Below, one piece after another: positions 1-64,000 of a stretch of DNA of 64,000 nucleotides (positions within the stretch are counted from its first letter, which is position 1; each line of letters begins with the position of its first letter). The DNA lies in contig JANWVY010000009.1 of assembly GCA_025056455.1 (NCBI GenBank), positions 62,001 to 126,000 on the forward strand, written 5' to 3'. The notes beneath the pieces were generated by a model, which saw only the letters and a program-made list of their open reading frames with translations, had not been told where the DNA came from and did no database searches. The position numbers were made by a program, and so were the translations under genes. The stretch is from Bryobacteraceae bacterium (lineage in GTDB: Bacteria > Acidobacteriota > Terriglobia > Bryobacterales > Bryobacteraceae).

Positions 1-2961
1 GAAATGCTTGTCCCCGCTCGCGCCCGCGGTGAACTGGCGCTGGATGGTCTCTTTTTCCCGTTCGCGCTCTAAATAGGGAATACCGCGCTCCATCCACTCC
101 GGTTTGGGCGCGCCCTTGAGGTAGTGGTCGAAAAACTGTTGCATGCGAACAGTCCAGTCTTTTTGATTCTGCCTTTTACGCAGGCCATGGGGCTCGCCAT
201 TGTAGTTAAACAGGTAGACTTCTTTCCCCAGCCGCCGCAAGGCAAGAAAATACTCAAGGCCCTGCGACCAAGGTACCGCATCATCGCCATCGTTGTGCAG
301 GATCATCAACGGAGTGCGAACACGATCGGCAAAAAATATCGGAGAATTTTCGATAAATCGCAAAGGATATTGCCAGATGGAGCCGCCAATCCGGCTTTGT
401 GTTTTTTCGTATTGAAACTGGCGAGGCAGTCCGCTACCCCAGCGAATGCCATCGTAGGCGCTGATCATGTTCGCGACTGGAGCGCCCGCCACCGCCGCGC
501 GAAAGCGGGTAGTCTGCGTAATCATGTACGAAATCTGATACCCACCCCAGCTATGACCTTGGATTCCGATTGCGTTTTCATCGACAAAGCCGCGGTCAGC
601 GATCGCTTGAATAGCCGGTAACACGCACTTAAGCGCGCTTTGGCCGGGCGCTCCAACCGTATACACAATATCTGGCGTGAGCACCAGATAGCCGTTGCTG
701 ACGTAGTAAGGAAGATTAATCGAGGTGCCTGGCTGGGGATTTCGAAACTGGTTCACAGTTTGCGACAGTCGCTCATAGATGTAAACGATCAGCGGATATT
801 TCTTCGAGGGATCGAAATTTTCCGGCTTGTAGAGCGCGGCCTGTAAGGCCAAGCCGTCCGCATTGCGGAAATTTACTAGTTCTGCTGAGCCCCACAGCAG
901 ACCCTCTTTCTGTGCGTTTCCGTGGGACACGCGCCGGATGTCGGAGAAATTGTTGTCGGAGACGTAGAGATCAGGAAACTCATCAAAGCGCTCGGCTGTG
1001 AACAGCAGCAGGTCGGCTGCTTTCGCTTTGGTCACCGAAGAGAAGCGCTTGGCTGCCATAAGGAGTTTCTCCGGTGGGGTTTCTACATCTAAGCGCTCGC
1101 GCCAGAAACCCGATTCGCGGGTGCTTAAATTCTGCGCCGAAAGCAATAAGGGCTGGGAACGATCCACCGTAAGCCGCTCTCCAGCTGGCCGGTCCGGATC
1201 TTCAAACCGCAGCAGCCGGAATTCAATCTGATTACGCCTGCCCATACCATCGGTAATTTGCTTGGCGCGCGAGCCGTCGGCCGCAAGCAACCAAACGTCA
1301 TAGCGATCGTTAACTAAAATTGCCGAGCTGTCTTTAGTCCACACCGCAGAACCATAAGCCGACCGTGCACCGGGAGTGTCATGATCTTCGTTGTAGAAAG
1401 CCACGCCCAGGTTTGCGGTGAGATTCCTGGTTTTTCCAGTGGCAATCTCATAGCTGATCCAGTGATCGCCGTTGAACGCCGCAAGAAAACGTCCGTCGGG
1501 CGAAGGAATGTAGTTACCCCTTGTCTTGCGGAACAATAGCGTCCGGGCGCCAGTGGCCGTATCAACGAGATAAGTGTCTTGGAGGCGCTCGCCGAATTCC
1601 ACCATGGGCCGGTATTCGCGATCGTCCGTACCCAGGCCGAAGCGGGAGTCTTCAAATAAGTTTAATTCCGGCATCGCGGGGTCGCAGAGCTGCACGACCC
1701 GGCTTGAGGAGAAAAGATATGCCGCGCGGTAATCACGCCGGCGCTCCTGCTCCGCCCGGACCTTCTGCATGGACTGCACATTCTCATCCCTCCAATGCCA
1801 CAAGTCTGCGATGACTCGATCTTCCGCCTCTGCCGTTGCTGCTTTCTGGGAATCTTGCGTGGGCGCGGTGCTGAAGAATAATCGAGAGCCATCTTTGGCA
1901 AACTGGAGCCTTCCCCGCTCACTAATCTTCCAATCCGGTCGCATGCCCAGGCTTTGGTAGGTAATCAAGTTTTCCGCTTGTCGGGCGCCTCGCTTCCATA
2001 GGTAAACCGCAAAGCGGGGCTCCTTTTCATCTGCCGTGTCGCGGTCGGTGTAAAAAGCGACCTGCTGTTGAGATTCATCCCACGTAATCCCTTCATATTT
2101 ACCTTTGCCGGTGGCTAGGGAAAACAGCTGGTTGCTGGGAATGTGCCAAGCGTAGACCCCATTGTTTTCCGCTCGGCGAGAGGCAACCGCATAAAGGAGA
2201 TACTCGCCGTCCTTCGAAAACTCGAAAGATGCCACATCGGCGAAGGTTCGCTCGGCGCCGTTGCCCAGATCCCGAACAACGAGTTCTGAGCCATAGCGCG
2301 GAGCATCCGCTGGGCGGGAGGAAGCACCGCGAGCGGACCGCTGGTCGTCTACCTGTTGTTTGGCCTCCGCCTCAGACTTTTCTTCCTCAGCCGGATTTAC
2401 AGCCTCCTTAAGATAAGCCAGCCAGCGGCCATTTTCCTTCGGAATCGAGAAGCGGCGCACATTCGCCAGTCGAATCTCCTCGCCCGCGGCAACCTTAACA
2501 ATCGCCAATCCACCTTTGGGCATCTGCTCGGGTTTCTTTTTCGCCCGGCGCGCCTCGGCGACAGCTGACTTACTCGGAAAAGTGGTGAAAATAAGGTGTT
2601 TCTGATCGGAGGTGAAAGCCAGAGAGATCGTGCGGGTCGAACTCTCTGCGGCGGGCGGTTCGGAAGGCTCACTTTCAGAACTTGTTGTGGATGCTACAGG
2701 GCGGGCCCCCGCGGCAAACCGCCATTCTTGTCCCGTCACCAGATTTCGCAGAACAATCTCACCATCCCCGTCTTGCGGAAACCAAGCGTAGGCGAGCTGC
2801 CTGCCATCACTTGCCAGGCGCGGGTTGCTGATCGACCGCCAGGAATCGTAATCGCGATGAGAAATCGGTCGTTTTGGGCTCTGCGCCGAAACCGTAGCAA
2901 GCGTGATAGCGACAAAAACAAAGCCGGCAGAGATAGCGCGACGCTCCAACATAGGGCCCAT
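1..2961 (-). CDS. exported S9 prolyl oligopeptidase-family peptidase (3' end outside window)
   Basis: The minus-strand frame stays open from 2961 to the window edge (987 codons), so the C-terminus is missing. It starts with a signal peptide (hydrophobic stretch ending VSAQ), followed by a long region with beta-propeller-like WD/PD40 segments. The C-terminal alpha/beta hydrolase domain carries the serine in GHSWGGYQ (about residue 802), the aspartate in HNDGDDAVP (about 889) and the histidine in GEPHGL (about 924), the S9 triad in canonical order. The family cleaves peptides after proline or other residues; here it would act in the periplasm or outside the cell. ATGs at 2961 and 2952 are both possible starts. 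It follows uppS by about 20 bases and is probably cotranscribed with it. Dipeptidyl-peptidase versus acylaminoacyl-peptidase specificity cannot be read from the sequence. Confidence 0.9.
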   Translation of the reverse strand, partial: MGPMLERRAISAGFVFVAITLATVSAQSPKRPISHRDYDSWRSISNPRLASDGRQLAYAWFPQDGDGEIVLRNLVTGQEWRFAAGARPVASTTSSESEPSEPPAAESSTRTISLAFTSDQKHLIFTTFPSKSAVAEARRAKKKPEQMPKGGLAIVKVAAGEEIRLANVRRFSIPKENGRWLAYLKEAVNPAEEEKSEAEAKQQVDDQRSARGASSRPADAPRYGSELVVRDLGNGAERTFADVASFEFSKDGEYLLYAVASRRAENNGVYAWHIPSNQLFSLATGKGKYEGITWDESQQQVAFYTDRDTADEKEPRFAVYLWKRGARQAENLITYQSLGMRPDWKISERGRLQFAKDGSRLFFSTAPTQDSQKAATAEAEDRVIADLWHWRDENVQSMQKVRAEQERRRDYRAAYLFSSSRVVQLCDPAMPELNLFEDSRFGLGTDDREYRPMVEFGERLQDTYLVDTATGARTLLFRKTRGNYIPSPDGRFLAAFNGDHWISYEIATGKTRNLTANLGVAFYNEDHDTPGARSAYGSAVWTKDSSAILVNDRYDVWLLAADGSRAKQITDGMGRRNQIEFRLLRFEDPDRPAGERLTVDRSQPLLLSAQNLSTRESGFWRERLDVETPPEKLLMAAKRFSSVTKAKAADLLLFTAERFDEFPDLYVSDNNFSDIRRVSHGNAQKEGLLWGSAELVNFRNADGLALQAALYKPENFDPSKKYPLIVYIYERLSQTVNQFRNPQPGTSINLPYYVSNGYLVLTPDIVYTVGAPGQSALKCVLPAIQAIADRGFVDENAIGIQGHSWGGYQISYMITQTTRFRAAVAGAPVANMISAYDGIRWGSGLPRQFQYEKTQSRIGGSIWQYPLRFIENSPIFFADRVRTPLMILHNDGDDAVPWSQGLEYFLALRRLGKEVYLFNYNGEPHGLRKRQNQKDWTVRMQQFFDHYLKGAPKPEWMERGIPYLEREREKETIQRQFTAGASGDKHF

Positions 2962-2980
2962 TCTAGCGCTAGAACCTCGC

Positions 2981-3712
2981 TCAAGCGCAGGACCTAGCTC
3001 CTCGAAGGACTGTACTTCCGGGCTCGCCGCCTTGTCGTGCCGAAGCAGCGGGCAACCCTCCGAACCTCCGTTCCCGGGACCAGAATTGCCTCAAACTTTC
3101 CCTCAGACCGGCTTCGTCGAAGTCGGGCCAGAGTTGCGGAAGGAAGACAAATTCCGCATAGGCGCACTCCCAAAGCAGAAAATCGCTCAATCGCTGCTCG
3201 CCTGCGGTGCGGATGAGAAGATCGACGTCGGGTCCGAGGGCGCGACGGAACTCTTCCTCATTCGAAGCGGCTCGCGCTGCCTCGAGGATGGCATAACGGG
3301 AAGAGTAATCCACGGCGAGCCTCAAATGAAGCCGCTGCCCACGCGCCGTCTTCAATTCAGCCTGCTCAATCAGCGAAACGAGGCTGCGAGGGAGTCGGTC
3401 ACGGCGCCCAATCACGCTCAGCCGGATCCCCTGGCGCGCGCAGGCACCCACCTCCTCTGTCAAATAAGAACGAAACAGCAGCATCAGCGTGTTGACCTCG
3501 ATTTGCGGCCGCTTCCAGTTATCTGCCGAAAACGCGTAGAGCGTGAGCGTGTGCAGACCGTACCGAATGGCGGCCTCAACGGTCCGCCGCACGGCTTGCG
3601 CTCCAGCCCGGTGACCTTCCTGCCGCGGAAGCTGGCGCTGCGTGGCCCACCGGCCGTTGCCGTCCATAATGATGGCGACATGAATGGGAGAAATTGGTGG
3701 CATATCCTTCAT
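2981..3712 (-). CDS. uppS: isoprenyl transferase (undecaprenyl diphosphate synthase)
   Basis: This cis-prenyltransferase condenses isopentenyl diphosphate units onto farnesyl diphosphate to make the C55 carrier lipid for peptidoglycan and other envelope polymers. The 243-residue length is normal. Visible family motifs are [13 protein letters not shown] near the N-terminus (catalytic Asp and Walker-like phosphate loop), [17 protein letters not shown], and near the C-terminus [20 protein letters not shown] followed by WPDF. The gene lies downstream of the winged-helix regulator and immediately upstream of the S9 peptidase. ATGs four codons apart (MKDM) leave the exact start open. cdsA, a frequent neighbour elsewhere, is not here. 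Confidence 0.96.
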
Positions 3713-3817
3713 CCGTCACGAACTTTCAGCTCAAGAATGCCCTGTTGGGAGAGCCTGCGCAGGTTGGCTGTTGCCCGCATCGCGCGCCAGCATCCCAGCG
3801 CGACTCGGGCGATTCAG

Positions 3818-4189
3818 TCACGAGGAATGCGAGCGCATGGCTCTTACAAGTGCTTCCATGTGGTTTAAGTACTGATGAAACGCTTTCCGGCCTAGGGCGG
3901 TAATGCGAAATTCGGTCTTGGGCGTACGACCCTCGAAGTGCTTGCGGCAGCTGATGTAGCCTGCTTCCTCAAGTTTCCGCGCGTGGACGCTCAGGTTGCC
4001 GTCCGTTGTCTCCAGAAGTTGCTTCAAATCCGAAAAAGAAAGCGACTCATTCGCCGCTAGCGCGCTCACGATTCCTAGGCGAATCCGTTCATGGATTAGC
4101 CGGTCAAGGTCGGGAACCTTTCCTGCTTGCAGTTTCTCAGCCCTCTGGACAGCAGCTTCGCCCCGGGGGGCACGGTTTGACCTAGCCAC
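3818..4189 (-). CDS. winged-helix transcriptional regulator, start overlaps upstream gene
   Basis: A 123-residue DNA-binding protein of the small winged-helix type found beside membrane proteins in many Acidobacteria. After a short basic N-terminus, residues about 25-105 form the [38 protein letters not shown] (recognition helix), then [11 protein letters not shown] and [16 protein letters not shown] (wing). I start it at the GTG at 4189 rather than at the longer open frame, because AAGGAGG sits 4 bases upstream and the GTG overlaps the stop of the preceding membrane-protein gene by 8 bases, a translational coupling. The extra upstream residues of the longer frame look like an out-of-frame reading of that gene. 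It probably regulates its own operon through the inverted repeat at 4815-4833. Confidence 0.88.
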
Positions 4190-4778
4190 CGTACCTCCTT
4201 GCGATGAGGATCCCAAACGCCATGTGTAAGCCTCCAAATCCGGCCAATAAAAACCAGTTGCCCCAGGCCGGAGGAGCGAAAAAACTAATCGCCCCCAGCC
4301 CAACGAAACCCATACCCATGGCAGGAACAATGCGCACGGAAAACGCACCTCCCGTGATCACGCCGACACCGTAGAGCGTTAACCAAATTCCGGGAAGCAA
4401 GTCGAATTGATTTTTTCCAGAATGCACTAGCGTCAACAACGCGCCGGTCAACAACGGAGGTGCAAAACTTAGCCAGAACCTACGGGCGGGCAACGATAGC
4501 AGATTGGTTCCGGATTTCAAGGCCTTGCGATGCAAACTAAAAACCCCGATGGCAAGGGCCAGCAAACCTTCCAGGAGCCAGATTGCCAGCCATTCCTGAG
4601 AGGTTTTTTGCCTCCTGGCGAGGACCGCGGCGCAAGCGGCCGTCACGCCGATCCAAAACCCGCCCCAACCGGGAACGGCTGTGAAGGAACTGGCGCGCTC
4701 CATCGTATCGCGGATGAATTGGAGGTTTTCAATCGCGTGCTGGTGGATTGGAAATGTCTTGCTAGGCGCGCGCCGCAT
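4182..4778 (-). CDS. small integral membrane protein coupled to a regulator
   Basis: A 198-residue protein of unknown function. The N-terminal 30 residues ([19 protein letters not shown]) form an amphipathic, probably cytoplasmic helix; about five hydrophobic segments follow, separated by short basic loops such as [10 protein letters not shown]. Proteins of this type are regularly encoded directly before a winged-helix regulator, as here, where the regulator start overlaps this stop. A good promoter (TTGACG, 17 bases, TATTCT) is placed so that transcription would begin at or next to the ATG, so the mRNA may be leaderless. No catalytic motif is visible. It may be a membrane sensor or anti-regulator, but that is inference from the pairing only. 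Confidence 0.8.
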
Positions 4779-4784
4779 AGCAGG

Positions 4785-4813
4785 AGAATAGCAAGCGTGG
4801 TCGAAAGCGTCAA
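4785..4813 (-). promoter_or_regulatory. sigma-70-type promoter of the membrane protein/regulator pair
   Basis: Read on the minus strand: -35 TTGACG (4813-4808), a 17-base spacer, and -10 TATTCT (4790-4785) preceded by TGC, an extended -10. The expected start of transcription is about 4778, the first base of the ATG, so the transcript would have little or no leader. Confidence 0.65.
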
Positions 4814-4814
4814 G

Positions 4815-4833
4815 TACTTTTTACTATAAAGTA
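4815..4833. promoter_or_regulatory. candidate operator, inverted repeat TACTTT-N7-AAAGTA
   Basis: A 19-base inverted repeat with perfect 6-base arms lies two bases upstream of the -35 box of the membrane protein/regulator promoter. Its size and AT-rich arms fit a dimeric winged-helix regulator, and the gene for one is the second gene of the operon. Autoregulation is inferred. Confidence 0.5.
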
Positions 4834-4859
4834 GACGCTTGGATCGGCCCAACAACCGC

Positions 4860-5786
4860 TCATTTGGCTGCGGCGCGGCGCAACCGGTCCGTAATTCCCC
4901 ACCATTCCGGCTCATCCGGCGGCGTCTCCACGGCGATCCAATCGAGACCTGCAGCATCGGCCCGGTGCAGTTCTTCATACAGCCGTTTTGCGTAGCCTTC
5001 GGCGGTGGCTGGCATGGAGATCTGAAGAGCGGCGCGTTGGGGTCTCGACCAGTAAAGGTAAGCGCCGCGGCCGGCAGGCAACGGTTCCCCCTTGAGGAGC
5101 AAGAGTGGTGTGCGCGGCGCATAGTGCCGTTCATGGAGGCCCGGGGAAGGATGTGGTCCTTCTACCTTGCTGACCGTTTTTACTGGCCTGCCGAGGAGGC
5201 GCTCCAGCTCAGCGAGCGAAATCATTCCGGGCCGCAGTAACAGCGGATCGCCAGTAAGCGATACCACGGTGGATTCGATGCCAACCTGACACGGACCTCC
5301 GTCGAGAATGAGATCCACTTGATCTCCCAAGGAAGCGCGCGCATGTTCGGCTGTCGTAGGAGACAGCTGGGTGAAGCGGTTGGCACTTGGAGCCGCCAGC
5401 GGCACCGTGGCGCGCCGAATGAGTTCCCGAGCCACCGGGTGCGCCGGCATGCGAAGAGCCACCGTGTCGAGCCCCGCGGTGACAACATCCGGCACAACCG
5501 GGCGTTTGGGCACTACCAGCGTGAGCGGTCCCGGCCAGTATCTTCCTGCCAGCACATTCGCCTCCTCCGGCCAGCAGCGCGCGAGGCTGCGCGCCATCTC
5601 AATCGCTGCGACATGAACAATGAGGGGGCTGGTGGCGGGCCTCCCCTTCACCTCGTAGATGCGCTTGACTGCTTCAGCGTCCAGGGCATTTGCTGCTAGG
5701 CCATAAACCGTTTCGGTGGGCATGACGACTAGCCCGCCTTGGCGCAGCACGGCCGCGGCGCGATCAAGCTCTTCGTCGAGAACCAC
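4860..5786 (-). CDS. tsaC: L-threonylcarbamoyladenylate synthase, Sua5 type
   Basis: Makes threonylcarbamoyl-AMP from threonine, bicarbonate and ATP, the first step in forming t6A37 in tRNAs that read ANN codons. Residues 1-200 are the YrdC/Sua5 domain: GGLVVMPTETVYGLAANA, YEVKGRPATSPLIVHV (basic substrate-binding motif), GPLTLVVPKRP, PLAAPSANRF. With 308 residues it also has the C-terminal Sua5 domain (HYAPRTPLLLL onward), so it is the long Sua5 form, not the short TsaC. The gene follows prfB after 7 bases and is probably cotranscribed, grouping two translation-accuracy functions. Confidence 0.94.
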   Translation of the reverse strand: MVLDEELDRAAAVLRQGGLVVMPTETVYGLAANALDAEAVKRIYEVKGRPATSPLIVHVAAIEMARSLARCWPEEANVLAGRYWPGPLTLVVPKRPVVPDVVTAGLDTVALRMPAHPVARELIRRATVPLAAPSANRFTQLSPTTAEHARASLGDQVDLILDGGPCQVGIESTVVSLTGDPLLLRPGMISLAELERLLGRPVKTVSKVEGPHPSPGLHERHYAPRTPLLLLKGEPLPAGRGAYLYWSRPQRAALQISMPATAEGYAKRLYEELHRADAAGLDWIAVETPPDEPEWWGITDRLRRAAAK

Positions 5787-5793
5787 AGCGCGT

Positions 5794-6925
5794 CTATTCC
5801 CCGTCGTCCTTCGCGTCCCCAGCTAACTTACCGGTCTTCTTCCAAACGAGATAGGCGTGAATCAGGTCGTCGAGATCTCCATCCAGCACCCGATCAACGT
5901 CGCCGATTGCTAGCCGGCTGCGAAGGTCCTTCACCATGCGGTAAGGCGCCAGCACATAGCTGCGGATCTGGCTGCCGAAGTTGATATCGAGCTTGGACTC
6001 CTCGAGTTTCTTCTCCTCGGCGCGACGTTTGTTCATCTCGTACTCGTAGAGCTTGGCCCGGAGCTGTTTCAACGCGCTGGCGCGGTTCTTGTGCTGCGAG
6101 CGTTCGTTCTGGCACTGTACGACAATGCCCGTTGGCAGATGCGTCATCCGGATTGCAGAATCCGTGCGGTTGACGTGTTGACCGCCAGCCCCAGAGGCGC
6201 GAAACGTGTCTACACGCAAATCTTCGGGTCGAATCTCGATGTGGATCTCATCGTCGATTTGCGGATACACAAAAACCGACGCAAAGGAAGTATGCCGCCG
6301 CGCGTTAGCGTCAAAGGGCGAGATGCGGACCAAGCGGTGGACACCCACTTCGGATTGCAGCAACCCGTAGGCGTTCTCGCCGTTGATTTCGAAGGTGGCG
6401 GACTTAATACCTGCTCCGTCGCCTTCCTGTTGGTCGGTGACGACGGCGTCAAAGCCATGGCGTTCCGCCCAGCGAAGATACATGCGCAGCAACATCTCGG
6501 CCCAGTCCTGGCTTTCGGTGCCGCCGGCGCCAGGATGAATGGTAACGATCGCGCTGCGGCTGTCATTCTCTCCCGAAAGCAGCATCTCGGTTTCGATCTG
6601 GTGGACACGCCCGGCCAGCGTCTTCATTTCGCGCTCAATCTCGCCCACGACATCTTCACCCTCGCGAGCAAGTTCAAACAGCGTATCGAGATCCGAAACA
6701 GCGCGCTCCAGCATGTGGGCTTCGCCCAGCGACTTTTCGAGCTTCTTGCGCTCCTGCATGAGTTTCTGGCTCAGCTCAGGTTGAGTCCAGAAATCTGGCG
6801 CGGCGATCTTGGCCTCGATCTCGTCAAATTGCTTTTTCTTAGCGGGGGCGTCAAAGATAGCTCCGCACAGCTTCCGTTTGCTGGCGGAGCGAGGCGTACT
6901 CGCGTTGGAGTTCGTCCAAAGTCAT
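5794..6925 (-). CDS. prfB: peptide chain release factor 2, expressed by programmed +1 frameshift
   Basis: RF2 ends translation at UGA and UAA. The gene has two overlapping frames: the first encodes 24 residues from the ATG at 6925 and ends in an in-frame TGA; the second runs from 6852 to 5794. They join at CTT TGA C by a +1 shift to give 376 residues, near the usual 365. The codon-recognition tripeptide SPF (RISPFDANAR) and the peptidyl-tRNA hydrolysis motif GGQ (SGAGGQHVNRTDSA) are both present. Automatic calling would report a shortened protein starting within the second frame (for example at 6759). The frameshift makes RF2 level self-regulating. An extended -10 just before the ATG suggests a leaderless mRNA. 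Next gene: tsaC. Confidence 0.95.
6850..6865 (-). promoter_or_regulatory. prfB programmed +1 frameshift site
   Basis: On the minus strand the bases read CGGAGCTATCTTTGAC. The slippery CTT TGA C is preceded, three bases upstream, by a GGAG Shine-Dalgarno-like element, the same layout as the E. coli site (AGGGGGTATCTTTGAC). The conserved peptide around the junction (SYL-D) also matches other RF2 proteins. Confidence 0.93.
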
Positions 6926-6933
6926 CACCCTTT

Positions 6934-6942
6934 AGTGTAGCA
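6934..6942 (-). promoter_or_regulatory. extended -10 element before prfB
   Basis: TGCTACACT on the minus strand ends nine bases before the prfB ATG. There is no clear -35. The predicted transcript would begin at or within a few bases of the start codon. Confidence 0.45.
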
Positions 6943-6951
6943 GGGGGCGCC

Positions 6952-8508
6952 CTACTTACCGATTCGGAAGGCGGCCATCTCGCTCGTGTTGCGCACCAAG
7001 AGCACGCCATTTTCAATGATGGGCACGTTCCAGGTCTTGCCCTGGATGGCTTCGAATTTTGCTAGCTCCTCGTGTTTTTCCGGAGTGGCCCGAATGAGGA
7101 CCAGATCGCCTTCTTCGCTAATGAGTACTAGGTGGCCGCTTGCTAGAAGCAACTGGCCGTAGCCATAGCGCCCCCCTTTCCACATCAGCTGGCCGTCACT
7201 GGCGCGTACACAGGCCAGGATATTTTCATCCAATCCATACACGTAGCCTTCGTGAAGGACTGAGCTGTTGAATCGATTTTTCAGACGGTTGTTTTCCCAA
7301 ATCCGTGTAGCGCGCATGACCTCCCCCGCACTGGATAGCTCAATCACTGCAGCGCCGTGGCCATAGCCAGAGGAAATCAGCAACCGGTTTGGGCCAACCA
7401 CGAGCGGTTGCGCTGCGTTGACGTCATATTGGGTTTCCCAGGGATAATCCCACAACAAGCGTCCATCTTCGACGGCTACCCCCACGGCCCGTTTCGCCAT
7501 CATCGTAACGATGTGCCTTCTTCCGCCGAGATTCACGAGCATGGGAGAGGCATAAGCGCCTTGATCATTCAAGGAACTCCAGATCCGCTCACCTGTAATT
7601 TTGTGGTAAGCGACTAGCGTTTTTCCGGTCACTCCGCCGGTCTGCACGATGACCTTTTCATCGACAATGAGGGGCGCGCCGCAGATGCCCCACGTTAAGT
7701 TTTGGGCTCCGTTGTCAGCAAGGATGTTCTTTTTCCAACGCAGGGCGCCGGTCCGCGCCTCAAGCACGCGAAATTCTCCGGTGGCCCCTAACGCATAAAC
7801 TAGACCCTCATGATAGGTTGGCGTCGCGCGGGGGCCATTGCCACCCAGCGACTCCTGGAAATGGGCTTCGTAGGCGTGCGTCCAGAGCTCGCGGCCAGTG
7901 CGCAAGTCGTAAGCGGCGATCACTTCCTTATCGCGCCGCTGTTCAATGGTGTAAGCTCGACCCTCGCCGACGACAAACGAAGCATAGCCGCCCCCAATCG
8001 GTTGTTTCCAAAGCAGGGGCAATCCCTTGGCGGGCCAGCTCGTAAGGATTTCCCTCGGATAAACGCCGTCGCGCCGCGGGCCGCGAAAGTCGGTCCAGTA
8101 GGCTGGCTGTGTCTCCGTGCTTGCGCTCTCAGGAGGGGGAGGCACCGCTTTGGCGGCCGCTGACGCCGGAACTTCGCTCCCCGGCGGCGCCGCCGACTGC
8201 TCTAGCGCCAAGCGACCAGCAGCCAGCTCCCCAACTTTGGCTTGTTCCGCACGGTTGCGCTCCACCGCCTCGGCTCGTCTCTGTTCGACCTTGCCAAAGT
8301 GAACAAACGCGGGCCTACCGCCGCCCCCGAGCTCGATTCGCATTCCGAAAACGACCACGAGATGAAAGAGCGTGGCGGCAAAAATCGCCAGCGTTCCGAG
8401 AAACTTTTTCCACCAGGCAAGCTGCGGTCGCAACCAGAGCAGCACCAGACCAACTGGCGGCAGGAAGAGGATGGTTGCAATCAGCCAGTAAGGCGACGGC
8501 CGGTTCAT
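6952..8508 (-). CDS. membrane-anchored PQQ-like beta-propeller protein
   Basis: A 518-residue protein. Residues 1-65 contain two membrane segments (WLIATILFLPPVGLVLLWL and FLGTLAIFAATLFHLVVVFG), residues 70-130 are an Ala/Pro/Glu-rich linker, and residues 130-518 form repeating propeller blades of the PQQ_2/BamB type (for example LRTGRELWTHAYEA, TGALRWKKNI, TGERIWSSLN, EDGRLLWDYPWE, SDGQLMWKGG). It probably sits in the inner membrane with the propeller in the periplasm. Such domains scaffold complexes or bind quinone cofactor; no dehydrogenase partner is next to it, and I do not assign an activity. It starts 6 bases after the FG-GAP gene and is likely cotranscribed with it. Confidence 0.85.
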   Translation of the reverse strand: MNRPSPYWLIATILFLPPVGLVLLWLRPQLAWWKKFLGTLAIFAATLFHLVVVFGMRIELGGGGRPAFVHFGKVEQRRAEAVERNRAEQAKVGELAAGRLALEQSAAPPGSEVPASAAAKAVPPPPESASTETQPAYWTDFRGPRRDGVYPREILTSWPAKGLPLLWKQPIGGGYASFVVGEGRAYTIEQRRDKEVIAAYDLRTGRELWTHAYEAHFQESLGGNGPRATPTYHEGLVYALGATGEFRVLEARTGALRWKKNILADNGAQNLTWGICGAPLIVDEKVIVQTGGVTGKTLVAYHKITGERIWSSLNDQGAYASPMLVNLGGRRHIVTMMAKRAVGVAVEDGRLLWDYPWETQYDVNAAQPLVVGPNRLLISSGYGHGAAVIELSSAGEVMRATRIWENNRLKNRFNSSVLHEGYVYGLDENILACVRASDGQLMWKGGRYGYGQLLLASGHLVLISEEGDLVLIRATPEKHEELAKFEAIQGKTWNVPIIENGVLLVRNTSEMAAFRIGK

Positions 8509-8514
8509 ATGGCT

Positions 8515-9543
8515 TCATTGTAGCGGCTGGTTGATCAGCCAGCGCATCCGGCGGCTTTCTGCCAGAACGATGTCCGGGCGGCGATCTCCATTTACATCGC
8601 TCACCCAACCCGTCAACACAGGCTCTCCGCAAGCAATGAGCTTGGGCCGAAAGAAGCCGCTTGGCCCTTGCCGCCACCACCAAATCCGACCTGTTCCCCG
8701 GGATTCGGCCAGCAAAAAGTCCTCAAAACCATCTCCGTCAAAATCGGCGACGGCCAGCGTACGCGGGTGATCGAGAAGTAGCTCGCCCTGCAATGCGTGT
8801 TCTTTCCAAAGCTGCCTGACATCTCCCGGTGGATCGAACAGGGCAAGCCGCGCTGGATACATTTCGCTTTGCACGGCCAGCAGCGAGGGGGATTTACTCC
8901 CGCCGCGGCGAATCCGAGCAAGGCGCATCCGCGCTGATTGCGGCTGCTCGAAATAGGTATGGATGGCGAACAGGCGCCAGGGCAAATGAAATGCCGCTGG
9001 AGAACGAATCCAATAGTTACCCGAAACAATGTCCACCCGGTTGTCGGCATCGACATCGAAAACGAGCAGTCCAGATTGATAGGAAGCGGTGTAGAAGGAG
9101 TAAATCTCGCGGGAACGCCAGCGGGGTTTGTCCGGTTGATAAAAGCGGATCTGCATGCCTCGATGTGTAACCAAAATTCCGGAACGCCCAAACAGGTTGA
9201 CATCCAGGCAATCGGCGAACTCAGCTTCTGAGTCGATTGGTGCTTCGGAATGGAAGTCGTCCCCTTCGAACCAAGAAAACCGGTCGGGGAGGGCAATCAA
9301 GGCAAGACCATTTTGGAAGGTGCAACCCGGGGCTGCGAATGAACCCGGGCGCAGCGGCTGGACTTCGAGTTTCACCAAATTCAAGGAGAAGATTCCTTCT
9401 CCCCACATCCAAGCCCGGAAGGGGTCCCGGGGATGGCCGGTTGCACCGCGCATGAGAGACGGAAGAGGCAAAGCCCGCTCCACCCACTGAATCTGCCCCC
9501 ACCCAATACTGGCAGCCGCTAAGCAGAGAAGGATCCCCCGCAT
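8515..9543 (-). CDS. exported FG-GAP/VCBS repeat protein
   Basis: A 342-residue protein with a signal peptide (MRGILLCLAAASIGWGQ). Calcium-binding-type repeats are visible in at least three copies: FDVDADNRVDIVSGNYW, VADFDGDGFEDFLLAESRG and VSDVNGDRRPDIVLAESRR, each an aspartate-rich loop as in integrin-like propellers. It probably folds as a secreted beta-propeller for binding rather than catalysis. It is the first gene of a two-gene unit with the PQQ-type propeller. Its ATG is 22 bases from the GTG of the divergent transglutaminase-like gene, so promoters for the two must overlap the coding regions. Confidence 0.8.
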   Translation of the reverse strand: MRGILLCLAAASIGWGQIQWVERALPLPSLMRGATGHPRDPFRAWMWGEGIFSLNLVKLEVQPLRPGSFAAPGCTFQNGLALIALPDRFSWFEGDDFHSEAPIDSEAEFADCLDVNLFGRSGILVTHRGMQIRFYQPDKPRWRSREIYSFYTASYQSGLLVFDVDADNRVDIVSGNYWIRSPAAFHLPWRLFAIHTYFEQPQSARMRLARIRRGGSKSPSLLAVQSEMYPARLALFDPPGDVRQLWKEHALQGELLLDHPRTLAVADFDGDGFEDFLLAESRGTGRIWWWRQGPSGFFRPKLIACGEPVLTGWVSDVNGDRRPDIVLAESRRMRWLINQPLQ

Positions 9544-9548
9544 GGTTA

Positions 9549-9557
9549 TGCTATTCT
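9549..9557 (+). promoter_or_regulatory. extended -10 element before the transglutaminase-like gene
   Basis: TGCTATTCT lies in the 22-base gap between two divergent start codons and ends eight bases before the GTG at 9566. No -35 is evident. A leaderless transcript is suggested. Confidence 0.45.
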
Positions 9558-9565
9558 AGCCGCAA

Positions 9566-10384
9566 GTGAGAGAGCTGATCGAGCTTCTGGCTGGAAACAA
9601 CGAAGAAGTCGCCTTGGATGTTGCGGCGCTCGAACTGGCGACGATTGAGTTTCCCGGCCTAGACGTTAGCCAGTGGCTGATTCTTCTCGATTCTTACGCG
9701 CAGGAATTATCCGAACGTGTTTCTCCCCAGGATGATCCCCTCACCTTCATCGAAACTGCGAATCAGTTCCTTTTCGAGGAATTGGGTTTTCGTGGAAACG
9801 AAGGTGATTATTACAGCCCGCTCAACAGTTGCCTGAATCAGGTTTTGGTGGAGCGCACTGGCTTGCCCATCACACTCTCGCTAGTGTACATGGAAATTGG
9901 CCGCCGGCTCGAACGCCCGATCTTAGGAATTGGAATGCCGGGCCATTTTTTGACCGCCTATGACGACGACGGCCAGCACATCTATGTCGACCCCTTCCAC
10001 CGCGGGCGGATTTTAGAGGGCGAAGAATGTTTGAGTTTGGCGAGTCGCATCACGGGCCTTGACCTCCACGATCATTGGGAGGCGTTAGCGCCCGTCAGCA
10101 AACGACAAATGGCGTTGCGAATGTTGAACAACTTGCGCGCGGCTTACCTGCGGCGAGGAACCTGGGAAAAGGCGCTCCGCGTGCAAGAGCTCTTGGTGAG
10201 AGCCTGCCCGCTAGATGCTGTGGAGTACCGCCAACGCGGCTACCTTTACCTCCAGCTAAAGCGTTACCGCGAAGCTGCTGCGGATCTCTTGCGCTATCTC
10301 GCCCTCGACCCCGAGGCGCGGGACCGGGCCGATGTTGAGCGGCGGTTAGTTGGACTGCGGCGTTGGATTGCTGATCTCAACTGA
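9566..10384 (+). CDS. SirB1-like transglutaminase-fold protein with TPR tail
   Basis: A 272-residue cytoplasmic protein. The central region matches the SirB1_N/transglutaminase-like family: NEGDYYSPLNSCLNQVLVER, TGLPITLSLVYMEIGRRL, GIGMPGHFLTAY and YVDPFHRGRIL, so it keeps the Cys in NSCLN and the His in MPGHF of that fold. The last 90 residues are TPR-like (LRAAYLRRGTWEKALRVQEL, YRQRGYLYLQLKRYREAAADL). The family is widespread but has no firmly known reaction; a peptidase or scaffolding role is possible. The start is the GTG at 9566. The 3' end overlaps the convergent PilZ gene by 39 bases. Confidence 0.85.
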   Translation: MRELIELLAGNNEEVALDVAALELATIEFPGLDVSQWLILLDSYAQELSERVSPQDDPLTFIETANQFLFEELGFRGNEGDYYSPLNSCLNQVLVERTGLPITLSLVYMEIGRRLERPILGIGMPGHFLTAYDDDGQHIYVDPFHRGRILEGEECLSLASRITGLDLHDHWEALAPVSKRQMALRMLNNLRAAYLRRGTWEKALRVQELLVRACPLDAVEYRQRGYLYLQLKRYREAAADLLRYLALDPEARDRADVERRLVGLRRWIADLN

Positions 10385-10702
10385 AGAAGGCCATTTAGAG
10401 CCGCCAACAAATTCGACCCCCAGGCAATAGTCCATCTTGTGCCGCACGCAGTATCGAACCGATGCGGTTGCTGCAAACGGTGGAGATTGCACGCGAATTT
10501 GAACGTAAGTTTGAGGCTCCACTGGCGCCTCGGCTTCCAGACGTGCCCCGCTCCCACTTGCATCCAAAACCTTAGCGCGAACCACCACAGGATGCCCGTG
10601 CACGCCGGTGAAGCTCAACAGGGCGCGGCTTTGAACCTTGGTTCGCTCAAACCTGCGCAGGCCCGGCTTGGCATTCATATCCATTCCTCTTCTCGCCCTC
10701 AC
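10346..10702 (-). CDS. PilZ-domain protein (probable cyclic-di-GMP binder)
   Basis: A 118-residue single-domain protein. The PilZ signature is visible: an arginine-rich N-terminal motif (LRRFERTKV, equivalent to RxxxR), then VLDASGSGARLE (equivalent to D/NxSxxG) and a C-terminal strand CLGVEFVGG. These residues bind cyclic di-GMP in the family. A start at the internal ATG that gives MNAKPGLRRF is equally plausible. The gene runs against the transglutaminase-like gene and overlaps its 3' end. The output controlled (motility, polysaccharide or other) cannot be read from the surroundings. Confidence 0.85.
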   Translation of the reverse strand: MRARRGMDMNAKPGLRRFERTKVQSRALLSFTGVHGHPVVVRAKVLDASGSGARLEAEAPVEPQTYVQIRVQSPPFAATASVRYCVRHKMDYCLGVEFVGGSKWPSSVEISNPTPQSN

Positions 10703-10850
10703 CTTAACAAAGCGCGCTCACCGAAACTATGGCGAGTTCGTTCTAGAACGATAAGGTGAGATTGATCCGAGAAACACTCTAGACCCTCACAAGGCTGCGT
10801 TTCAGCGGACCCTGTTGCCAAGACGCAGCGCCCGTCAACCGTCCTTCGAT

Positions 10851-10859
10851 GTTAGAGTG
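10851..10859 (+). promoter_or_regulatory. extended -10-like element before the HutI-like gene
   Basis: TGTTAGAGT ends five bases before the GTG start at 10865. It is less canonical than the others in this window. No -35 and no Shine-Dalgarno sequence are evident. Confidence 0.3.
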
Positions 10860-10864
10860 GCGAA

Positions 10865-11650
10865 GTGAATGCTGCTTTGCTGATTCGGGGCGCACGCCAG
10901 CTGGTGACGATGCGAGCCGCGCCGGACGGCCGCACTCCCGACCTCGGTCTTGTCGCCGATGGGACGCTCCTCATCTGCGATGGCCGCATTGAACAGGTTG
11001 GGCCTTCGCGACGCATCTTGAACCTTACCGAGGCCCGCCGGGCGCAAGAGATCGAAGCGACAGGTTGCCTTGTGATGCCAGGTTTTGTGGATGCAGAGGC
11101 TGACGTATTTGGCGAGTCGCCAACGCGGGTCTCCCTGCGCCGGGCCGTGGAGCGCTTGATTGAACACGGAACGACAACAATCAGTTGCTTGCTTCCAGGC
11201 ACTCGCGCCTGCAAGCTCGTCGAGCGACATCCGCCACCGCTCACAATTCACTTCCGAGGCCGCGCCATACCGGGCCTTGAGTACCCCTTACGGCGATATC
11301 TCGACCGGAGCCTTGAGCCAGAAGAGGGAAGCCGGCCGTGGCGCGTTGTGGCTTCAGGCTTCCATCCGCAACGTTCGCCGGCTTGCAACCTCCAAACCGC
11401 TGCGTCTCTTGCAGTCGTAAACGGCAAGATGACCATCGAAGCTGCTTTACGCGCTATTACAAGCGAAGCTGCTGCAGCAATTGGCCTGGCAGCAGAGATC
11501 GGTTCCCTAGAGCCTGGAAAATATGCGGATCTAGTGGTTTTAGATGTTTCCGACTACCGCGAAATTCCCGGGCATTTTGGCGTAAATCTGGTGCGCGCCG
11601 TCATTCGAAGAGGCCAGATGATCTATGAACGAGGAGAATTTGCCTGGTGA
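10865..11650 (+). CDS. HutI-like amidohydrolase relic, metal site lost
   Basis: A 261-residue protein that aligns by eye to the two ends of imidazolonepropionase (about 400 residues): the N-terminal composite-sandwich part (LLICDGRIEQVGPSRR, MPGFVDAEAD) and the C-terminal part (EAALRAITSEAAAAIGLAAE, IGSLEPGKYADLVVLDV). The DxHxH metal motif is replaced by DAEAD (residues 76-80), and the middle of the barrel with the other ligands is gone. It therefore cannot be a working hydrolase of the usual mechanism. Its stop overlaps the ftcD start by 4 bases (GTGA), so the coupling to histidine catabolism survives. The frame is intact, so it may have a structural or regulatory role, or be a gene in decay. 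Confidence 0.75.
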   Translation: MNAALLIRGARQLVTMRAAPDGRTPDLGLVADGTLLICDGRIEQVGPSRRILNLTEARRAQEIEATGCLVMPGFVDAEADVFGESPTRVSLRRAVERLIEHGTTTISCLLPGTRACKLVERHPPPLTIHFRGRAIPGLEYPLRRYLDRSLEPEEGSRPWRVVASGFHPQRSPACNLQTAASLAVVNGKMTIEAALRAITSEAAAAIGLAAEIGSLEPGKYADLVVLDVSDYREIPGHFGVNLVRAVIRRGQMIYERGEFAW

Positions 11651-12558
11651 GGCCGTTAATTGAGTGTGTCCCGAACTTCTCTGAAGGCCGCGACCGCGCC
11701 GTAATCGAGGCTATCGTGAACGCTGCGAATACCGTGGCTCAGGCCACAGTGCTCGATTATCAAAGCGATCCCGATCATCACCGCTGTGTCGTCACCCTGG
11801 CAGGACGACCGGAGGCGGTCGAAGAGGCGGCCTTCCGTGCAGTCGCCGAAGCGGTACGGCGGATTGATCTCAACCGCCATCGCGGCGCGCATCCACGAAT
11901 TGGCGCGGCAGATGTAGCGCCTTTTGTCCCTGTGAGAGGCGTCACGATGAAAGATTGCGTGGACCTTGCACACCGGTTCGGCCGCCGCGTCTGGCAGGAG
12001 CTCAACGTGCCAGTGTACTTCTATGAATACGCCGCGCTCAGCGAGGACCGGCGGAAGCTTGAAAGGGTTCGCCAAGGCCAATTTGAAGAACTCAGGAAAC
12101 AAGCCCTTGAGTGTCCGGAACGTCGTCCCGACGTTGGCGGGCCTGCCCTTCATCCCACTGCCGGCGCTCTGGCGGTGGGAGCCCGAAAATATCTGCTGGC
12201 GTTTAATGTCAATCTCGCCACCTCCGACCTTTCCGTAGCGGACCGTGTCGCCCGGCGCGTCCGCGAGTCCTCTGGTGGGTTGCCACACGTCAAAGCCATG
12301 GCGGTCTGGCTGGCCTCAAAAGGAGTGGTCCAGGTGTCTATGAATCTCACCGATTTCGACGTCACGCCGCTTCATACGGTCTTCCTGGCTGTCCAGCAGG
12401 AAGCGGCCCGGCTGGGCGTGGAGATTGCAGGAAGCGAGATCATCGGTCTCATTCCGGCCGCGGCGCTGGCGCAGTCTGGGGCGCAGTTTTTGAAATGTGA
12501 GAACTACTCTGAGGATGTCTTATTGGAGCGCCAGCTCTTAACAAAAGTGTTAGACTGA
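11647..12558 (+). CDS. ftcD: glutamate formimidoyltransferase
   Basis: Transfers the formimino group of N-formimidoyl-glutamate, the product of histidine breakdown, to tetrahydrofolate. The 303 residues correspond to the formiminotransferase N- and C-subdomains without the cyclodeaminase half. Family motifs are visible: IECVPNFSEGRD at the N-terminus, NRHRGAHPRIGAADVAPFVPV (contains the catalytic-histidine region), VPVYFYEYAA, and GPALHPTAGALAVGARKYLLAFN. The start is a GTG overlapping the HutI-like stop. hutH and hutU are not in the window. Confidence 0.93.
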   Translation: MRPLIECVPNFSEGRDRAVIEAIVNAANTVAQATVLDYQSDPDHHRCVVTLAGRPEAVEEAAFRAVAEAVRRIDLNRHRGAHPRIGAADVAPFVPVRGVTMKDCVDLAHRFGRRVWQELNVPVYFYEYAALSEDRRKLERVRQGQFEELRKQALECPERRPDVGGPALHPTAGALAVGARKYLLAFNVNLATSDLSVADRVARRVRESSGGLPHVKAMAVWLASKGVVQVSMNLTDFDVTPLHTVFLAVQQEAARLGVEIAGSEIIGLIPAAALAQSGAQFLKCENYSEDVLLERQLLTKVLD

Positions 12559-12582
12559 GGCTTACAAGGAGCCAGCTCTTTC

Positions 12583-13773
12583 ATGCCAAACCGACGCCGT
12601 TTTCTCCAAACGATTCCTGCCGTTCCCGCGCTGGGCACAGTCGGCGCCAGCGAAGCGTTCGCCGCCCCAGCCGCTCGCGACTACTTTAAAGAGCTAGGAG
12701 TGCGTACCTTCATCAATGCGGCTGGGACCTACACGACGCTGACGGCATCGCTCATGACCCCCGAGGTGCTCGCGGCGTGGAACTACGCCTCAAAATCCTT
12801 TGTGCGGTTGAATGAACTGCACGACGCAGTGGCCAAGCGGCTAGCCGAGCTCTTGCAGTGTGAGGCGGTCATGATCACTTCGGGTGCGGCGGGAGCACTT
12901 GTGGTGGGCACAGCGGCCTGCATCACGGGTGATGATCCAGAGAAAATCCGACGGATACCAGATACAACCGGCATGAAAAACGAAGTGATCGTTCAGAAAT
13001 CCCACCGCTACGGGTATGATCACGCTGTGCGCGCCTGCGGCATCCGGTTCATTGAGGTGGAAACGGCTGAAGAACTCGAGCGGGCGATCAATCCGCGAAC
13101 GGCTATGATGCTGTTTTTCAATGACGCCGATCCGCGCGGGCAAATCCACGCCGAGGAATTCGTCCAGCTTGGCAAGAAGCATGGTATTCCGACATTCAAC
13201 GACGCAGCAGCCGATGTTCCGCCAGTAGAAAACCTCACCAAATACACCAAGATGGGATTCGATCTGGTCACCTTTTCTGGCGGCAAGAACATGCGCGGAC
13301 CGCAAAGCGCTGGCCTGCTGATGGGACGCAAGGATTTGATCGACGCCGCCCGGCTCAACACTTCGCCCTACAGCGATACGATTGGCCGTGGCCTCAAAGT
13401 GAACAAGGAAGAAATCCTGGCCATGTATGTCGCCGTGGAGTCGTATTTGAAGCGGGATCACGCGGCGGACTGGCGGGAAGCCGAACGGCGCGTGAAGTAT
13501 ATCGCAGACTCGCTGCGATCGTTCAAGACAGTGACCACTGAGATCAAAGTGCCAGAGATCGCGAATCACGTACCTCATCTCCACATCAAGTGGGATCAGA
13601 GCAAGATCACTGTGGCGGAAGTGGTGAAGAAGCTCCGTGATGGCGACCCCTCGATCGAGGTTGGGCCGGGCTCCCGCGAAGAGCTGATCATCAACACCTG
13701 GGTAGCTCAGCCCGGAGACGCTGAGATTATCGCCAAGCGTTTGCGAGAGATTTTGAAACCTTATCTCGGATAG
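12583..13773 (+). CDS. Tat-exported SelA-like PLP-dependent protein
   Basis: A 396-residue fold-type I PLP enzyme of the SelA/D-glucosaminate-6-phosphate ammonia-lyase group (aminotransferase class V-like). The N-terminus has a twin-arginine signal (RRRFLQ, then a hydrophobic stretch ending AFAA), so a folded, cofactor-loaded enzyme is probably exported. Residues seen: ITSGAAGALVVGTAA (phosphate-binding region), NDAAADVPP (Asp 207, cofactor ring) and SGGKNMRGPQSAG (Lys 235, Schiff base). It is not a true selenocysteine synthase: no selB or tRNA-Sec is nearby. The substrate is unknown, probably an amino acid or amino-sugar acid. It begins 24 bases after ftcD and may be in that operon. Confidence 0.82.
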   Translation: MPNRRRFLQTIPAVPALGTVGASEAFAAPAARDYFKELGVRTFINAAGTYTTLTASLMTPEVLAAWNYASKSFVRLNELHDAVAKRLAELLQCEAVMITSGAAGALVVGTAACITGDDPEKIRRIPDTTGMKNEVIVQKSHRYGYDHAVRACGIRFIEVETAEELERAINPRTAMMLFFNDADPRGQIHAEEFVQLGKKHGIPTFNDAAADVPPVENLTKYTKMGFDLVTFSGGKNMRGPQSAGLLMGRKDLIDAARLNTSPYSDTIGRGLKVNKEEILAMYVAVESYLKRDHAADWREAERRVKYIADSLRSFKTVTTEIKVPEIANHVPHLHIKWDQSKITVAEVVKKLRDGDPSIEVGPGSREELIINTWVAQPGDAEIIAKRLREILKPYLG

Positions 13774-13833
13774 AGCGCCAGGAACGCTCCGAAGTGCGAT
13801 CTTCCGCTAGAGCCGCCTCGCCAGTTGAGCGAG
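13773..13833. terminator. two small hairpins between convergent genes
   Basis: GAGCG/CGCTC with a 7-base loop (13773-13789) and CTCGC/GCGAG with a 7-base loop (13817-13833) occupy the gap between convergent genes. Neither is followed by a T-run, so factor-independent termination is uncertain. Confidence 0.3.
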
Positions 13834-13869
13834 ACAATTCCTTCGCAATCGAGGAACGGTTGATACCTG

Positions 13870-14667
13870 TTAACGAGCAGGCGGCAGGATCTTGGTATTG
13901 GCAGGAAGAGTGAACAGATCATCCTTAAGGTCGTTATTAATCGTCACGCGCTCGGAGAAGATTTCAAACACCTTTTCTCCGTTTCTTTCGCGCTGAATTT
14001 GATACGGCCACTGCACGCCCCTCACATCACGATATTTCGAGAAACGCGTCAGTTCTTCAAACCGCTCGCGCGTCCGTTCATCGCGCCGCACGTACTCTTG
14101 TTTGACTGGCAGTTTCGTTGAACTGTGAAAGAATACGCGTACGGTCTTGTTTTCCGAATCGGTGATGCTGACAATTTGCACAGGCTGGTTTTCCCACACA
14201 TCGGTGCCCTCGTGCTCGATCAGCATCCCGGGTTCGCCGAGGCGCATTCGCAGAATATAAAAAATGTTTCGCCGGGTAGAATCACGAAAACGCTCCTCGG
14301 CTTCTTTGCCCAGCGGACGAGCCCCGCGATAGGTGATCTGCCATCCCTCATTCTCGTTAAAGAGAACAGCATAATCTTCCTGATCTTTGCCGAATGACTG
14401 CCGCTCCCGGAGGCCGAAAAAGTTCGGGGAGGGAACCGCAGGGCGCGTCAGATAACGCGTGTAAATCCGAGCCCGGGCCAGGCCGGACAACTGTTCTCGG
14501 AAGAAGGAATAAACTCTTCCGGCTTCGATCCGGTCTCGCATTTCAAGAAAGCGCTGGCCGCCTAAAGCCTCAATCGCTTCGTCCACTGCTTTCTTGCCCC
14601 GTTCCTGGCGGCTCTGTGCCGCTAGGGGAAGGGCAGGCAAACTGAGGATCAGCTCACGCCGTTTCAT
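13870..14667 (-). CDS. exported LolA-like (lipoprotein-sorting fold) protein
   Basis: A 265-residue protein with a signal sequence (MKRRELILSLPALPLAAQS). The rest reads as alternating beta strands typical of the LolA/LolB-like lipoprotein carrier fold (GMLIEHEGTDVWENQPVQIV, VFFHSSTKLPVKQEYVRRD, RGVQWPYQIQRERNGEKV), but sequence recognition is weak. Its ATG overlaps the stop of the inactive M16 gene by 4 bases, and that M16 protein carries a C-terminal extension of the same general type. It is therefore likely a third component of a periplasmic M16 system. Confidence 0.7.
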   Translation of the reverse strand: MKRRELILSLPALPLAAQSRQERGKKAVDEAIEALGGQRFLEMRDRIEAGRVYSFFREQLSGLARARIYTRYLTRPAVPSPNFFGLRERQSFGKDQEDYAVLFNENEGWQITYRGARPLGKEAEERFRDSTRRNIFYILRMRLGEPGMLIEHEGTDVWENQPVQIVSITDSENKTVRVFFHSSTKLPVKQEYVRRDERTRERFEELTRFSKYRDVRGVQWPYQIQRERNGEKVFEIFSERVTINNDLKDDLFTLPANTKILPPAR

Positions 14668-16844
14668 GGCCGTTTGGATAAATCCTCTTCTTTTAAGCCG
14701 GAGTTCAGCTTATATTCTAGGATGGAAATTTCGGCCACTACTTTACCCTTTTGTGAAACCTTCATGGAGTGTGGAAGTTTGATTCCGTCCACTTCCCTCC
14801 AATCACCATAGACACCTTCGTTTTCCACCGGTCCGGAAAGGTCCTGACTTTTGTAACTGAGCTTGGTCGGCAATCCGCTGGCATCCAGTTCAACTCGCGC
14901 CCAGTTGTTCTGAGAATCAGTGATCTCAATGAGATTGGGACCCGCAGCGTTGACTTGGCGGTCGGCGATGCGGTCACTAAGCCAGAGACTAATCGGATTC
15001 CGAAACACTTCTTCCTGGGTTTGTTTGGCGAACTGAGGGGGGAGGGGACCTGTTCCCTGGGGTCCAGAGAGAAAGCCGCCACCTTTTCCGTCGCTGTACA
15101 CCGTAATCGTGCCAAAGGGAAGCTTCTGATCGAGACGGATCTGAGGACCGAGGATGCGCGTAACCTGAGTGACTTTCAAGCCCCCTGGTACATTCTGTAC
15201 GGTCACGTTGGCCGTATGCATGTAGTCCTTCACCGAAGCAATGCGTTCAGCGCCTCCGACAGCCCGCTGCAATTTCGCCAGTAGCTGTTTGCCAGCGGCA
15301 AGGGTCTGCGCATCGGCCTTTGCTGTGGCTGGCTTGGGCTCGGGAATGGAGATGTCCAGTTTGTTTACCGGCAAGTTAAGCGTACTTAAAGCAGTTCCCA
15401 GATCCTTCGGGCCCACAGCGACAATGACGAACTCTTCCGGTTTGATGTACTGTTTGGCTACGCGGAGCACGTCGACTTTGGTCACCGCGGCGATGGCCTT
15501 TTGGTATTGGAAAATGAAGTCTTTCGGATAGCCGTAATATTCGTAGCGCATGAGCCGCTGGATGGTTTTGGCGGGCGTATCGAAGTTGAAGACGAAGCTG
15601 TTTAGGGTACTCTCCTTGGCGATGCGCAGCTCTTCGTCAGTCACTTCTGCAGAACGGATTTTATCTACTTCCTCCCGAATCACTTTCAATGCATCGACGG
15701 TATTTTCCGCTTTGACGCTTCCCCCAATCACGAACGTTCCTGGGTGGTCCATTTCGGCATTCCAACCTGCGCTGATGCTATAGGCATAACCGAGGTCGCT
15801 ACGTACTTTTTGCAACAGGCGGCTGGTGAACCCACCCCCTCCGAGAATGTCCGCCATGACTTCCAGCGCTGGGTAATCTTTATCGCTGAGCTTACCGCCG
15901 AGATGACCCATGCGGAAGAACGTCTGATTCACGTCGGATTTTTCCGCAAAGTAAATGCCCGGTTTGGCCTTCGCGGTTACGGGAGGGACTGGGGGGGGCG
16001 CTGGCCTCTTTACGTTCCACTTGGAAAACAAATTCTCCAGCTTGACACGCATGGTGCTGGTCACGAAATCGCCGTACACAGCCAGGATGATGTTGGAGGG
16101 GAAATAGTAGCGATCATAAAAGGCTAGCAAATCCTCGCGCCCGATGCGGTCTAGAGTCTCGTATTCCATCTGCCGGCCCCAGGGCGTCTCAGGGCCATAG
16201 ACGAGCCGCTCAAACTCGCGCGCAGCGATCGCGCCCGCTTGATCGTTTCGGCGGGCAATCGAGCTGCGCAGCCGGCTTTGAATAACCTCGATCTTGTCCT
16301 GGGCGAAACGCGGTTCGGTCAAGATCTCATAAAAGATGTTGAGCACCTTGTCGGTGTGCTCGGAGAGCGTATTGAATCCAATGCTGCCGTTCGTCTCACC
16401 CACTCCGCTCTCGATCGAGGCTGCCATTCCTTCAAGCAACTCATTCAATTCGTCGCCCGTTCGCGACTTGGTGCCTCCGGTGCGGAGCACGTCCCCGAAA
16501 ACGTCCGAAAGACCTGTCTTTTCTGGCGGGTCAAACACGTTCCCCGTGCGGACGTAAGCAAAACCGCGTACTAAGGGCAACTCATGATCTTCGAGGAGAA
16601 ACACTTTCAGGCCGTTGGCGAGCGTAAAACTGGTGATCTCGGGGAGACGAATCTCCTTCAGGGGGCGGAATTTTAAATCTCTCCAAGTTCTCGAGGCCGA
16701 CCTGGCAACAACAGGGGCCTTCAGGTTTGCAGCGCCAGATTTTGCGGGCGCTGGTTTTGCCCCCCGGGGAACCATTTGAGCTGCGGCTGTTCCGCAAAGA
16801 GTTACGGTGAGACAAATGGCAATTCGCAGGGCGCTCGGATTCAC
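14664..16844 (-). CDS. inactive M16 peptidase subunit with LolA-like C-terminal domain
   Basis: A 726-residue exported protein (signal peptide ending TAAAQ). Residues 65-500 are two M16 domains, with the second-domain signature GGGGFTSRLLQKVRSDLGYAY. The zinc motif HxxEH is absent: the aligned stretch is GLSDVFGDVL, with Asp 114, Gly 117 and Asp 118 at the ligand and catalytic positions. In paired bacterial M16 proteins one subunit is catalytic and the other is not, and the preceding gene supplies the HMFEH partner. Residues about 505-726 form an added domain (AVGGAERIASVKDYMHTAN, then beta strands) similar in style to the next gene product. Start and stop both overlap neighbours by 4 bases. 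Confidence 0.88.
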   Translation of the reverse strand: MNPSALRIAICLTVTLCGTAAAQMVPRGAKPAPAKSGAANLKAPVVARSASRTWRDLKFRPLKEIRLPEITSFTLANGLKVFLLEDHELPLVRGFAYVRTGNVFDPPEKTGLSDVFGDVLRTGGTKSRTGDELNELLEGMAASIESGVGETNGSIGFNTLSEHTDKVLNIFYEILTEPRFAQDKIEVIQSRLRSSIARRNDQAGAIAAREFERLVYGPETPWGRQMEYETLDRIGREDLLAFYDRYYFPSNIILAVYGDFVTSTMRVKLENLFSKWNVKRPAPPPVPPVTAKAKPGIYFAEKSDVNQTFFRMGHLGGKLSDKDYPALEVMADILGGGGFTSRLLQKVRSDLGYAYSISAGWNAEMDHPGTFVIGGSVKAENTVDALKVIREEVDKIRSAEVTDEELRIAKESTLNSFVFNFDTPAKTIQRLMRYEYYGYPKDFIFQYQKAIAAVTKVDVLRVAKQYIKPEEFVIVAVGPKDLGTALSTLNLPVNKLDISIPEPKPATAKADAQTLAAGKQLLAKLQRAVGGAERIASVKDYMHTANVTVQNVPGGLKVTQVTRILGPQIRLDQKLPFGTITVYSDGKGGGFLSGPQGTGPLPPQFAKQTQEEVFRNPISLWLSDRIADRQVNAAGPNLIEITDSQNNWARVELDASGLPTKLSYKSQDLSGPVENEGVYGDWREVDGIKLPHSMKVSQKGKVVAEISILEYKLNSGLKEEDLSKRP

Positions 16845-18340
16845 TGGCCTTCTCCTTTCGACGGCGCTTTCGAATACACGACAGTGCGCGCCGATTCCAC
16901 TAAGTAGGTTTTCGCTACCCGCTGCACATCTTCCGCGGTGACTTCGTTGATCTTCTGGATATTGGTAAACATCCGGCGCCAGTCTCCAAACCGCATATAG
17001 TTAGAGGCGAGTTGCAAGGCCATACCCAAGTTGCTCTCCAGGCTCCGCACTAGCCCGGCGCGCACCTGTGCCTTGATACGGTTGAGGGAAGCTTCGTCGA
17101 CTTTCTCTCTCTTCATCCGTTCGATGACTTCTAAAATAGCCCGCTCGTTCTCTTCCACGGTTTTGCCGGCAGAAGGAGCGGAGTAAAGAAAGAAAAGATC
17201 CGGGTATTTGGACCCGAAAAACGTGGCGCTCGCTCCAGCGGCCAGCGCGATCTTCTTTCTCTCCACTAACTCCTTGTAGAGGATTCCGGTCCGGCCCTGC
17301 GATAGTAACCCGGCCAGGACTGCCAGCGCTGGACTGTCCGGACTTGTCGGTTCAGGCCGCTTGTAGCCGATATACAGAACCGGCTGCGTCGGAGACTCAA
17401 CGCTCACTCGGCGTTCCCCGGTCTGAGGAGGCTCCTCCGTGATCACGCGGGGCGGAGTCGGTCCGGATGGCAACGACGAAAAATACTGGTCCGCCAGACG
17501 CTTGATCTCCGCCGGATCCACATCCCCAGCAATGGCGACAACCATGTTCGAAGGAACGTAGTATTTTTTATAAAATTCGAGGGCATGTTTTGCCCGCAAG
17601 TTCTCAATATCGCTCGCCCATCCAATGAGACTTCGCTGGGGATGGGCGATGAACGACGTCGTCAGAAGAGCTTCTTGCAGTTTGCCTTGCGGCGAGGATT
17701 CGAAACTCATGCGCCGCTCGTTTCTGACCACATCCCGCTCGGCATAGAATTCTCGCATCACTGGGTTCTTAAATACCTGTGAAGTCAAAAAGAACCATAA
17801 CTCAATGCGGTTGGCGGGCAAGCTATAAAAGTAAAACGTGGAGTCGAAGGAGGTGCCAGCATTCAGTTGTACGCCGCCGTTTTCCGAAATGATCTTCGAA
17901 TAGGCTTCCTTTTCAACGTAGCTATTGGCTTTGTTGATGGCTGCCTTCAGATCAGCCTCCAGTTGTTGAATCACTTGTTGCGAAGCACGCGCACCTTTGT
18001 TTTTCTCGCTTTCCAACTGATCGTAGATCCGCTCAATCTCCTCAAGAGCTTTTTTTTCCTCCGGCCAGTTCTTCGTACCGAAGGTGTCGGTTCCTTTGAA
18101 GGCCATGTGCTCAAACATATGCGCCAAGCCAGTCATCCCAGCCGGGTCATTCGCTGAGCCCACATTGACGTGAGTCACCATGGAGACGACAGGGGCTTGG
18201 GTTCGTTTGAGAACAATGAAATGTAGACCGTTGGCAAGTGTGAATTCCGTGACGTTTTTTTCAAACTCTTTGAGGTCCTGCCCAGCAAGACTCAGCGGCA
18301 CAAAAGCGATCAGGGCTAGCCGCAACCAATTTCTTTGCAT
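16841..18340 (-). CDS. M16 zinc metallopeptidase, catalytic subunit
   Basis: A 499-residue exported protease. The start at 18340 gives a clean signal peptide (MQRNWLRLALIAFVPLSLAG) with GGAG upstream; a longer open frame to 18607 is read-through of noncoding sequence. The inverted zinc motif HMFEH (His 74, Glu 77, His 78) lies in GMTGLAHMFEHMAFKGT, and a glutamate-rich helix about 75 residues on (NSYVEKEAYSK) fits the third ligand. The second M16 domain holds GLLSQGRTGILYKELVERKK. It would degrade peptides in the periplasm as a heterodimer with the inactive partner encoded next. First gene of a three-gene coupled operon. Confidence 0.93.
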   Translation of the reverse strand: MQRNWLRLALIAFVPLSLAGQDLKEFEKNVTEFTLANGLHFIVLKRTQAPVVSMVTHVNVGSANDPAGMTGLAHMFEHMAFKGTDTFGTKNWPEEKKALEEIERIYDQLESEKNKGARASQQVIQQLEADLKAAINKANSYVEKEAYSKIISENGGVQLNAGTSFDSTFYFYSLPANRIELWFFLTSQVFKNPVMREFYAERDVVRNERRMSFESSPQGKLQEALLTTSFIAHPQRSLIGWASDIENLRAKHALEFYKKYYVPSNMVVAIAGDVDPAEIKRLADQYFSSLPSGPTPPRVITEEPPQTGERRVSVESPTQPVLYIGYKRPEPTSPDSPALAVLAGLLSQGRTGILYKELVERKKIALAAGASATFFGSKYPDLFFLYSAPSAGKTVEENERAILEVIERMKREKVDEASLNRIKAQVRAGLVRSLESNLGMALQLASNYMRFGDWRRMFTNIQKINEVTAEDVQRVAKTYLVESARTVVYSKAPSKGEGQ

Positions 18341-18514
18341 GCTTTGATTACTCCGTAAGGATCGCGAGAGCTTACCTTCCAGTTTACTGAGTCTCTCGCC
18401 AGACCGTGGCGCTTCCAACTCCACCGGGAGCACGCTGCAGGCAAGTTCCAAGTTGGAGCAAGAGTGAGCAGGGCGCCTTGTTGCCGCCGGTTGCGATAGA
18501 CTCAAAGGGCTTTT

Positions 18515-19909
18515 ATGTGGCCCACGGTAATCCTGTTGATGCTGAGTTGCTTCCCGGTGCGGGCGGCCCTTCGAGCGGGAGCGGCGGCTGCCGACATCAC
18601 ACCCCAAGAATGGCCAGTGAGACTGATTGGAGGTTTCAGCTTAGACCTCGCACAATCGGCTCACGATCCCCTCTACGCCCGGGCAATCGTCTTAGAGGAG
18701 GGCAGCGTCCGCATTGCCATCGCCCTTATCGACAGTTGCTACGTCAAGCGCGAGGAACTAGACCGTATCAAAGAACTCGCCTCCAAACGAACCGCTATCC
18801 CCACCAGCCGCATGATGATCGCAGCGACGCACACGCATTCAGCGCCCCCGTCTCGAGCACAAGCAAACGACCAGAAGGAAATCCGCTATGTCAACCGTTT
18901 GGTGGAGCAGACGGCGGAGGCGATCGTACGCGCCAACCAGAATCTGCAAGAAGCAAAGCTCGGCTGGGCCGCAGTCCCGGTGCCGGAGGAACTGTATAAT
19001 CGCCGCTGGTATCTACGTGAAGGCTCCATCGAGCCGAATCCTTTCGGCGAACGTTCCGACCTAGTGAAGATGAATCCCCGCGCGGGCTCGCCAGAACTGC
19101 TGCATCCGGCAGGTAGCATCGACCCGGAGTTTTTCGTGCTCTCGATTCAGAGCAAAGCTGGAAAACCCCTTGCGCTACTTGCCAACTACTCGCTGCATTA
19201 TGTCGGAGGAGTCCCACCCAACCAAGTGTCGGCGGACTATTTCGGCGAATTCTCACGGCTCGTGGCGCAGCAACTCGCGCCGGCCGATTCCTCCTTTGTC
19301 GCCCTGTTGACGAATGGCACCAGTGGCGATGTCAACAATATCAATTTTCTTCATCCTCGCCCCAGATCCGAACCCTTCGAGCGCATCCGAGCCGTGGCCG
19401 GCAGACTCGCAACCCACGCCGTTCGCTTGGCCAATCGCATCTCATACGAGGATTCAGCCCCAGTTCGCATGCAGCAGCAAATTCTCAGACTCCGCTATCG
19501 CAAACCGACTCCTGAACAACTCCGCTTTGCGCAAGCCGCTTTAGAACAAGACGATGAGTCAAAGTTGCCCCCTCGGGCGAAAGCGTACGCCCAGCGCGCT
19601 CTGGCGCTCGAGCGCGGTCCAGAGTTTGCTGATCTGAAGCTCCAAGCGCTGCGCATTGGTCCGGTCGGGATCACGGCAATTCCTTGTGAGGTCTTCACCG
19701 AAACGGGACTGACCATCAAAGAACTGAGTCCGTTGCAGCCAACCTTTACCATTGAGCTTGCCAACGGCCATTATGGCTATCTGCCAACGCGCCGGCACTA
19801 TGCGCTGGGCGGGTACGAAACCTGGCTGGGAACGAACAACCTTGAGCCCGAAGCCTCAGCTAAGATCACACGCACGCTGCTAGCTCTGCTCGAGGAAGTG
19901 GCCAAGTAG
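18515..19909 (+). CDS. neutral/alkaline ceramidase N-domain-like exported hydrolase
   Basis: A 464-residue protein with a short signal peptide (MWPTVILLMLSCFPVRA). It matches the neutral/alkaline nonlysosomal ceramidase-like family: AAADITPQEWP at the mature N-terminus, ATHTHSAP (zinc ligand region), NYSLHYVGG with a following ADYFGEF, and LLTNGTSGDVNNIN. Near the C-terminus it has PCEVFTETGL and ELANGHYGYLP, also family-typical. True ceramidases have an extra C-terminal Ig-like domain that is absent, and proteins of this size in soil bacteria are not proven ceramidases; a sphingolipid or other amide substrate is possible. It is divergent from the M16 operon with 174 bases between. Confidence 0.82.
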   Translation: MWPTVILLMLSCFPVRAALRAGAAAADITPQEWPVRLIGGFSLDLAQSAHDPLYARAIVLEEGSVRIAIALIDSCYVKREELDRIKELASKRTAIPTSRMMIAATHTHSAPPSRAQANDQKEIRYVNRLVEQTAEAIVRANQNLQEAKLGWAAVPVPEELYNRRWYLREGSIEPNPFGERSDLVKMNPRAGSPELLHPAGSIDPEFFVLSIQSKAGKPLALLANYSLHYVGGVPPNQVSADYFGEFSRLVAQQLAPADSSFVALLTNGTSGDVNNINFLHPRPRSEPFERIRAVAGRLATHAVRLANRISYEDSAPVRMQQQILRLRYRKPTPEQLRFAQAALEQDDESKLPPRAKAYAQRALALERGPEFADLKLQALRIGPVGITAIPCEVFTETGLTIKELSPLQPTFTIELANGHYGYLPTRRHYALGGYETWLGTNNLEPEASAKITRTLLALLEEVAK

Positions 19910-19955
19910 TCCCAGGCGCCCAGCAGTGGCCTCAGCGTTGAAGCTATTCTGAAGC

Positions 19956-20843
19956 TTGGCGCGACATCCAGGATTCCTTGCTTATCTTTCCTTTGCTTCG
20001 GTGAGTTTTTTCTGGGGGACGACGTATCTCGGGATTCGGGTTGGGCTGGAGTCCTTGCCTCCTCTCGTGCTTGTCGCAAGCCGGTTTCTCCTGTCGGGAA
20101 GCGTGCTTCTCATCGCACTGCTCGTTGCCAGGATTCCCATCCCGCGCGGACGCGATTTGTGGATCAACGTCTTGCTTGGCCTGCTCGTTTTAGGTTGCGG
20201 GAACACGTGTTTGACTTATTCCGAACAGTACATTCCCTCGAGCCTGGCAGCGCTGATTGTGACCTTATCCCCTGTTGTCTTAGTCACTATGGAATCGCTG
20301 CTGCCGGGTGGGGAAAAGCTGACCGCTGGTACGCTGGTAGGACTTTCTGTGGCGATTTGCGGAGCTGCGGTGCTTGTGGGGCCTGACGTCTGGACTCAAG
20401 GGCTGTCGGGAAATGTAGTGAAAGGATTTTTGATTCTCCAGCTGGGTAGCATCGCTTGGAACAGCGGCTCGTTGTGGCAGCGGCGCCTACCGGCAAAAGT
20501 GCACCCTTTCGCCAGCGCCGCCATTCATCAGCTGGCTGCTGGCGTCGCCTTCGCGCCTTTCGCGTTGCTAGAGACCAAGCCAGCCATTTGGGACCTCAAG
20601 GCGATCGGGGCCATAGTTTATCTGGCGACCTTCGGCTCGATCATCGGCTACACATCCTATATCGTGACGCTGCGCACCTTGCCTGTGGCCATCGTTTCCC
20701 TCTACAACTACATCAATCCCGTTGTTGCGGCCATCCTCGGCTGGCTTGTCTATCGCGAGCCTTTTGGCCGGCGAGAGCTACTGGCCATGGCGATCATCTT
20801 CGCTGGCGTCGCCATCGTCAAACGCTACGGGCACCGGGACTAG
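19956..20843 (+). CDS. EamA/DMT-superfamily transporter
   Basis: A 295-residue inner-membrane protein with about ten hydrophobic segments in two EamA repeats. FWGTTYLGIRVGLESLPP at the N-terminus and LVLVASRFLLSG match the first repeat; the second repeat begins near ASAAIHQLAAGVAF and ends with YNYINPVVAAILGWLVYREP and GVAIVKRYG. The family exports small metabolites such as amino acids; the substrate cannot be read from the sequence. The start is a TTG at 19956, since the frame is closed by an in-frame TGA just upstream. Confidence 0.88.
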   Translation: MARHPGFLAYLSFASVSFFWGTTYLGIRVGLESLPPLVLVASRFLLSGSVLLIALLVARIPIPRGRDLWINVLLGLLVLGCGNTCLTYSEQYIPSSLAALIVTLSPVVLVTMESLLPGGEKLTAGTLVGLSVAICGAAVLVGPDVWTQGLSGNVVKGFLILQLGSIAWNSGSLWQRRLPAKVHPFASAAIHQLAAGVAFAPFALLETKPAIWDLKAIGAIVYLATFGSIIGYTSYIVTLRTLPVAIVSLYNYINPVVAAILGWLVYREPFGRRELLAMAIIFAGVAIVKRYGHRD

Positions 20844-20853
20844 CGCCAGGAGT

Positions 20854-21504
20854 ATGATGTTGCTCATGATCCGTTGTTGCCTATTTTCCCTGTTGCTCAC
20901 TGTAGCCCTCACCGCGCAGAATCGGCCGCCCCGTCCTGTTCTTCCTGGAGAAGATTGGGTCCCACTGTTCAATGGCAAGGATCTTTCGGGATGGGTGGAG
21001 GTCGGCAAAGAGAAATGGACTGTTCAAGACGGCGCCATCCATGGCATGGCGGTGACCAAAGAATACGGCTACCTGATGACGGAGAAGAAATATAAAGATT
21101 TTCATTTGTTTTTGCGCTTCAAATGCGAGGGTGACGGCAACAGTGGTGTCTTCTTCCATGTAGACTTTAAGCCTGGCACGCCCCATGTTTCCCAGGGACT
21201 CCAGTTTGAAGTCGATTGCACGATTGGCCGCCACACAGGAGGCATTTACGGCGACGGGCGGCAATGGATCGTCTGGCCCGCTCCAGAGAACGAACTCGTC
21301 GTGCGCCACAATGAGTGGAACGAGTACTTGCTCAAAGTTGAGGGCAACCGCTACGTCTCCCGTTTAAACGGCGTGCAAATGGTCGACTTCACGGACCCTC
21401 AGCCGAAGTCCTTCGACGGCGCCATTGCCCTTCAGCTTCACTCGGGCGGCCGCGGCAATATGTGGTTTAAGGATATCTGGATTCGCGATTTGAGCAAGCG
21501 TTAG
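20854..21504 (+). CDS. exported DUF1080 (3-keto-disaccharide hydrolase-like) protein
   Basis: About 216 residues with a signal peptide (MIRCCLFSLLLTVALTAQ). The mature part is a single jelly-roll domain of the DUF1080/3-keto-disaccharide hydrolase family, related to laminin-G-like folds: DWVPLFNGKDLSGWVEVGKE, NSGVFFHVDF, QFEVDC, NEWNEYLLKVEGN and IALQLHSGGRGNMWFKDIWI. Members cleave 3-keto-glycosides or bind glycans. AGGAG precedes a cluster of ATGs (20854, 20857, 20866) and any could be used; the longer upstream frame is an alternative reading of the transporter gene. Confidence 0.88.
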   Translation: MMLLMIRCCLFSLLLTVALTAQNRPPRPVLPGEDWVPLFNGKDLSGWVEVGKEKWTVQDGAIHGMAVTKEYGYLMTEKKYKDFHLFLRFKCEGDGNSGVFFHVDFKPGTPHVSQGLQFEVDCTIGRHTGGIYGDGRQWIVWPAPENELVVRHNEWNEYLLKVEGNRYVSRLNGVQMVDFTDPQPKSFDGAIALQLHSGGRGNMWFKDIWIRDLSKR

Positions 21505-21506
21505 CT

Positions 21507-22466
21507 TTGGAACGCAAGCCTGTACTCTTCTACTGTGACCATTACGCGATTCCGCTACCTAAGGGTCACAAATTTCCCATGGAGAAGTACGCCCTGGTCC
21601 GCGACCTGTTGGCGCAAGACGGAATCTTCGAGTTTCAAGCGGCACCTTTTGCTGATCCAGCCGTGGTGAAGCTGGCGCATGATGCCGATTATGTAGACCG
21701 GTTCCTGGAGGGCAGGCTAGATCCCCAAGCGATTCGCCGTATCGGGTTTCCTTGGTCAGAGAACCTCGTGCGGCGCACGATGGCCAGCGTGGGCGGATCA
21801 CTGGCAGCGGCCGAGCAAGCGATGCTGTATGGATGGGGCGGAAATTTAGCCGGAGGCACCCACCACGCCTTTCGCTCCGAGGGATCTGGATTTTGCGTTT
21901 TTAACGATATCGCGATCGTGATTCAGTGGTTACGGTCACAAGGCCGTATCCAGCGCGCTGCCGTCATCGATCTCGACGTGCACCAGGGCGATGGCACGGC
22001 ACAGATTTTCGAAGATGACCCCGACGTGCTTACTTTGTCCATGCATGGACGGAACAACTTCCCATTTCGCAAACGAAAGAGCAAGATCGATGTGGAACTG
22101 GCCGACGGCGTGGGAGATGAGGAATACCTGGAGAAGCTGCGCTGGGTGCTTCCGCAGGTGATTCAATTCCGCCCGGATTTCGTGGTTTTTCAATCCGGTG
22201 TGGACCCTCTAGAAAGCGACACCTTAGGCCGGTTGTCGTTGACAGCCAAAGGTCTCTCTGAGCGGGACCGTCTTGTGCTGGAGATGTGTCGCCAGTATGG
22301 TGCGCCGCTCTTAGTGGTGTTGGGTGGGGGCTATTCCAAGCCAATTGAACGCACGGCGGAAGCGCATGCATCAACCTACCGGATGGCTGCCTCCGTTTAT
22401 CGCTCTGCAAACGAATGCCGCCGCAGCACCCAACCTAGAAGCCAGTCATCTTTTTCACCAGCGTGA
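21507..22466 (+). CDS. histone-deacetylase-superfamily (AcuC/HDAC-like) deacetylase
   Basis: A 319-residue zinc amidohydrolase. The deacetylase active site is complete: tandem histidines in GGTHHAF (119-120), the zinc ligands Asp 157 and His 159 in DLDVHQGDG, Asp 233 in SGVDPLESD, and the oxyanion tyrosine in LGGGYS. Bacterial members remove acetyl groups from acetyl-lysine or acetylpolyamines; the short N-terminus (LFYCDHYAIPLPKGHKFPMEKY) resembles the HDAC11-like class. The start is a TTG two bases after the DUF1080 stop, so the two genes are probably coupled. The 3' end overlaps the convergent hydrolase gene by 32 bases. Confidence 0.93.
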   Translation: MERKPVLFYCDHYAIPLPKGHKFPMEKYALVRDLLAQDGIFEFQAAPFADPAVVKLAHDADYVDRFLEGRLDPQAIRRIGFPWSENLVRRTMASVGGSLAAAEQAMLYGWGGNLAGGTHHAFRSEGSGFCVFNDIAIVIQWLRSQGRIQRAAVIDLDVHQGDGTAQIFEDDPDVLTLSMHGRNNFPFRKRKSKIDVELADGVGDEEYLEKLRWVLPQVIQFRPDFVVFQSGVDPLESDTLGRLSLTAKGLSERDRLVLEMCRQYGAPLLVVLGGGYSKPIERTAEAHASTYRMAASVYRSANECRRSTQPRSQSSFSPA

Positions 22467-23520
22467 AGAACTGCTTTTTCCTTTCCGTATTCAGATCCCA
22501 TCTCACAGGTAGACTCTGAAAACCATCCTGGTAGTTGTTCTTCCCTGGATCGAAGTAACCCCAGCTGGCGTAGGCTTCTACGGCTTTTCGCAGATTGTTG
22601 ACGGGCTTGTCGAACTCGAAATGATCATCCTCGTTAAAGAGGATGGGCATCGGGCGGTAGGCTTCCATCCGGCGCACTTCTTGCACCATTTGAAAGATAC
22701 GATTTGGATCTGATACGCCATTGCCGTGCAGAAGAATGAAGTCTGAGGCTCGGACAACGTTGGGCGTGGGGAGACTCCCACCGTTGAAGCTGGCCCCAAC
22801 CAGAAGCCGGCGCCCGTCGACTTTCGTCGACTTCACTTGTTCAATCAGCTCGTGAATTCGCGCTGCTTTTAGGATGTCTCGGTCATAAGCGCGGTTGTCG
22901 CATTCGTTAGCGACTTCGATCAGCACATGGCGATAGCCCTGGCCGAGAATCCAACGCGTGGCTTCGTCAACGGCTCTTCGCACGGCCGCATCGTCAGTCA
23001 GCCGCTGGTCCTGTCCGAAATAGAAATAGCCGACAATGGGCGCCATGCCGAGCTCATCGGCACGGTCGAGAATGCGCTTCATGCGCTTTAAATACGGAGG
23101 TTTTAAGGTCCCATCAGCCCGAAAACTGCTGTTATGCCAGGGCTGCTGCTTGGAATAACCTTCCGGACTTCCGCCTTGAAAATTAATGGTAAAGCTTAAC
23201 ACCCCATGGTTCCGCCAGAGGGGCATGGCAGCGAGGAATTCTCGATTGTTGCGCTCGGGGTTCCACTTGCCCGTGTCGGGATATTTCCACCGGTGTACGG
23301 TTTCTGGGTTTTCATCGTCAAAGATCCCCTGGACCATCCGCGTATTAAACAGCAGACCCTCAATCTTCATGCCCTCGAAGCTGCGACCACGGTAGGTAGG
23401 TACGCCATTAATTAGAAAGCGATCGCCATGGATGTCGATTGTTGTCCGACTGCGCTTGGCAAGCAACTTGGAGGCACAGGCCAGAGGGGCTGCTTGGAGC
23501 ACCTGACGCCTTGTTAGCAT
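22435..23520 (-). CDS. exported cellulase-like (GH5-type TIM barrel) glycoside hydrolase
   Basis: A 361-residue protein with a Tat-like signal (MLTRRQVLQAAPLACASKLLA). The fold reads as a TIM barrel of the GH5/clan GH-A type: FTINFQGGSPEGY, LGMAPIVGYFYFG, RHVLIEVANECDN (NE pair, probable acid/base) and PILFNEDDHFEF (second acidic residue region). Assignment to a numbered family is not safe by eye and the substrate is unknown. The start at 23520 is chosen because it gives the signal peptide; an upstream in-frame ATG at 23604 lies inside the preceding gene. It follows the molybdoenzyme gene by 17 bases. Confidence 0.75.
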   Translation of the reverse strand: MLTRRQVLQAAPLACASKLLAKRSRTTIDIHGDRFLINGVPTYRGRSFEGMKIEGLLFNTRMVQGIFDDENPETVHRWKYPDTGKWNPERNNREFLAAMPLWRNHGVLSFTINFQGGSPEGYSKQQPWHNSSFRADGTLKPPYLKRMKRILDRADELGMAPIVGYFYFGQDQRLTDDAAVRRAVDEATRWILGQGYRHVLIEVANECDNRAYDRDILKAARIHELIEQVKSTKVDGRRLLVGASFNGGSLPTPNVVRASDFILLHGNGVSDPNRIFQMVQEVRRMEAYRPMPILFNEDDHFEFDKPVNNLRKAVEAYASWGYFDPGKNNYQDGFQSLPVRWDLNTERKKQFFTLVKKMTGF

Positions 23521-23537
23521 GTTGACCCGATTCCCTT

Positions 23538-24659
23538 TTAAATTTTGATCTTGCGTGTGGCCTGCTGGTTTGCTTCCCAGTAGGTTTTTTTGAGCGTGAT
23601 CCATGGGTCATCAGCTGCTGGCTGCACACGGCCCTTGGTGTCGGTGGCGCGGCTGGTGAGGGAGTGTTCGCCGGGTGAAGCGCCTTTCCACTCATAGGAC
23701 CAAAACGTCCAGCAGTAGGGATGAGAGTTCTCACGGTGCAGAGAAACGGGTGTCCACGGACCTTCATCGATCTTCAGTTCGACTCTATGAATGGGGGTTC
23801 CATCTGACCAAGCTGCGCCCATCACTCGCAAGGAACCATCCTGGCGCCGAGTCACCCGTCCGACTACAGATTTGAGGTTCATCCTTCCGACGGAAGTTTC
23901 GCGCCAGATGATTTGATCGCCTTGCTTTTCGCCGCGGATGGTGACGTAGTCGCGGCCCATGAACCGGGAGAGGAAGGCTCGATCGTGGATTTCGATTCGT
24001 GTCAGCCATTTCACCCATGCCACTCCGTACCATCCGGGCACGACGAGCCGCAGGGGCGCACCAAACGGTTTTTCGAGTGGCTGACCGTCCATTTCATAGC
24101 AGAGCAGGACATCGTTGCGGAGAGCCTCTTTGAGTGGTAGCGAGCGAGCGAAATGTTGCGGGTAATCGGCTCCGCGAATTTTCTCATTTCCGGAGTCAGC
24201 GGCGAAGAAGACCGCTTCATAGGCCTCTGGCTTGATCCCACATTCTTTGAGCAGCGGGCCCAGCGGTGCGCCTTTCCATTTCGTGTTGTAGATCAGGCCA
24301 CCAGCCGGGCTGTTGCCTGAGCACTCGATTGTAACGATCTGTTCTCGGGCTTTTCTCCGCTTGATGTCTTCGAGGGAGAGTGTGAGGGGGCGTTCCACTA
24401 AACCTCGAATGTGAAGGCGCCAGCCGGCGGGGTCGACTTCTGGGTAGCCGTAGTGAGCGACGCGGAAACGGTGGGCCTTCGGGGTAAGCCATTCGGTGGT
24501 TTGCTCCCAGGGTAAGGTAGGCCGCTCCGGATTGGGCGGCTTGGTATCCAGAAATGGAATTCCTTCATCGGAGGCCTGTGCAAGAGCCTGGCAGTAGTGG
24601 ACGAAGGCAGGGGCGAAGAGAGTCAGCGGGATGCAATCACGGCGTAGAGGCTTGCTCAT
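23538..24659 (-). CDS. sulfite-oxidase-family molybdopterin oxidoreductase
   Basis: A 373-residue protein. The molybdopterin-binding domain spans residues about 60-260, with the Mo-ligating Cys 113 in TIECSGN and motifs WKGAPLGPLL, GADYPQHFARSLPL and GAPLRLVVPGWYGVAWVKWL. The C-terminal 110 residues are the Ig-like Mo-co dimerization domain (RVMGAAWSDGTPIHRVELKIDEGPW). No heme domain is present. The N-terminus (LRRDCIPLTLFAPAF) may be a Tat-type signal, consistent with a periplasmic location. Sulfite is the classical substrate but YedY-like reduction of oxidised methionine or other S-oxides is equally possible. It overlaps the CxxC microprotein gene by 23 bases. Confidence 0.9.
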   Translation of the reverse strand: MSKPLRRDCIPLTLFAPAFVHYCQALAQASDEGIPFLDTKPPNPERPTLPWEQTTEWLTPKAHRFRVAHYGYPEVDPAGWRLHIRGLVERPLTLSLEDIKRRKAREQIVTIECSGNSPAGGLIYNTKWKGAPLGPLLKECGIKPEAYEAVFFAADSGNEKIRGADYPQHFARSLPLKEALRNDVLLCYEMDGQPLEKPFGAPLRLVVPGWYGVAWVKWLTRIEIHDRAFLSRFMGRDYVTIRGEKQGDQIIWRETSVGRMNLKSVVGRVTRRQDGSLRVMGAAWSDGTPIHRVELKIDEGPWTPVSLHRENSHPYCWTFWSYEWKGASPGEHSLTSRATDTKGRVQPAADDPWITLKKTYWEANQQATRKIKI

Positions 24660-24891
24660 GAGCTCTATGGTAGAGCAGTTTCTCGGCGGTTGAGGCGCGG
24701 CAAGTCGCTGAGCTCTGCGCTGCAGCAGGCTCGCGGAAGGCGAGACTCCATCGCGAGTAACCAGCCTCCCAAGGCACCGGGTACTCGCGAAAACAACTGG
24801 GACAACGATACCGCCCACCGACCGGGCGCATGGGCGCTGGATGCATCCAGTAACACCAAATATTCAGAAAGTACGACCAGCACTTTGACAT
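24637..24891 (-). CDS. small CxxC protein, unrecognised, strong ribosome-binding site
   Basis: An 84-residue protein that I do not recognise. The ATG at 24891 is preceded, five bases away, by a perfect AAGGAGG, the strongest Shine-Dalgarno in this part of the window; the larger open frame around it runs into tandem repeats and is not real. The N-terminal half is rich in aromatic residues (SYFLNIWCYWMHPAP) followed by a single zinc-ribbon-like half, RYRCPSC, and REYPVPWE. The second half (Ala/Ser-rich) overlaps the molybdoenzyme start by 23 bases, so the two are translationally linked. Function unknown; a metal- or thiol-handling helper of the molybdoenzyme is one possibility. Confidence 0.6.
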   Translation of the reverse strand: MSKCWSYFLNIWCYWMHPAPMRPVGGRYRCPSCFREYPVPWEAGYSRWSLAFREPAAAQSSATCRASTAEKLLYHRAHEQASTP

Positions 24892-24948
24892 GATTTCCTC
24901 CTTGGTGACAGCCTGCTGCGCGCTGTCCGGCCTGCCTGCTACGTCCTG

Positions 24949-25023
24949 TGTCCTACGGCCCTGCGTCCTACGGTCCTGCGTCCTACGGCCCTGCGTCCTA
25001 CGGCCCTGCGTCCTACGGTCCTG
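24949..25023. repeat. minisatellite, five copies of a 15-base unit
   Basis: Five uninterrupted copies of GTCCTACGGYCCTGC, in which Y is C, T, C, C, T in order and nothing else varies. A partial copy precedes it. The array lies in the 455-base gap between the CxxC microprotein gene (divergent) and folP. It would read SYGPA in one plus-strand frame, but no start or codon pattern supports translation. Confidence 0.95.
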
Positions 25024-25050
25024 CGTCTGGGGCCGTTTTTTCCTGTGCCT

Positions 25051-25106
25051 GGCGTCTGGCGCCCTGCGTCTGGCGCCCTGCGTCTGGCGTCTGGCGTCTG
25101 GCGTCT
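25051..25106. repeat. minisatellite, eight copies of a 7-base unit
   Basis: Eight 7-base units, GCGTCTG with two interspersed GCGCCCT variants (units 2 and 4), followed by a run of C. It is 27 bases from the 15-base array. The remaining gap to folP (about 25120-25346) holds no gene or recognisable site. Confidence 0.93.
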
Positions 25107-25346
25107 GGCGTTCCCCCCCCAAGGATCTTTTCGGAGAAAGTGGGAAGAGGGATGAGCGGGGTGAGTTCGGTAGATTCCCTAGGGTAGGTGGTGAAAATTC
25201 CCTTGGGGGAAGGTCCGACGTTTGGTGGAATCGCTTTTGCTTGATTTGCTTTGAGGCTGAGCTCGAGGCTCATGTTCCTGCAAAATGGCGATCTTGGTGG
25301 AAACAGGCCCTAGGCCTAAGATAGAGAGAAGGCTTGCCCTTCCAGC

Positions 25347-26657
25347 ATGATGCGAAAGCGATTCTTATGGAAACTCCGTGATTCTGAGATCATCCTTGGC
25401 GACCGTACGCTCCTAGTCGGCATTCTCAACGTAACGCCAGATTCCTTCTCTGATGGTGGCCGGTATCAGGATCCGGACCGCGCCTACGCCAGGGCGCTCG
25501 AACTCGAGGCGCTCGGTGCGGACATTCTTGATATTGGGGCGGAATCGACGCGTCCCGGTTCTGAGCGCATTTCTGAAAGCGAGGAAATTCGCCGCCTGAT
25601 TCCGGTGTTGAAAAAACTGCGGGGCAAGTTAAGCATTCCGATTTCTGTGGATACTTACAAGTCTGGTGTTGCGGCGCGCGCTCTGGATCTTGGAGTAGCC
25701 ATCATCAATGACCCCTCCGGCTTGACCTTCGACCCGCAACTGGCGAAAGTGGTAGCCCAGGCCGGCGCTGGATTGGTTTTAAATCACATGCGAGGAACGC
25801 CCGAGACCTGGGCGCGTCTGCCTTCGCTGAAGAATCCCACCAGCGCAGTTTGCGGCGACCTGGCGGCCTCGGTACACCGGGCGACGCGATTTCACGTGGA
25901 CCGGGCGCGATTAGTCGTAGACCCGGGACTCGGTTTCGGCAAACGAAAAGAAGAAAACAGCCGTTTGATTGCTGAGCTTCCTGAGTTGTCGAAAGAGTTG
26001 GATCTCCCGGTCATGGTTGGACCGTCCCGGAAAAGCTTCTTGAGACAAGAAACGGACATCGAGACGACGTTTGCTACGGCGGCTGCGGTTGCGGCGTCTA
26101 TCCTGCGAGGCGCCCATCTAGTGCGTGTCCACGACGTGAAAGAAATGTTGGCCGTTATCCGCGTGGCGGATCAAATCTTGATGGCGCAACCGGAGAAGAT
26201 TTTCGAAGAACCTGCCCCTTATCGGAAAGTTCCAAGCCGGGAACCGTTGCGCGTCAAGGGCCGGAAAGCTTCGCCTCGGGAGCAATCGCCGGCAGAGCCT
26301 GCCCAGGCTGTGCCGCCGCGTCCTGTGGTGGCTCCAGTGACGAAAACAGCCGCTCCGGCCGGGCCAGCCATGAAGGTTTTGAAGGTCCCCCGGGCTCAAA
26401 AGAAAGCGGCGCCTTCGCTGGAGACAACGTCTGAGGTTGTCGAAACGGCGGAGGCATCCACTCGAGCGGCGCAGAGTGAGAAAAGTGAGAAAGAGGAAAG
26501 GGCGGTGCCTAGCGGCGGATGGGGTCCGGTTCGGCGCCCTTCCGTTCCTACCAGTGCCGGCTTGCAAACAGGGCCGGACAGCACATACGAGGATCGCTCC
26601 GCAGAGGCGAAAGAAACTTCCATCGCTTCGGAGGAAGCGCCAGTGAGCGAGTCCTGA
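25347..26657 (+). CDS. folP: dihydropteroate synthase with long disordered C-terminal tail
   Basis: Joins p-aminobenzoate to the pterin diphosphate in folate synthesis. Residues 1-280 are a complete enzyme: VGILNVTPDSFSDGG, ILDIGAESTRPG, ISVDTYKSGVA, IINDPSG, VVDPGLGFGK and VGPSRKSFL. Residues about 285-436 are an additional tail rich in Ala, Pro, Lys, Glu and Ser without a recognisable fold (for example SREPLRVKGRKASPRE, PVVAPVTKTAAPAG). Most DHPS proteins end near 280 residues. The tail is in the same frame with no sign of frameshift. Two adjacent ATGs (25347, 25350) are possible starts. Confidence 0.93.
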   Translation: MMRKRFLWKLRDSEIILGDRTLLVGILNVTPDSFSDGGRYQDPDRAYARALELEALGADILDIGAESTRPGSERISESEEIRRLIPVLKKLRGKLSIPISVDTYKSGVAARALDLGVAIINDPSGLTFDPQLAKVVAQAGAGLVLNHMRGTPETWARLPSLKNPTSAVCGDLAASVHRATRFHVDRARLVVDPGLGFGKRKEENSRLIAELPELSKELDLPVMVGPSRKSFLRQETDIETTFATAAAVAASILRGAHLVRVHDVKEMLAVIRVADQILMAQPEKIFEEPAPYRKVPSREPLRVKGRKASPREQSPAEPAQAVPPRPVVAPVTKTAAPAGPAMKVLKVPRAQKKAAPSLETTSEVVETAEASTRAAQSEKSEKEERAVPSGGWGPVRRPSVPTSAGLQTGPDSTYEDRSAEAKETSIASEEAPVSES

Positions 26658-26666
26658 GGAATCGTG

Positions 26667-27488
26667 ATGCGGCCTGACCCGGATCCGCAGGCGCTTTTAC
26701 AGCGCATTCTGCAAAGCCCTGGCTTTCGCCAGTCGCCACCGCATCAAGCCCTGCTTCAGTATATCTGCGGGCTCACGCAAGGCGGCGAGTTTGAAGCGCT
26801 CCAGGAGCACGACATCGGGGTCCGGTTGTTTGGGCTGGCGCCTGGTTACGACGTCCAGGCGCAACCACTTGTCCGGCGTCTGACCGAGGAAACGCGCGAG
26901 CTCTTAGCGGACTACTTTCGCCAGCAAGGCCATCGCGAGCCGCTGCGTTTGGCCATCCCCAAGGGAGAGTATCGCGCGTTTTTTTATCAAGCTTCACCCG
27001 AAGAACTTGATCCTGAGCCCCTCCAAGCGCTGGTTCAGTTTTGGGCCCCTTACCTGTCAGTCGATGCGCGCAATTATCTGGTACACGGGCAGCTTGCAGG
27101 CGATCAAGTTTCGATTCCTGAAGCGTACGCCCTGATAAAGGTGGCGAGTGTCTTTGAAAAACAACACGGGGCTTTAGAGATTCGAGCGATTGAATCCTTC
27201 GACCTTGGCGATTTGCGCGGGGTGAACCTAATTCTGCTCGGAACTGCTGACAACAACAGCCTGTTGAAGGCAGCGCTTGACGACCGCCCGGCACAGGCCT
27301 TGGTAAAGCGCCTGGCCGCCGCGCCGTTCCAAGGCACCGTTACCGTAATCACGGGACCCGACGCAGAGAGCGTGTTGCAAGCAGCAACCTTTGCGACCTC
27401 CGAAGAGTCGCTGGCGAGAATGCGAGACCGAGCCCTCGCATCTGACTTTCCGCCGGATTTCGAATTCAAAATTCGAGGAGAAATTTAA
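26667..27488 (+). CDS. protein with Acidobacteria-type winged-helix-like N-terminal domain
   Basis: A 273-residue protein. Residues 1-105 match the domain that in Acidobacteria stands at the front of many TPR or cyclase-like signalling proteins: a helical start with SPPHQALLQYICGLTQGGEF, then EHDIGVRLFGLAPGYDVQAQ, VRRLTEETRELLADYF and LRLAIPKGEYRAFF. The remaining 165 residues include LRGVNLILLGTADNNSLLKA and GTVTVITGP, which look alpha/beta, but I recognise no enzyme. The ATG at 26667 has GAGGA six bases upstream; a GTG three bases earlier is also open. It sits between folP and a glycosyltransferase, with 32 bases to the latter. Confidence 0.7.
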   Translation: MRPDPDPQALLQRILQSPGFRQSPPHQALLQYICGLTQGGEFEALQEHDIGVRLFGLAPGYDVQAQPLVRRLTEETRELLADYFRQQGHREPLRLAIPKGEYRAFFYQASPEELDPEPLQALVQFWAPYLSVDARNYLVHGQLAGDQVSIPEAYALIKVASVFEKQHGALEIRAIESFDLGDLRGVNLILLGTADNNSLLKAALDDRPAQALVKRLAAAPFQGTVTVITGPDAESVLQAATFATSEESLARMRDRALASDFPPDFEFKIRGEI

Positions 27489-27520
27489 CCTCTTCCGGGC
27501 ACTAAATCACTTCGTAACTT

Positions 27521-28987
27521 GTGTCTGTGCCGTCGTTAGGGTCCTTCGACCAGTGGATTACGGCCCTGTTTGTGCCTCTGGCTTTCTGGATTTTATTCAG
27601 TGGGCTGGATGACCTGTTTGTCGACGCAGTGTGCCTGTTCACTTGGATCACAGACCGCCTTCTTTACGGCGAGGCGGATTTCCGCCTCGAAAAAGAGCTC
27701 GCATTCAGCGAGCCGCAGAGGCGTATCGCCATTCTTGTCCCTCTCTGGCAAGAAGCGGCGATCATCGGTCCGATGGTGCGCAGTAATCAGGCGCGCATCC
27801 TCTATCAAAATTACGACTTCTTTCTGGGTGTCTACCCGAACGATCCGGATACGGCCAGCGAGGCGCGGCAACTGGCGCTTGAGTTCTCTAACGTGCACGT
27901 CGCCTGTTGCGGACATCCTGGGCCCACTTCGAAGGCCGACTGTTTGAACTCTCTTTACCGCCACTTGCTCCAATTCGAGAAACAAAGGAGCGTACAGTTT
28001 CAAATTTTTGTCATCCACGATGCAGAGGATGTGATTCATCCTCAGGCGTTGCATTGGCTGAACTACTGGATTGGGCTGTATGACATGGTGCAGATTCCGG
28101 TACTGCCACTGCCAACACCGTTACGACAACTCACCCATGGCATCTATTGCGACGAATTCGCGGAATTCCAGCTCAAGGACATGCCAGGACGTCAAATTCT
28201 CCAAGGTTTCATCCCCTCAAACGGTGTTGGCACAGGCTACTCTCGATGGGCCATGGATCAACTCGCAGGCTCCAACGGTACCCCTTTCGATGCAGACTCT
28301 TTGACAGAAGATTATGAAAACGGCTTTCAGCTCCACTTTCTCGGAGCGACGCAGTTCTTCATGCCGGTCCGTTTCGACCAAAAGCAGCCTGTTGCCACGC
28401 GCGAATATTTTCCGCAAAGGGCGCCAGCAGCAATCCGGCAGCGGAGCCGTTGGGTGACTGGGATTGCTCTACAAAGTTGGGCCCGGCACGGATTTCGCGG
28501 CGGCCTTGGAACCAAGTACTGGCTCTGGCGTGACCGCAAGGGGCTGGTGGGAAACCCTGTCAGCATGTTGACGACAATCATGTTCTGCTACGGAGGTGTG
28601 AGCTGGGTTTGCAGCCGGTTTACGGGAGGAGGCTGGGGACTCGGGCAGCTAGCGGATTCGCCCTTCGTGCTTTATCTGCTAGGAATGACCACCATCTTGC
28701 AGCTGTTGCATTTGGGTGTGCGGACTTGGTGCAGCGCCCGCATTTACGGCTGGCGATTTGCCTCCCTGACTCCGCTCCGCACCCTTTATGCCAACTACAT
28801 TAACTTTCGCGCTACCGTCTCCGCAGTCCGACAATACGCTTGGTCCCGGCTGAGCGGCCAGCCTCTTCGCTGGAGGAAAACCGAGCACATCTATCCAGCT
28901 TGGACTCCACTAGCGCACGGCAATCCAACCGTGTCTTGCTTCGGGTCCAGTCCCCAAGCACAGAACCCCAACCAGCTGGCGTTTTGA
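27521..28987 (+). CDS. NfrB-like membrane glycosyltransferase (GT2)
   Basis: A 488-residue membrane protein resembling the N-terminal glycosyltransferase of phage N4 receptor component NfrB. Residues 15-45 form the first membrane segment; the GT-A domain follows with RIAILVPLWQEAAIIGPM, HDAEDVIHP (Asp 167-Asp 170, metal site), TEDYENG (263-264, catalytic base region) and QRSRW (307-311, product-chain motif of processive GT2 enzymes). Further hydrophobic segments lie at residues 345-410. The cyclic-di-GMP-binding MshEN domain present at the end of NfrB is missing. It probably polymerises or transfers a sugar at the inner membrane for a surface glycan. The start is the GTG at 27521. Confidence 0.85.
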   Translation: MSVPSLGSFDQWITALFVPLAFWILFSGLDDLFVDAVCLFTWITDRLLYGEADFRLEKELAFSEPQRRIAILVPLWQEAAIIGPMVRSNQARILYQNYDFFLGVYPNDPDTASEARQLALEFSNVHVACCGHPGPTSKADCLNSLYRHLLQFEKQRSVQFQIFVIHDAEDVIHPQALHWLNYWIGLYDMVQIPVLPLPTPLRQLTHGIYCDEFAEFQLKDMPGRQILQGFIPSNGVGTGYSRWAMDQLAGSNGTPFDADSLTEDYENGFQLHFLGATQFFMPVRFDQKQPVATREYFPQRAPAAIRQRSRWVTGIALQSWARHGFRGGLGTKYWLWRDRKGLVGNPVSMLTTIMFCYGGVSWVCSRFTGGGWGLGQLADSPFVLYLLGMTTILQLLHLGVRTWCSARIYGWRFASLTPLRTLYANYINFRATVSAVRQYAWSRLSGQPLRWRKTEHIYPAWTPLAHGNPTVSCFGSSPQAQNPNQLAF

Positions 28988-29038
28988 GAAAAGCGCGGAT
29001 CTGTTAAGGTAGGGAACGATCCTGTGCGAAACTGAAAG

Positions 29039-30115
29039 TTGGAACCTAGCGTTCGACCAGATGTTTTTGTCGTTGGTGGCGGAATCATCGGGTGTTCCAT
29101 CGCGTGGCGGCTCTCCCAGCGAGGCCTGAAAGTGGCCATTTGCGACGAAAAGGAATTGGGGCGCGAGGGCAGCTGGGCTGGAGCGGGAATGCTTGTGCCG
29201 GGCTCTGAATTTGACAAGCCGGGCCCCGGGCTTGCTCTGGCTAAAGAGAGTTTGGATCTTTACCCTGAGTTCGTGACGGCCTTAGAAGAGGAATCCGGTA
29301 AACAAATTGACTTCACCCGCTGTGGAGCGCTTGAGATTGCGGACTCGCCAGCTGATTTTTATGAGCTGGAGCAGCGCGCACGGGCTCAAGCCACCCTCGG
29401 TATTTCGTTTGAATTGATCAAGCCCGGTGATTTGCCGCGGTTTCTCCGGCCTGGCCTGAGTGGCGCCATCTATTATTCTGGGGATGCACAGGTCGACCCT
29501 CGCTCCCTGATGCGCGCTCTCGAAACCGCGTTGAGCCGGCGGCGAGTCGAGCAGATCAAGAACAACGGGGCGATCCAGATTGATGTGTCGGGTGCTAGGC
29601 CTGTGGTGCGGCTGCGTTCGGGTGACCAACGAGAAAGCGACCATGTGGTGCTTGCAGCGGGCGCTTGGACCACGTCGATTCGCTGCGTTGGACGAAATCT
29701 ACCCGCCATCCCAGCCGCTTTTCCTGTCAAAGGGCACTTGGTCGGCTACCACCTTCCTTCCCGTTCACTGCCTCATATTCTCCGGTTTCGCCACACCTAT
29801 GTCGTGCAGCGGAGCTCGGGCTACACCGTGGCGGGAGCGACTGTGGAGTATGAAGGCTTTAATCGGAGCGTTGAGCTCGGCAAAGCGCGGCAGCTGGCCA
29901 AGCAGGCCTACGAACTTGCGCCCGGCTTGCTTCCCGCTGAACCCTGTGATGTGTGGATGGGGTTCCGGCCGGGCGTTGACGCCGGCGGCCCGCAGATTGG
30001 CCGTTGGGGAGACTCCAACCTGTGGCTCGCCTACGGGCACTTCCGAAATGGAATCCTACTAGCGCCTGTCACGGCTCTCCGGATGGCGGAGATGATCGTC
30101 CGTGCTGACGCCTGA
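29039..30115 (+). CDS. thiO: glycine oxidase-like FAD-dependent oxidoreductase
   Basis: A 358-residue DAO-family flavoprotein. The dinucleotide-binding motif VGGGIIGCSIAWRLSQRG is at the N-terminus, followed by EGSWAGAGMLVPG, the FAD second motif LAAGAWTTSI and VKGHLVGY, and C-terminal GFRPGVDAGGPQIG and YGHFRNGILLAP, which match the ThiO type. ThiO oxidises glycine to the imine used for the thiazole of thiamine; other thi genes are not in the window, so a different small amino acid is possible. The start is a TTG at 29039. Its last 57 bases overlap the convergent ABC-F gene. Confidence 0.87.
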   Translation: MEPSVRPDVFVVGGGIIGCSIAWRLSQRGLKVAICDEKELGREGSWAGAGMLVPGSEFDKPGPGLALAKESLDLYPEFVTALEEESGKQIDFTRCGALEIADSPADFYELEQRARAQATLGISFELIKPGDLPRFLRPGLSGAIYYSGDAQVDPRSLMRALETALSRRRVEQIKNNGAIQIDVSGARPVVRLRSGDQRESDHVVLAAGAWTTSIRCVGRNLPAIPAAFPVKGHLVGYHLPSRSLPHILRFRHTYVVQRSSGYTVAGATVEYEGFNRSVELGKARQLAKQAYELAPGLLPAEPCDVWMGFRPGVDAGGPQIGRWGDSNLWLAYGHFRNGILLAPVTALRMAEMIVRADA

Positions 30116-32038
30116 TTCGAGGGCTTGCAGAACTTCTTCCCATTCGGACATGCTAGTTTCCAGTTCAGAGCGTTGCTGGTCGAGAAGTGCTGCCAGTCTC
30201 ACGGCGTTTTCCGCGGTGGTGAACACAGCGAGCTCACGTTCGGTTTGGGCGATCGCTTGCTCAAGCTCAGCGATGCGGGACTCAAGAGCCTGACAGCGAT
30301 CCTGCATCTGCTTGAGTTTGATCGGGTTGATGCGTTTACCAGAAGCTTTCGCCTCGTATTTTTCCACGCTTGGCTCGCCGCCACCAGGTTGTCGATGGTT
30401 GACTGCGTTCGGTGGTAGCGCAGTGCCAGCAGTTTCTTGCTGCTTGCGGAAGAGGTAGTCTTCGTAGTTTCCCGGATAAACGCGCACTTCGCCCCCACCA
30501 ACTTCAAAGATCTTGCTTGCCAGGCGGTCGATAAAATAGCGATCGTGAGAGACGAAGACTAGTGTTCCCTGAAATTCTTCGAGGGCGTTTAACAACACGT
30601 CTTTGGCCCGCATGTCAAGATGATTGGTGGGCTCATCCAGCAAGAGGAAATTGGAAGGGCGCAACAGGAGACGGGCAAGAGCATAGCGATTGCGCTCGCC
30701 GCCCGAGAGCACGCCAATCCGCTTGAAGACGTCGTCAGCCGAAAACAAAAAGCAGCCCAGTAAGCTGCGAAGCTCAGTTTGTGTGCGCGATCCAGCGATG
30801 CTCGTCAAATCGTCGAGAATCCGCGCCTCAGGATCAAGTTCCTTGTACTGATCCTGCGCAAAGTAGTCGATTTCCACGTTGTGGCCTAAGTTGTACTGGC
30901 CCGCGGAAAGCGGCTCCACTTGCGCTAGCAGTTTGATCAGCGTCGACTTGCCCGCGCCATTTGGACCCACTAAGGCAATCCGGTCGCCGCGCTCGATGCG
31001 GAAGCTAACGTCGCGTAGCACTTCCTTTGCACCGTAGCGTTTGTACACTCCGACGAATTCCGCCACCACGCGACCGCTGGGCTTCGGTTGTGGGAAGGAG
31101 AAGTGAATGGTCTCCTCCTCCGGAGGGATCTCCACCCGCTCCATCTTCTCGAGCTCCTTAATCCGGCTCTGTACCTGTTTTGCCTTGGTGGCTTGGTAGC
31201 GAAACCGGTTGATGAAGGTCTCGAGCTGTTCAATCCGCTCGTTCTGGTTTCGGGCGACCGCTTTCCAGTGATCCAGTCTTTCTTGTTTGAGCTGAAGATA
31301 CTTTGTGTAGTTGCCGGGATAAAACCAGACGCGCTTGTTCCAGATCTCCACTAGTTTTTCGGTGGTTACGTCAAGGAAGTAGCGATCGTGAGAAATCACG
31401 ATGTAGGCAAAGGGATAGTTGTGCAAATATTCCTCTAGCCAGTTACGGGCTTCTAGATCCAGGTGGTTGGTGGGCTCGTCTAAAAGTAAGAGGTTGGGTT
31501 TTTCGAGCAAGAGTTTGGCTAGCGCAATGCGCATCTGCCAACCACCGGAAAATTCATCCGTCAACCGGTTCCAATCTTCCTTCCGGAATCCAAGACCGTT
31601 GAGCACGATGCCGACTTGGGATTCCACGGCGTAGCCATCGCGCGCCTGAAACGCGGTCTCAAGCGCGTGGTAGCGCTCCGCCAGTTGCTGGTATTGGGCC
31701 GAGGCCGGATCGAGCTCAGAGAGCTGGTGCGAGATCTGGTCCATTTCCTCCTGCTTTTGACGCAGTTCCTGAAACACAGAGAGGCATTCCTCAAACACCG
31801 TCCGGCCACGAAGAGTTAGCCCTTCTTGCGGGAGATAGCCAATGCGAACGTTTCTCGCCAGCGTAATTTCCCCGCGATCGAGCTGCTCGAGGCCGGCCAG
31901 GATCCTGAGCAAAGTTGACTTCCCAGTCCCGTTGCCCCCGACAATGCCCACCCGGTCCTGGGGATGAATCAGCCAGGTCAAATCCTCGAACAGAATTTTA
32001 TGGGCAAAGCGTTTTGCGGCGCCGCTTAGTTGAATCAT
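30059..32038 (-). CDS. ABC-F family ATPase (ribosome-associated type)
   Basis: A 659-residue soluble protein with two ATPase domains and no membrane segments. Domain 1: Walker A GGNGTGKST, signature FSGGWQMRIALAK, Walker B LLLLDEPTNHLD. Domain 2: GPNGAGKST, LSGGERNRYALAR, FLLLDEPTNHLD. The linker between them (LQLKQERLDHWKAVARNQNE onward) is long, charged and helical, as in ABC-F proteins that reach into the ribosomal E site. The C-terminal 90 residues form a coiled coil (MQDRCQALESRIAELEQAIA). It fits the Uup/YdiF-like group more than EttA, but subgroup and any antibiotic protection cannot be fixed by eye. Confidence 0.93.
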   Translation of the reverse strand: MIQLSGAAKRFAHKILFEDLTWLIHPQDRVGIVGGNGTGKSTLLRILAGLEQLDRGEITLARNVRIGYLPQEGLTLRGRTVFEECLSVFQELRQKQEEMDQISHQLSELDPASAQYQQLAERYHALETAFQARDGYAVESQVGIVLNGLGFRKEDWNRLTDEFSGGWQMRIALAKLLLEKPNLLLLDEPTNHLDLEARNWLEEYLHNYPFAYIVISHDRYFLDVTTEKLVEIWNKRVWFYPGNYTKYLQLKQERLDHWKAVARNQNERIEQLETFINRFRYQATKAKQVQSRIKELEKMERVEIPPEEETIHFSFPQPKPSGRVVAEFVGVYKRYGAKEVLRDVSFRIERGDRIALVGPNGAGKSTLIKLLAQVEPLSAGQYNLGHNVEIDYFAQDQYKELDPEARILDDLTSIAGSRTQTELRSLLGCFLFSADDVFKRIGVLSGGERNRYALARLLLRPSNFLLLDEPTNHLDMRAKDVLLNALEEFQGTLVFVSHDRYFIDRLASKIFEVGGGEVRVYPGNYEDYLFRKQQETAGTALPPNAVNHRQPGGGEPSVEKYEAKASGKRINPIKLKQMQDRCQALESRIAELEQAIAQTERELAVFTTAENAVRLAALLDQQRSELETSMSEWEEVLQALESGVSTDDHLRHPESRDRR

Positions 32039-32064
32039 GCGGGTGCCCAGCGAAAGCTCAGAGA

Positions 32065-33639
32065 TCAGTTTGGGCGGTGACGGATCACTTGGCCGGCCCG
32101 GGCGTCAGTTAACTTACCGTCTTCAACCGCCACGACACCATTCACCAACACCCAATCAAAACCGTCCGAATACTGGTGAGGCTGTTGGAAAGTCGCTTTG
32201 TCCTGGACCTTGGAGGGATCAAAGATGACGATGTCAGCAGCCATGCCCTCTCGGATCAGCCCGCGGTCGCGAAAACCGAAGGTACGGGCTGGCAAGGAGG
32301 TCATCCGGCGGATGGCGTCTTCGAGCGTGAGCACCTTGCGCTTCCGCACATACTCTGCCAGCACGCGGGCGTTGGTTCCGTAGGAGCGCGGGTGGGGCAT
32401 GCCCTGTCCGAACTCGCGGATTCCCCCATCGCTGGCTACCGCAGTGTGCGGATAACGCATGATGCGTTCCACGTCGGTTTCGCTCATCGAGTGATACACC
32501 ATTTGCGCCCCACCCTGCCGCATCAGGTCGAGAATGGTCTCGATTTCGGCCTCCACAGTTGCCGGCCGGCCTAGGAGGACATTGATTTCGGAGACGTTCT
32601 TGCCTTCGTACTCTCGGTTAGGGCGGAAGGTGGCAACGGTGGCGTAAGCAAAATTGGGATGTCCCAAGTGTTTGAGGCGCTCCTGCATTTCCCGGGCAAT
32701 GCGCTTGCGCGTTTCTGGGTTGGAGAGCCGTTCGAGTTGGGCTTCGCGCCCGTCCGCTAAGGCCCACGAGGGCAGGGTAATCCCCAGATTCGTGCTGGAG
32801 CGGTCATAAGGATACTGGTCCACCACCACGTCGACGCCTTGCTGGCGATATTGTTCGACGAGCGCGAGTGACTTGTCGCTAGAGCCCCACAAACGCCGGT
32901 TGTCGATTTTGAAATGCGATAGTTGGACCCGGGCGCCAGTCTCCTTGCCGACCCGCACGGCTTCCTCAATCGCATCCAAAATCTTGTCGCCTTCATCTCG
33001 CATATGGGAGGCATAGACGCCGCCATGCTTGGCCGCGGCCTTGGCCAGCGCAACCACTTCCTCAGAGTTCGAGTAGGTGCCCGGAATGTAGATTAGTCCG
33101 GTGGAGAAACCCACTGCTCCTTCTTTCATCGCGGATTCCACCAGCTCTTGCATCTGAGTGATCTCTTCCGGAGTCGCGAGACGGTTCGCCGTGCCCATCA
33201 CGCGGGAGCGAACCGTATTGTGGCCCACTAAGCTAGCGACGTTGAGTCCAAGGCCCAAGGACTCCAGCTTGGCGAACCAAGCGCCGAGCGGGAATTCGGA
33301 TCCGCCGCAGTTACCTGTCACCACGGTGGTGACGCCGTCCAGTAAGTAATTATCTCCACGCGGCACTTTTTCAACACCGCCTTCGATATGCGTATGGACG
33401 TCGATAAAACCAGGGGCAGCGACTCGCTCTTTGGCGTCAATTAGGCGAGTGGCCGTTTTGTGCGCTAAGTTCCCAATTGCGGCGATTTTTCCTTGCCGGA
33501 TCCCGATGTCGGCGCGAAACCAGGGATTCGCCGAGCCATCGAGAACCCGCGCGTTCCGAATCAGCACATCGAAATCAGCTGCCCCTACCGGCGCTACCCC
33601 CAACAACAAAACCCGCAACAACAAGACAGCGAAGATCAT
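32065..33639 (-). CDS. exported N-acyl-D-amino-acid deacylase-like amidohydrolase
   Basis: A 524-residue metal-dependent hydrolase with a signal peptide (MIFAVLLLRVLLLGVAPVGA). D-aminoacylase family motifs are visible: FDVLIRNARVLDGSANPW, PGFIDVHTHIEGG (HxH metal site), GNCGGSEFP (bridging-Cys region), GFSTGLIYIPGTYS, YASHMRDEG, ARVQLSHFKI (metal His) and AVASDGGIREFG. The C-terminus returns to the beta-sandwich (MAADIVIFDPSKVQDKATF). It may remove acyl groups from N-acyl-D-amino acids or act on related peptidoglycan fragments in the periplasm. The ATG at 33639 overlaps the accD stop by 4 bases, which fixes the start. Confidence 0.92.
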   Translation of the reverse strand: MIFAVLLLRVLLLGVAPVGAADFDVLIRNARVLDGSANPWFRADIGIRQGKIAAIGNLAHKTATRLIDAKERVAAPGFIDVHTHIEGGVEKVPRGDNYLLDGVTTVVTGNCGGSEFPLGAWFAKLESLGLGLNVASLVGHNTVRSRVMGTANRLATPEEITQMQELVESAMKEGAVGFSTGLIYIPGTYSNSEEVVALAKAAAKHGGVYASHMRDEGDKILDAIEEAVRVGKETGARVQLSHFKIDNRRLWGSSDKSLALVEQYRQQGVDVVVDQYPYDRSSTNLGITLPSWALADGREAQLERLSNPETRKRIAREMQERLKHLGHPNFAYATVATFRPNREYEGKNVSEINVLLGRPATVEAEIETILDLMRQGGAQMVYHSMSETDVERIMRYPHTAVASDGGIREFGQGMPHPRSYGTNARVLAEYVRKRKVLTLEDAIRRMTSLPARTFGFRDRGLIREGMAADIVIFDPSKVQDKATFQQPHQYSDGFDWVLVNGVVAVEDGKLTDARAGQVIRHRPN

Positions 33640-34490
33640 GTGACTGGTCCGCAAAAAAAATTCAACGCTTTCGCAATGTAAGATTTCATCTCCGACCGGT
33701 TGACAATACCGTCCAGAAAACCATGCTGCAAGAGAAACTCACTGCGCTGAAACCCCTTGGGCAACTTTTGGCGGATCGTCTGTTCGATGACGCGAGGACC
33801 CGCAAATCCGATTAAAGCTCCGGGCTCCGCAATATTGAGGTCACCCAGCATGGCGAAGCTCGCCGTCACCCCACCTGTCGTCGGGTCGGTAAGCACGCTA
33901 ATGTAAGGCACTCTGGCTTCATCCAAACGCATTAGCGCAGCGGAGATCTTAGCCAGCTGCATGAGGCTCACTGCACCTTCTTGCATGCGGGCGCCTCCCG
34001 ACGCCGAGACAATGATCAAGGGGGTGCGGTTGGCGATACAGCGTTCGATGGCACGGGTGATCTTTTCCCCCATCACGGTGCCCATGCTCCCGCCGATGAA
34101 CTTGAGTTCAAGAGCGCAGATCACCACGGTGCGCCCGGCCAGCTTGCCTTCCGCAAAGATGAGCGCGTCGGCCAGATTCAAACTCTGCTGCATTTCCGCA
34201 AGCCGGACTTTATAGGGTTTGGAATCCACGAACTCCAAAGGATCGGTCGACCGCATGCTAGCGTCGAATTCCTGGTATTCGCCATCGAACAAAAGTTTGA
34301 GCCGTGTGCGGGCGTCGATGCGGAAATGATAGTTACATTTTGGGCAGACCTGGAAGCTTTCCTCGAGCGCTTTGCGCCAAATAATCTGACCGCAACCCTC
34401 GCACTTGGTCCACAATCCCTCGGTTTTAACGGTGCGGTCACCTTCTGGTGGTGAGACAACACTCGGGGTCTTTCGGGTAAACCAAGCCAT
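33636..34490 (-). CDS. accD: acetyl-CoA carboxylase carboxyltransferase subunit beta
   Basis: With AccA it transfers carboxyl from biotin to acetyl-CoA to make malonyl-CoA for fatty acid synthesis. The start at 34490 gives MAWFTRKTP, the normal N-terminus, and 284 residues. The zinc ribbon is complete (CEGCGQ and, 20 residues later, CPKCNY). The carboxyltransferase core shows GKLAGRTVVICALELKFIGG, GEKITRAIERCIANRTPLI, VSASGGARMQEGAVSLMQLAK, LTDPTTGGVTASFAMLGD and GFAGPRVIEQT. The neighbours are rlmH upstream and the D-aminoacylase-like gene, overlapped by 4 bases, downstream. accA is not in the window. Confidence 0.96.
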   Translation of the reverse strand: MAWFTRKTPSVVSPPEGDRTVKTEGLWTKCEGCGQIIWRKALEESFQVCPKCNYHFRIDARTRLKLLFDGEYQEFDASMRSTDPLEFVDSKPYKVRLAEMQQSLNLADALIFAEGKLAGRTVVICALELKFIGGSMGTVMGEKITRAIERCIANRTPLIIVSASGGARMQEGAVSLMQLAKISAALMRLDEARVPYISVLTDPTTGGVTASFAMLGDLNIAEPGALIGFAGPRVIEQTIRQKLPKGFQRSEFLLQHGFLDGIVNRSEMKSYIAKALNFFCGPVT

Positions 34491-34518
34491 GGAATTTTGA
34501 AACGCGACATCTCCAACC

Positions 34519-34935
34519 TTATCGCGGGTACGGATGTCCCCGCAAGCTAGCCAAAGCGCGATAGATTTGCTCTGCAAGCATGGCGCGAGCGAGCTCATGA
34601 GGGAACGTCATCGCGGAAAGAGAAAGCAACACATCAGCCTGCGATTTCCAAGATGCGGGGATGCCGTCATGGCCCCCCACCAGAAAAAGAATGTCGCGCG
34701 CCGTGCTCTCCGAGCGCTCGATGAGTTGAGCAAAGTGCGCCGAGTCCATCTGACGTCCTTGGGGATCCAAAAATACTTTCAGCGCCCCGGCGTAGCGGCT
34801 CCACTCAAAGCGCCGCGGATCAATTTCCCGCATCTGGCAGTCGGCCCAGCGATTCGCGCGCTTGATGAATTCCTGGGCGATGGCGTTGGCGTGTGGCTCG
34901 CGCGGTTTTCCAATAAAATAAAGATAAACCCGCAC
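34519..34935 (-). CDS. rlmH: 23S rRNA (pseudouridine1915-N3)-methyltransferase
   Basis: A 138-residue SPOUT-type methyltransferase that modifies pseudouridine 1915 in helix 69 of 23S rRNA. Family marks are FLVGGHDGIP (SAM-binding trefoil knot), LSLSAMTFPHELARAMLAEQ and YRA near the C-terminus, and a short N-terminal YLYFIGKP strand. The C-terminus ends HPYPR, close to the HPYH end of E. coli RlmH. It is 28 bases upstream of accD on the same strand. Confidence 0.96.
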   Translation of the reverse strand: MRVYLYFIGKPREPHANAIAQEFIKRANRWADCQMREIDPRRFEWSRYAGALKVFLDPQGRQMDSAHFAQLIERSESTARDILFLVGGHDGIPASWKSQADVLLSLSAMTFPHELARAMLAEQIYRALASLRGHPYPR

Positions 34936-34973
34936 GTTTCATCCTATCGCGGCTGTTGCAACCGATCGGCTGG

Positions 34974-35975
34974 CTAGGATCCATGGCGCAGCTTCTCGAT
35001 CTGAGCGAGAATCTGAGCGCGCGAAGGGTCATCGGGATGGTGCTTGAGATAGTTTTCCAACTCCGCTGCCGCCGCGCGCGGTTGCCGGCGTTTGAGGAAG
35101 ATCTCAGAAAGCGTTAACTGGGGCTTTGAGAAATGTCCCGGATCGAGGCGGCGGGCTTCGGAAAGATATTGAATGGCTCGGTCCAATTCCTGGAGGTAGT
35201 AGTAATTGAGGCCAAGCTGCGCGTTGGCGAGCGCATCCTTCGGGCGCTTGAGCACCGCTTCCAGATTGAATTTCAGAGCGTCGTCATAGCGCTGTAAGTT
35301 GAGCAAAACTCCGCCTAGATTCACCAGCGGTTCATAGGCTTGTGGATCCTGCTTGAGCGATTCACGAAAACAAGCCTCCGCCTTGAGATAGTCTTTTTCG
35401 GCGTAAGCAACCGTGCCTAAGTTGTTCCAGGCAGCTGCAAACTGGGGCGCAATTTCAACCGCTTTTTCCAAGTGTCGAATTCCTTCGGCCTTTTCGCCCT
35501 TGGCGAGCTTCTTGCGCGCACTCTCAAACTCCTTTCGCGCTTTCTCAGGGATGTTGAGCTTCTTGATGTCGACCGTAAAGCGGTCTTTCGGCTCATAGAG
35601 CCGGCTGGCGTGCGAGGGCGTGACGCGAATGAGCACCTTGACGCGGCCCTTTGAATCCGCCGTTCCGGGGCCGACGCTGTAGGTCTGGCGGAACTCCCCA
35701 ATCCGGGGCACGTAAACAACGACAACATACGAGCCTGGATCCAGCTTCTTGAACTTGAACTTTCCATCCCAGTAGACGGGCTGGTTGGCGCTGTAGCTTG
35801 TGCTCACGCCTTGGATCGTCGCCATGGCGAAACGCCGTGGACTCAATTCTCCTTCGAGAGTGAATTTTTTCGGCTGCGCGAAGGCCGGAAAGGCCATCAC
35901 GACCGGGAGAATCGCCAGGCCGCATTTGCGAGAATGAAAACATAGGCAAATCGATTCGATGGTCGCGGATGGCAT
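34974..35975 (-). CDS. exported TPR protein with N-terminal beta domain
   Basis: A 333-residue protein. A signal sequence ends at FPAFAQ, followed by a beta-rich region of about 90 residues resembling a carboxypeptidase-regulatory-like domain (FKFKKLDPGSYVVVVYVP), then at least five tetratricopeptide repeats (AAWNNLGTVAYAEKDYLKAE, PLVNLGGVLLNLQRYDDAL, LANAQLGLNYYYLQELDRAI). It is likely a periplasmic protein-protein adaptor. No start codon other than the ATG at 35975 precedes the hydrophobic core, and this overlaps the divergent psd start by 17 bases, an unusual arrangement. Confidence 0.8.
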   Translation of the reverse strand: MPSATIESICLCFHSRKCGLAILPVVMAFPAFAQPKKFTLEGELSPRRFAMATIQGVSTSYSANQPVYWDGKFKFKKLDPGSYVVVVYVPRIGEFRQTYSVGPGTADSKGRVKVLIRVTPSHASRLYEPKDRFTVDIKKLNIPEKARKEFESARKKLAKGEKAEGIRHLEKAVEIAPQFAAAWNNLGTVAYAEKDYLKAEACFRESLKQDPQAYEPLVNLGGVLLNLQRYDDALKFNLEAVLKRPKDALANAQLGLNYYYLQELDRAIQYLSEARRLDPGHFSKPQLTLSEIFLKRRQPRAAAAELENYLKHHPDDPSRAQILAQIEKLRHGS

Positions 35976-36558
35976 TTACTACGCTCTCGGATTCACAGCA
36001 GGCGGACTGCTGGTGTCCTACCTCAGCCGCCCCCTTTATGGATTCCCTCTCTTCATTCTCGCGCTGTTTTGTCTGTGGTTTTTCCGCGATCCGGAGCGCA
36101 CTTCTCCGCCCGGTCCTGTGGCCGTGTCCCCAGCCGATGGCAAGGTGGTGGCCGTCCGGGCGGAAGATGGCGGTACGCGCATCAGCATCTTTCTGAACGT
36201 GTTCGATGTTCATGTCAACCGCTCTCCGATCGCCGGCCGCATCACCGCAGTGGACTACCGGAAAGGAAAGTTTCTTGTGGCCAGTCAAGAGCAAGCCTCG
36301 TCGGAGAATGAAATGAACACCATCACCGTAGAAGGGGATGGCTCGAGGGTGGTGTTTAAACAAATCGCGGGTTTGATTGCTCGCCGCATTGTTTGCTGGA
36401 AAAAAGCCGGTGATCTGGTTGACAAAGGCGAGCGCATCGGCTTGATCAAGTTTGGCTCGCGGGTCGACGTTTGGTTGGGCCCGGAATGGAAGCTGGCGGT
36501 CCGTACCGGCGACCGCGTGGCGGCTGGCTCTTCCATCCTGGCGAGAAAGGGCTCCTGA
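35959..36558 (+). CDS. psd: phosphatidylserine decarboxylase, short form
   Basis: Decarboxylates phosphatidylserine to phosphatidylethanolamine. This is the short 199-residue form. Two membrane segments (ALGFTAGGLLVSYL and FPLFILALFCLWFF) precede the catalytic part: SPADGKVVAV, IFLNVFDVHVNRSP and the self-cleavage site KFGSRVDVW, where cleavage between Gly 166 and Ser 167 would create the pyruvoyl group. pssA, the enzyme supplying its substrate, starts 2 bases after its stop. It is the first gene of a run psd-pssA-Asd-like-lptE-holA. Confidence 0.94.
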   Translation: MVADGIYYALGFTAGGLLVSYLSRPLYGFPLFILALFCLWFFRDPERTSPPGPVAVSPADGKVVAVRAEDGGTRISIFLNVFDVHVNRSPIAGRITAVDYRKGKFLVASQEQASSENEMNTITVEGDGSRVVFKQIAGLIARRIVCWKKAGDLVDKGERIGLIKFGSRVDVWLGPEWKLAVRTGDRVAAGSSILARKGS

Positions 36559-36559
36559 G

Positions 36560-37450
36560 ATGGGGAAAATCAATCTGCCCGGCGCACTCATGGACAAGCA
36601 AAACCGGCGGCCGCGCCGCGCTGCCTATGCCTTGCCTACCTTATTCACAGCGGGCAATTTGTATCTCGGTTTTTTGTCCATACTCAAGTCCTTTGAAGGG
36701 TCGATGGCTGTTCAGCGTGGTTTTTCGGGCCCTGTGCCGGAGTTCGAGCTAGCGGCCAAAGCCATTGGCGTAGCCGTGCTGCTCGACGGGCTCGATGGCC
36801 GCATTGCCCGCCTGACCGGAACGGAGAGTGACTTTGGTCGCGAGATGGACTCGCTTGCCGACGTCATCACGTTTGGCGTCGCCCCGGCGGTACTAGCGTT
36901 TGCCTGGGGCATTCTGTTTGTGGATTTCAGTTTCGATCCAATGGTTCGCCAGCACCTGATGCGCGCGGGAGTTTTTCTCTGTTTCCTGTTTTTGCTGTGC
37001 AGCGCCGCTCGCCTGGCTCGCTTCAACGTGCAAACCAATCCTGTGCCGCGGAATCCCGGACGCCCAGACCGCAAGTATTTTGTGGGTGTACCAACGCCGG
37101 CCTCAGCGGGCATGGTGGCCTCGGTAGTCTATGCGGCAGATTCCGTGCCGATTCGCTGGTGGCCTCTGGCGGTGTTATGGCTGGCGCTGATGGGATTGCT
37201 TTCATTTTTGATGGTTTGCACCTGGCGATACCGCAGCTTCAAGGATTTGAGCCTGTTGCGGCCCCGATCGCCCCTCACGGTGGTCGCGCTGGGAAGCCTG
37301 ATCTATCTGGTTTGGAACTATTCTCAACCCGTGTTGCTTGCCATGGCAGCGACCTATGTGAGCAGCGGCATTGTGGTGCGCTTTGGAGGCTTGCTCCGCC
37401 GATGGTTGAAACGGGGCGACCTCAGCCATGCCCAACAGCAAGCCAGTTAG
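36560..37450 (+). CDS. pssA: CDP-diacylglycerol-serine O-phosphatidyltransferase
   Basis: Makes phosphatidylserine from CDP-diacylglycerol and serine. The CDP-alcohol phosphotransferase motif is complete: DGLDGRIARLTGTESDFG followed by REMDSLADVITFG (DGx2ARx8Gx3Dx3D pattern). About eight hydrophobic segments follow, from FLCFLFLLCSAARLARF to the C-terminus. At 296 residues it is slightly longer than usual because of a basic N-terminus (MDKQNRRPRRAAYALPTLFT). The start at 36560 directly follows the psd stop; an internal ATG at 36590 is also possible. Confidence 0.94.
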   Translation: MGKINLPGALMDKQNRRPRRAAYALPTLFTAGNLYLGFLSILKSFEGSMAVQRGFSGPVPEFELAAKAIGVAVLLDGLDGRIARLTGTESDFGREMDSLADVITFGVAPAVLAFAWGILFVDFSFDPMVRQHLMRAGVFLCFLFLLCSAARLARFNVQTNPVPRNPGRPDRKYFVGVPTPASAGMVASVVYAADSVPIRWWPLAVLWLALMGLLSFLMVCTWRYRSFKDLSLLRPRSPLTVVALGSLIYLVWNYSQPVLLAMAATYVSSGIVVRFGGLLRRWLKRGDLSHAQQQAS

Positions 37451-37465
37451 CCCGCCCGAGCAACC

Positions 37466-38440
37466 ATGAAGCAACCATCCATTGGAATCCTCGGCGGAGA
37501 ATCCCTGCTCGGCAAGGAAATCCGGGAGGTAATTCGTAGCCGTTCGATGGGAGCCAATCTGCGCCTAATCGGCACTGACGAAGAGGAAGTCGGCAAACTG
37601 GTTGAAGAAGATGGCGAGCCCGCCATCTTTACTCGCCTGGACCGCACGAGCCTGCTTTCCTCCGATGTCATCGTTCTCGCTGGTTCCGAGGCGAGTAGCC
37701 GGAAAGCCTGGGAGATTCTGGCTTCCGAAAAGGAACCCTTTCTCATCGACGCCACGGGTGTGCTGGGCGATCTACCGGACATCCGGGTCACGGCGCCGCT
37801 GCTCGGCAGGGAAGAGCTTGCTTCTCCCTGCGTCATTGCGCATGCTGCTGCGGCCTCCCTGGCGCTGCTGTTGAAAAGACTGCCAGACTACCGCGCGGCA
37901 ATCGCGCATGTGTTTGAGCCCGCTAGCGAACGGGGGCAAGCCGGCATCGATGAACTGCACCAGCAAACCGTCCGCCTGTTTTCGTTTCAGGCGCTACCCA
38001 AGCAGGTCTTCGATGCCCAGCTCGCCTTCGCCCTCTTGGCCCGGCTCGGCTCAGAGGCGCCGCACTCTCTCGATGCCATCGAGTCGCGAATCGACCGTCA
38101 TCTCGGGATCCTGCTGGGTGGGCAACGCGCCACGCCCTCTCTCCGCTTGGTGCAGGCTCCCGTTTTTCATGGCTACAGCATCTCGTTATGGATGGAATTC
38201 TCTGCCCCGGTGAATCAGGCCGATATCGAACGGTCGCTGGCGTGCAACCACGTTGAACTGTTCGGCGCGGAGGAAGAAGGACCGACAAACGTCTCGGCTG
38301 CCGGCCGGAGTGGGGTGGCTGTGGGCAACCTGCGAGCCGATCGCAACCACCCCCATGCATACTGGATGTGGCTCGCGATGGATAATCTTCGTTTGACGGC
38401 TGACAATACGGTAGATGCCATCGAGCAGGTGCTCCGATGA
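37466..38440 (+). CDS. Asd/ArgC-fold protein lacking the catalytic cysteine
   Basis: A 324-residue protein with the layout of aspartate-semialdehyde dehydrogenase: an N-terminal nucleotide-binding-like start (IGILGGESLLGKEIREVI), a middle segment GQAGIDELHQQT typical of the dimerization domain, and C-terminal HAYWMWLAMDNLRLTADNT, which matches the end of Asd. The active-site stretch NCST is replaced by CVIAHAAAAS (residues 122-131), so there is no cysteine at the nucleophile position. It cannot carry out the normal reaction. It is placed between pssA and lptE, with a 4-base overlap to lptE, which suggests a role tied to the envelope operon rather than lysine synthesis. Confidence 0.85.
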   Translation: MKQPSIGILGGESLLGKEIREVIRSRSMGANLRLIGTDEEEVGKLVEEDGEPAIFTRLDRTSLLSSDVIVLAGSEASSRKAWEILASEKEPFLIDATGVLGDLPDIRVTAPLLGREELASPCVIAHAAAASLALLLKRLPDYRAAIAHVFEPASERGQAGIDELHQQTVRLFSFQALPKQVFDAQLAFALLARLGSEAPHSLDAIESRIDRHLGILLGGQRATPSLRLVQAPVFHGYSISLWMEFSAPVNQADIERSLACNHVELFGAEEEGPTNVSAAGRSGVAVGNLRADRNHPHAYWMWLAMDNLRLTADNTVDAIEQVLR

Positions 38441-38946
38441 CGCGACGCGTTTTTCTTACCCTGACAGCCCCGGCGCTTCTTGCTGGCTGCGGTTATCACG
38501 TGGCTGGGCGGGCGGACTTGTTGCCTAAAAACATCCGCACCATTGCCGTGGTCGCCTTTGCCAACAACTCGCCTCGGTACCGGCTGGCCGACCGCTTGCC
38601 GCAGTCCATCACGCGGGAGTTCATCTCGCGTACCCGGTACCAGATCGTTAGCGACCCGAATCGTGCGGACGCTGTTCTCGAAGGTGGAGTCGTGAACATC
38701 TTAACCGTGCCCATTACCTTCTCCACCAACACCACCGGCGTACAAATCCACGTGTTTTTGCGCGTGACGCTGCGTGAGCGGGCCACGGGGAAAGTGCTGT
38801 ATGAAAACGCCAATCTCGAACACCGAGAGCGCTATGAGATTGCTACGGATCCGGTAGCCTATTTTGAGGAAAGCGACGCGGCGCTGGACCGCTTAAGCCG
38901 CCAGGTTGGGGCGTCGGTGGTATCCGCTGTACTGGAAGTCTTTTAG
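38437..38946 (+). CDS. lptE: LPS-assembly lipoprotein LptE
   Basis: A 169-residue outer-membrane lipoprotein that plugs LptD in lipopolysaccharide export. The lipobox LAGC with Cys 18 follows a basic start (MTRRVFL) and a short hydrophobic stretch. After it come GYHVAGRADLLPKNIRTIAV, NNSPRYRLADRLPQSITREF and RADAVLEGGV, the usual LptE pattern. Its presence implies a lipopolysaccharide-bearing outer membrane. The ATG overlaps the preceding stop by 4 bases and holA starts 3 bases after its stop. Confidence 0.9.
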   Translation: MTRRVFLTLTAPALLAGCGYHVAGRADLLPKNIRTIAVVAFANNSPRYRLADRLPQSITREFISRTRYQIVSDPNRADAVLEGGVVNILTVPITFSTNTTGVQIHVFLRVTLRERATGKVLYENANLEHRERYEIATDPVAYFEESDAALDRLSRQVGASVVSAVLEVF

Positions 38947-38948
38947 AG

Positions 38949-39995
38949 ATGAAGCCGCAGGAGTTTGTTGGGCGCATCAAGCAATCGGCTCCCGCCCCCG
39001 TCTATCTGTTTCTAGGTCCGGAAATGCACCGGCGACGGGTCTGCCGCCGGCTTCTCATCGAAAAACACCTGCCGCTGGAAAGCCGGGAAGAGGGCTTCAC
39101 GCGGTATGACCTCGAGGAAATCGCCCTCATAGATGTTCTGGACGACGCCCTGTCGCTATCGCTCTTCGCTGCCAAGCGCTTGATTTGGGCAAGCTCGGCA
39201 GAGGCCGCACTGCCAAAAGGCGCCTTGCCGGACCGAGAGGAGCTTCCCGCCCAGGCAGCGCTTCGGGATTACGTGAATCGCCCCACACCGGGCGTCGTGA
39301 TCGTGTTTGATTCGTCCCGCATTACCTACAACGCGGAAGATAAGTCCAAAATGGAGCGCCTGCGCAAGTTCTATGCTGCTATTCCCAACGTTGTGGAGTT
39401 CCATCCTTACACGGAAGAGGAGGCGCGAAAACTTGCCGCCGAGCAAGCTCACCGCGCCGGTTTGCAACTGGGGGCGGCGCAGCTTGAGTCGCTGGTGGAA
39501 AGTCTTGGCTATGATGCCTCGCGGATTGTCATAGAAATTGAGAAGCTGTCGTGCTATGCGGGCGGCGAGGCCACGGTGAGCGACGAAGTGATCGCGGCGC
39601 TCACACCCGACGCGCGCACAGCCACCGTGTTCGCACTTGTGGCGGCGCTCAGCCGCGGTGACCGGGGCCGGAGTTTCGAACTGTTGCAAGCGCTGGTCCG
39701 CGATGGTGAGTATTTGCCTCTTGTGCTGCGATCCCTGTCGACGCAGTTGCGCTACGCTCTGGCGGCTCAAGAGGAGGGTTTGCGGAGTGCCTCGCAAGTT
39801 CAAAACTTCTTCGCCAAGCAGGGAATCGCGATGTGGCCCTCGCGGGCGCAACAGGTGCATCAACTTGTGACCGCCTTCCCCCAATCCCGGCTCGAAGCCG
39901 CCATCCAAGCGGTTCATGAAGCAGATAAAAAACTGCGCGATCGGAGCCCGGATGACCGGATCGTGATCGAGAAACTTGTCCTGGCTCTTACCTAA
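38949..39995 (+). CDS. holA: DNA polymerase III subunit delta
   Basis: The delta subunit of the clamp loader, which opens the beta clamp. At 348 residues it has normal length. Family features are the N-terminal APVYLFLGPEMHRRRVCRRL, the central PDREELPAQAALRDYVNRPT and YEEA-like PYTEEEARKLAAEQ, ESLVESLGYDASRIVIEIEK, and the C-terminal collar (VAALSRGDRGRSFELLQALV). The lptE-holA gene order is seen in many Gram-negative genomes, which supports both calls. Confidence 0.93.
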   Translation: MKPQEFVGRIKQSAPAPVYLFLGPEMHRRRVCRRLLIEKHLPLESREEGFTRYDLEEIALIDVLDDALSLSLFAAKRLIWASSAEAALPKGALPDREELPAQAALRDYVNRPTPGVVIVFDSSRITYNAEDKSKMERLRKFYAAIPNVVEFHPYTEEEARKLAAEQAHRAGLQLGAAQLESLVESLGYDASRIVIEIEKLSCYAGGEATVSDEVIAALTPDARTATVFALVAALSRGDRGRSFELLQALVRDGEYLPLVLRSLSTQLRYALAAQEEGLRSASQVQNFFAKQGIAMWPSRAQQVHQLVTAFPQSRLEAAIQAVHEADKKLRDRSPDDRIVIEKLVLALT

Positions 39996-40011
39996 CAACC
40001 TGAGTCAGATC

Positions 40012-40073
40012 CCGGCAGTGGCGCTGTGGCTTGTGCCGGGCTACTGGTTCAACAGACCACTGCCGGCAGCCAC
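40012..40073. terminator. alternative hairpins between convergent genes
   Basis: CCGGCAGTGG (40012-40021) pairs perfectly with CCACTGCCGG (40057-40066). A second, mutually exclusive structure pairs GTGGC and TGCCGG (40026-40039) with CCGGCA and GCCAC (40063-40073). The element fills the gap between holA and the convergent Spy-like gene. There is no T-run, so bidirectional termination is a guess; RNA protection is another. Confidence 0.45.
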
Positions 40074-40079
40074 GGATTC

Positions 40080-40544
40080 TTAGTTCTGAGCTGGTCGCGG
40101 TGGTCGTGCGGCTGGCTCTGGCGGCAGGTTGGGACGCGGAAGGTTTGGGGGAGCGAAGGGCCGCGGCCGGCGCCGTTGTAACTCCTTCCATTGCTGGGGA
40201 GTCAAAACCAAGCGCATTTTCACCGCCATTTGTGAAAAGACGCGTGTCAGTTCGCCGCGTGCGGCCACCAAGCGATCGATCGCCGCAAAGAGTTTCTGCT
40301 GGTCTGGCTTTTCCTCTTCCATCAAGTCGTTCAACTCGTTGTCCGCTTTTTCCATGCTGGCGCGCAGATCGATAATGCGGTCCCGGTATTCGCGGGCTGT
40401 GGCGCGGATCTGTCGCATCTGCTCCTCACTCAAATTCAGATCCCGAACGACAGGCATGTCCCACCAGGGGAAAAGCTCACGGCCTGGCGTTTGGGCGGGC
40501 GCCAGCGAGGCGAATGGCATAAGCAGCAAAAGGGCCAACCTCAT
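40080..40544 (-). CDS. Spy/CpxP-like periplasmic protein (module 1)
   Basis: A 154-residue protein with a signal peptide (MRLALLLLMPFASLAPAQ). Residues 30-115 are helical and resemble the LTxxQ/heavy-metal-resistance family: DLNLSEEQMRQIRATAREYR and MRLVLTPQQWKELQ at the two ends. The final 35 residues are Pro/Arg-rich (RRPRPFAPPNLPRPNLPPEP). Members act as periplasmic chaperones or stress sensors. Its ATG overlaps the anti-sigma stop by 4 bases; it is the last gene of a sigma/anti-sigma/effector operon. Confidence 0.8.
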   Translation of the reverse strand: MRLALLLLMPFASLAPAQTPGRELFPWWDMPVVRDLNLSEEQMRQIRATAREYRDRIIDLRASMEKADNELNDLMEEEKPDQQKLFAAIDRLVAARGELTRVFSQMAVKMRLVLTPQQWKELQRRRPRPFAPPNLPRPNLPPEPAARPPRPAQN

Positions 40545-40996
40545 GGATCTACCTCAAACAAACCCTGAACCGCCTCGACAGCCCCCGGCTCAGATTGATA
40601 CACCGAGTGGTATACGTCAGACATGAGTTGCGCATCCGCCAGTTGCGCATCCGCCTTCGACAGCAACATCCGCTCAGAATCGTTTTCCGGGGATGGCACG
40701 AGATTTGGCGCGCGCGCCAGGAGCGCGAAGAGAACCGCTCCAGCGAGAGCTGCCGCGAGAGCCCAGCGCTTGCCGCGCCCAGTGCTCTCTCCATGCTGAG
40801 TTCTGGCAAGAATCTGTTCTCGCTGGCGCGCAAGCAATCCAGGGTCCAGCGTCGGCGGGTTCAGCGTGAACCGCCGCAGCTTGAGCCACTGTTCCCATCG
40901 CGCGCGGCATTCCAGGCAAGATTCAAGGTGGCCATCACCTGGTCCCACTTCATAGAGATGATTCAGGAAATCTTCGTCGGTCCAATGTTTGCTCAT
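40541..40996 (-). CDS. zinc-finger anti-sigma factor (module 1)
   Basis: A 151-residue single-pass membrane protein. The N-terminal anti-sigma zinc motif HxxxCxxC is in GHLESCLECRARW; a membrane segment follows at WALAAALAGAVLFALLA. The periplasmic part (about 60 residues) is acidic. Start at the ATG at 40996, which has AAAAGG seven bases upstream. It follows the sigma gene by 30 bases. It presumably holds the sigma factor at the membrane until a stress signal. Confidence 0.85.
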   Translation of the reverse strand: MSKHWTDEDFLNHLYEVGPGDGHLESCLECRARWEQWLKLRRFTLNPPTLDPGLLARQREQILARTQHGESTGRGKRWALAAALAGAVLFALLARAPNLVPSPENDSERMLLSKADAQLADAQLMSDVYHSVYQSEPGAVEAVQGLFEVDP

Positions 40997-41026
40997 GGGA
41001 TACCTTTTCCCTGGCGCCTTGCTCAC

Positions 41027-41629
41027 TCAAATCGTACGCCTTTTGGCGACCGCTTGATAAAGATCCTTTAAGTCCTCCCGCAGCTTCGCGACAGCTCGCG
41101 ACATGTGGGCTTTCACGGTTCCAGCATCTAGCTCCAAGATCTCAGCAATTTCCTCCAAGGTGCGATTCTCGTAATGTTTTAAAGTGAAGACGGCTCGTTG
41201 CCGGTCGCTGAGCCGGCTCAGCGCCTGAGCGAGGGAGCGTTCGATTTCTGCGGCGAAAATCTGGTCCTCGGCGTTGGGCTCCTGCACGGCTGACATGGTC
41301 AGGATCCAAGCCTCCTCGGAGGGTTCTAGCCTCTTGCGCCAAAACTGCCAGCGGCGGGATCGCAGCCGGTCTAAGCAGGTGTTCACGGCAATCCGCGTCA
41401 GCCACCGGCCAGGGTCCGAAATCACGCCTTCCTCACGATTTTGCAAAGCTTTAAATGCTTTCCAGAAGACGTCCTGAGTGGCCGCATCAGCTTCCTCTCC
41501 GTCGCGTAACATCCGGCGGCACAACAAGAAAATGCGCGGCTGTTCGGCCTTGACCCACACCGCGAAATCAAGCACCGGGGCCGTTGCGCCACGATTCGAC
41601 ATCGCAGCGAGCTCGGCCATCACGCCCAT
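41027..41629 (-). CDS. ECF RNA polymerase sigma factor (module 1)
   Basis: About 200 residues. Region 2 is FAVWVKAEQPRIFLLCRRML and AATQDVFWKAFKAL, with PGRWLTRIAVNTCLDRLRSR (region 2.3-2.4); region 4 is LSRLSDRQRAVFTLKHYENR and LEEIAEILELDAGTVKAHMS. Several ATGs (41629, 41620, 41602) are possible starts; sequence before 41629 in the open frame looks noncoding. It heads a three-gene unit with a zinc-finger anti-sigma factor and a Spy-like protein. The 247-base gap to the divergent B12-binding gene must hold its promoter; I see no convincing self-recognised -35/-10 pair. Confidence 0.92.
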   Translation of the reverse strand: MGVMAELAAMSNRGATAPVLDFAVWVKAEQPRIFLLCRRMLRDGEEADAATQDVFWKAFKALQNREEGVISDPGRWLTRIAVNTCLDRLRSRRWQFWRKRLEPSEEAWILTMSAVQEPNAEDQIFAAEIERSLAQALSRLSDRQRAVFTLKHYENRTLEEIAEILELDAGTVKAHMSRAVAKLREDLKDLYQAVAKRRTI

Positions 41630-41855
41630 CGTATGGCTAGGACGGGAAAAAACGCTCTGGGTTGACACTGAAATTCCAGCTTTTTTCGAAAATCCTACGG
41701 CGGTCGGCAAGCGTTGGACAGGCTGGACTCCGAAGCCAGTAGCCAGGCGCGGGCTTGCCCCCGCTTCTCGGCTAGAGCCCCCCAATTTCGAGGACGCCTT
41801 CGAATTTCTCCTCTCTCTTGTAACTTCGCATCTGCTTGAACAACCAAACACGAAC

Positions 41856-41861
41856 TATAAT
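41856..41861 (+). promoter_or_regulatory. TATAAT -10 box before the B12-binding gene
   Basis: A perfect TATAAT lies 15 bases before the ATG at 41877, so the transcript would have only a few leader bases and no Shine-Dalgarno sequence. A correctly spaced -35 is not obvious. Confidence 0.45.
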
Positions 41862-41876
41862 TGCTTTAGCTAGCAA

Positions 41877-42281
41877 ATGGCCAAGCCAATTCGAGTGCTC
41901 GTGGCAAAGCCCGGTCTCGATGGTCACGATCGTGGCGCTAAGATCATCGCCCGCGCTTTGCGAGATGCCGGAATGGAGGTCATCTACACCGGCTTGCGGC
42001 AAACGCCAGAAATGATCGTCCATGCCGCGCTTGAAGAGGATGTCCAGGTCATCGGCCTGAGCATTCTCTCCGGGGCGCACAACGCGATCGTTCCGCGTGT
42101 CATGGAGTTGCTCCGGCAGCGAGGGATGTCGGATGTCCTGGTCATTGTTGGCGGCATCATTCCAGATGAGGATGCTGAAGAACTGAAGAAACGGCACGGT
42201 GTCGCGGCTGTCTTTCAACCGGGGGCGTCTCTGGATTCGATCGTTGAGTTCATTCGAACCGCGGTCCAACAGCCCGCCTGA
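41877..42281 (+). CDS. stand-alone cobalamin-binding domain (methylmalonyl-CoA mutase C-terminal type)
   Basis: A 134-residue single domain. The B12-binding motif DxHxxG is DGHDRG (Asp 15, His 17, Gly 20) in [20 protein letters not shown], followed by [20 protein letters not shown] and [16 protein letters not shown], the other two cobalamin contacts. This is the small subunit/C-terminal domain of methylmalonyl-CoA mutase or a close relative such as isobutyryl- or ethylmalonyl-CoA mutase. The large catalytic subunit is not in the window, so which mutase it serves is open. Confidence 0.92.
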
Positions 42282-42332
42282 CCGAAAAGCATGCCCTACC
42301 CGGACTGGTTCAGAGGGATTTGAGACAAAAGA

Positions 42333-43610
42333 ATGCAGGAAAAACTCAATATCGCCGTATTCGTTGACTACGACAACATCGAAATCGGCGTAAAATCGAC
42401 TCTGCGCCGCGATTTTGACGTCTCGCTTGCGCTCGACGCCCTCAAAGAACGCGGTGACATTGTCGCGAAATTCGCCTACGCCAACTGGAGCCGACAGGAT
42501 CTCGCCACCCGTCAGATGGCGGAAAACGCCGTGCAAATGGTGCAGCGCAATCCTTCCCCTCGCGGAGACAAAAACGGCGCGGACATCAACCTGGCTTTAG
42601 ACGCCTTGGAGATGGCTTTCACTCACCCCCACGTCAACGCCTTTGCCATCATTAGCGGCGACAGCGACTTCATTCCGCTCGTCAACAAACTGCGAGAATT
42701 TGGCAAACGCATTTTTATTGTGGGCGGCAAAGCTTTTACGAGCACCATCCTGCAGCAGAATTGCCACGAATTCATCAGCTACGAATCGCTGCTTGATGCG
42801 CGGGGCGAAAAAGTTTCTGTCGTCGAGCGGCGTGATGATCGTAACGACAAGGGAGCCAAGCGAGAGGACCGCTTCCTCCGCAACCGCCCGGCGCCGCTTG
42901 AACTCGCGCAAGCCATGCCGCTGGTAGAGCGCGCCCTCCAGGTTCTCGAGCGCCGCGAAGTGAAAGCGCAGCTGGGCCTGCTCAAATCGACCATGCTTCA
43001 GCTGGATCCTGCCTTTAGCGAGAAAGCGTATGGCGCTAATAGCTTCTCGGAGTTTGTCGAAAAATTGAAGAAGGCCGGTTTGATCGAAACCCGGGGCCAC
43101 GGCGGGCACTATACAATCGAGCGCAAAGGGGCAGCGCAAGGCCCCATGCCCAAGCCCGAGGACGCTTTGCCTACGCTGCGCGAACTGCTCGAAAACCACC
43201 GTCTCGAACTCGAAGATGGCAGACCAGCCGAGGAGCTGGCGCAGTGGATGGCGGCCGAATTTCCCCAGTTCGATATCAAAACCTACGGCTTCCAAGAGTT
43301 CGGCGAGTTCCTCACCTTTGCGCAAGACAGCTTTGTCGTGCGCCTAGAGCGGGACCAAGAAAAAGGCACGACGGTGTTCCTTGGCGCGGAGTTCTATCCA
43401 CCCGCCTTGCCGCCTCCGCCCGAACCTGACGCCCTCGAAGAAGAGGAGGACGGGCCTCAGCCTTACGTCGAAGGGCAGCCCACCATGATGGACCCGAATC
43501 CACAGCCGCCAAAACCTGCGACTGCGAAAAAGCGCGCCCCCCGCAAGGCGCAGGCTGCCGAGGCAACGAAAACTCCCCGCAAAACGGTCGCCCGTCGCAA
43601 AAAAGCATGA
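42333..43610 (+). CDS. NYN-domain RNase-like protein with two OST-HTH/LOTUS domains
   Basis: A 425-residue protein. Residues 5-160 are a NYN (PIN-like) domain with the acidic site VDYDNIE (Asp 12, Asp 14), NGADINLALDALEMA and ISGDSDFIPLVNKL. Residues about 195-265 form a first OST-HTH/LOTUS domain (LGLLKSTMLQLDPAFSEKAY, FVEKLKKAGLIE) and about 285-350 a second (LRELLENHRLELEDGRPAEE, YGFQEFGEFLTF). The end is proline-rich, then very basic (KKRAPRKAQAAEATKTPRK). NYN proteins are predicted RNA-cleaving enzymes and LOTUS domains bind RNA, so RNA turnover is the likely role. Confidence 0.9.
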   Translation: MQEKLNIAVFVDYDNIEIGVKSTLRRDFDVSLALDALKERGDIVAKFAYANWSRQDLATRQMAENAVQMVQRNPSPRGDKNGADINLALDALEMAFTHPHVNAFAIISGDSDFIPLVNKLREFGKRIFIVGGKAFTSTILQQNCHEFISYESLLDARGEKVSVVERRDDRNDKGAKREDRFLRNRPAPLELAQAMPLVERALQVLERREVKAQLGLLKSTMLQLDPAFSEKAYGANSFSEFVEKLKKAGLIETRGHGGHYTIERKGAAQGPMPKPEDALPTLRELLENHRLELEDGRPAEELAQWMAAEFPQFDIKTYGFQEFGEFLTFAQDSFVVRLERDQEKGTTVFLGAEFYPPALPPPPEPDALEEEEDGPQPYVEGQPTMMDPNPQPPKPATAKKRAPRKAQAAEATKTPRKTVARRKKA

Positions 43611-43664
43611 AACGCGCGAATTTGAGCTGCCGTTTTTTGCCCTCCTGACCTTGCCGAAACGTCT

Positions 43665-44066
43665 ATGCTTGAACGCATTTATCCTGAAACAACTCCCAAG
43701 CCGCGCGGCCCGTATTCGCCAGCTGTCCGGGCCGGAGACTTCATCTTTGTCTCCGGTCAAGGGCCCGTCGACCCCGACACCAACGAGTTTTCCTATGGCG
43801 ATATCCGTCACGAAACGCGCGTTACTCTGCGTAACATCCAGCGCATTTTGGAGTCAGCCGGAGCCTCTCTGGCCGATGTTGTCAAATGCTCCGTGTTTTT
43901 GCGGGATGGGCGCGACTTCAGCGAGATGAACGCCGTCTACCAGGAGTTCTTCGGCGAGGCCAAACCCGCTAGAACCACCGTGGAGGCGAAATTTGCCGAC
44001 CCCCAAATGAAGATCGAAATCGACTGCATCGCCTACCGGCCCCGGAACTCATCTTCGAGCCATTGA
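43665..44066 (+). CDS. RidA-family enamine/imine deaminase
   Basis: A 133-residue trimeric enzyme that hydrolyses reactive enamines released by PLP enzymes. Visible marks are PKPRGPYSPAVRAGDFIFVS near the N-terminus, SGQGPVDPDTNE, ETRVTLRNIQRILESAGASL, CSVFLRDGRDFSEMNAVYQE and the C-terminal EIDCIAYRP; PARTTVEA carries the conserved arginine that holds the substrate carboxylate. It is 54 bases downstream of the NYN gene. Confidence 0.93.
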   Translation: MLERIYPETTPKPRGPYSPAVRAGDFIFVSGQGPVDPDTNEFSYGDIRHETRVTLRNIQRILESAGASLADVVKCSVFLRDGRDFSEMNAVYQEFFGEAKPARTTVEAKFADPQMKIEIDCIAYRPRNSSSSH

Positions 44067-44130
44067 GGGAATCCCCGTCACTCCGGCAGTGAGCCCCCCA
44101 CGACATCGAGGCGGCTCAAAGACGATTCGC

Positions 44131-44136
44131 TATAAT
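44131..44136 (+). promoter_or_regulatory. TATAAT -10 box before the MBOAT operon
   Basis: A perfect TATAAT 40 bases before the MBOAT ATG. No good -35 is seen at 16-18 bases. If used, it would start one transcript for the five genes from 44177 to 49539. Confidence 0.4.
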
Positions 44137-44176
44137 CAGGAAGCTTGCCGTTCATCACACCGGGGCTAGCGTCGCG

Positions 44177-45583
44177 ATGTTGCTTTCTTCCTCGGCCTAC
44201 TTTGTTTTCCTCGTCTTCATTTTCCTTCTCTACTGGCCGCTTTCTCGCCAGCGGGCCCTTGCCCTGGGTGTCATCCTCTTTGCGAATTACTTTTTCTACG
44301 CGAAATGGGATGTCTTTTATCTGTTCCTCATTCCGGCCGCCTCGACGTTAGACTTTCTTTTTGGCTACGGCATCGGGCTAGCCAAAGCGCGCTGGCAGCG
44401 CAGAGTTTTCTTGGGACTAAGCCTCGCGCTGAATCTTGGCCTGCTGGCGTCGCTCAAATACATGCCCTTCATCCTCGAAAACTATGCCTACTTCGCCGGC
44501 GTGAAACAACCCGCCTGGCAGTGGAGCTTTCCGCTGGGGATCTCATTCTATTGCTTTCAGGCGCTCACCTACACCATCGACATCTACCGCCGGGACGCTC
44601 AGCCGGCCAAAAGCTACCTGGCCTACCTGGCCGCCGTCAGTTTTTTTCCCACCACGCTTGCCGGACCGATCACCCGCGTAGCAGCGCTCTTGCCGCAGCT
44701 CGAAAAGCGCACCATGATAAGCGCTGAGGATGGCGGAAGGGCGCTCTTCCGCATCGGGCTCGGATTGATGAAAAAACTCCTCGTGGCCGATTATCTCGCC
44801 GCCAATTTGGTCAACCGCGTCTTCGATTTCCCCAATCTCTATTCGGCGACCGAAGTGCTGGTGGGTGTTTATGCCTATGCCTTTCAGTTGTATTTTGACT
44901 TTTCTGGTTACACGGATATCGCGATCGGGTCTGCCTTATTGCTGGGCCTGAAACTTCCAGAGAATTTCAGAATGCCGTATGCAGCGGAAAATATCGCCGA
45001 GTTCTGGAGGCGCTGGCATATTAGCTTATCGAACTGGCTGCGGGATTATCTCTACTTTTCTCTGCCTGGGCTGCGCTCGCCCAAGAAGGTGTTTCTCTAT
45101 TTGAACCTGATCCTCACCATGGTGATCGGGGGCTTGTGGCACGGACCCAACTGGACGTTCGTGATTTGGGGCTTGCTTCATGGTTGCGCCCTCGCTGTGG
45201 TGCGCTACGGACAGCATATACGGGGCCCGGCGAAACCGAACCCGGCTTGGTGGGCTCGCGCCGGGCGAATCTTTGTGACCTTTCATTTTGTTTGCTTTAG
45301 CTGGATCTTTTTCCGCGCCTCGAGCCTTTCCAACGCCTTGGAGGTGCTTAGCAGGCTGTCTTCAGCTACTCTCGCCTTCGCCAATCTCACAGGGCCTATT
45401 GTGATCATCTTGCTGTTGGCGATGCTCGGTCATTACACGCCCGAGAGGTGGTTTCGACGCCTCGACCAGCTCTTTGTGCGTTCGCCCTTTTTCGTCCAAG
45501 CGGCTGCCATGGCACTGCTGCTTTTAGCTATCCACTACGTGGCCACCAAGGACGTGGCGCCTTTTATCTACACCAAGTTCTGA
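44177..45583 (+). CDS. MBOAT O-acyltransferase (AlgI/DltB-like)
   Basis: A 468-residue membrane protein with about ten hydrophobic segments. It carries the MBOAT hallmarks: FPLGISFYCFQALTYTIDIY, FFPTTLAGPITR, FQLYFDFSGYTDIAIGSALL, NIAEFWRRWHISLSNWLRDY and the catalytic histidine 322 in GGLWHGPNW, with a second histidine in WGLLHG. AlgI and DltB relatives move acyl groups across the membrane to an outside hydroxyl, taking them from a carrier. Here the gene is followed without gaps by two SGNH proteins, an acyl carrier protein and a KAS III-like protein, so this MBOAT probably takes its acyl group from that carrier. Confidence 0.94.
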   Translation: MLLSSSAYFVFLVFIFLLYWPLSRQRALALGVILFANYFFYAKWDVFYLFLIPAASTLDFLFGYGIGLAKARWQRRVFLGLSLALNLGLLASLKYMPFILENYAYFAGVKQPAWQWSFPLGISFYCFQALTYTIDIYRRDAQPAKSYLAYLAAVSFFPTTLAGPITRVAALLPQLEKRTMISAEDGGRALFRIGLGLMKKLLVADYLAANLVNRVFDFPNLYSATEVLVGVYAYAFQLYFDFSGYTDIAIGSALLLGLKLPENFRMPYAAENIAEFWRRWHISLSNWLRDYLYFSLPGLRSPKKVFLYLNLILTMVIGGLWHGPNWTFVIWGLLHGCALAVVRYGQHIRGPAKPNPAWWARAGRIFVTFHFVCFSWIFFRASSLSNALEVLSRLSSATLAFANLTGPIVIILLLAMLGHYTPERWFRRLDQLFVRSPFFVQAAAMALLLLAIHYVATKDVAPFIYTKF

Positions 45584-45586
45584 CTC

Positions 45587-46969
45587 ATGCTCTGGCCGGC
45601 CAAATCGCTTTTGACGTTGATCACCTTTTGCGGCCTCTTGCTGCTCACGCACTTAGTGCCTGCGCTGAAAGATTACCGGCTGATGGATTGGCGCACCGTC
45701 CCCTCCCTCCTCGATTTTGTCAGCCGTACCCGCTCCGCAAACCCCGAGAGCGACGAGCAGCTACGCCTGCGTCCCGACACGGATGCGCTGCGGCAATCCA
45801 AGTACCCCATCGAAGACGACCATCACGATCTGGACCGCTTCTATCAATCGCTCCACCGAGTGGAGGGCGGGGAAGGTGTCGTGCGGATTCTTCACTATGG
45901 GGATTCGCCGACCACGGCCGACATGATTACCGGCGATGTGCGTGCCCTCTTGCAAAAACGTTTTGGTGACGCCGGACATGGTTTCTTTTTAATCGCCAAG
46001 CCCTGGGCCTGGTACTCCCACCACGGTTTGGAGATTCACGGCGATGGCTGGTTTATTGATCCCGTCAACCAGAGCTCGGTTAAGGACGGCTTGTTCGGAT
46101 TGGGTGGCGTGAGCTTTCGCGGCGCAGCTGGTTCGACGGCGACGATTGTATTAAAAGGCGGCGGACACCACGTTTTAGAGGTGGCCTATTTGCGGCAACC
46201 GGGCGGCGGTCAGTTTCGCGTCGAAGCCGGTGGTGTGCCGTTGGGATGGGTAAATACGAATTCCTCCGAGCTCGGCTCGGGGTTTAAGGAATTTCAGGTC
46301 GACCCAGCCCATCGCGAGTTCACCATCCGCACCCTGGGTGGCCCGGTGCGAATTTTTGGCGCCCGGTTAGAAAGGAAAGTCCCAGGCGTCGTGTATAACA
46401 GCCTTGGCGTGAACGGCGCCTATGTCTCTGTGCTCGCCCGGCTGATGTCAGAAACACACTGGACAGAGCAGCTACGACACTACCGCCCCGATCTGGTCAT
46501 CATCAATTACGGAACCAACGAGAGCGCCTATCCCCAATTCGTCGATACAGCTTCAGCGAAAGAACTTAGGGAAGTGGTGCGGCGGCTGCGCGTGGCCGTA
46601 CCCGGGGCTTCGATTTTGTTGATGAGCCCGATGGACCGCGGTCAGCGAATGGCTGGCGGGGAAATCGGCACGGTGCCCACAATCCCCCGTCTCGTTGCGA
46701 TTCAGCAACGGGTGGCACATGAAACGGGCAGCGCCTTCTTCAACACCTTCGCCGCCATGGGAGGCGTCGGGACGATGGGTCGCTGGTATGAAGCCGAACC
46801 GCGGTTAGTCGGCGCGGATTTCATGCACCCCATGCCTGCCGGCGCCAAGATCGTGGGCGGCCTTCTCTATCAAGCTCTCATGGATGGCTATGTTAAGTAC
46901 AAACTGCGCTTGATCCAGTCTCAGCGTCTGGCCCTGAACTCCTCCCGGCCTGGCCCAGGTGGTCAATAA
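45587..46969 (+). CDS. SGNH-hydrolase-like protein 1 (DltD/AlgX-like role)
   Basis: A 460-residue protein with an N-terminal membrane segment (SLLTLITFCGLLLLTHLV), so the catalytic part is probably periplasmic. SGNH marks are HYGDSPTTADM (Ser 107), INYGTNES (Asn 311) and DFMHP (Asp 411, His 414). Between the first and third blocks sits a beta-rich insert of roughly 150 residues (FRGAAGSTATIVLKGGGHHV, YLRQPGGGQFRVEAGG) resembling a carbohydrate-binding module. It starts 3 bases after the MBOAT stop. In alginate and D-alanine systems a protein of this type takes the acyl group from the MBOAT side to the polymer. Confidence 0.85.
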   Translation: MLWPAKSLLTLITFCGLLLLTHLVPALKDYRLMDWRTVPSLLDFVSRTRSANPESDEQLRLRPDTDALRQSKYPIEDDHHDLDRFYQSLHRVEGGEGVVRILHYGDSPTTADMITGDVRALLQKRFGDAGHGFFLIAKPWAWYSHHGLEIHGDGWFIDPVNQSSVKDGLFGLGGVSFRGAAGSTATIVLKGGGHHVLEVAYLRQPGGGQFRVEAGGVPLGWVNTNSSELGSGFKEFQVDPAHREFTIRTLGGPVRIFGARLERKVPGVVYNSLGVNGAYVSVLARLMSETHWTEQLRHYRPDLVIINYGTNESAYPQFVDTASAKELREVVRRLRVAVPGASILLMSPMDRGQRMAGGEIGTVPTIPRLVAIQQRVAHETGSAFFNTFAAMGGVGTMGRWYEAEPRLVGADFMHPMPAGAKIVGGLLYQALMDGYVKYKLRLIQSQRLALNSSRPGPGGQ

Positions 46970-48394
46970 ATGCGAGCCGTGACCCGTTTCAACCCTCTGC
47001 TGGTCTGGGTTCTCGTCCCCAGTTTGTTCCTCGATCCGGTCTTGCCAGCTGGTAAAAGCGCCACAGCGAAAAGAACTGCGACCGAAACCAGGAAAGCGAG
47101 AAAAACACCGGCCAAGATCCTTCCCCCCAAACCGGCTACTTCTTCCGCGCGAAGCCTCTCCCGCAACAGGGCGGCGTCTGCCCCCGCTTTCAGCCCGCGG
47201 CCGGTCTTGAGCGTTGAAGAAGCGCTTGAAATTGCGCGGCAGACTCCCCTGGAGAACGTTGCTGCCCTTGTCCCGTTCTTCGAACAGCTCTACCGGCACC
47301 AAAACGGCAGCGGAGACCATCGGCTCCACATTCTTCACTACGGCGACTCACACACCGCAGCCGACGAGTGGACCGGATTTCTCAGAGCTCTCTTTCAAAA
47401 CCGCTTTGGCGATGGCGGGGCTGGGTGGACGCACGCGGGCAAGCCTTGGAGCTCATTTCGACGCCTTGACGTCAGCAGTGACGCCACTCCGGGCTGGCGG
47501 GCTGAGGGTCTTTTGGGCCGCCCCAGCGACGGGTGGAACGGGCTGGCCGGGGTTAGCATTACCACGCAAAAACCTGGCGAATCGGTCCTTCTTGAAGCTT
47601 CATGTGACTGGCTGGAAGTTTTTTATCTCCGCCAGCCAGGAGGAGGGTCCCTGAACTTTTACGATAACGGGGTGCTGGTAGACCGCATCGACACCCAGGG
47701 AGAACGCGGCGCGGGGTTTTATCGTTACGCGCCGGTCCCGGGTCCTCATCATTTCCGGCTGGAAACGGTGGATGCCGCACCCGTGCGCCTGTTTGGCTGG
47801 GCCGCCGAACAAGGGCATGGCGTCACCTACGAAATGCTCGGCATCAACGGGGCGCAGGCCTCGATTGTGTTTCAGTGGGAAGAGCCCTTGCTGGCCGAGC
47901 ACATCGCCCGGCGGAATCCGGCTCTCCTTGTTTTCGCCTACGGAACCAATGAGGCCAGCAACTTCGATTGGAATCGCGAAAACTATCGCCATATGTTCGC
48001 CTCCCTCATCCAGCGCTTCCGCCGCATGGCGCCCACAGCCTCGATCTTGGTCATTGGGCCGCCGGATCGCAGCGTGCGATGGCGGGGCGGTTGGCGAACC
48101 TTCGACGCCGTTGATCGCATCGTCGAGGCGCAGCGCGAGGCTGCACTCGGCACGGGTTGTGCTTTTTGGGATTTACGGGCGAAAATGGGCGGGAAGGGCT
48201 CCATGCCTCGCTGGGTTTCGGCTGGTTTGGCGCAACGTGACTACGTGCATTTTACGGCCGCCGGCTACCGCCTGATCGGCGGAGCAATTTTCGAGGACCT
48301 CATGAATCACTACGCAACCTTCGTGAAGGTGCGCTCGCAGTGGATGGGACAGGACTTCGACAAACGCAATGGACAAAAGAGCGACAATCCTTGA
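46970..48394 (+). CDS. SGNH-hydrolase-like protein 2, paralogue of the preceding gene
   Basis: A 474-residue protein that begins directly after the stop of the first SGNH gene (TAAATG). A signal or anchor segment (LLVWVLVPSLFLDPVLPAG) is followed by a Lys/Ala/Thr-rich linker (about residues 28-75). Active-site blocks are HYGDSHTAADEW (Ser 127), AYGTNEAS (Asn 327) and DYVHF (Asp 424, His 427). The same beta insert occurs (FYLRQPGGGSLNFYDNG). Shared stretches with protein 1 (HYGDS, RFGDAG/RFGDGG, YLRQPGGG, SxLGVNGA/EMLGINGA) show an ancient tandem duplication. Its last 26 bases overlap the carrier-protein gene. Confidence 0.85.
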   Translation: MRAVTRFNPLLVWVLVPSLFLDPVLPAGKSATAKRTATETRKARKTPAKILPPKPATSSARSLSRNRAASAPAFSPRPVLSVEEALEIARQTPLENVAALVPFFEQLYRHQNGSGDHRLHILHYGDSHTAADEWTGFLRALFQNRFGDGGAGWTHAGKPWSSFRRLDVSSDATPGWRAEGLLGRPSDGWNGLAGVSITTQKPGESVLLEASCDWLEVFYLRQPGGGSLNFYDNGVLVDRIDTQGERGAGFYRYAPVPGPHHFRLETVDAAPVRLFGWAAEQGHGVTYEMLGINGAQASIVFQWEEPLLAEHIARRNPALLVFAYGTNEASNFDWNRENYRHMFASLIQRFRRMAPTASILVIGPPDRSVRWRGGWRTFDAVDRIVEAQREAALGTGCAFWDLRAKMGGKGSMPRWVSAGLAQRDYVHFTAAGYRLIGGAIFEDLMNHYATFVKVRSQWMGQDFDKRNGQKSDNP

Positions 48395-48602
48395 AATCCT
48401 TCGAAAGGTGTCGAACAAGGATTTGAATCCAGCCCCGGAGGAATCTTTATTCGACTCTGGCTTACTGGACTCCTTTGCTCTGCCTGAGATGGTCAGCGCA
48501 CTCGAGCAGGCTTTCGGCATCACCATTCCGGACTCTGACTTAAACCCCCGGAAATTTGACTCCATTGAGCGCATCGAGCAATATCTCGAGAGCCGGAACT
48601 AA
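48369..48602 (+). CDS. acyl carrier protein (DltC/ACP-like)
   Basis: A 77-residue four-helix carrier protein. The phosphopantetheine site is FDSGLLDSFALPEM with Ser 35 in the LDS context. Acidic helix II and the C-terminal DSIERIEQYLE are as in ACPs. The D-S-F rather than D-S-L sequence differs from the fatty-acid ACP and recalls carriers dedicated to side pathways. Its start overlaps the second SGNH gene and its stop is 4 bases before the KAS III-like gene, so it is translated as part of this cassette. Confidence 0.9.
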   Translation: MDKRATILEILRKVSNKDLNPAPEESLFDSGLLDSFALPEMVSALEQAFGITIPDSDLNPRKFDSIERIEQYLESRN

Positions 48603-48606
48603 GACC

Positions 48607-49539
48607 GTGGCTTGGATTTGCGGATTTGGGGCGGCCTTGCCCTCGCGCCTGGTAAGCAACGCCGAGATCAGTGCGCTCATTGGCAAAACCCCAGAGTGGA
48701 TTCAAAGCGTTTCCGGAATCCAGCACCGCCGCTGGGTGGCGTCTGGCGAAACGCTCCTCGAGCTTGCCGTGCGAGCGGCTGAGGATTGTTTATCGAAAAC
48801 CGCCGTTTCCGCCTCCGAGATTGGTCTCATTCTCGTCGCCAGCGCAAGCGCTCCGCGCCGTTTCCCCGGTCCAGCCGCCGTTGTGGCAGCTCAGCTCGGC
48901 CTTCAGGAGATTCCGGCTATCGACCTGCCTATCGCAAGTGCGGGAGCTTTGTTTGGCATGGCACTGGCAAACGAACTGGCGCCGCGCTTCGGTCCGACTC
49001 TCGTGGTAGCGTCCGAGGTTCTTTCCCCGTTCGTCGTCGCCGAGCCTATCGAGGCCGGCGTTGCCATGCTGTTTGGAGACGGCGCTGGCGCTTGTCTGAT
49101 TCATCCTACAAGCGGCCTCTTCAAGATTTGCCAGGTGCAACTGGCCTCCGACGGGTCCTTCGCCGAGGATTTACGCCTGGAATTTCAAGGTCCCATCCAG
49201 ATGAATGGGCGCGCCGTCATTCTGCAAGCCTCCCGGAAAATCCCCCGAGCCATTCAACAAGTTCTTGATCGCCAGGCCATTCCAGCAAGCCAAGTGGACC
49301 GCTTTCTCCTTCACCAGGCCAATCAGAACTTGCTAGACCGAGTGGCTGATGTCCTGACGCTACCGCGAGAAAAGTTTTTCTCGAATATCGCGCACTACGG
49401 CAACACCTCCTCCGCTTCGGTGCTCATCGCGGCAGCGGAGTCCTTCCAACAACAGCCGCCTCCATCTGGCGCCTACGTCTGCTTTGCTGCCTTTGGCGCC
49501 GGTTTTCACTGGGGCGCAATGCTCTGCCAGGCGGGTTGA
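48607..49539 (+). CDS. KAS III (FabH)-like protein with Cys-to-Ser at the active site
   Basis: A 310-residue thiolase-fold protein, starting at GTG 48607 so that it begins AWICGFGAALPSRLVSN as in FabH. His 236 (FLLHQANQN) and Asn 266 (HYGNTSSAS) of the Cys-His-Asn triad are present. The nucleophile position is serine 111 in IASAGALFGM, where FabH has ACSG. FabH-like proteins with Ser at this site are known in polyketide starter selection (for example DpsC), where they bind acyl-CoA and transfer the acyl group rather than condense in the usual way. In this operon it could load the adjacent carrier protein. The Cys-lacking reading is clear; the role is inferred. Confidence 0.87.
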   Translation: MAWICGFGAALPSRLVSNAEISALIGKTPEWIQSVSGIQHRRWVASGETLLELAVRAAEDCLSKTAVSASEIGLILVASASAPRRFPGPAAVVAAQLGLQEIPAIDLPIASAGALFGMALANELAPRFGPTLVVASEVLSPFVVAEPIEAGVAMLFGDGAGACLIHPTSGLFKICQVQLASDGSFAEDLRLEFQGPIQMNGRAVILQASRKIPRAIQQVLDRQAIPASQVDRFLLHQANQNLLDRVADVLTLPREKFFSNIAHYGNTSSASVLIAAAESFQQQPPPSGAYVCFAAFGAGFHWGAMLCQAG

Positions 49540-49605
49540 AACAAGGGCTTGCGGCTGGCCTCGGTCTGCTTGCCCGTTCCTAGCTCGGACAAAGCACTCG
49601 GCTCT

Positions 49606-49623
49606 CCCCCCGCATTTGGGGGG
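49606..49623. terminator. GC-only hairpin downstream of the acylation operon
   Basis: CCCCCC-GCATTT-GGGGGG forms a perfect six-pair stem 67 bases after the KAS III-like stop. It is not followed by a T-run, so it may be a pause or RNA-end-protecting element rather than a classical terminator. Confidence 0.45.
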
Positions 49624-49696
49624 TGGACCTTAGGTTGTCCTTGGGAACATGTAATCGATAGATCTTAAAGTGCATTACCTAGGTACCATCTTTTCA

Positions 49697-49724
49697 TTGC
49701 ACAATGAGAAATTCGTGCTATACT
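49697..49724 (+). promoter_or_regulatory. promoter of the PEP-CTERM gene
   Basis: -10 TATACT (49719-49724) is preceded by TGC, an extended -10; a weak -35 TTGCAC lies 16 bases further up. The predicted leader is about 85 bases, with GGAGG nine bases before the ATG at 49816. I looked for the sigma-54-type element reported before some PEP-CTERM genes and did not find it. Confidence 0.5.
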
Positions 49725-49815
49725 TCCCGTAGTTGGACCGGCAATCTTGGTGTGTAGTTGGGTCCGGAAGCGAGAAAAAAGTAATAGAACTCAGAGAGTT
49801 CGGAGGACACTATCG

Positions 49816-50673
49816 ATGTTTCTGATCCCAGGAGGTCGTGGCGGGAAGAGATCTCTCCTCGCTGCTCTTGGTGGTTTGCTCTTTGCCTCCAGCGCGCCAG
49901 CGGCGGTGGTGGGCCAGTTTGTGGGCAATAATCCATCCAACATCTGGGCCAGCTCCGGTAACTTTAGTTCCATCTACGCAGCTGCCTTGGCCACCGGGGG
50001 ACACACCATCGAATCTCCCGAGAACATCACCTCCTCCAATCTCGCCAACAATACGCACTTCATCATCTCGAACCCCCTCACGGGGGTGCCCGACCTGAAC
50101 GCGTTGATCAATTGGGTGAAGGCCGGGGGCATTCTGATGATGTTTGTTGATCACGAATCGCCTTCCTCGATCGGCATTATCAACAACATTTTGAATGCAT
50201 TCGGCGCCGGCCTGTCGGGAAGCCCTCTCCAGGTCAGTACGTCGCAGTTGCTGGATCCGAGCATGACCTATCGCCTGACGGCAAGCGCCCTGGCGGGCTC
50301 CGATCCCGCCGTGGGCAGTTTGGCAGGGGCGGCGGTTTCGATGTTTAATCCTTTTGGGGTCAGCGGCGGGAATGCCTTAGCCATTAATTTGCTGGGCAAC
50401 GCGCTCAGAGTCGACCACTTTCAGCTTGGGAAAGTTTACGTGTTCGGCGACAATTTCGCCTCCAACGCCAATCTGAGCAACTGGTTCATGGGCTCTGGAA
50501 TGACCAACCAGCAATTCTTCTTGAATCTGCTCGCCCAAAGTCTAAGTGGAGGCGGAGGTGGAGGCAGTGGTGCCGGAGGCTTTGATGCGCCGGAACCAGC
50601 AAGCTTGGGTTTAGTCGCGCTCGGGCTTGGATGGGTCGCCTGGAGCATCCGCCGGCGCCGAGACCGCGCCTAA
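49816..50673 (+). CDS. PEP-CTERM sorted exoprotein
   Basis: A 285-residue secreted protein. The signal peptide (KRSLLAALGGLLFASSAPAA) leads into a region that resembles a glutamine-amidotransferase-like alpha/beta fold (TGGHTIESPENITSSNLANN, LINWVKAGGILMMFVDHES, LGKVYVFGDNF) but without an obvious catalytic triad. A Gly-rich linker is followed by the PEP-CTERM tripartite tail: APEPASLG, a hydrophobic helix (LGLVALGLGWVAWSI) and RRRRDRA. Such tails are cut by an exosortase, whose gene is not in this window. The start is the ATG at 49816; the longer open frame lacks a signal peptide at its end. Confidence 0.88.
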   Translation: MFLIPGGRGGKRSLLAALGGLLFASSAPAAVVGQFVGNNPSNIWASSGNFSSIYAAALATGGHTIESPENITSSNLANNTHFIISNPLTGVPDLNALINWVKAGGILMMFVDHESPSSIGIINNILNAFGAGLSGSPLQVSTSQLLDPSMTYRLTASALAGSDPAVGSLAGAAVSMFNPFGVSGGNALAINLLGNALRVDHFQLGKVYVFGDNFASNANLSNWFMGSGMTNQQFFLNLLAQSLSGGGGGGSGAGGFDAPEPASLGLVALGLGWVAWSIRRRRDRA

Positions 50674-50779
50674 ACCGGAAAATCGCCCTCAAAGCGCTGC
50701 AGGGCAGGCCCGCCCAAAACGCTGTATCTTCCCACTTCAATTTGGTGTTTGGCGCTGTGAGAGCGACGCCTCCTCTTAT

Positions 50780-50809
50780 TTGACCCTTTGAACGCTTCTC
50801 AGCTACACT
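50780..50809 (+). promoter_or_regulatory. promoter upstream of metK
   Basis: -35 TTGACC (50780-50785), 18-base spacer, -10 TACACT (50804-50809). The leader of about 130 bases to metK is long enough for regulation, but I cannot match it to the SAM-I, SAM-II, SAM-IV or SAH riboswitch consensus by eye. Confidence 0.55.
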
Positions 50810-50950
50810 AACGAATTAGATTTGCCTCCCAGCGGCATCCCGAAGTGTTTGTTCTAGCGGTTTTGTCCCAACGGTTCGTTGTCTTTTGGCCGCGACCTAG
50901 CCGGGTGACGCGCAAAGGAATGGCGATTCATAAGGAGAAGATTGGCAAGC

Positions 50951-52108
50951 ATGCAATTCATCTTTACTTCCGAGTCAGTGACAGAGGGGCACCCCGATAA
51001 GATCGCCGATCAGATTTCCGACGCAGTTCTCGATGCGGTCCTCAGTGGCGACCCCGCAGGTCGGGTTGCCTGCGAGGTTTTGGTCACCACGGGCATTTGC
51101 ATGATTTCTGGGGAAGTTACCACGACTGCTCGCGTCGATGTCCCAGCGCTGGCTCGTCAGGTGATTGCCGAGATCGGCTACACGGACGCCGCCTATGGTT
51201 TTGACGCAAAGACCTGCGGGATCCTGAACACCATTCAAACGCAATCGCCTGATATCGCCATGGGAGTGGATACGGGGGGAGCGGGCGACCAGGGTCTGAT
51301 GTTTGGCTACGCCTGCAATGAGACTCCTGAGCTCATGCCCCTGCCCATTCAGTTGGCCCACCGGCTTTGCCGGCGTTTGAGTGAGGCGCGCCGCCAGGGA
51401 ATCCTCAACTTCCTCCGTCCGGATGGCAAGTCGCAAGTGAGCGTTGAGTATCGAGACAACAAACCCAGCCGGATTGATGCCGTTGTGGTGAGCACGCAAC
51501 ATCACGATACGATTTCTACCGACGAACTTCGGGAGCAGGTCCGCCGGCACATCATTGATCCGGTCTTGCCGGCCCACATGGTAGATAGTAGGACGAAATA
51601 CCATATCAATCCCACGGGGCGCTTCGTGATTGGTGGGCCCCATGGCGATACCGGTTTGACGGGCCGGAAGATCATCGTCGATACCTATGGTGGGATGGGC
51701 CGCCATGGTGGTGGCGCTTTCTCTGGCAAAGACCCCACCAAGGTGGACCGCTCCGCCTGCTACATGGCCCGCTACATCGCCAAAAATCTTGTCGCCGCAG
51801 GTCTTGCGGATCGCTGTGAGGTGCAGCTCGCTTACGCCATTGGCGTGGCAGAGCCAGTCTCGGTCATGGTGAATACCTTTGGGACGGGCAAGGTGGAGGA
51901 GGCGCGGCTCACTGAGTTAGTGCGCGCTCACTTCCCCCTCACCCCGCGTGGCATCATTGACCACCTCAAGCTTCGGCGACCGATCTATCGACCCACCGCC
52001 GCTTTCGGCCACTTCGGCAGAACCGAAGAGACCTTCAGCTGGGAGGCGACCGACAAGGCGGAGGCGCTCAAGGCCGAGGCCGCTAGCCTCGCCGCCCTAC
52101 GCGCCTAA
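50951..52108 (+). CDS. metK: S-adenosylmethionine synthetase
   Basis: Makes S-adenosylmethionine from methionine and ATP. About 385 residues, the normal size. Signature stretches are [20 protein letters not shown] (ATP-binding His and Asp), [12 protein letters not shown] and [20 protein letters not shown]. The ATG at 50951 gives MQFIFTSES; a TTG nine bases earlier is closer to the AAGGAG sequence and may be used instead. ahcY follows after 16 bases, so the operon pairs SAM formation with removal of its by-product. Confidence 0.97.
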
Positions 52109-52124
52109 CCGTTCTTAACGCAGT

Positions 52125-53399
52125 ATGTCAGCAGGAGCACAGGCCGCCTGGGACATTAAAGATCTCGCTCTTGCCGATGCCGGCAAGCGGCGCATTGAAT
52201 GGGCGTTCCAATCGATGCCCGTTCTGCAAAATATCCGCAAGCAGTTCATCAAATCGCAACCTCTGGTGGGTATCCGCATCGCAGCTAGCCTTCACGTCAC
52301 CACGGAGACCGCGAATTTGATGATCACTCTTCGAGACGGAGGAGCGACGCTGGCCTTGTGTTCGCCCAATCCGCTCTCCACCCAGGATGACGTGGCCGCC
52401 TCGCTGGTTCGTGACTACAAAATCAGCGTTTTCGCCGTACGTGGCGATACCAACGAACGCTACCGCGCCCATCTGGCTTCCGCACTCGAAATCCACCCGC
52501 ACATTGTCTTGGACGACGGAGCCAGTTTGGCCCAAGCTCTGCACACCCGCCTGCAGCATCTGGGTGACCACGTCCTCGGCAGCACGGAAGAAACAACAAC
52601 AGGTGTGGTCCGCCTAAAGGCCATGGCGCGGGAAAATCTGTTGCGCTACCCCGTCATCGCCGTCAACGACGCCATGACGAAACATCTGTTCGATAACCGC
52701 TACGGCACTGGACAGAGCACGATGGATGGCATTCTCCGCGCGACCAACATCCTGCTGGCGGGAATGAATGTGGTGGTTGCCGGCTATGGATGGTGTGGCC
52801 GCGGAGTGGCTTTACGGGCGCGTGGCCTCGGCGCAAATGTCATCGTCTGCGAGGTGGACCCCATTAAGGCTTTGGAGGCCTTGATGGATGGATACCGTGT
52901 GATGTCGATGAATGAAGCGGCGGCAGTTGGCGATGTCTTCGTTACGGTTACCGGCAACAAGTCCGTGATTGGTCGCGACCACTTCGAGAAACTGAAAAAC
53001 GGAGCCATTCTGTGTAATTCCGGCCACTTCAACGTGGAAATTGATCTCGAGGCTCTCAACCGCATGGCTTCCTCAAAACGGCAAACCCGCGAGTTCGTCG
53101 ACGAATATGTCATGCGCGATGGACGGCGAATCTATGTGCTGGGCGAAGGACGTCTCATCAATCTCGCTTCTGGTGAGGGACATCCTGCTTCTGTCATGGA
53201 TATGAGCTTTTCAAACGTCGCGCTCTCGGTCGAATATCTCGTGAAGCATCACGCCTCGCTGGATCATAAAGTGTATGCCGTGCCTGAGGAACTGGACCGC
53301 AGTGTCGCCCGCATGAAACTCGAAGCCATGGGCGTACGCATTGATCGTTTGAGCCTGGAGCAAGAAAATTATTTGGCAAGCTGGTCCGAAGGCGCTTAA
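52125..53399 (+). CDS. ahcY: adenosylhomocysteinase
   Basis: Hydrolyses S-adenosylhomocysteine to adenosine and homocysteine, relieving product inhibition of methyltransferases. The 424 residues lack the about 40-residue insert of plant and some bacterial forms. Visible are [53 protein letters not shown], the NAD-binding [29 protein letters not shown] and [20 protein letters not shown]. In the operon metK-ahcY-tig-ligD the gaps are 16, 17 and 36 bases. Confidence 0.97.
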
Positions 53400-53416
53400 G
53401 ACAGAGGAGACCGTCG

Positions 53417-54709
53417 TTGGCACTGATTGAAGGTTGTAGGCACGAACTCGAAATCACCATTCCCGCGGATGACGTGCAGAAGGAGATCGAGCGGGTAGCC
53501 CAGTCGATTCAGAAGAAGGCCCATCTACCCGGTTTCCGGCCTGGGAAGGCGCCACTTTCACTCATCCGCCGTCACTTTGTGGGTAATATCCGCCAGGAAG
53601 TCCTCGACAACCTTCTCGGCAAGTTTTTCCGCGAGCGCGCGGAGGCGGAGCAGCTGCAAGTTGTCGGCACTCCTAATGTTTCTGAAATCCGCTGGGAAAA
53701 GGAAACCGATCCCATCGTATTCAAGGCCCAATTCGATGTGGCCCCGGTGATTGAATTGAAGGAATACAAAGGGATTGTGGTTTCCTACGAAAGCCCCGAA
53801 GTCACCGACGCCGAGCTCGAAGAGCGTCTCGAACAGATTCGCCAGCAAAGAGCCGAATACATCAACCTCGATCCGCGGCCAGCGCAACCGGGCGATGTCG
53901 CTGTCATCGATCTTGAAAGTGTGGCCGGGCTCGAGGGCAAGCCCATTACCGCGCAGGCTATGCAGGTCGAACTTGGCGCCCCTGATACCTTAGCCGCTTT
54001 TTCCGAGGGGATTCCGGGCATGAGCCCTGGCGAGGAAAAGGTCATCCAAGTCGTCTATCCAGAGGACTACGCCGAGGACCGCCTGGCTGGCAAAACCGTC
54101 CGCTTTCGCGTGAAGCTGCGCCTGATCCAGAAGAAAGAACTTCCCGAACTCAACGACGAGTTCGCCAAAGATCTGGGTGACTTCCAAAACCTGGAAGAGC
54201 TGAAAAACACCGTGCGGGCGAACCTCCTCCGCGAGAAGGAGACGGTGGCGCAACGCGCAGCCAAGCAAGCCATCATGGACCGCCTAGTGGAGATGCACGA
54301 TTTTCCTGTGCCCGAAACCTACATCGACCGTCAGGTGGACATTTATATCGAGCAATTCCTCGCCGACAAAGCCCCGCGAGGTTTCGACCCCAGCCAGCTA
54401 GACCGCAAAAAAATCAAGGAAGCCATGCGGGATCGCGCGGTTCGGGAAGTCAAAGCGACGCTGCTTATTGATCGCATCGCGGAGAGAGAGGCCATCTACA
54501 CCACGCAGGAAGAGATCGACCGCGAGGTGCAGCGCTACGCCAAACAAGAGCGGGAAGTTGCCGCCGCTGTTCGCAGGCGCTGGCAAGAGGATGGGACGCT
54601 AGCTCGCATTGCTTCGGCGATCCGCAGCGAGAAGACGCTCAACTTTTTGTTCGAGCACGCCCGCAAACAAGCACCATCTCAAGCCGAAACTCCGGCTAGC
54701 GCTTCCTAA
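53417..54709 (+). CDS. tig: trigger factor
   Basis: A ribosome-bound chaperone that meets nascent chains at the tunnel exit. At 430 residues it has standard length. The ribosome-binding loop signature is GFRPGKAP within KKAHLPGFRPGKAPLSLIRR. A FKBP-type middle domain follows (PGDVAVIDLESVAGLEGKPI, FSEGIPGMSPGEEKVIQVVY), then the helical C-terminal cradle (LPELNDEFAKDLGDFQNLEE, MDRLVEMHDFPVPETYIDRQ). The start is a TTG at 53417 giving ALIEGCRHELEITIP. clpP and clpX, common neighbours, are absent; ligD comes next. Confidence 0.95.
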   Translation: MALIEGCRHELEITIPADDVQKEIERVAQSIQKKAHLPGFRPGKAPLSLIRRHFVGNIRQEVLDNLLGKFFRERAEAEQLQVVGTPNVSEIRWEKETDPIVFKAQFDVAPVIELKEYKGIVVSYESPEVTDAELEERLEQIRQQRAEYINLDPRPAQPGDVAVIDLESVAGLEGKPITAQAMQVELGAPDTLAAFSEGIPGMSPGEEKVIQVVYPEDYAEDRLAGKTVRFRVKLRLIQKKELPELNDEFAKDLGDFQNLEELKNTVRANLLREKETVAQRAAKQAIMDRLVEMHDFPVPETYIDRQVDIYIEQFLADKAPRGFDPSQLDRKKIKEAMRDRAVREVKATLLIDRIAEREAIYTTQEEIDREVQRYAKQEREVAAAVRRRWQEDGTLARIASAIRSEKTLNFLFEHARKQAPSQAETPASAS

Positions 54710-54745
54710 CGGCTTCTCCTGAGCGCCATGTCATGATGAAAAGCG

Positions 54746-57301
54746 ATGGCGCTAGAGCAATACAGGCGTAAACGCGCGTTTCGCCGCACGCCAGAGCCCC
54801 AAGGCCTCAACGCCTGTGCTCCGGCCGACGATGCGAAGACCAGCACGTGGCGAGGCTTGTTTTGTGTCCAGCGCCACCAAGCTCGCCAGCTTCACTACGA
54901 TTTGCGTCTCGAAGTGGGAGGTGTCCTCAAATCCTGGGCCATCCCGAAAGGTCCTACGCTCGACCCCCAGCACAAACGGATGGCGGTCCTTGTGGAAGAT
55001 CACCCACTTGAATATGCCGATTTTGAAGGCGTCATCCCGGAGGGTAATTACGGCGCTGGCAGCGTGATGCTCTATGACCGAGGCCCCTACGAGACGGTCG
55101 GCCAGCTTCCCGCCGAGGAGCAGATTGCGCGCGGAGATTTTAAGTTCTGTCTCTACGGGCAAAAATTGAAAGGCGAGTTCGTCCTCGCACGCAGAGAGAA
55201 CTCGCAGTGGCTGCTCATCAAAAAAAAGGACTTCTCGGCGATCGCTGGCTGGGAGCCCGACATGTATGCGCGCAGCGTGAAAACGGGCCGCACTCAAGAG
55301 GAAATTGCGAGTCATTCCGCCACCGCGCTGGACCAGCTGGCAGGCGCTGTCCGTGCCCCGATGCCTGCGGGGCTCACACCCATGCTCGCCACCTCCGCCC
55401 TGGAACCCCCAAGCGACCCGGGTTGGGCTTTTGAAGTCAAGTGGGATGGGGTCCGCGCCCTCTGTTATCTCGACCGCAACCAAAACCCCGCAATCGAGGT
55501 TTTCTCGCGCAATGGGAAGCGGATGAACCAGCAGTATCCCGAAATTTCCGCTTTGGCCGACGCCCTCAACGCCAAGACCGCCGTTGTTGACGGGGAGATC
55601 GTTATGCTCAATTCGCGGGGGGTGCCAGACTTCACCATGCTGCAAAGACGCATGCATCTCTCCGACCCGTTGGCCCTCCCACATCTTGCGATAACGCAGC
55701 CCGTTACGCTCTACGTGTTTGACCTTCTGTATCTGGATGGCTGGGATCTTCGCGGCGTCGCATTTGAGGAGCGCAAGCGATTGCTGGCGGCAAAACTCAC
55801 GCCCTCGGACAGAATCCGCTTCTCGGACCACTTTATTGACCAGGGCCCGCAGCTCTTTGATCTGGCCCGGCAAAATGGACTTGAAGGGATCCTCGCCAAG
55901 CGCCTGGGCAGTGTCTACGAGAGCCGGCGCAGTCCGAACTGGCTCAAGATCAAAGTCGCCCAGAGGCAAGAATTCGTCATAGCGGGATGGAGCGCGTCCG
56001 AATCTGGAGCAATCCGTTCGCTTCTCCTCGGCGCCTACGAGGGCGGCAGTCTCATCTATGTTGGAAATGTCGGCTCTGGCTTCGATGAGTCAACGCGGAA
56101 ACGCCTGTTGGAAAGGCTTCAGACGCTGCGCTCTCAAACAAGCCCGTTTCCCAGCGATTTGTCGTTGCCGGAGGCCACCGTCTGGGTCCGGCCCGAATTG
56201 GTGTGCGAAGTGAAATTCCATGGCTGGACGGCCGACAAGCGTCTGCGAGCGGCCTCTTTTCTAGGTTTGCGCAACGACGTCTCACCGCAAGACTGCCTTC
56301 TCGAAACACCTGACCTACAAAGGCTCTTCCCTCTGGCAGAACCGCTGCTCACGGATTCTCGCCCCAAGGTCACCGTTGAATTCGAGGGAAAACGCGTCAC
56401 CTTTACGAATTTGAACAAAGTTTATTTCCCAGAAGAGGGCGTTCTAAAACGCGACATCGTGAACTACTATGCGCAAGTGGCGGATTTGATCTTGCCTTAC
56501 CTTCGGGACCGTCCACTCGCTCTCCGCCGTTATCCGGATGGCATCCACGGTGAGTCTTTCTTTCAGAAAGCAGTCTCCGAGCACTTTCCTAAATGGTTAC
56601 GACAGGAGCCGATCGCCTCCCCAGATAGCAAATCCCCCACCCGTTTCGCCGTTGCGGATGATTTGGCCTCGCTTCTGTATTTGGTCAATCTAGGTTGCGT
56701 GGACCACAACCCGTGGATGAGTCGAATCGCTTCGCTTGAGCATCCGGACTTCGTTCTGATCGATCTGGATCCCCAAGACTGCGGCTATGATCGAATTGTC
56801 GAAGCGGCGCGATGCGTGCGGGAAAAGCTGGAAGCCGTGGGCCTAGAGGGTTATCCCAAGACGACAGGGGGAGATGGCATGCACATCTACATTCCAATCG
56901 AACCCGTTTACAGCTTTGAACAAGCCCGCACGTTTGCTCAACTACTTGCCTACTGGCTTGCGTTTGAGCGACCGGATCTATTCACAACCGAACGCACTGT
57001 TTCCCGCCGCCGAAAAAACCGTGTCTACTTGGACTGGATGCAAGTGGCTAGTGGCAAAACCATTTCAGCTCCCTACGTTTTACGGGCTTATCCTGGCGCA
57101 CCGGTTGCCACGCCTCTCGAATGGCGCGAGGTGCGTCCGGGTCTTGATCCCCGCCAGTTCCATCTCCGCAATGCACGCCAGCGTTTTGAGCGAGTAGGCG
57201 ACCTCTTCTCCGGCGTTTTGCAGCGGCCGCAGCGGCTCGAAACTGCGCTCCCCAAACTCGAAAAACATCTCCGGAGGCAAACCGCAATTCAACCGGAATG
57301 A
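54746..57301 (+). CDS. ligD: DNA ligase D (phosphoesterase-ligase-polymerase)
   Basis: A multidomain end-joining enzyme of 851 residues in the order phosphoesterase, ligase, polymerase. PE domain (about 35-160): FCVQRHQARQLHYDLRLEVG, KSWAIPKGPTLDP, HPLEYADFEGVIPEGNYGAG. Ligase (about 205-510): nucleotide-binding Lys 232 in EVKWDG, VVDGEIVM, EGILAKRLGS, PNWLKIK. Polymerase/primase (about 545-840): NLNKVYFPEEG, RDRPLALRRYPDGI, IDLDPQDCGY (metal-binding Asp pair), TTGGDGMHIYIPI. It repairs double-strand breaks with Ku, but no ku gene is in this window. The position behind tig is unusual and probably incidental. Confidence 0.96.
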   Translation: MALEQYRRKRAFRRTPEPQGLNACAPADDAKTSTWRGLFCVQRHQARQLHYDLRLEVGGVLKSWAIPKGPTLDPQHKRMAVLVEDHPLEYADFEGVIPEGNYGAGSVMLYDRGPYETVGQLPAEEQIARGDFKFCLYGQKLKGEFVLARRENSQWLLIKKKDFSAIAGWEPDMYARSVKTGRTQEEIASHSATALDQLAGAVRAPMPAGLTPMLATSALEPPSDPGWAFEVKWDGVRALCYLDRNQNPAIEVFSRNGKRMNQQYPEISALADALNAKTAVVDGEIVMLNSRGVPDFTMLQRRMHLSDPLALPHLAITQPVTLYVFDLLYLDGWDLRGVAFEERKRLLAAKLTPSDRIRFSDHFIDQGPQLFDLARQNGLEGILAKRLGSVYESRRSPNWLKIKVAQRQEFVIAGWSASESGAIRSLLLGAYEGGSLIYVGNVGSGFDESTRKRLLERLQTLRSQTSPFPSDLSLPEATVWVRPELVCEVKFHGWTADKRLRAASFLGLRNDVSPQDCLLETPDLQRLFPLAEPLLTDSRPKVTVEFEGKRVTFTNLNKVYFPEEGVLKRDIVNYYAQVADLILPYLRDRPLALRRYPDGIHGESFFQKAVSEHFPKWLRQEPIASPDSKSPTRFAVADDLASLLYLVNLGCVDHNPWMSRIASLEHPDFVLIDLDPQDCGYDRIVEAARCVREKLEAVGLEGYPKTTGGDGMHIYIPIEPVYSFEQARTFAQLLAYWLAFERPDLFTTERTVSRRRKNRVYLDWMQVASGKTISAPYVLRAYPGAPVATPLEWREVRPGLDPRQFHLRNARQRFERVGDLFSGVLQRPQRLETALPKLEKHLRRQTAIQPE

Positions 57302-57603
57302 ACTGGCTGGCCCGGGCGTTCAGCCGGCCTCCCCCCCAGCAATCCCACAGCTTCTGCCGCTACCGAACCAGCGCGGCGAGCCCTAAGGTCTGAGCTTTCC
57401 AGTGGGCGCAAAAATTAGTTAAGTTTTGCCAACCCGGTTTTACTTGTTCCAAACCCGCCTAGTAACCTAACAATTTGGCGATACGCCCTACTAGTTGCAA
57501 GCCTTGGCGTGCTTTCGAAAAGGCGAAATTTCCTGGAGAAACCAGGACAACTCAGGCCAGGGACGAATGCGATCAGTGCGGCGAGTCGGCCAAATGAGGC
57601 TCA
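57302..57603. other. intergenic region upstream of the second sigma operon
   Basis: 302 bases without a gene. A small hairpin CCTGG-AGAAA-CCAGG lies at 57532-57546. Three AACC-containing boxes occur between about 57425 and 57475 (in CCAACCCGG, CCAAACCC and GTAACCT) and could be parts of an ECF-type promoter, but no -35/-10 pair is convincing. Confidence 0.35.
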
Positions 57604-58191
57604 ATGCTGATCGACTTCTCCCTCATTCAACGGGCGCGGAACGGAGATGACGCGGCATACAACGAAATCGTCCAGGCATACCGCAAAAGAATCCTGGGAA
57701 CGATTTCCCGGCTCATTGGGCGTCCGGAAGATGTCGAAGACGTGGGCCAAGAAGTCTTTCTTCGCCTTTATTTTTCATTGGATCAGCTCCGCTCGCCAGA
57801 GGTGTTTGAGCCTTGGTTGTACCGTCTTACGGTCAATGCCGCCTACGACTACATGCGGCGCCAAAGGCGGCGTCCAGAGTCTCGGATGGCCGACCTTAGC
57901 GAGCAACAAGTGCAGATGGCCGATGCCGACGCTAGCGGCAAACAGCTCGATGCCGAACAGCGCAAAGCAGCGGTTCGCGAATTGGTCCAGTCCCTGCTCG
58001 AGAGAGTTTCCGAAGAGGACCGCATCCTGCTGGTTTTAAAAGAAGTTGAAGGATTGAGTTTGAAAGAGTTGGAAGCGATTTACCAGGTTAACGAAAACGC
58101 CTTAAAGGTGAGGCTGTTCCGGGCCCGCCAGCGCGTGCTCAAAGCCTTTGAGGCGCTGTCGGCTGCTGCAAAGCCTCAACAAAATGAGTAG
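57604..58191 (+). CDS. ECF RNA polymerase sigma factor (module 2)
   Basis: A 195-residue group-4 sigma factor. Region 2: IQRARNGDDAAYNEIVQAYR, GRPEDVEDVGQEVFLRLYFS and PWLYRLTVNAAYDYMRRQRR. Region 4: LLERVSEEDRILLVLKEVEG, LSLKELEAIYQVNENALKVR. GAGG lies four bases before the ATG. It heads a second sigma/anti-sigma/helical effector unit with the same gene order as at 40.1-41.6 kb but on the other strand. Protein sequences of the two modules differ, so they are not a recent duplication. Confidence 0.93.
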   Translation: MLIDFSLIQRARNGDDAAYNEIVQAYRKRILGTISRLIGRPEDVEDVGQEVFLRLYFSLDQLRSPEVFEPWLYRLTVNAAYDYMRRQRRRPESRMADLSEQQVQMADADASGKQLDAEQRKAAVRELVQSLLERVSEEDRILLVLKEVEGLSLKELEAIYQVNENALKVRLFRARQRVLKAFEALSAAAKPQQNE

Positions 58192-58212
58192 AATAGGGAT
58201 CGAGGTGAGGGT

Positions 58213-58545
58213 ATGTCTCAGGATGGCACTGACCGGCAGTTTACGGAGTTGCTCGCTGCTTACCGGCAAGCTTGTCCGGACGTCGAGCTAAGCCCGACCT
58301 TTATGCCCGGTCTCTGGCAGAAAATTGAACGCCGGAGAAGCCTTCCGGTCCTCATGGGTCGATTCGTCCGACTCTTTGCCGGCGCCTCGGCTGTGCTTTG
58401 TTTGCTCATGATGGCGCTGCTGTTTGTCTCTCCAGTTTCTCAACCGCTGAGCTATCTGGACGTCTTACACCAGGAGAATCAGACGGAGATGCTTGCCTAC
58501 GCGGATCTAGAGGAAGAAATGAGTGGGGAGTCGTCGTGGCGATGA
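58213..58545 (+). CDS. putative membrane anti-sigma factor without zinc motif (module 2)
   Basis: A 110-residue protein with one membrane segment (LFAGASAVLCLLMMALLFVS) at residues about 57-77. The N-terminal half (TDRQFTELLAAYRQACPDVE, FMPGLWQKIERRR) is cytoplasmic and helical. It lacks the HxxxCxxC of zinc anti-sigma factors; identification rests on position after the sigma gene and on topology. A good GAGGTGAGGGT stands before its ATG. Its stop overlaps the next gene by 4 bases. Confidence 0.65.
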   Translation: MSQDGTDRQFTELLAAYRQACPDVELSPTFMPGLWQKIERRRSLPVLMGRFVRLFAGASAVLCLLMMALLFVSPVSQPLSYLDVLHQENQTEMLAYADLEEEMSGESSWR

Positions 58546-58928
58546 AGCTCAGAAGCGGTCCCGTTGTCGCCTTCTACCTGCTCATCGTATTTCTTAGCGG
58601 AGTTGTCGTCGGAGCTTTCGGACACTACCTTTACAACGCTAAAACCGTTGGAGCCTCGACGGAAACCAAGCGGTTCAAATCCTACCGCGAGCGCTATCTT
58701 CACGACATGGAGATGCGGCTCAAGCTCGACGCGCGTCAAAAGGAGCAGCTGATCAAGATTCTCGACGCCTTCAAACCGCGGTTTGATGCCGTCCGCCAAA
58801 AAATGGATCCCGAGTGGCGCGCAATTCTCGAAGATCAGCGGAAACAAATTCGGGAAATTCTGAGGCCCGATCAGCAGCAAGAGTACGAAAAGATGGTCCA
58901 TGAGAAGGACCGAAAGCAGTTCCCTTAA
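58542..58928 (+). CDS. membrane-anchored Spy/CpxP-like protein (module 2)
   Basis: A 128-residue protein. One membrane segment (VVAFYLLIVFLSGVVVGAFG) is followed by a charged helical periplasmic domain: YLHDMEMRLKLDARQKEQLI, DAVRQKMDPEWRAILEDQRK, REILRPDQQQEYEKM. The spacing of the two helices and the L-xx-xQ-like ends resemble the Spy/LTxxQ family. The ATG overlaps the anti-sigma stop (ATGA), which fixes the start. It faces rpmE with 54 bases between the two stops. Confidence 0.75.
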   Translation: MKLRSGPVVAFYLLIVFLSGVVVGAFGHYLYNAKTVGASTETKRFKSYRERYLHDMEMRLKLDARQKEQLIKILDAFKPRFDAVRQKMDPEWRAILEDQRKQIREILRPDQQQEYEKMVHEKDRKQFP

Positions 58929-58982
58929 GGGCTCCAATTCTGATCACAAGCGGGGGTGACCACGGTCGAGAGGCGCGGGAGG

Positions 58983-59219
58983 CTAGTTCTTGCGCGACCT
59001 CGCCTCTTGCAAAGCCTTGGCCCGCTGATATTTCCTTTGGAAGCGATCCACGCGTCCTTCAGTGTCCACCAGCTTCTGCCGTCCCGTGAAAAATGGATGA
59101 CAGTTGGAGCAAATTTCCACACGAATGTCGCCCTTGTGAGTGGAACGGGTCCGGAATGAATATCCACAAGCACAAGTCACTGTGCACTCGTTGTAGGCGG
59201 GGTGGATGCCAGCTTTCAT
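58983..59219 (-). CDS. rpmE: 50S ribosomal protein L31
   Basis: A 78-residue zinc-binding form of bL31. It begins [20 protein letters not shown]; cysteines 16, 18, 37 and 40 form the zinc site (CAC and [10 protein letters not shown]), so this is the C+ form used when zinc is available. No C- paralogue is in the window. An extended -10 is found 42-50 bases upstream of the ATG. Confidence 0.97.
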
Positions 59220-59260
59220 CTGACTGCAACAATCCTTTCAGCCTTCACGGCAACGTTTCT

Positions 59261-59269
59261 AGGATAGCA
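59261..59269 (-). promoter_or_regulatory. extended -10 element of rpmE
   Basis: TGCTATCCT on the minus strand, giving an expected leader of about 35 bases with AAGGA before the ATG. A -35 is not clear. Confidence 0.45.
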
Positions 59270-59308
59270 TAAACAGCGGAACCAAGATCGAAGCGGTGGA
59301 CCGAGCCG

Positions 59309-60145
59309 CTATCCATACTCAAACGAAGCCAAGGCATAGATCTGACGGCTCCAACCCCGGTTAGAGCAAGCCCCACCACCGCGATACATCCGCGTCAGCT
59401 GCCGCGACGGCTCAAAACCGAGGGCGCGCGCCAGGCTGCAAGCCGTTTCGTTTTCCTCAAACAAGTCCCAAAAAATTGTCGATTCCCCGTGTCTGGCCAC
59501 CATGCAAGACAGCAAAGCTAGGGCGCTTTCGCTATCCCGCGCCAAGCAAGGGCCTAAATGTCGCGCCGTTCTTCCCGGCCGGCTAAACACCATGGCCTGC
59601 CCTGGAATCGCCAGTACTTCCTCCTGAGCGAATTCGCGTAGCAGCACCGAGCGATCGGCTCCAAACTCTCCCGCGTCTTGAGCGAGCAGCGTTTCATCCA
59701 AACGGGCTTCGATTTCCTCCCAGGGGGCCAGCTGAGGACCTGGCCCGGGTCGGCGAACCCAGCGGGAAACGGGCCGCTCCTCCACGAAGCCAAGTTTTTG
59801 ATAGACGGGCCGTCCGAGTTCGGTTGCATCGAGTTTGACGCACTCGACTCCCAACTGATCGAGATCCTCCAGACACTGACGCAAGAGCGCGCTAGCGTGT
59901 CCCTTGCCGCGATGGGCTACGGCGGTGAGCACCATCCCGATCCAGGCCAGTTTGTTGCTATAGGGAAAGCTCACCGCGCTGGCGACGAGCTGACCGTGCT
60001 CGCGAATCCCTAAACAAAACTGCGGTACGAGCCGCAGAAGTCGGCGCCAGTCCGCGACCGTTTGGTTCCACCCGGCTTCGGTCGAAAGAGCAAAGCCCTC
60101 TTCCGGCTCAAAACCTCGCACCAGCTCAGCCGGCAAGCCACTCAT
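59309..60145 (-). CDS. GNAT-family N-acetyltransferase
   Basis: A 278-residue protein. The first 140 residues are a GNAT domain with the acetyl-CoA loop AVAHRGKGHASALLRQCLED and the following KLDATELGRPVYQKLGF. The second half (RSVLLREFAQEEVLAIPGQA, RHLGPCLARDSESALALLSC, SLARALGFEPSRQLTRMYRG) is a second GNAT-like unit as found in the YitH-type double-domain family. The ATG at 60145 overlaps the end of the aldolase gene by 20 bases; a start at 60172 is open but less likely. Substrate unknown. Confidence 0.87.
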   Translation of the reverse strand: MSGLPAELVRGFEPEEGFALSTEAGWNQTVADWRRLLRLVPQFCLGIREHGQLVASAVSFPYSNKLAWIGMVLTAVAHRGKGHASALLRQCLEDLDQLGVECVKLDATELGRPVYQKLGFVEERPVSRWVRRPGPGPQLAPWEEIEARLDETLLAQDAGEFGADRSVLLREFAQEEVLAIPGQAMVFSRPGRTARHLGPCLARDSESALALLSCMVARHGESTIFWDLFEENETACSLARALGFEPSRQLTRMYRGGGACSNRGWSRQIYALASFEYG

Positions 60146-61130
60146 CGAGGTGTTCCCGCACAAAGTCGTCATCGGTGAGGTGTGGATACAGGCGAATCAC
60201 CCGGTCGATTTCTTCGGCTTGCCCTGGAGAAAGCCCTTCGTTTGGGTCCAGACACCAGATGCCTTCCAAAAATCCTTGCCTCCGCAAGACTTCATGAATT
60301 CCCGCGATGCAGCCGTGAAAATGGTTCGCCGCGTCAAAAATCGCGGAGTTGGCATCCGTAAGATGCACGTTCCATCGCAACATCTGCTCGGTCGCCCCAC
60401 TTTTCGCCAGGCCCAGCAGTTCAACAGCCCGGTGGGTCCAAACGGCCCACTGCCCGAGGAGGCCGCCGGTAATGCGTACGGGCGGCAGACCCGGAAACTC
60501 AAACAAGGTAACTAGGTCCACGAGAATGTTGTCGTCGTTGCCCGTGTAAAGTGCAATTTCTGCCCCCCGGCCGCTTTCGGCTACCGCCCGCACAACATCC
60601 AGTGTCTGATACCGGTTAAAAGGCGCGATTTTGATGGCCACGACGTTGTCAATTTCAACAAAGCGTCTCCAAAAACGATAGGGAAGCAACCTGCCCCCAA
60701 CGGCTGGCTGAAGGTAGAAGCCAAAGACGGGCAAAATCTCCGCAACCGCCTTCGTGTGCTCAACGAGCTCATCGATCGAAGCTTGTTGGAGGGCCGAGAA
60801 GCTCACCAGGGCGGCGTCATATTTCCACTTCGCTGCCAGCTCGGCTTCCCGTACCGCCTGTGTTGTGGGACCGCAAACGCCTGCAATCTTCAAGATCCCC
60901 GTCGCTTGTTCAGCCGCCAGCGCCAGCACCGGCTCCAGAAGGCCGTGTTCGCGGATTGCAAACTGTGTCGTATGAACTGCGACGGCGACGCCTCCCGCCC
61001 CCGCTGCGACATAGTATCGCGTCAGGGCCCGCTGCCTTCGCTCATCTAGTTTTCGCTCCCGGGTCAAAGCCAAGGGATGCGCTGGAATCACCAGCCCAGA
61101 GATTAGTGTTTGTCGAAGTGCGTTCTGCAT
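60126..61130 (-). CDS. DapA-superfamily (dihydrodipicolinate synthase-like) aldolase
   Basis: A 334-residue TIM-barrel protein. Schiff-base lysine 167 is in NVVAIKIAPFNRY, and the catalytic tyrosine position is likely Tyr 139 in FGFYLQP. The N-terminus (ISGLVIPAHPLALTRERKLD) has the PxTPL-like start in altered form, and AGGVAVAVHTTQF takes the place of the GTTGE loop. These changes argue against a role in lysine synthesis and point to another 2-oxo-acid aldolase or lyase. It lies 17 bases after the first methyltransferase gene and overlaps the GNAT gene. Confidence 0.87.
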   Translation of the reverse strand: MQNALRQTLISGLVIPAHPLALTRERKLDERRQRALTRYYVAAGAGGVAVAVHTTQFAIREHGLLEPVLALAAEQATGILKIAGVCGPTTQAVREAELAAKWKYDAALVSFSALQQASIDELVEHTKAVAEILPVFGFYLQPAVGGRLLPYRFWRRFVEIDNVVAIKIAPFNRYQTLDVVRAVAESGRGAEIALYTGNDDNILVDLVTLFEFPGLPPVRITGGLLGQWAVWTHRAVELLGLAKSGATEQMLRWNVHLTDANSAIFDAANHFHGCIAGIHEVLRRQGFLEGIWCLDPNEGLSPGQAEEIDRVIRLYPHLTDDDFVREHLDEWLAG

Positions 61131-61147
61131 GGCTTGATTGAAGGGCT

Positions 61148-62683
61148 TTATTGAAGAAAGTAGTGTCGCACTGGGCCAGACAGTGGCTCAGGCACAGATT
61201 CTCCTGGCAGCCTCAAAATGTCGCAAGACAACAAAGCCCGCATCGCCTCCAAGAATTGGCCTTCCGAGATGGGCGCCTTCTTTTGCAAAGAATCATAGAG
61301 GCTCTCGAGCGTGTGCCTACCGTTGCAATCCGCTACAACCATGGCGATCCAGGGCGCCACGTTCAACTCCACTTCAAAAGGCTGCTTGGTTTGAAAAGCG
61401 TAAGAGACAGGGCTTAAACGCCCCTCGCGAAACGCATGCCGGGCAACTAGCTCCCAGTGTGAGGTCGCCACTGGCGCGGCTTGCATCAGCCTCTGCGGCA
61501 TCCCCTCGTCAAGTAGGCGCGCTTCCAGATCCATCAGCCAGTCCATGTGCTCGACGCCGCTGCGTAAGCCGAGCTTGCGCCGCACCCGGAACACGGGACG
61601 CGGGCGGGTCCGCCGCTGGATCACGAGCATGCCAATCACCACCTGGTAGGCGCGCAGCGAACCATAAAAGGCATTGTATTCATGCAGGCGCCAGCTCTCT
61701 TGGTTTTCACCCAACATCTGTTGAATGGCGTATTGTTCCGGCTTGAGCTCGAGGCGCACAAAAAGCGCTACGTCCACCTCCTCTCGATACACCCCGAGCC
61801 ACCGCACCACCCGTTCGTCAAAGGTTTCGCCATCGCGGTCCGTGCCACACACGTTAGCGTAGAGCCGTCCCCCAGCCACCAAGTGTTCTGGCGCTTGTTG
61901 AACGAGCCGCGCTAGGATTTGCTCGCCATCGGAGCCGCCCTCGGAGTAGATCATGTGACTCTTCAAGGGGGGTTCAAACGGCGGGTTGGAAACGATCCGA
62001 TCAAACTGTAAATCCTTCACTGGCTCAAACAAATCCCCGCGTAGAATAGTCAGATTGTCGACGCCGTTTAGCATGCGGTTGAAATTGGCAAACCGCGTGG
62101 CGCGCTCCGTAATGTCGACTGCCCAGGCGTGCTTCGCGAAGCCGGCCCCGAGAATGGCGGCTAAGCCGGAACCGGTTCCCATATCCAGGAAACGTTCACA
62201 AGGAGTTTTCGGGAAACCATCAATGAAGTCGCGGCAAATGTCTTCCGTTCCGCTCATCACGAAGTCTTGCCCCTGGTAGCCAGTGACGCCCTCCATCCGC
62301 GGCCCGGCGTCCGAAGCAATGTACAGCCCGTAGGCGGGATAGAGTAAAACCGGCGAGCGCAGATCATGGTGCGACCCTCTGACCTCTTGCACCAGCCCGA
62401 GCTCAAGCAACGCATCCATTACTTCCCGCGGGCAGTATTTGTGAAACAGCTGCCTTGGCGTTGCATATCCGCCGAGAAACAGCCGGGTGAGAAACAGCGC
62501 AGCGCCCTCGCCTTGATAAAGCTTTTCGAAATGCTGGAAGAGCAAGCCTTGTGGCATCAACAACGGCTCTAGCGCGGGCACCGAAAAATGGGACTTGAGA
62601 AATTCCTCGCTATAGCCCGATTTCTTCAAAAAATCCCGTACCGTCGCAAAGCTTGCTGGAGAACCCATTCGAAGTGGAAACAT
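61148..62683 (-). CDS. NPPF-type SAM-dependent methyltransferase, tandem copy A
   Basis: A 511-residue, three-part protein. Residues 1-155 form an N-terminal helical domain (FLTRLFLGGYATPRQLFHKY, VLLYPAYGLYIASDAGPRME) reminiscent of the DUF7059-type domain found before methyltransferases. Residues 160-310 form the class I core with FLDMGTGSGLAAILGAG, VDITERATRFANFNRM and the catalytic NPPF at 233-236, as in PrmC/HemK and other N-methyltransferases. The last about 140 residues (WIAMVVADCNGRHTLESLYD) resemble a winged-helix-like tail common after such enzymes. NPPF suggests methylation of an amide or amine; the substrate is not known. Copy B starts 3 bases upstream. Confidence 0.85.
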   Translation of the reverse strand: MFPLRMGSPASFATVRDFLKKSGYSEEFLKSHFSVPALEPLLMPQGLLFQHFEKLYQGEGAALFLTRLFLGGYATPRQLFHKYCPREVMDALLELGLVQEVRGSHHDLRSPVLLYPAYGLYIASDAGPRMEGVTGYQGQDFVMSGTEDICRDFIDGFPKTPCERFLDMGTGSGLAAILGAGFAKHAWAVDITERATRFANFNRMLNGVDNLTILRGDLFEPVKDLQFDRIVSNPPFEPPLKSHMIYSEGGSDGEQILARLVQQAPEHLVAGGRLYANVCGTDRDGETFDERVVRWLGVYREEVDVALFVRLELKPEQYAIQQMLGENQESWRLHEYNAFYGSLRAYQVVIGMLVIQRRTRPRPVFRVRRKLGLRSGVEHMDWLMDLEARLLDEGMPQRLMQAAPVATSHWELVARHAFREGRLSPVSYAFQTKQPFEVELNVAPWIAMVVADCNGRHTLESLYDSLQKKAPISEGQFLEAMRALLSCDILRLPGESVPEPLSGPVRHYFLQ

Positions 62684-62686
62684 GGC

Positions 62687-64000
62687 TCAATATCCTTTCC
62701 GGACTTCGGACGGCGACACCGGAGCAGGAGGAGCGTAGCCCGGGATGCGGATCACGTCCTGGCTGATGAGAAGGCTCATCATCCGGAGGAATTCTTCCTT
62801 GGGAACCGGCATCTTGGCGTGCAACAGCTCATACAGGCTCGCCAATGAGTCCGTCCCTTTGCATTCTGCCACCACACGCGCCACCCAGGGCGGCACAGTG
62901 AGCTCTGCTTCAAAGGGATGCTCGCTCACAAAGGTGTAGTCGAGAGCCGCCAAGTGGTTGTCCACCACGCCATGCCGGACCCGGAGATGCCAGTTGGCGC
63001 CAAACACAGGTCGGGCGCCAAGCAGAAATTCTTGCCCGTCGGGTTCAACGAAGCGTTGCTGCAACTCGAGCAACCACTCGCGCTCGCGCAGGGTCGTCGC
63101 CGCCCCATCCTTATGTCGCAGCCGGACGACGGGACGTTGGCGGGCGCGCTTTTCGATAATGAGTTGTCCCACCAGCACGCGATAGGCCTTCAACTTCCCG
63201 TAAAAAATCTGATAGTCGACAATCTTCCAGCTGTCGAGATTTGTCCCCAGTACTTGCTGGCTCGCGTAGTCCACAGGGTTCATTTCAGAATGGGGGTGAA
63301 TGGCGACATCACATTCCGGCGCCTGGTCGCCAAGCCAGCGGATCACCCGTTCCTCAAACGGCTCGCCCTCCCGGTCCGTTGCCGTCACCATGACGTACAT
63401 CCGCCCTCCTGGCGTCAGTTGTTTCACCCCCTGTTCAATCAACCGGGCGATGAGAGCCTCGCCATCGGCGCCTCCCACCGAGTAAATCATTCCTTGCTTT
63501 AAAGGCGGCTCGAAGGGGGGATTGCACACGATCCGGTCAAACTCCAAACCGCGTACGGGTTCAAACATGTCGCCTTGGAGAAAGTGGACATTGGAGCGCG
63601 CATTGAGCAAGCCATTAAAGCGGGCGTACTGAATCGCACGCGCAGTGATGTCAACGCCATAAGCTTCTCTGGCCTCAAGCGAACCAATGATGGCAGCAAG
63701 ACCCGATCCGGTGCCCATATCGAGAAAGCGCTGGCAGGGACGCCGCGGAAAGGAGTCGATGAAATCCCGGCAGATTTCCTCGACCCCGGTCATACAGAAG
63801 TCCTTCCCCTTGTAGCCAGCTCCTTCCATCCGGCCGGCAAAATCAGCCGCGATCCACAAATCGCCGATGGGATATAACAGGCAGGGCGAGCGCCAAAGTC
63901 CCCGATCATCCCGTTCGAGCAGGCCTACTTGCTCGAGGGATTGCAAAACAGGGCGCGGCAGACTCGCCTCAAGCGCCGCCCGCTCCAACGCATAGCCCCC
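62687..64000 (-). CDS. NPPF-type SAM-dependent methyltransferase, tandem copy B (5' end outside window)
   Basis: The frame is open to the window edge. Alignment with copy A (GGYA at its residues 71-74 matches the codons at the edge) shows that about 70 N-terminal residues are missing. It shares nearly all motifs: GRMEGAGYKGKDFCMTGVEE, FLDMGTGSGLAAIIGSLEAR, VDITARAIQYARFN, CNPPFEPPLKQGMIYSVGG, and the C-terminal WVARVVAECKGTDSLASLYE. A TTG at 63988 should not be taken as the start. The two copies are clearly paralogues by tandem duplication but have diverged over their whole length. Confidence 0.85.
   Translation of the reverse strand, partial: GGYALERAALEASLPRPVLQSLEQVGLLERDDRGLWRSPCLLYPIGDLWIAADFAGRMEGAGYKGKDFCMTGVEEICRDFIDSFPRRPCQRFLDMGTGSGLAAIIGSLEAREAYGVDITARAIQYARFNGLLNARSNVHFLQGDMFEPVRGLEFDRIVCNPPFEPPLKQGMIYSVGGADGEALIARLIEQGVKQLTPGGRMYVMVTATDREGEPFEERVIRWLGDQAPECDVAIHPHSEMNPVDYASQQVLGTNLDSWKIVDYQIFYGKLKAYRVLVGQLIIEKRARQRPVVRLRHKDGAATTLREREWLLELQQRFVEPDGQEFLLGARPVFGANWHLRVRHGVVDNHLAALDYTFVSEHPFEAELTVPPWVARVVAECKGTDSLASLYELLHAKMPVPKEEFLRMMSLLISQDVIRIPGYAPPAPVSPSEVRKGY

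Follow-up and report, generated by a model that had tools for sequence, protein, structure and literature searches.

The Dlt system is the sole MBOAT-SGNH envelope acylation pathway described as carrier-fed in the part of PMC12148441 available to us, which takes the other MBOAT-SGNH systems to use acyl-CoA directly, without a carrier. The C-terminal hexapeptide FxYxxF is the acyl shuttle of PatA-type MBOATs, whereas in Dlt the same motif sits on DltX. In PatB, the block II glycine is reportedly replaced by serine or asparagine, although an older review calls this glycine invariant in PatB. Among KAS III relatives, DpsC is the known example with a serine nucleophile; its triad is given as Ser-His-Asp in the available part of PMC12664062 and as Ser-His-His in that of PMC9573744, and according to the former it acylates itself and then transfers the acyl group to its ACP. 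The same portion of PMC12664062 describes priming enzymes with the FabH triad as condensing, direct acyl transfer to ACP not having been observed for them. In FabH, Arg36 contacts the pantetheine of CoA. Here, we describe a locus that combines elements of these systems in a composition for which we found no description in the literature searched.

A five-gene cassette in a Bryobacteraceae genome

The window, a stretch of 64,000 nucleotides from contig JANWVY010000009.1 of a Bryobacteraceae bacterium, carries at 44177-49539 five genes on the + strand, in the order MBOAT, SGNH1, SGNH2, carrier protein and KAS III-like protein. The first-pass annotation had reported five tightly packed genes here, and coordinates and Pfam matches agree with it: MBOAT and SGNH1 are separated by 3 bases, SGNH1 and SGNH2 by none, SGNH2 and the carrier gene overlap by 26 bases, and 4 bases lie between the carrier stop codon and the GTG start of the KAS III-like gene. 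For the latter (GTG at 48607), a TTG at 48556 in the same open frame is also possible. The features are as follows.

44177..45583, + strand: MBOAT-family membrane O-acyltransferase, 468 aa (Pfam PF03062, 2.8e-26)
45563..45580, + strand: FIYTKF, putative C-terminal acyl-shuttle hexapeptide of the MBOAT, motif FxYxxF (role of the motif from the available part of PMC12148441)
45587..46969, + strand: SGNH1, Ape1-fold SGNH protein, candidate terminal acyltransferase (Lipase_GDSL_2, 5.4e-17)
46970..48394, + strand: SGNH2, Ape1-like SGNH protein, candidate esterase or second transferase (Lipase_GDSL_2, 1.6e-14)
48369..48602, + strand: dedicated acyl carrier protein, 77 aa (PP-binding, 8.9e-10)
48471..48473, + strand: Ser35 codon, predicted phosphopantetheine attachment site (from the sequence; invariant in the alignment)
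48607..49539, + strand: KAS III-like protein, 310 aa, Ser-His-Asn active site (ACP_syn_III_C, 4.4e-25)
48937..48939, + strand: Ser111 codon, position of FabH Cys112 (sequence comparison)
49312..49314, + strand: His236 codon, corresponding to FabH His244 (H in 126/126 sequences compared)
49402..49404, + strand: Asn266 codon, corresponding to FabH Asn274 (N in 126/126 sequences compared)

For the surroundings of the cassette, the open frames of 39 loci were clustered. Apart from the cassette and frames that overlap it, the largest cluster is that of a PEP-CTERM protein encoded directly downstream; it spans nine loci, namely the window plus eight from its genus, and its members are 36-86% identical to the longest one. 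A promoter scan returned 0 sites compared with 1.9 in shuffles, and terminator-like sites numbered 10 compared with 7.4 in shuffles.

Conservation and co-occurrence

The five-gene cassette is a conserved unit in Acidobacteriota. The complete order on one strand was found in 22 of the 42 loci tabulated. SGNH1 was present in 20 of 61 relatives, the Ser-type KAS III-like protein in 20 and both in 19; among 396 genomes of the phylum, largely draft or metagenome assemblies like the others surveyed, the corresponding numbers were 16 (SGNH1 at 376 bits or more), 13 and 12, and the remaining 4 of the 16 SGNH1 genomes possess a Cys-type KAS III-like protein of a sister clade. Fisher values for these co-occurrences ignore shared ancestry and are not taken as probabilities. 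It had been proposed in the first-pass annotation that the five genes form one system and that their neighbourhood should be sought in other genomes; the retained order and the joint occurrence of SGNH1 and the KAS III-like gene support this view.

In those of the 42 loci where the carrier locus is uncut, the carrier gene usually has the KAS III-like gene as its neighbour. Clusters that have been split still retain parts, and this was seen for two different kinds of split (G035 with G348, and Bryobacter sp. CoA8 C33). In G030, the first four genes are kept, and the adjacent KAS III-like gene is gone, with transposon DNA in its place, while in G350 it lies on a different contig. In the survey of the phylum, G160 has the carrier and KAS III-like genes, and SGNH1 was not found. 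In G441, a carrier gene with a Cys-type KAS III-like gene adjoins a DegT aminotransferase gene within a glycosyltransferase locus, so this pair can serve other sugar chemistry. Weaker SGNH relatives also exist in the phylum without carrier or KAS III-like gene in the stretches fetched (L160-L163).

A contig scan for the KAS III-like protein used patterns that are common to FabH, and its result, 4 cassette-type loci among the 80 in the matches listed, is therefore no census. In 50 genomes reached via 50 of the other 76 listed loci, SGNH1-like matches occurred in three: two Myxococcota, whose fetched stretches gave no MBOAT, carrier or KAS III-like match, and a Bacteroidales genome with an SGNH-SGNH-MBOAT arrangement and no carrier match.

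The SGNH proteins are relatives of Ape1

SGNH1 and SGNH2 are relatives of the peptidoglycan O-acetylesterase Ape1. The best match of the SGNH1 AF2 model is Ape1 (4k3u; TM 0.87 by target), and the profiles of SGNH1 and SGNH2 match 4k3u at E 7.2e-29 and E 5.4e-50, respectively. The nucleophile is followed by proline in SGNH1 (Ser-Pro, 34/35) and by histidine in SGNH2 (Ser-His in 37 of the 38 sequences with a readable block I, 39 having been examined), and SGNH2 keeps those Ape1 active-site residues that were looked at. Alignments A2 (15 rows) and A4 (14 rows) show the block II glycine, within the NGA segment that aligns with Ape1, in every row, the altered block II of the PatB type being absent from both proteins in these rows; because both keep the glycine, neither looks like PatB by this feature. 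Judged by eye, SGNH1 has an N-terminal hydrophobic helix as a putative anchor, and SGNH2 is probably exported.

Shuttle motif, carrier and relation to Dlt

All 34 MBOATs of at least 200 bits with an in-frame stop within the 42 loci end in FxYxxF, and another, that of L137, which is cut at its N-terminus and lies outside the 34, ends in FIYFSY. The motif also terminates MBOATs that have no carrier nearby (L162, L163 and L180). Since other systems are held to be CoA-fed and both these MBOATs and the weaker SGNH relatives occur without a carrier in their surroundings as fetched, the cassette MBOAT might need none.

The attachment serine of the carrier, Ser35 in a DSF motif, is invariant in 22/22 aligned carriers, and the PPTase family has one match in the same genome. 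A carrier without phosphopantetheine had been named earlier as a finding that would speak against the system; these features instead predict that it is modified. DltC is the best NCBIfam model for the window's carrier, which scores 48.1 bits (cut-off 68) and 26.6 bits (cut-off 52.35) with the two DltC models. All 22 carriers match both models at E 0.001, and because they match three other carrier models likewise, the carrier is at most a distant relative of DltC.

This best model, together with the set of carrier, MBOAT and SGNH protein, is what speaks for a Dlt (D-alanylation) system with its ligase replaced. The weight of the data makes such membership most improbable, and we rejected it. 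Like the carrier, the MBOAT misses its cut-off (DltB model, 178.8 versus 375 bits), and this model hardly separates cassette MBOATs from others, as six of the former score 179-206 bits and five outside the standard cassette 140-189. There is no DltA-type gene in the cassette, and all 8 DltA-model matches in the genome remain below the cut-off (best 128.7 versus 559.85 bits), in agreement with the initial statement that no adenylating DltA is present. The DltD family is absent from the Pfam and NCBIfam matches of the SGNH proteins up to E 0.1. With the shuttle motif fused to the MBOAT and an SGNH pair related to Ape1, the label "Dlt-like" given by the first-pass annotation is a poor fit.

A KAS III-like clade apart from FabH

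Alignment A1 shows Ser111, His236 and Asn266 in all of its 18 sequences, and thus the earlier reading of this site, serine instead of cysteine with histidine and asparagine kept, proved correct. At the position of FabH Cys112, serine occurs in 33/33 Ser-type sequences and cysteine in 6/6 sequences of the Cys-type sister clade and in 87/87 FabH or other sequences; hence the FabH Cys-His-Asn triad is complete in the sister clade and not in the Ser type. Arg36 is absent from 39/39 clade members (one has lysine) and present in 86/87 FabH or other sequences; Arg249 is absent from 39/39 (asparagine in 38) and present in 87/87. In the tree, these proteins group together and separately from FabH, with a clade support of 99. 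The comparison and the tree comprised the best frame per locus with at least 250 residues (thus leaving out, e.g., the cut gene of L049), exclusive of L001 (the window), L113 (partial) and the copies with 1.5-kb flanks (L003-L023).

The AF2 model (pLDDT 92.3) has the FabH fold (TM 0.94), and among the best 60 of 120 solved sequences the nearest structures are FabH proteins and no entry is named DpsC. The protein remains below the cut-offs of the fabH model (208.3 versus 292.1 bits) and of PRK09352 (239.5 versus 249), and the genome encodes a separate FabH-like gene (G000:C22). Because Arg36 is absent, CoA binding as in FabH appears mildly disfavoured. Membership in a DpsC-like group was rejected, as Asn266 is kept and the residue five positions after it is serine in 33/33 sequences. 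The first-pass annotation had argued from the serine, as known from acyl-CoA-transferring FabH-like proteins; Ser111 itself is real, but the argument is weakened by the existence of Cys-type cassettes and by a triad that is Ser-His-Asn, not Ser-His-Asp. We no longer regard serine as a defining trait, since the sister clade, found in similar cassettes, keeps cysteine.

Proposed function and alternatives

We consider it likely that the cassette encodes a system for envelope O-acylation that draws on the carrier, and that the KAS III-like protein, by whatever chemistry, supplies this carrier. Gene identities, motifs, conservation, co-occurrence, Ape1 homology and the separate KAS III-like clade are the observations from which we propose the reactions, donor, acyl group, glycan and the respective roles of SGNH1 and SGNH2. 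The PPTase would arm the carrier at Ser35, and the KAS III-like protein would take up an acyl group on Ser111 and supply the carrier, possibly by transfer from acyl-CoA; such plain transacylation we hold to be nearly, but not quite, an even prospect. The MBOAT would then pass the carrier-bound acyl group on to the tyrosine of its own FIYTKF on the outer side, from where SGNH1 would take it and esterify an envelope glycan, most likely peptidoglycan, a target that we favour by a little, and SGNH2 would remove or edit the ester.

Condensation instead of transacylation is conceivable, though unlikely: the KAS III-like protein might join a primer to malonyl-carrier, so that the carrier bears a short beta-keto acyl group (or, once reduced, a hydroxyacyl group), which the cassette would then export. 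This alternative shares the carrier-fed scheme and differs in the second step. It fits the FabH histidine and asparagine, invariant in 33/33 Ser-type and 6/6 Cys-type sequences, and the FabH proteins found as closest structures among the best 60 of 120 solved sequences; moreover, the reported lack of direct ACP transfer by FabH-triad enzymes (PMC12664062, available part) bears on the Cys type with its whole triad and led us to weight condensation up and transacylation down. Serine for cysteine in the main clade, the absent Arg36 and Arg249, and a tabulated five-gene unit without a reductase (not all neighbours being annotated) argue against it.

It is improbable that an AMP-ligase or other acyltransferase encoded elsewhere loads the carrier and that the role of the KAS III-like protein is to edit, decarboxylate or hydrolyse the bound acyl group. 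The eight sub-cut-off DltA-model matches and the carrier kept in G030 without a neighbouring KAS III-like gene would allow for it, but 0/8 matches pass the cut-off and the two genes are usual neighbours in uncut loci. Still less credit is due to the idea that the carrier and the KAS III-like protein belong to a different pathway, e.g. N-acylation of lipids or sugars, and that an ordinary acetyl-CoA-fed MBOAT-SGNH system is simply encoded in the same operon. The pair beside DegT in G441 and the non-Dlt systems known without a carrier (PMC12148441, available part) point that way; against it stand the joint occurrence of the genes, their adjacency in more than one arrangement and their joint retention in clusters split in two different ways.

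If the carrier-fed reading is true, there is a second carrier-fed kind of MBOAT-SGNH system, in which the supplier derives from KAS III and the MBOAT itself bears the shuttle, and the type of donor is not tied to the architecture of the MBOAT. The cassette would then be a small system in which to test what makes an MBOAT use CoA or a carrier, and would offer a way into the study of how Acidobacteriota modify their envelope. A bolder version, which we regard as rather doubtful, is that the clade, diverted from fatty acid synthesis, has become a non-adenylating loader of a private carrier feeding a PatA-type MBOAT, and that many Acidobacteriota use a carrier thioester, not CoA, to O-acylate their peptidoglycan, perhaps with a group other than acetyl.

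Comparison with known systems

The KAS III-like protein shares with FabH the fold and the active-site histidine and asparagine, and differs in its nucleophile, in positions 36 and 249 and in its separate clade. With DpsC-like priming ketosynthases it has in common the KAS III fold, the serine nucleophile and a carrier partner (predicted here), whereas its triad is Ser-His-Asn and the context of DpsC is polyketide synthesis. ChlB3 and CerJ are likewise of KAS III fold and transfer acyl groups, the former to a carrier and the latter to a sugar, but have Cys-His-Asp triads and belong to antibiotic pathways, as given in the available part of PMC9573744. As in Dlt, a carrier gene adjoins those of an MBOAT and an SGNH protein, in contrast to Dlt with a KAS III-like partner, no DltA above the cut-off and SGNH proteins nearest to Ape1. 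The patA-patB-ape1 operon of Gram-negative peptidoglycan O-acetylation is the better template because the MBOAT has its own C-terminal shuttle (FxYxxF in 34/34) and the two SGNH proteins are akin to Ape1 (SGNH2 matching 4k3u as a homologue). Both comprise one FxYxxF MBOAT and two SGNH proteins; the cassette differs in having no recognisable PatB and in including a KAS III-like protein and a carrier of its own.

Cassette and neighbourhood

The first-pass annotation had described five genes packed together in the window, and its coordinates and family assignments were confirmed, with all five gene assignments backed by family searches:

44177-49539, + strand: MBOAT, SGNH1, SGNH2, carrier and KAS3 (KAS III-like protein), with intergenic gaps of 3, 0, -26 and 4 bases, the last assuming that KAS3 starts at GTG 48607

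The window belongs to a 4.98 Mb assembly. Going by the families found in the searches, the flanking genes (upstream a RidA-type, an NYN/OST-HTH and a B12-binding protein, downstream a PEP-CTERM protein, MetK and S-adenosylhomocysteine hydrolase) look unrelated to the cassette. For the PEP-CTERM gene, directly downstream at 49747-50670, relatives were found in eight cassette loci of the window's genus, in which the protein could serve the cassette as accessory or substrate.

Conservation and gene order

Among 61 related genomes, the window's own counted, KAS3 with Ser at the FabH Cys112 position (Ser-type; at least 229 bits with the window protein) and SGNH1 (at least 271 bits) were each found in 20, together in 19, and the MBOAT at at least 415 bits in 21. 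In G009, KAS3 lies on a 3.7-kb contig and SGNH1 was not found in the genome; G030 lacks the Ser-type KAS3 and has the remaining four genes; and a contig end cuts the MBOAT of G022. In 396 genomes of the phylum, apparently one draw for both profile searches judging by its size and shared handles, 13 reached at least 366 bits with the KAS3 profile, all with Ser (next best, 275), and 16 reached at least 376 bits with that of SGNH1, plus four weaker; 12 had both. G160 was the single genome of this sample with a Ser-type KAS3 and no SGNH1. Four with SGNH1 and no Ser-type KAS3 (G123, G135, G350, G398) carry a Cys-type KAS3 instead, close to the carrier in three and on a different contig in G350. The weaker SGNH1 genomes (L160-L163) have SGNH pairs, with an MBOAT alongside in two; neither carrier nor KAS3 was matched in these fetched stretches, one of which is cut.

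Layouts were tabulated for 42 loci, the order in L049 being taken from a separate reading, as a long open frame blurs its line. MBOAT-SGNH1-SGNH2-carrier-KAS3 on one strand accounts for 22 of them, SGNH2-MBOAT-SGNH1-carrier-KAS3 for three (L143, L155, L156), and an MBOAT group facing a carrier-KAS3 pair for another three (L048, L141, L142). The trio and the pair stand at separate places in G035 (L146, L047) and G348 (L159, L132), and in Bryobacter sp. CoA8 C33 (L054) one contig carries SGNH2-carrier-KAS3 and a different contig MBOAT-SGNH1. KAS3 is absent from L145 and L157 and an Ape1-type SGNH gene from L140 and L158, and contig ends cut five loci (L033, L034, L053, L055, L137). Such repeated association in differing layouts is hard to explain by the inheritance of one operon alone, on counts that ignore shared ancestry.

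In G030 (L145), the carrier is followed by a transposase (PF13701) and other DNA, and a Cys-type KAS3 is encoded elsewhere in the genome. The KAS3 position there (L145:7130-9560) holds a small frame resembling, by eye, a ribbon-helix-helix antitoxin, and the DDE transposase (PF13701).

Carrier, MBOAT and SGNH pair

Ser35 in the DSF motif of the carrier is invariant (22/22 aligned sequences), and all 22 carriers match two DltC models and likewise three other carrier models. DltC is the best model for the window carrier, at a score under the cut-off. The PPTase family has one match in the window's genome.

The window MBOAT ends in the hexapeptide FIYTKF, and FxYxxF ends all 34 MBOATs of the 42 loci with at least 200 bits and an in-frame stop; that of L137, cut on its N-terminal side, ends in FIYFSY. 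In the available text of PMC12148441, this hexapeptide is an acyl shuttle acylated on its Tyr. The motif is general, and it likewise closes MBOATs that have no carrier nearby (L162, L163, L180). L180:3-3927, on a Bacteroidales contig, reads SGNH-SGNH-MBOAT (ending FIYFQF) with no carrier or KAS3 match, perhaps a carrier-free arrangement.

The AlphaFold2 model of SGNH1 (pLDDT 83.3) best matched, by a wide margin, the peptidoglycan O-acetylesterase Ape1 (4k3u: E 2.1e-26, with a TM-score of 0.87 normalised to the target), followed by 8gld and 8gkd; the best match beyond those had E 6.3e-10. Both profiles also hit 4k3u (SGNH1, E 7.2e-29; SGNH2, E 5.4e-50), lining up at the catalytic Ser, Asn and Asp-x-x-His. 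The nucleophile is followed by His in 37 of 38 readable SGNH2 sequences (39 examined) and by Pro in 34 of 35 SGNH1 sequences. Work on Ape summarised in PMC6174289 assigns Gly236 and Asn268 to the oxyanion hole, with His81 supporting. On these grounds our guess would be an esterase-like role for SGNH2 and a transferase role for SGNH1. It counts against this split that neither protein has the altered block II that is reported for PatB. By the homology to Ape1, peptidoglycan is a candidate target.

Two Myxococcota (L175:9054-12410, L176:2184-5533) have an SGNH1-like and an SGNH2-like gene, both of Ape1 type, in facing orientation next to an FHA protein, with an NAD_binding_4 reductase also adjoining in L175; no MBOAT or carrier match was found near these pairs.

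The KAS III-like protein

The KAS3 model has a FabH fold (pLDDT 92.3; best structural matches FabH, TM 0.94), and the nearest solved proteins by sequence, among the best 60 of 120 matches, are FabH, then BioZ and PqsD. In a tree of 126 sequences (quick method, midpoint root), 33 Ser-type and six Cys-type sequences cluster together (SH-aLRT 99), separate from FabH and similar proteins (87 sequences), each type being its own group (SH-aLRT 99 apiece). The Cys-types include those of G030, with no carrier adjoining, and of G441, from a sugar locus. There (L158:1931-9910), carrier and KAS3 precede a DegT aminotransferase in a polysaccharide locus, divergent from an MBOAT, an AlgX-like SGNH gene and glycosyltransferases.

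Residues were numbered as in E. coli FabH through an alignment. Position 112 is Ser in 33/33 Ser-types and Cys in 6/6 Cys-types and 87/87 FabH and similar proteins; His244 and Asn274 are retained in all 126. Arg249, which we take to have a role in ACP docking in FabH, is present in 87/87 FabH and similar proteins and replaced by Asn in 32/33 Ser-types (one Val) and 6/6 Cys-types. Arg36, present in 86/87, is missing from all 39 (one Lys); Trp32 is retained in 30/33, 3/6 and 87/87, and Arg151 (18/33, 1/6, 35/87) does not separate the groups. According to PMC4606726, in the part available, Arg36 touches the CoA pantetheine, and the CoA adenine lies between Trp32 and Arg151. Donor or acceptor handling is probably altered in KAS3, alike in both types. 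The first-pass annotation had leaned on the Ser, a reliance that does not survive the Cys-types near a carrier in SGNH1 genomes. Both types retain a nucleophile, which makes a covalent acyl-enzyme likely.

The most economical role for KAS3 would be to transfer an acyl group to the carrier, a reading we favour tentatively, at slightly under an even chance. KAS III-type transfer to a carrier has precedent in DpsC and ChlB3 (PMC12664062, PMC9573744, as far as their available text goes). However, the DpsC triad is given as Ser-His-Asp (PMC12664062) or Ser-His-His (PMC9573744) and those of ChlB3 and CerJ as Cys-His-Asp (PMC9573744), whereas cassette KAS3 has the FabH His-Asn pair intact, and the accessible part of PMC12664062 reports FabH-triad priming enzymes without direct transfer to ACP. 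These points argue against transacylation, and the intact pair would suit a condensing enzyme, which we consider rather unlikely. That KAS3 edits, or that another enzyme loads the carrier, seems improbable, and we very much doubt that carrier and KAS3 serve an unrelated pathway.

Relation to known systems

The core idea of the first-pass annotation, surface acylation fed by a carrier, holds: the cassette is real and conserved, a variant of MBOAT-SGNH envelope acylation that is probably fed by a carrier. Among the papers listed in a literature search by titles and abstract openings, its scope excluding preprints and most subscription papers, none described a carrier and a KAS III-like protein together in an MBOAT-SGNH system, which is weak evidence of absence. 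The Dlt template has to be given up, as the shuttle is fused to the MBOAT, the SGNH pair is Ape1-like and the DltC cut-off was missed. Non-Dlt MBOAT-SGNH pathways are described in the available text of PMC12148441 as lacking a carrier, evidently since acyl-CoA is used. By the same text, PatA-type systems have the shuttle fused to their MBOAT, as does the cassette, which adds a carrier; Dlt has a carrier, as the cassette does, but its shuttle is on DltX, not on the MBOAT.
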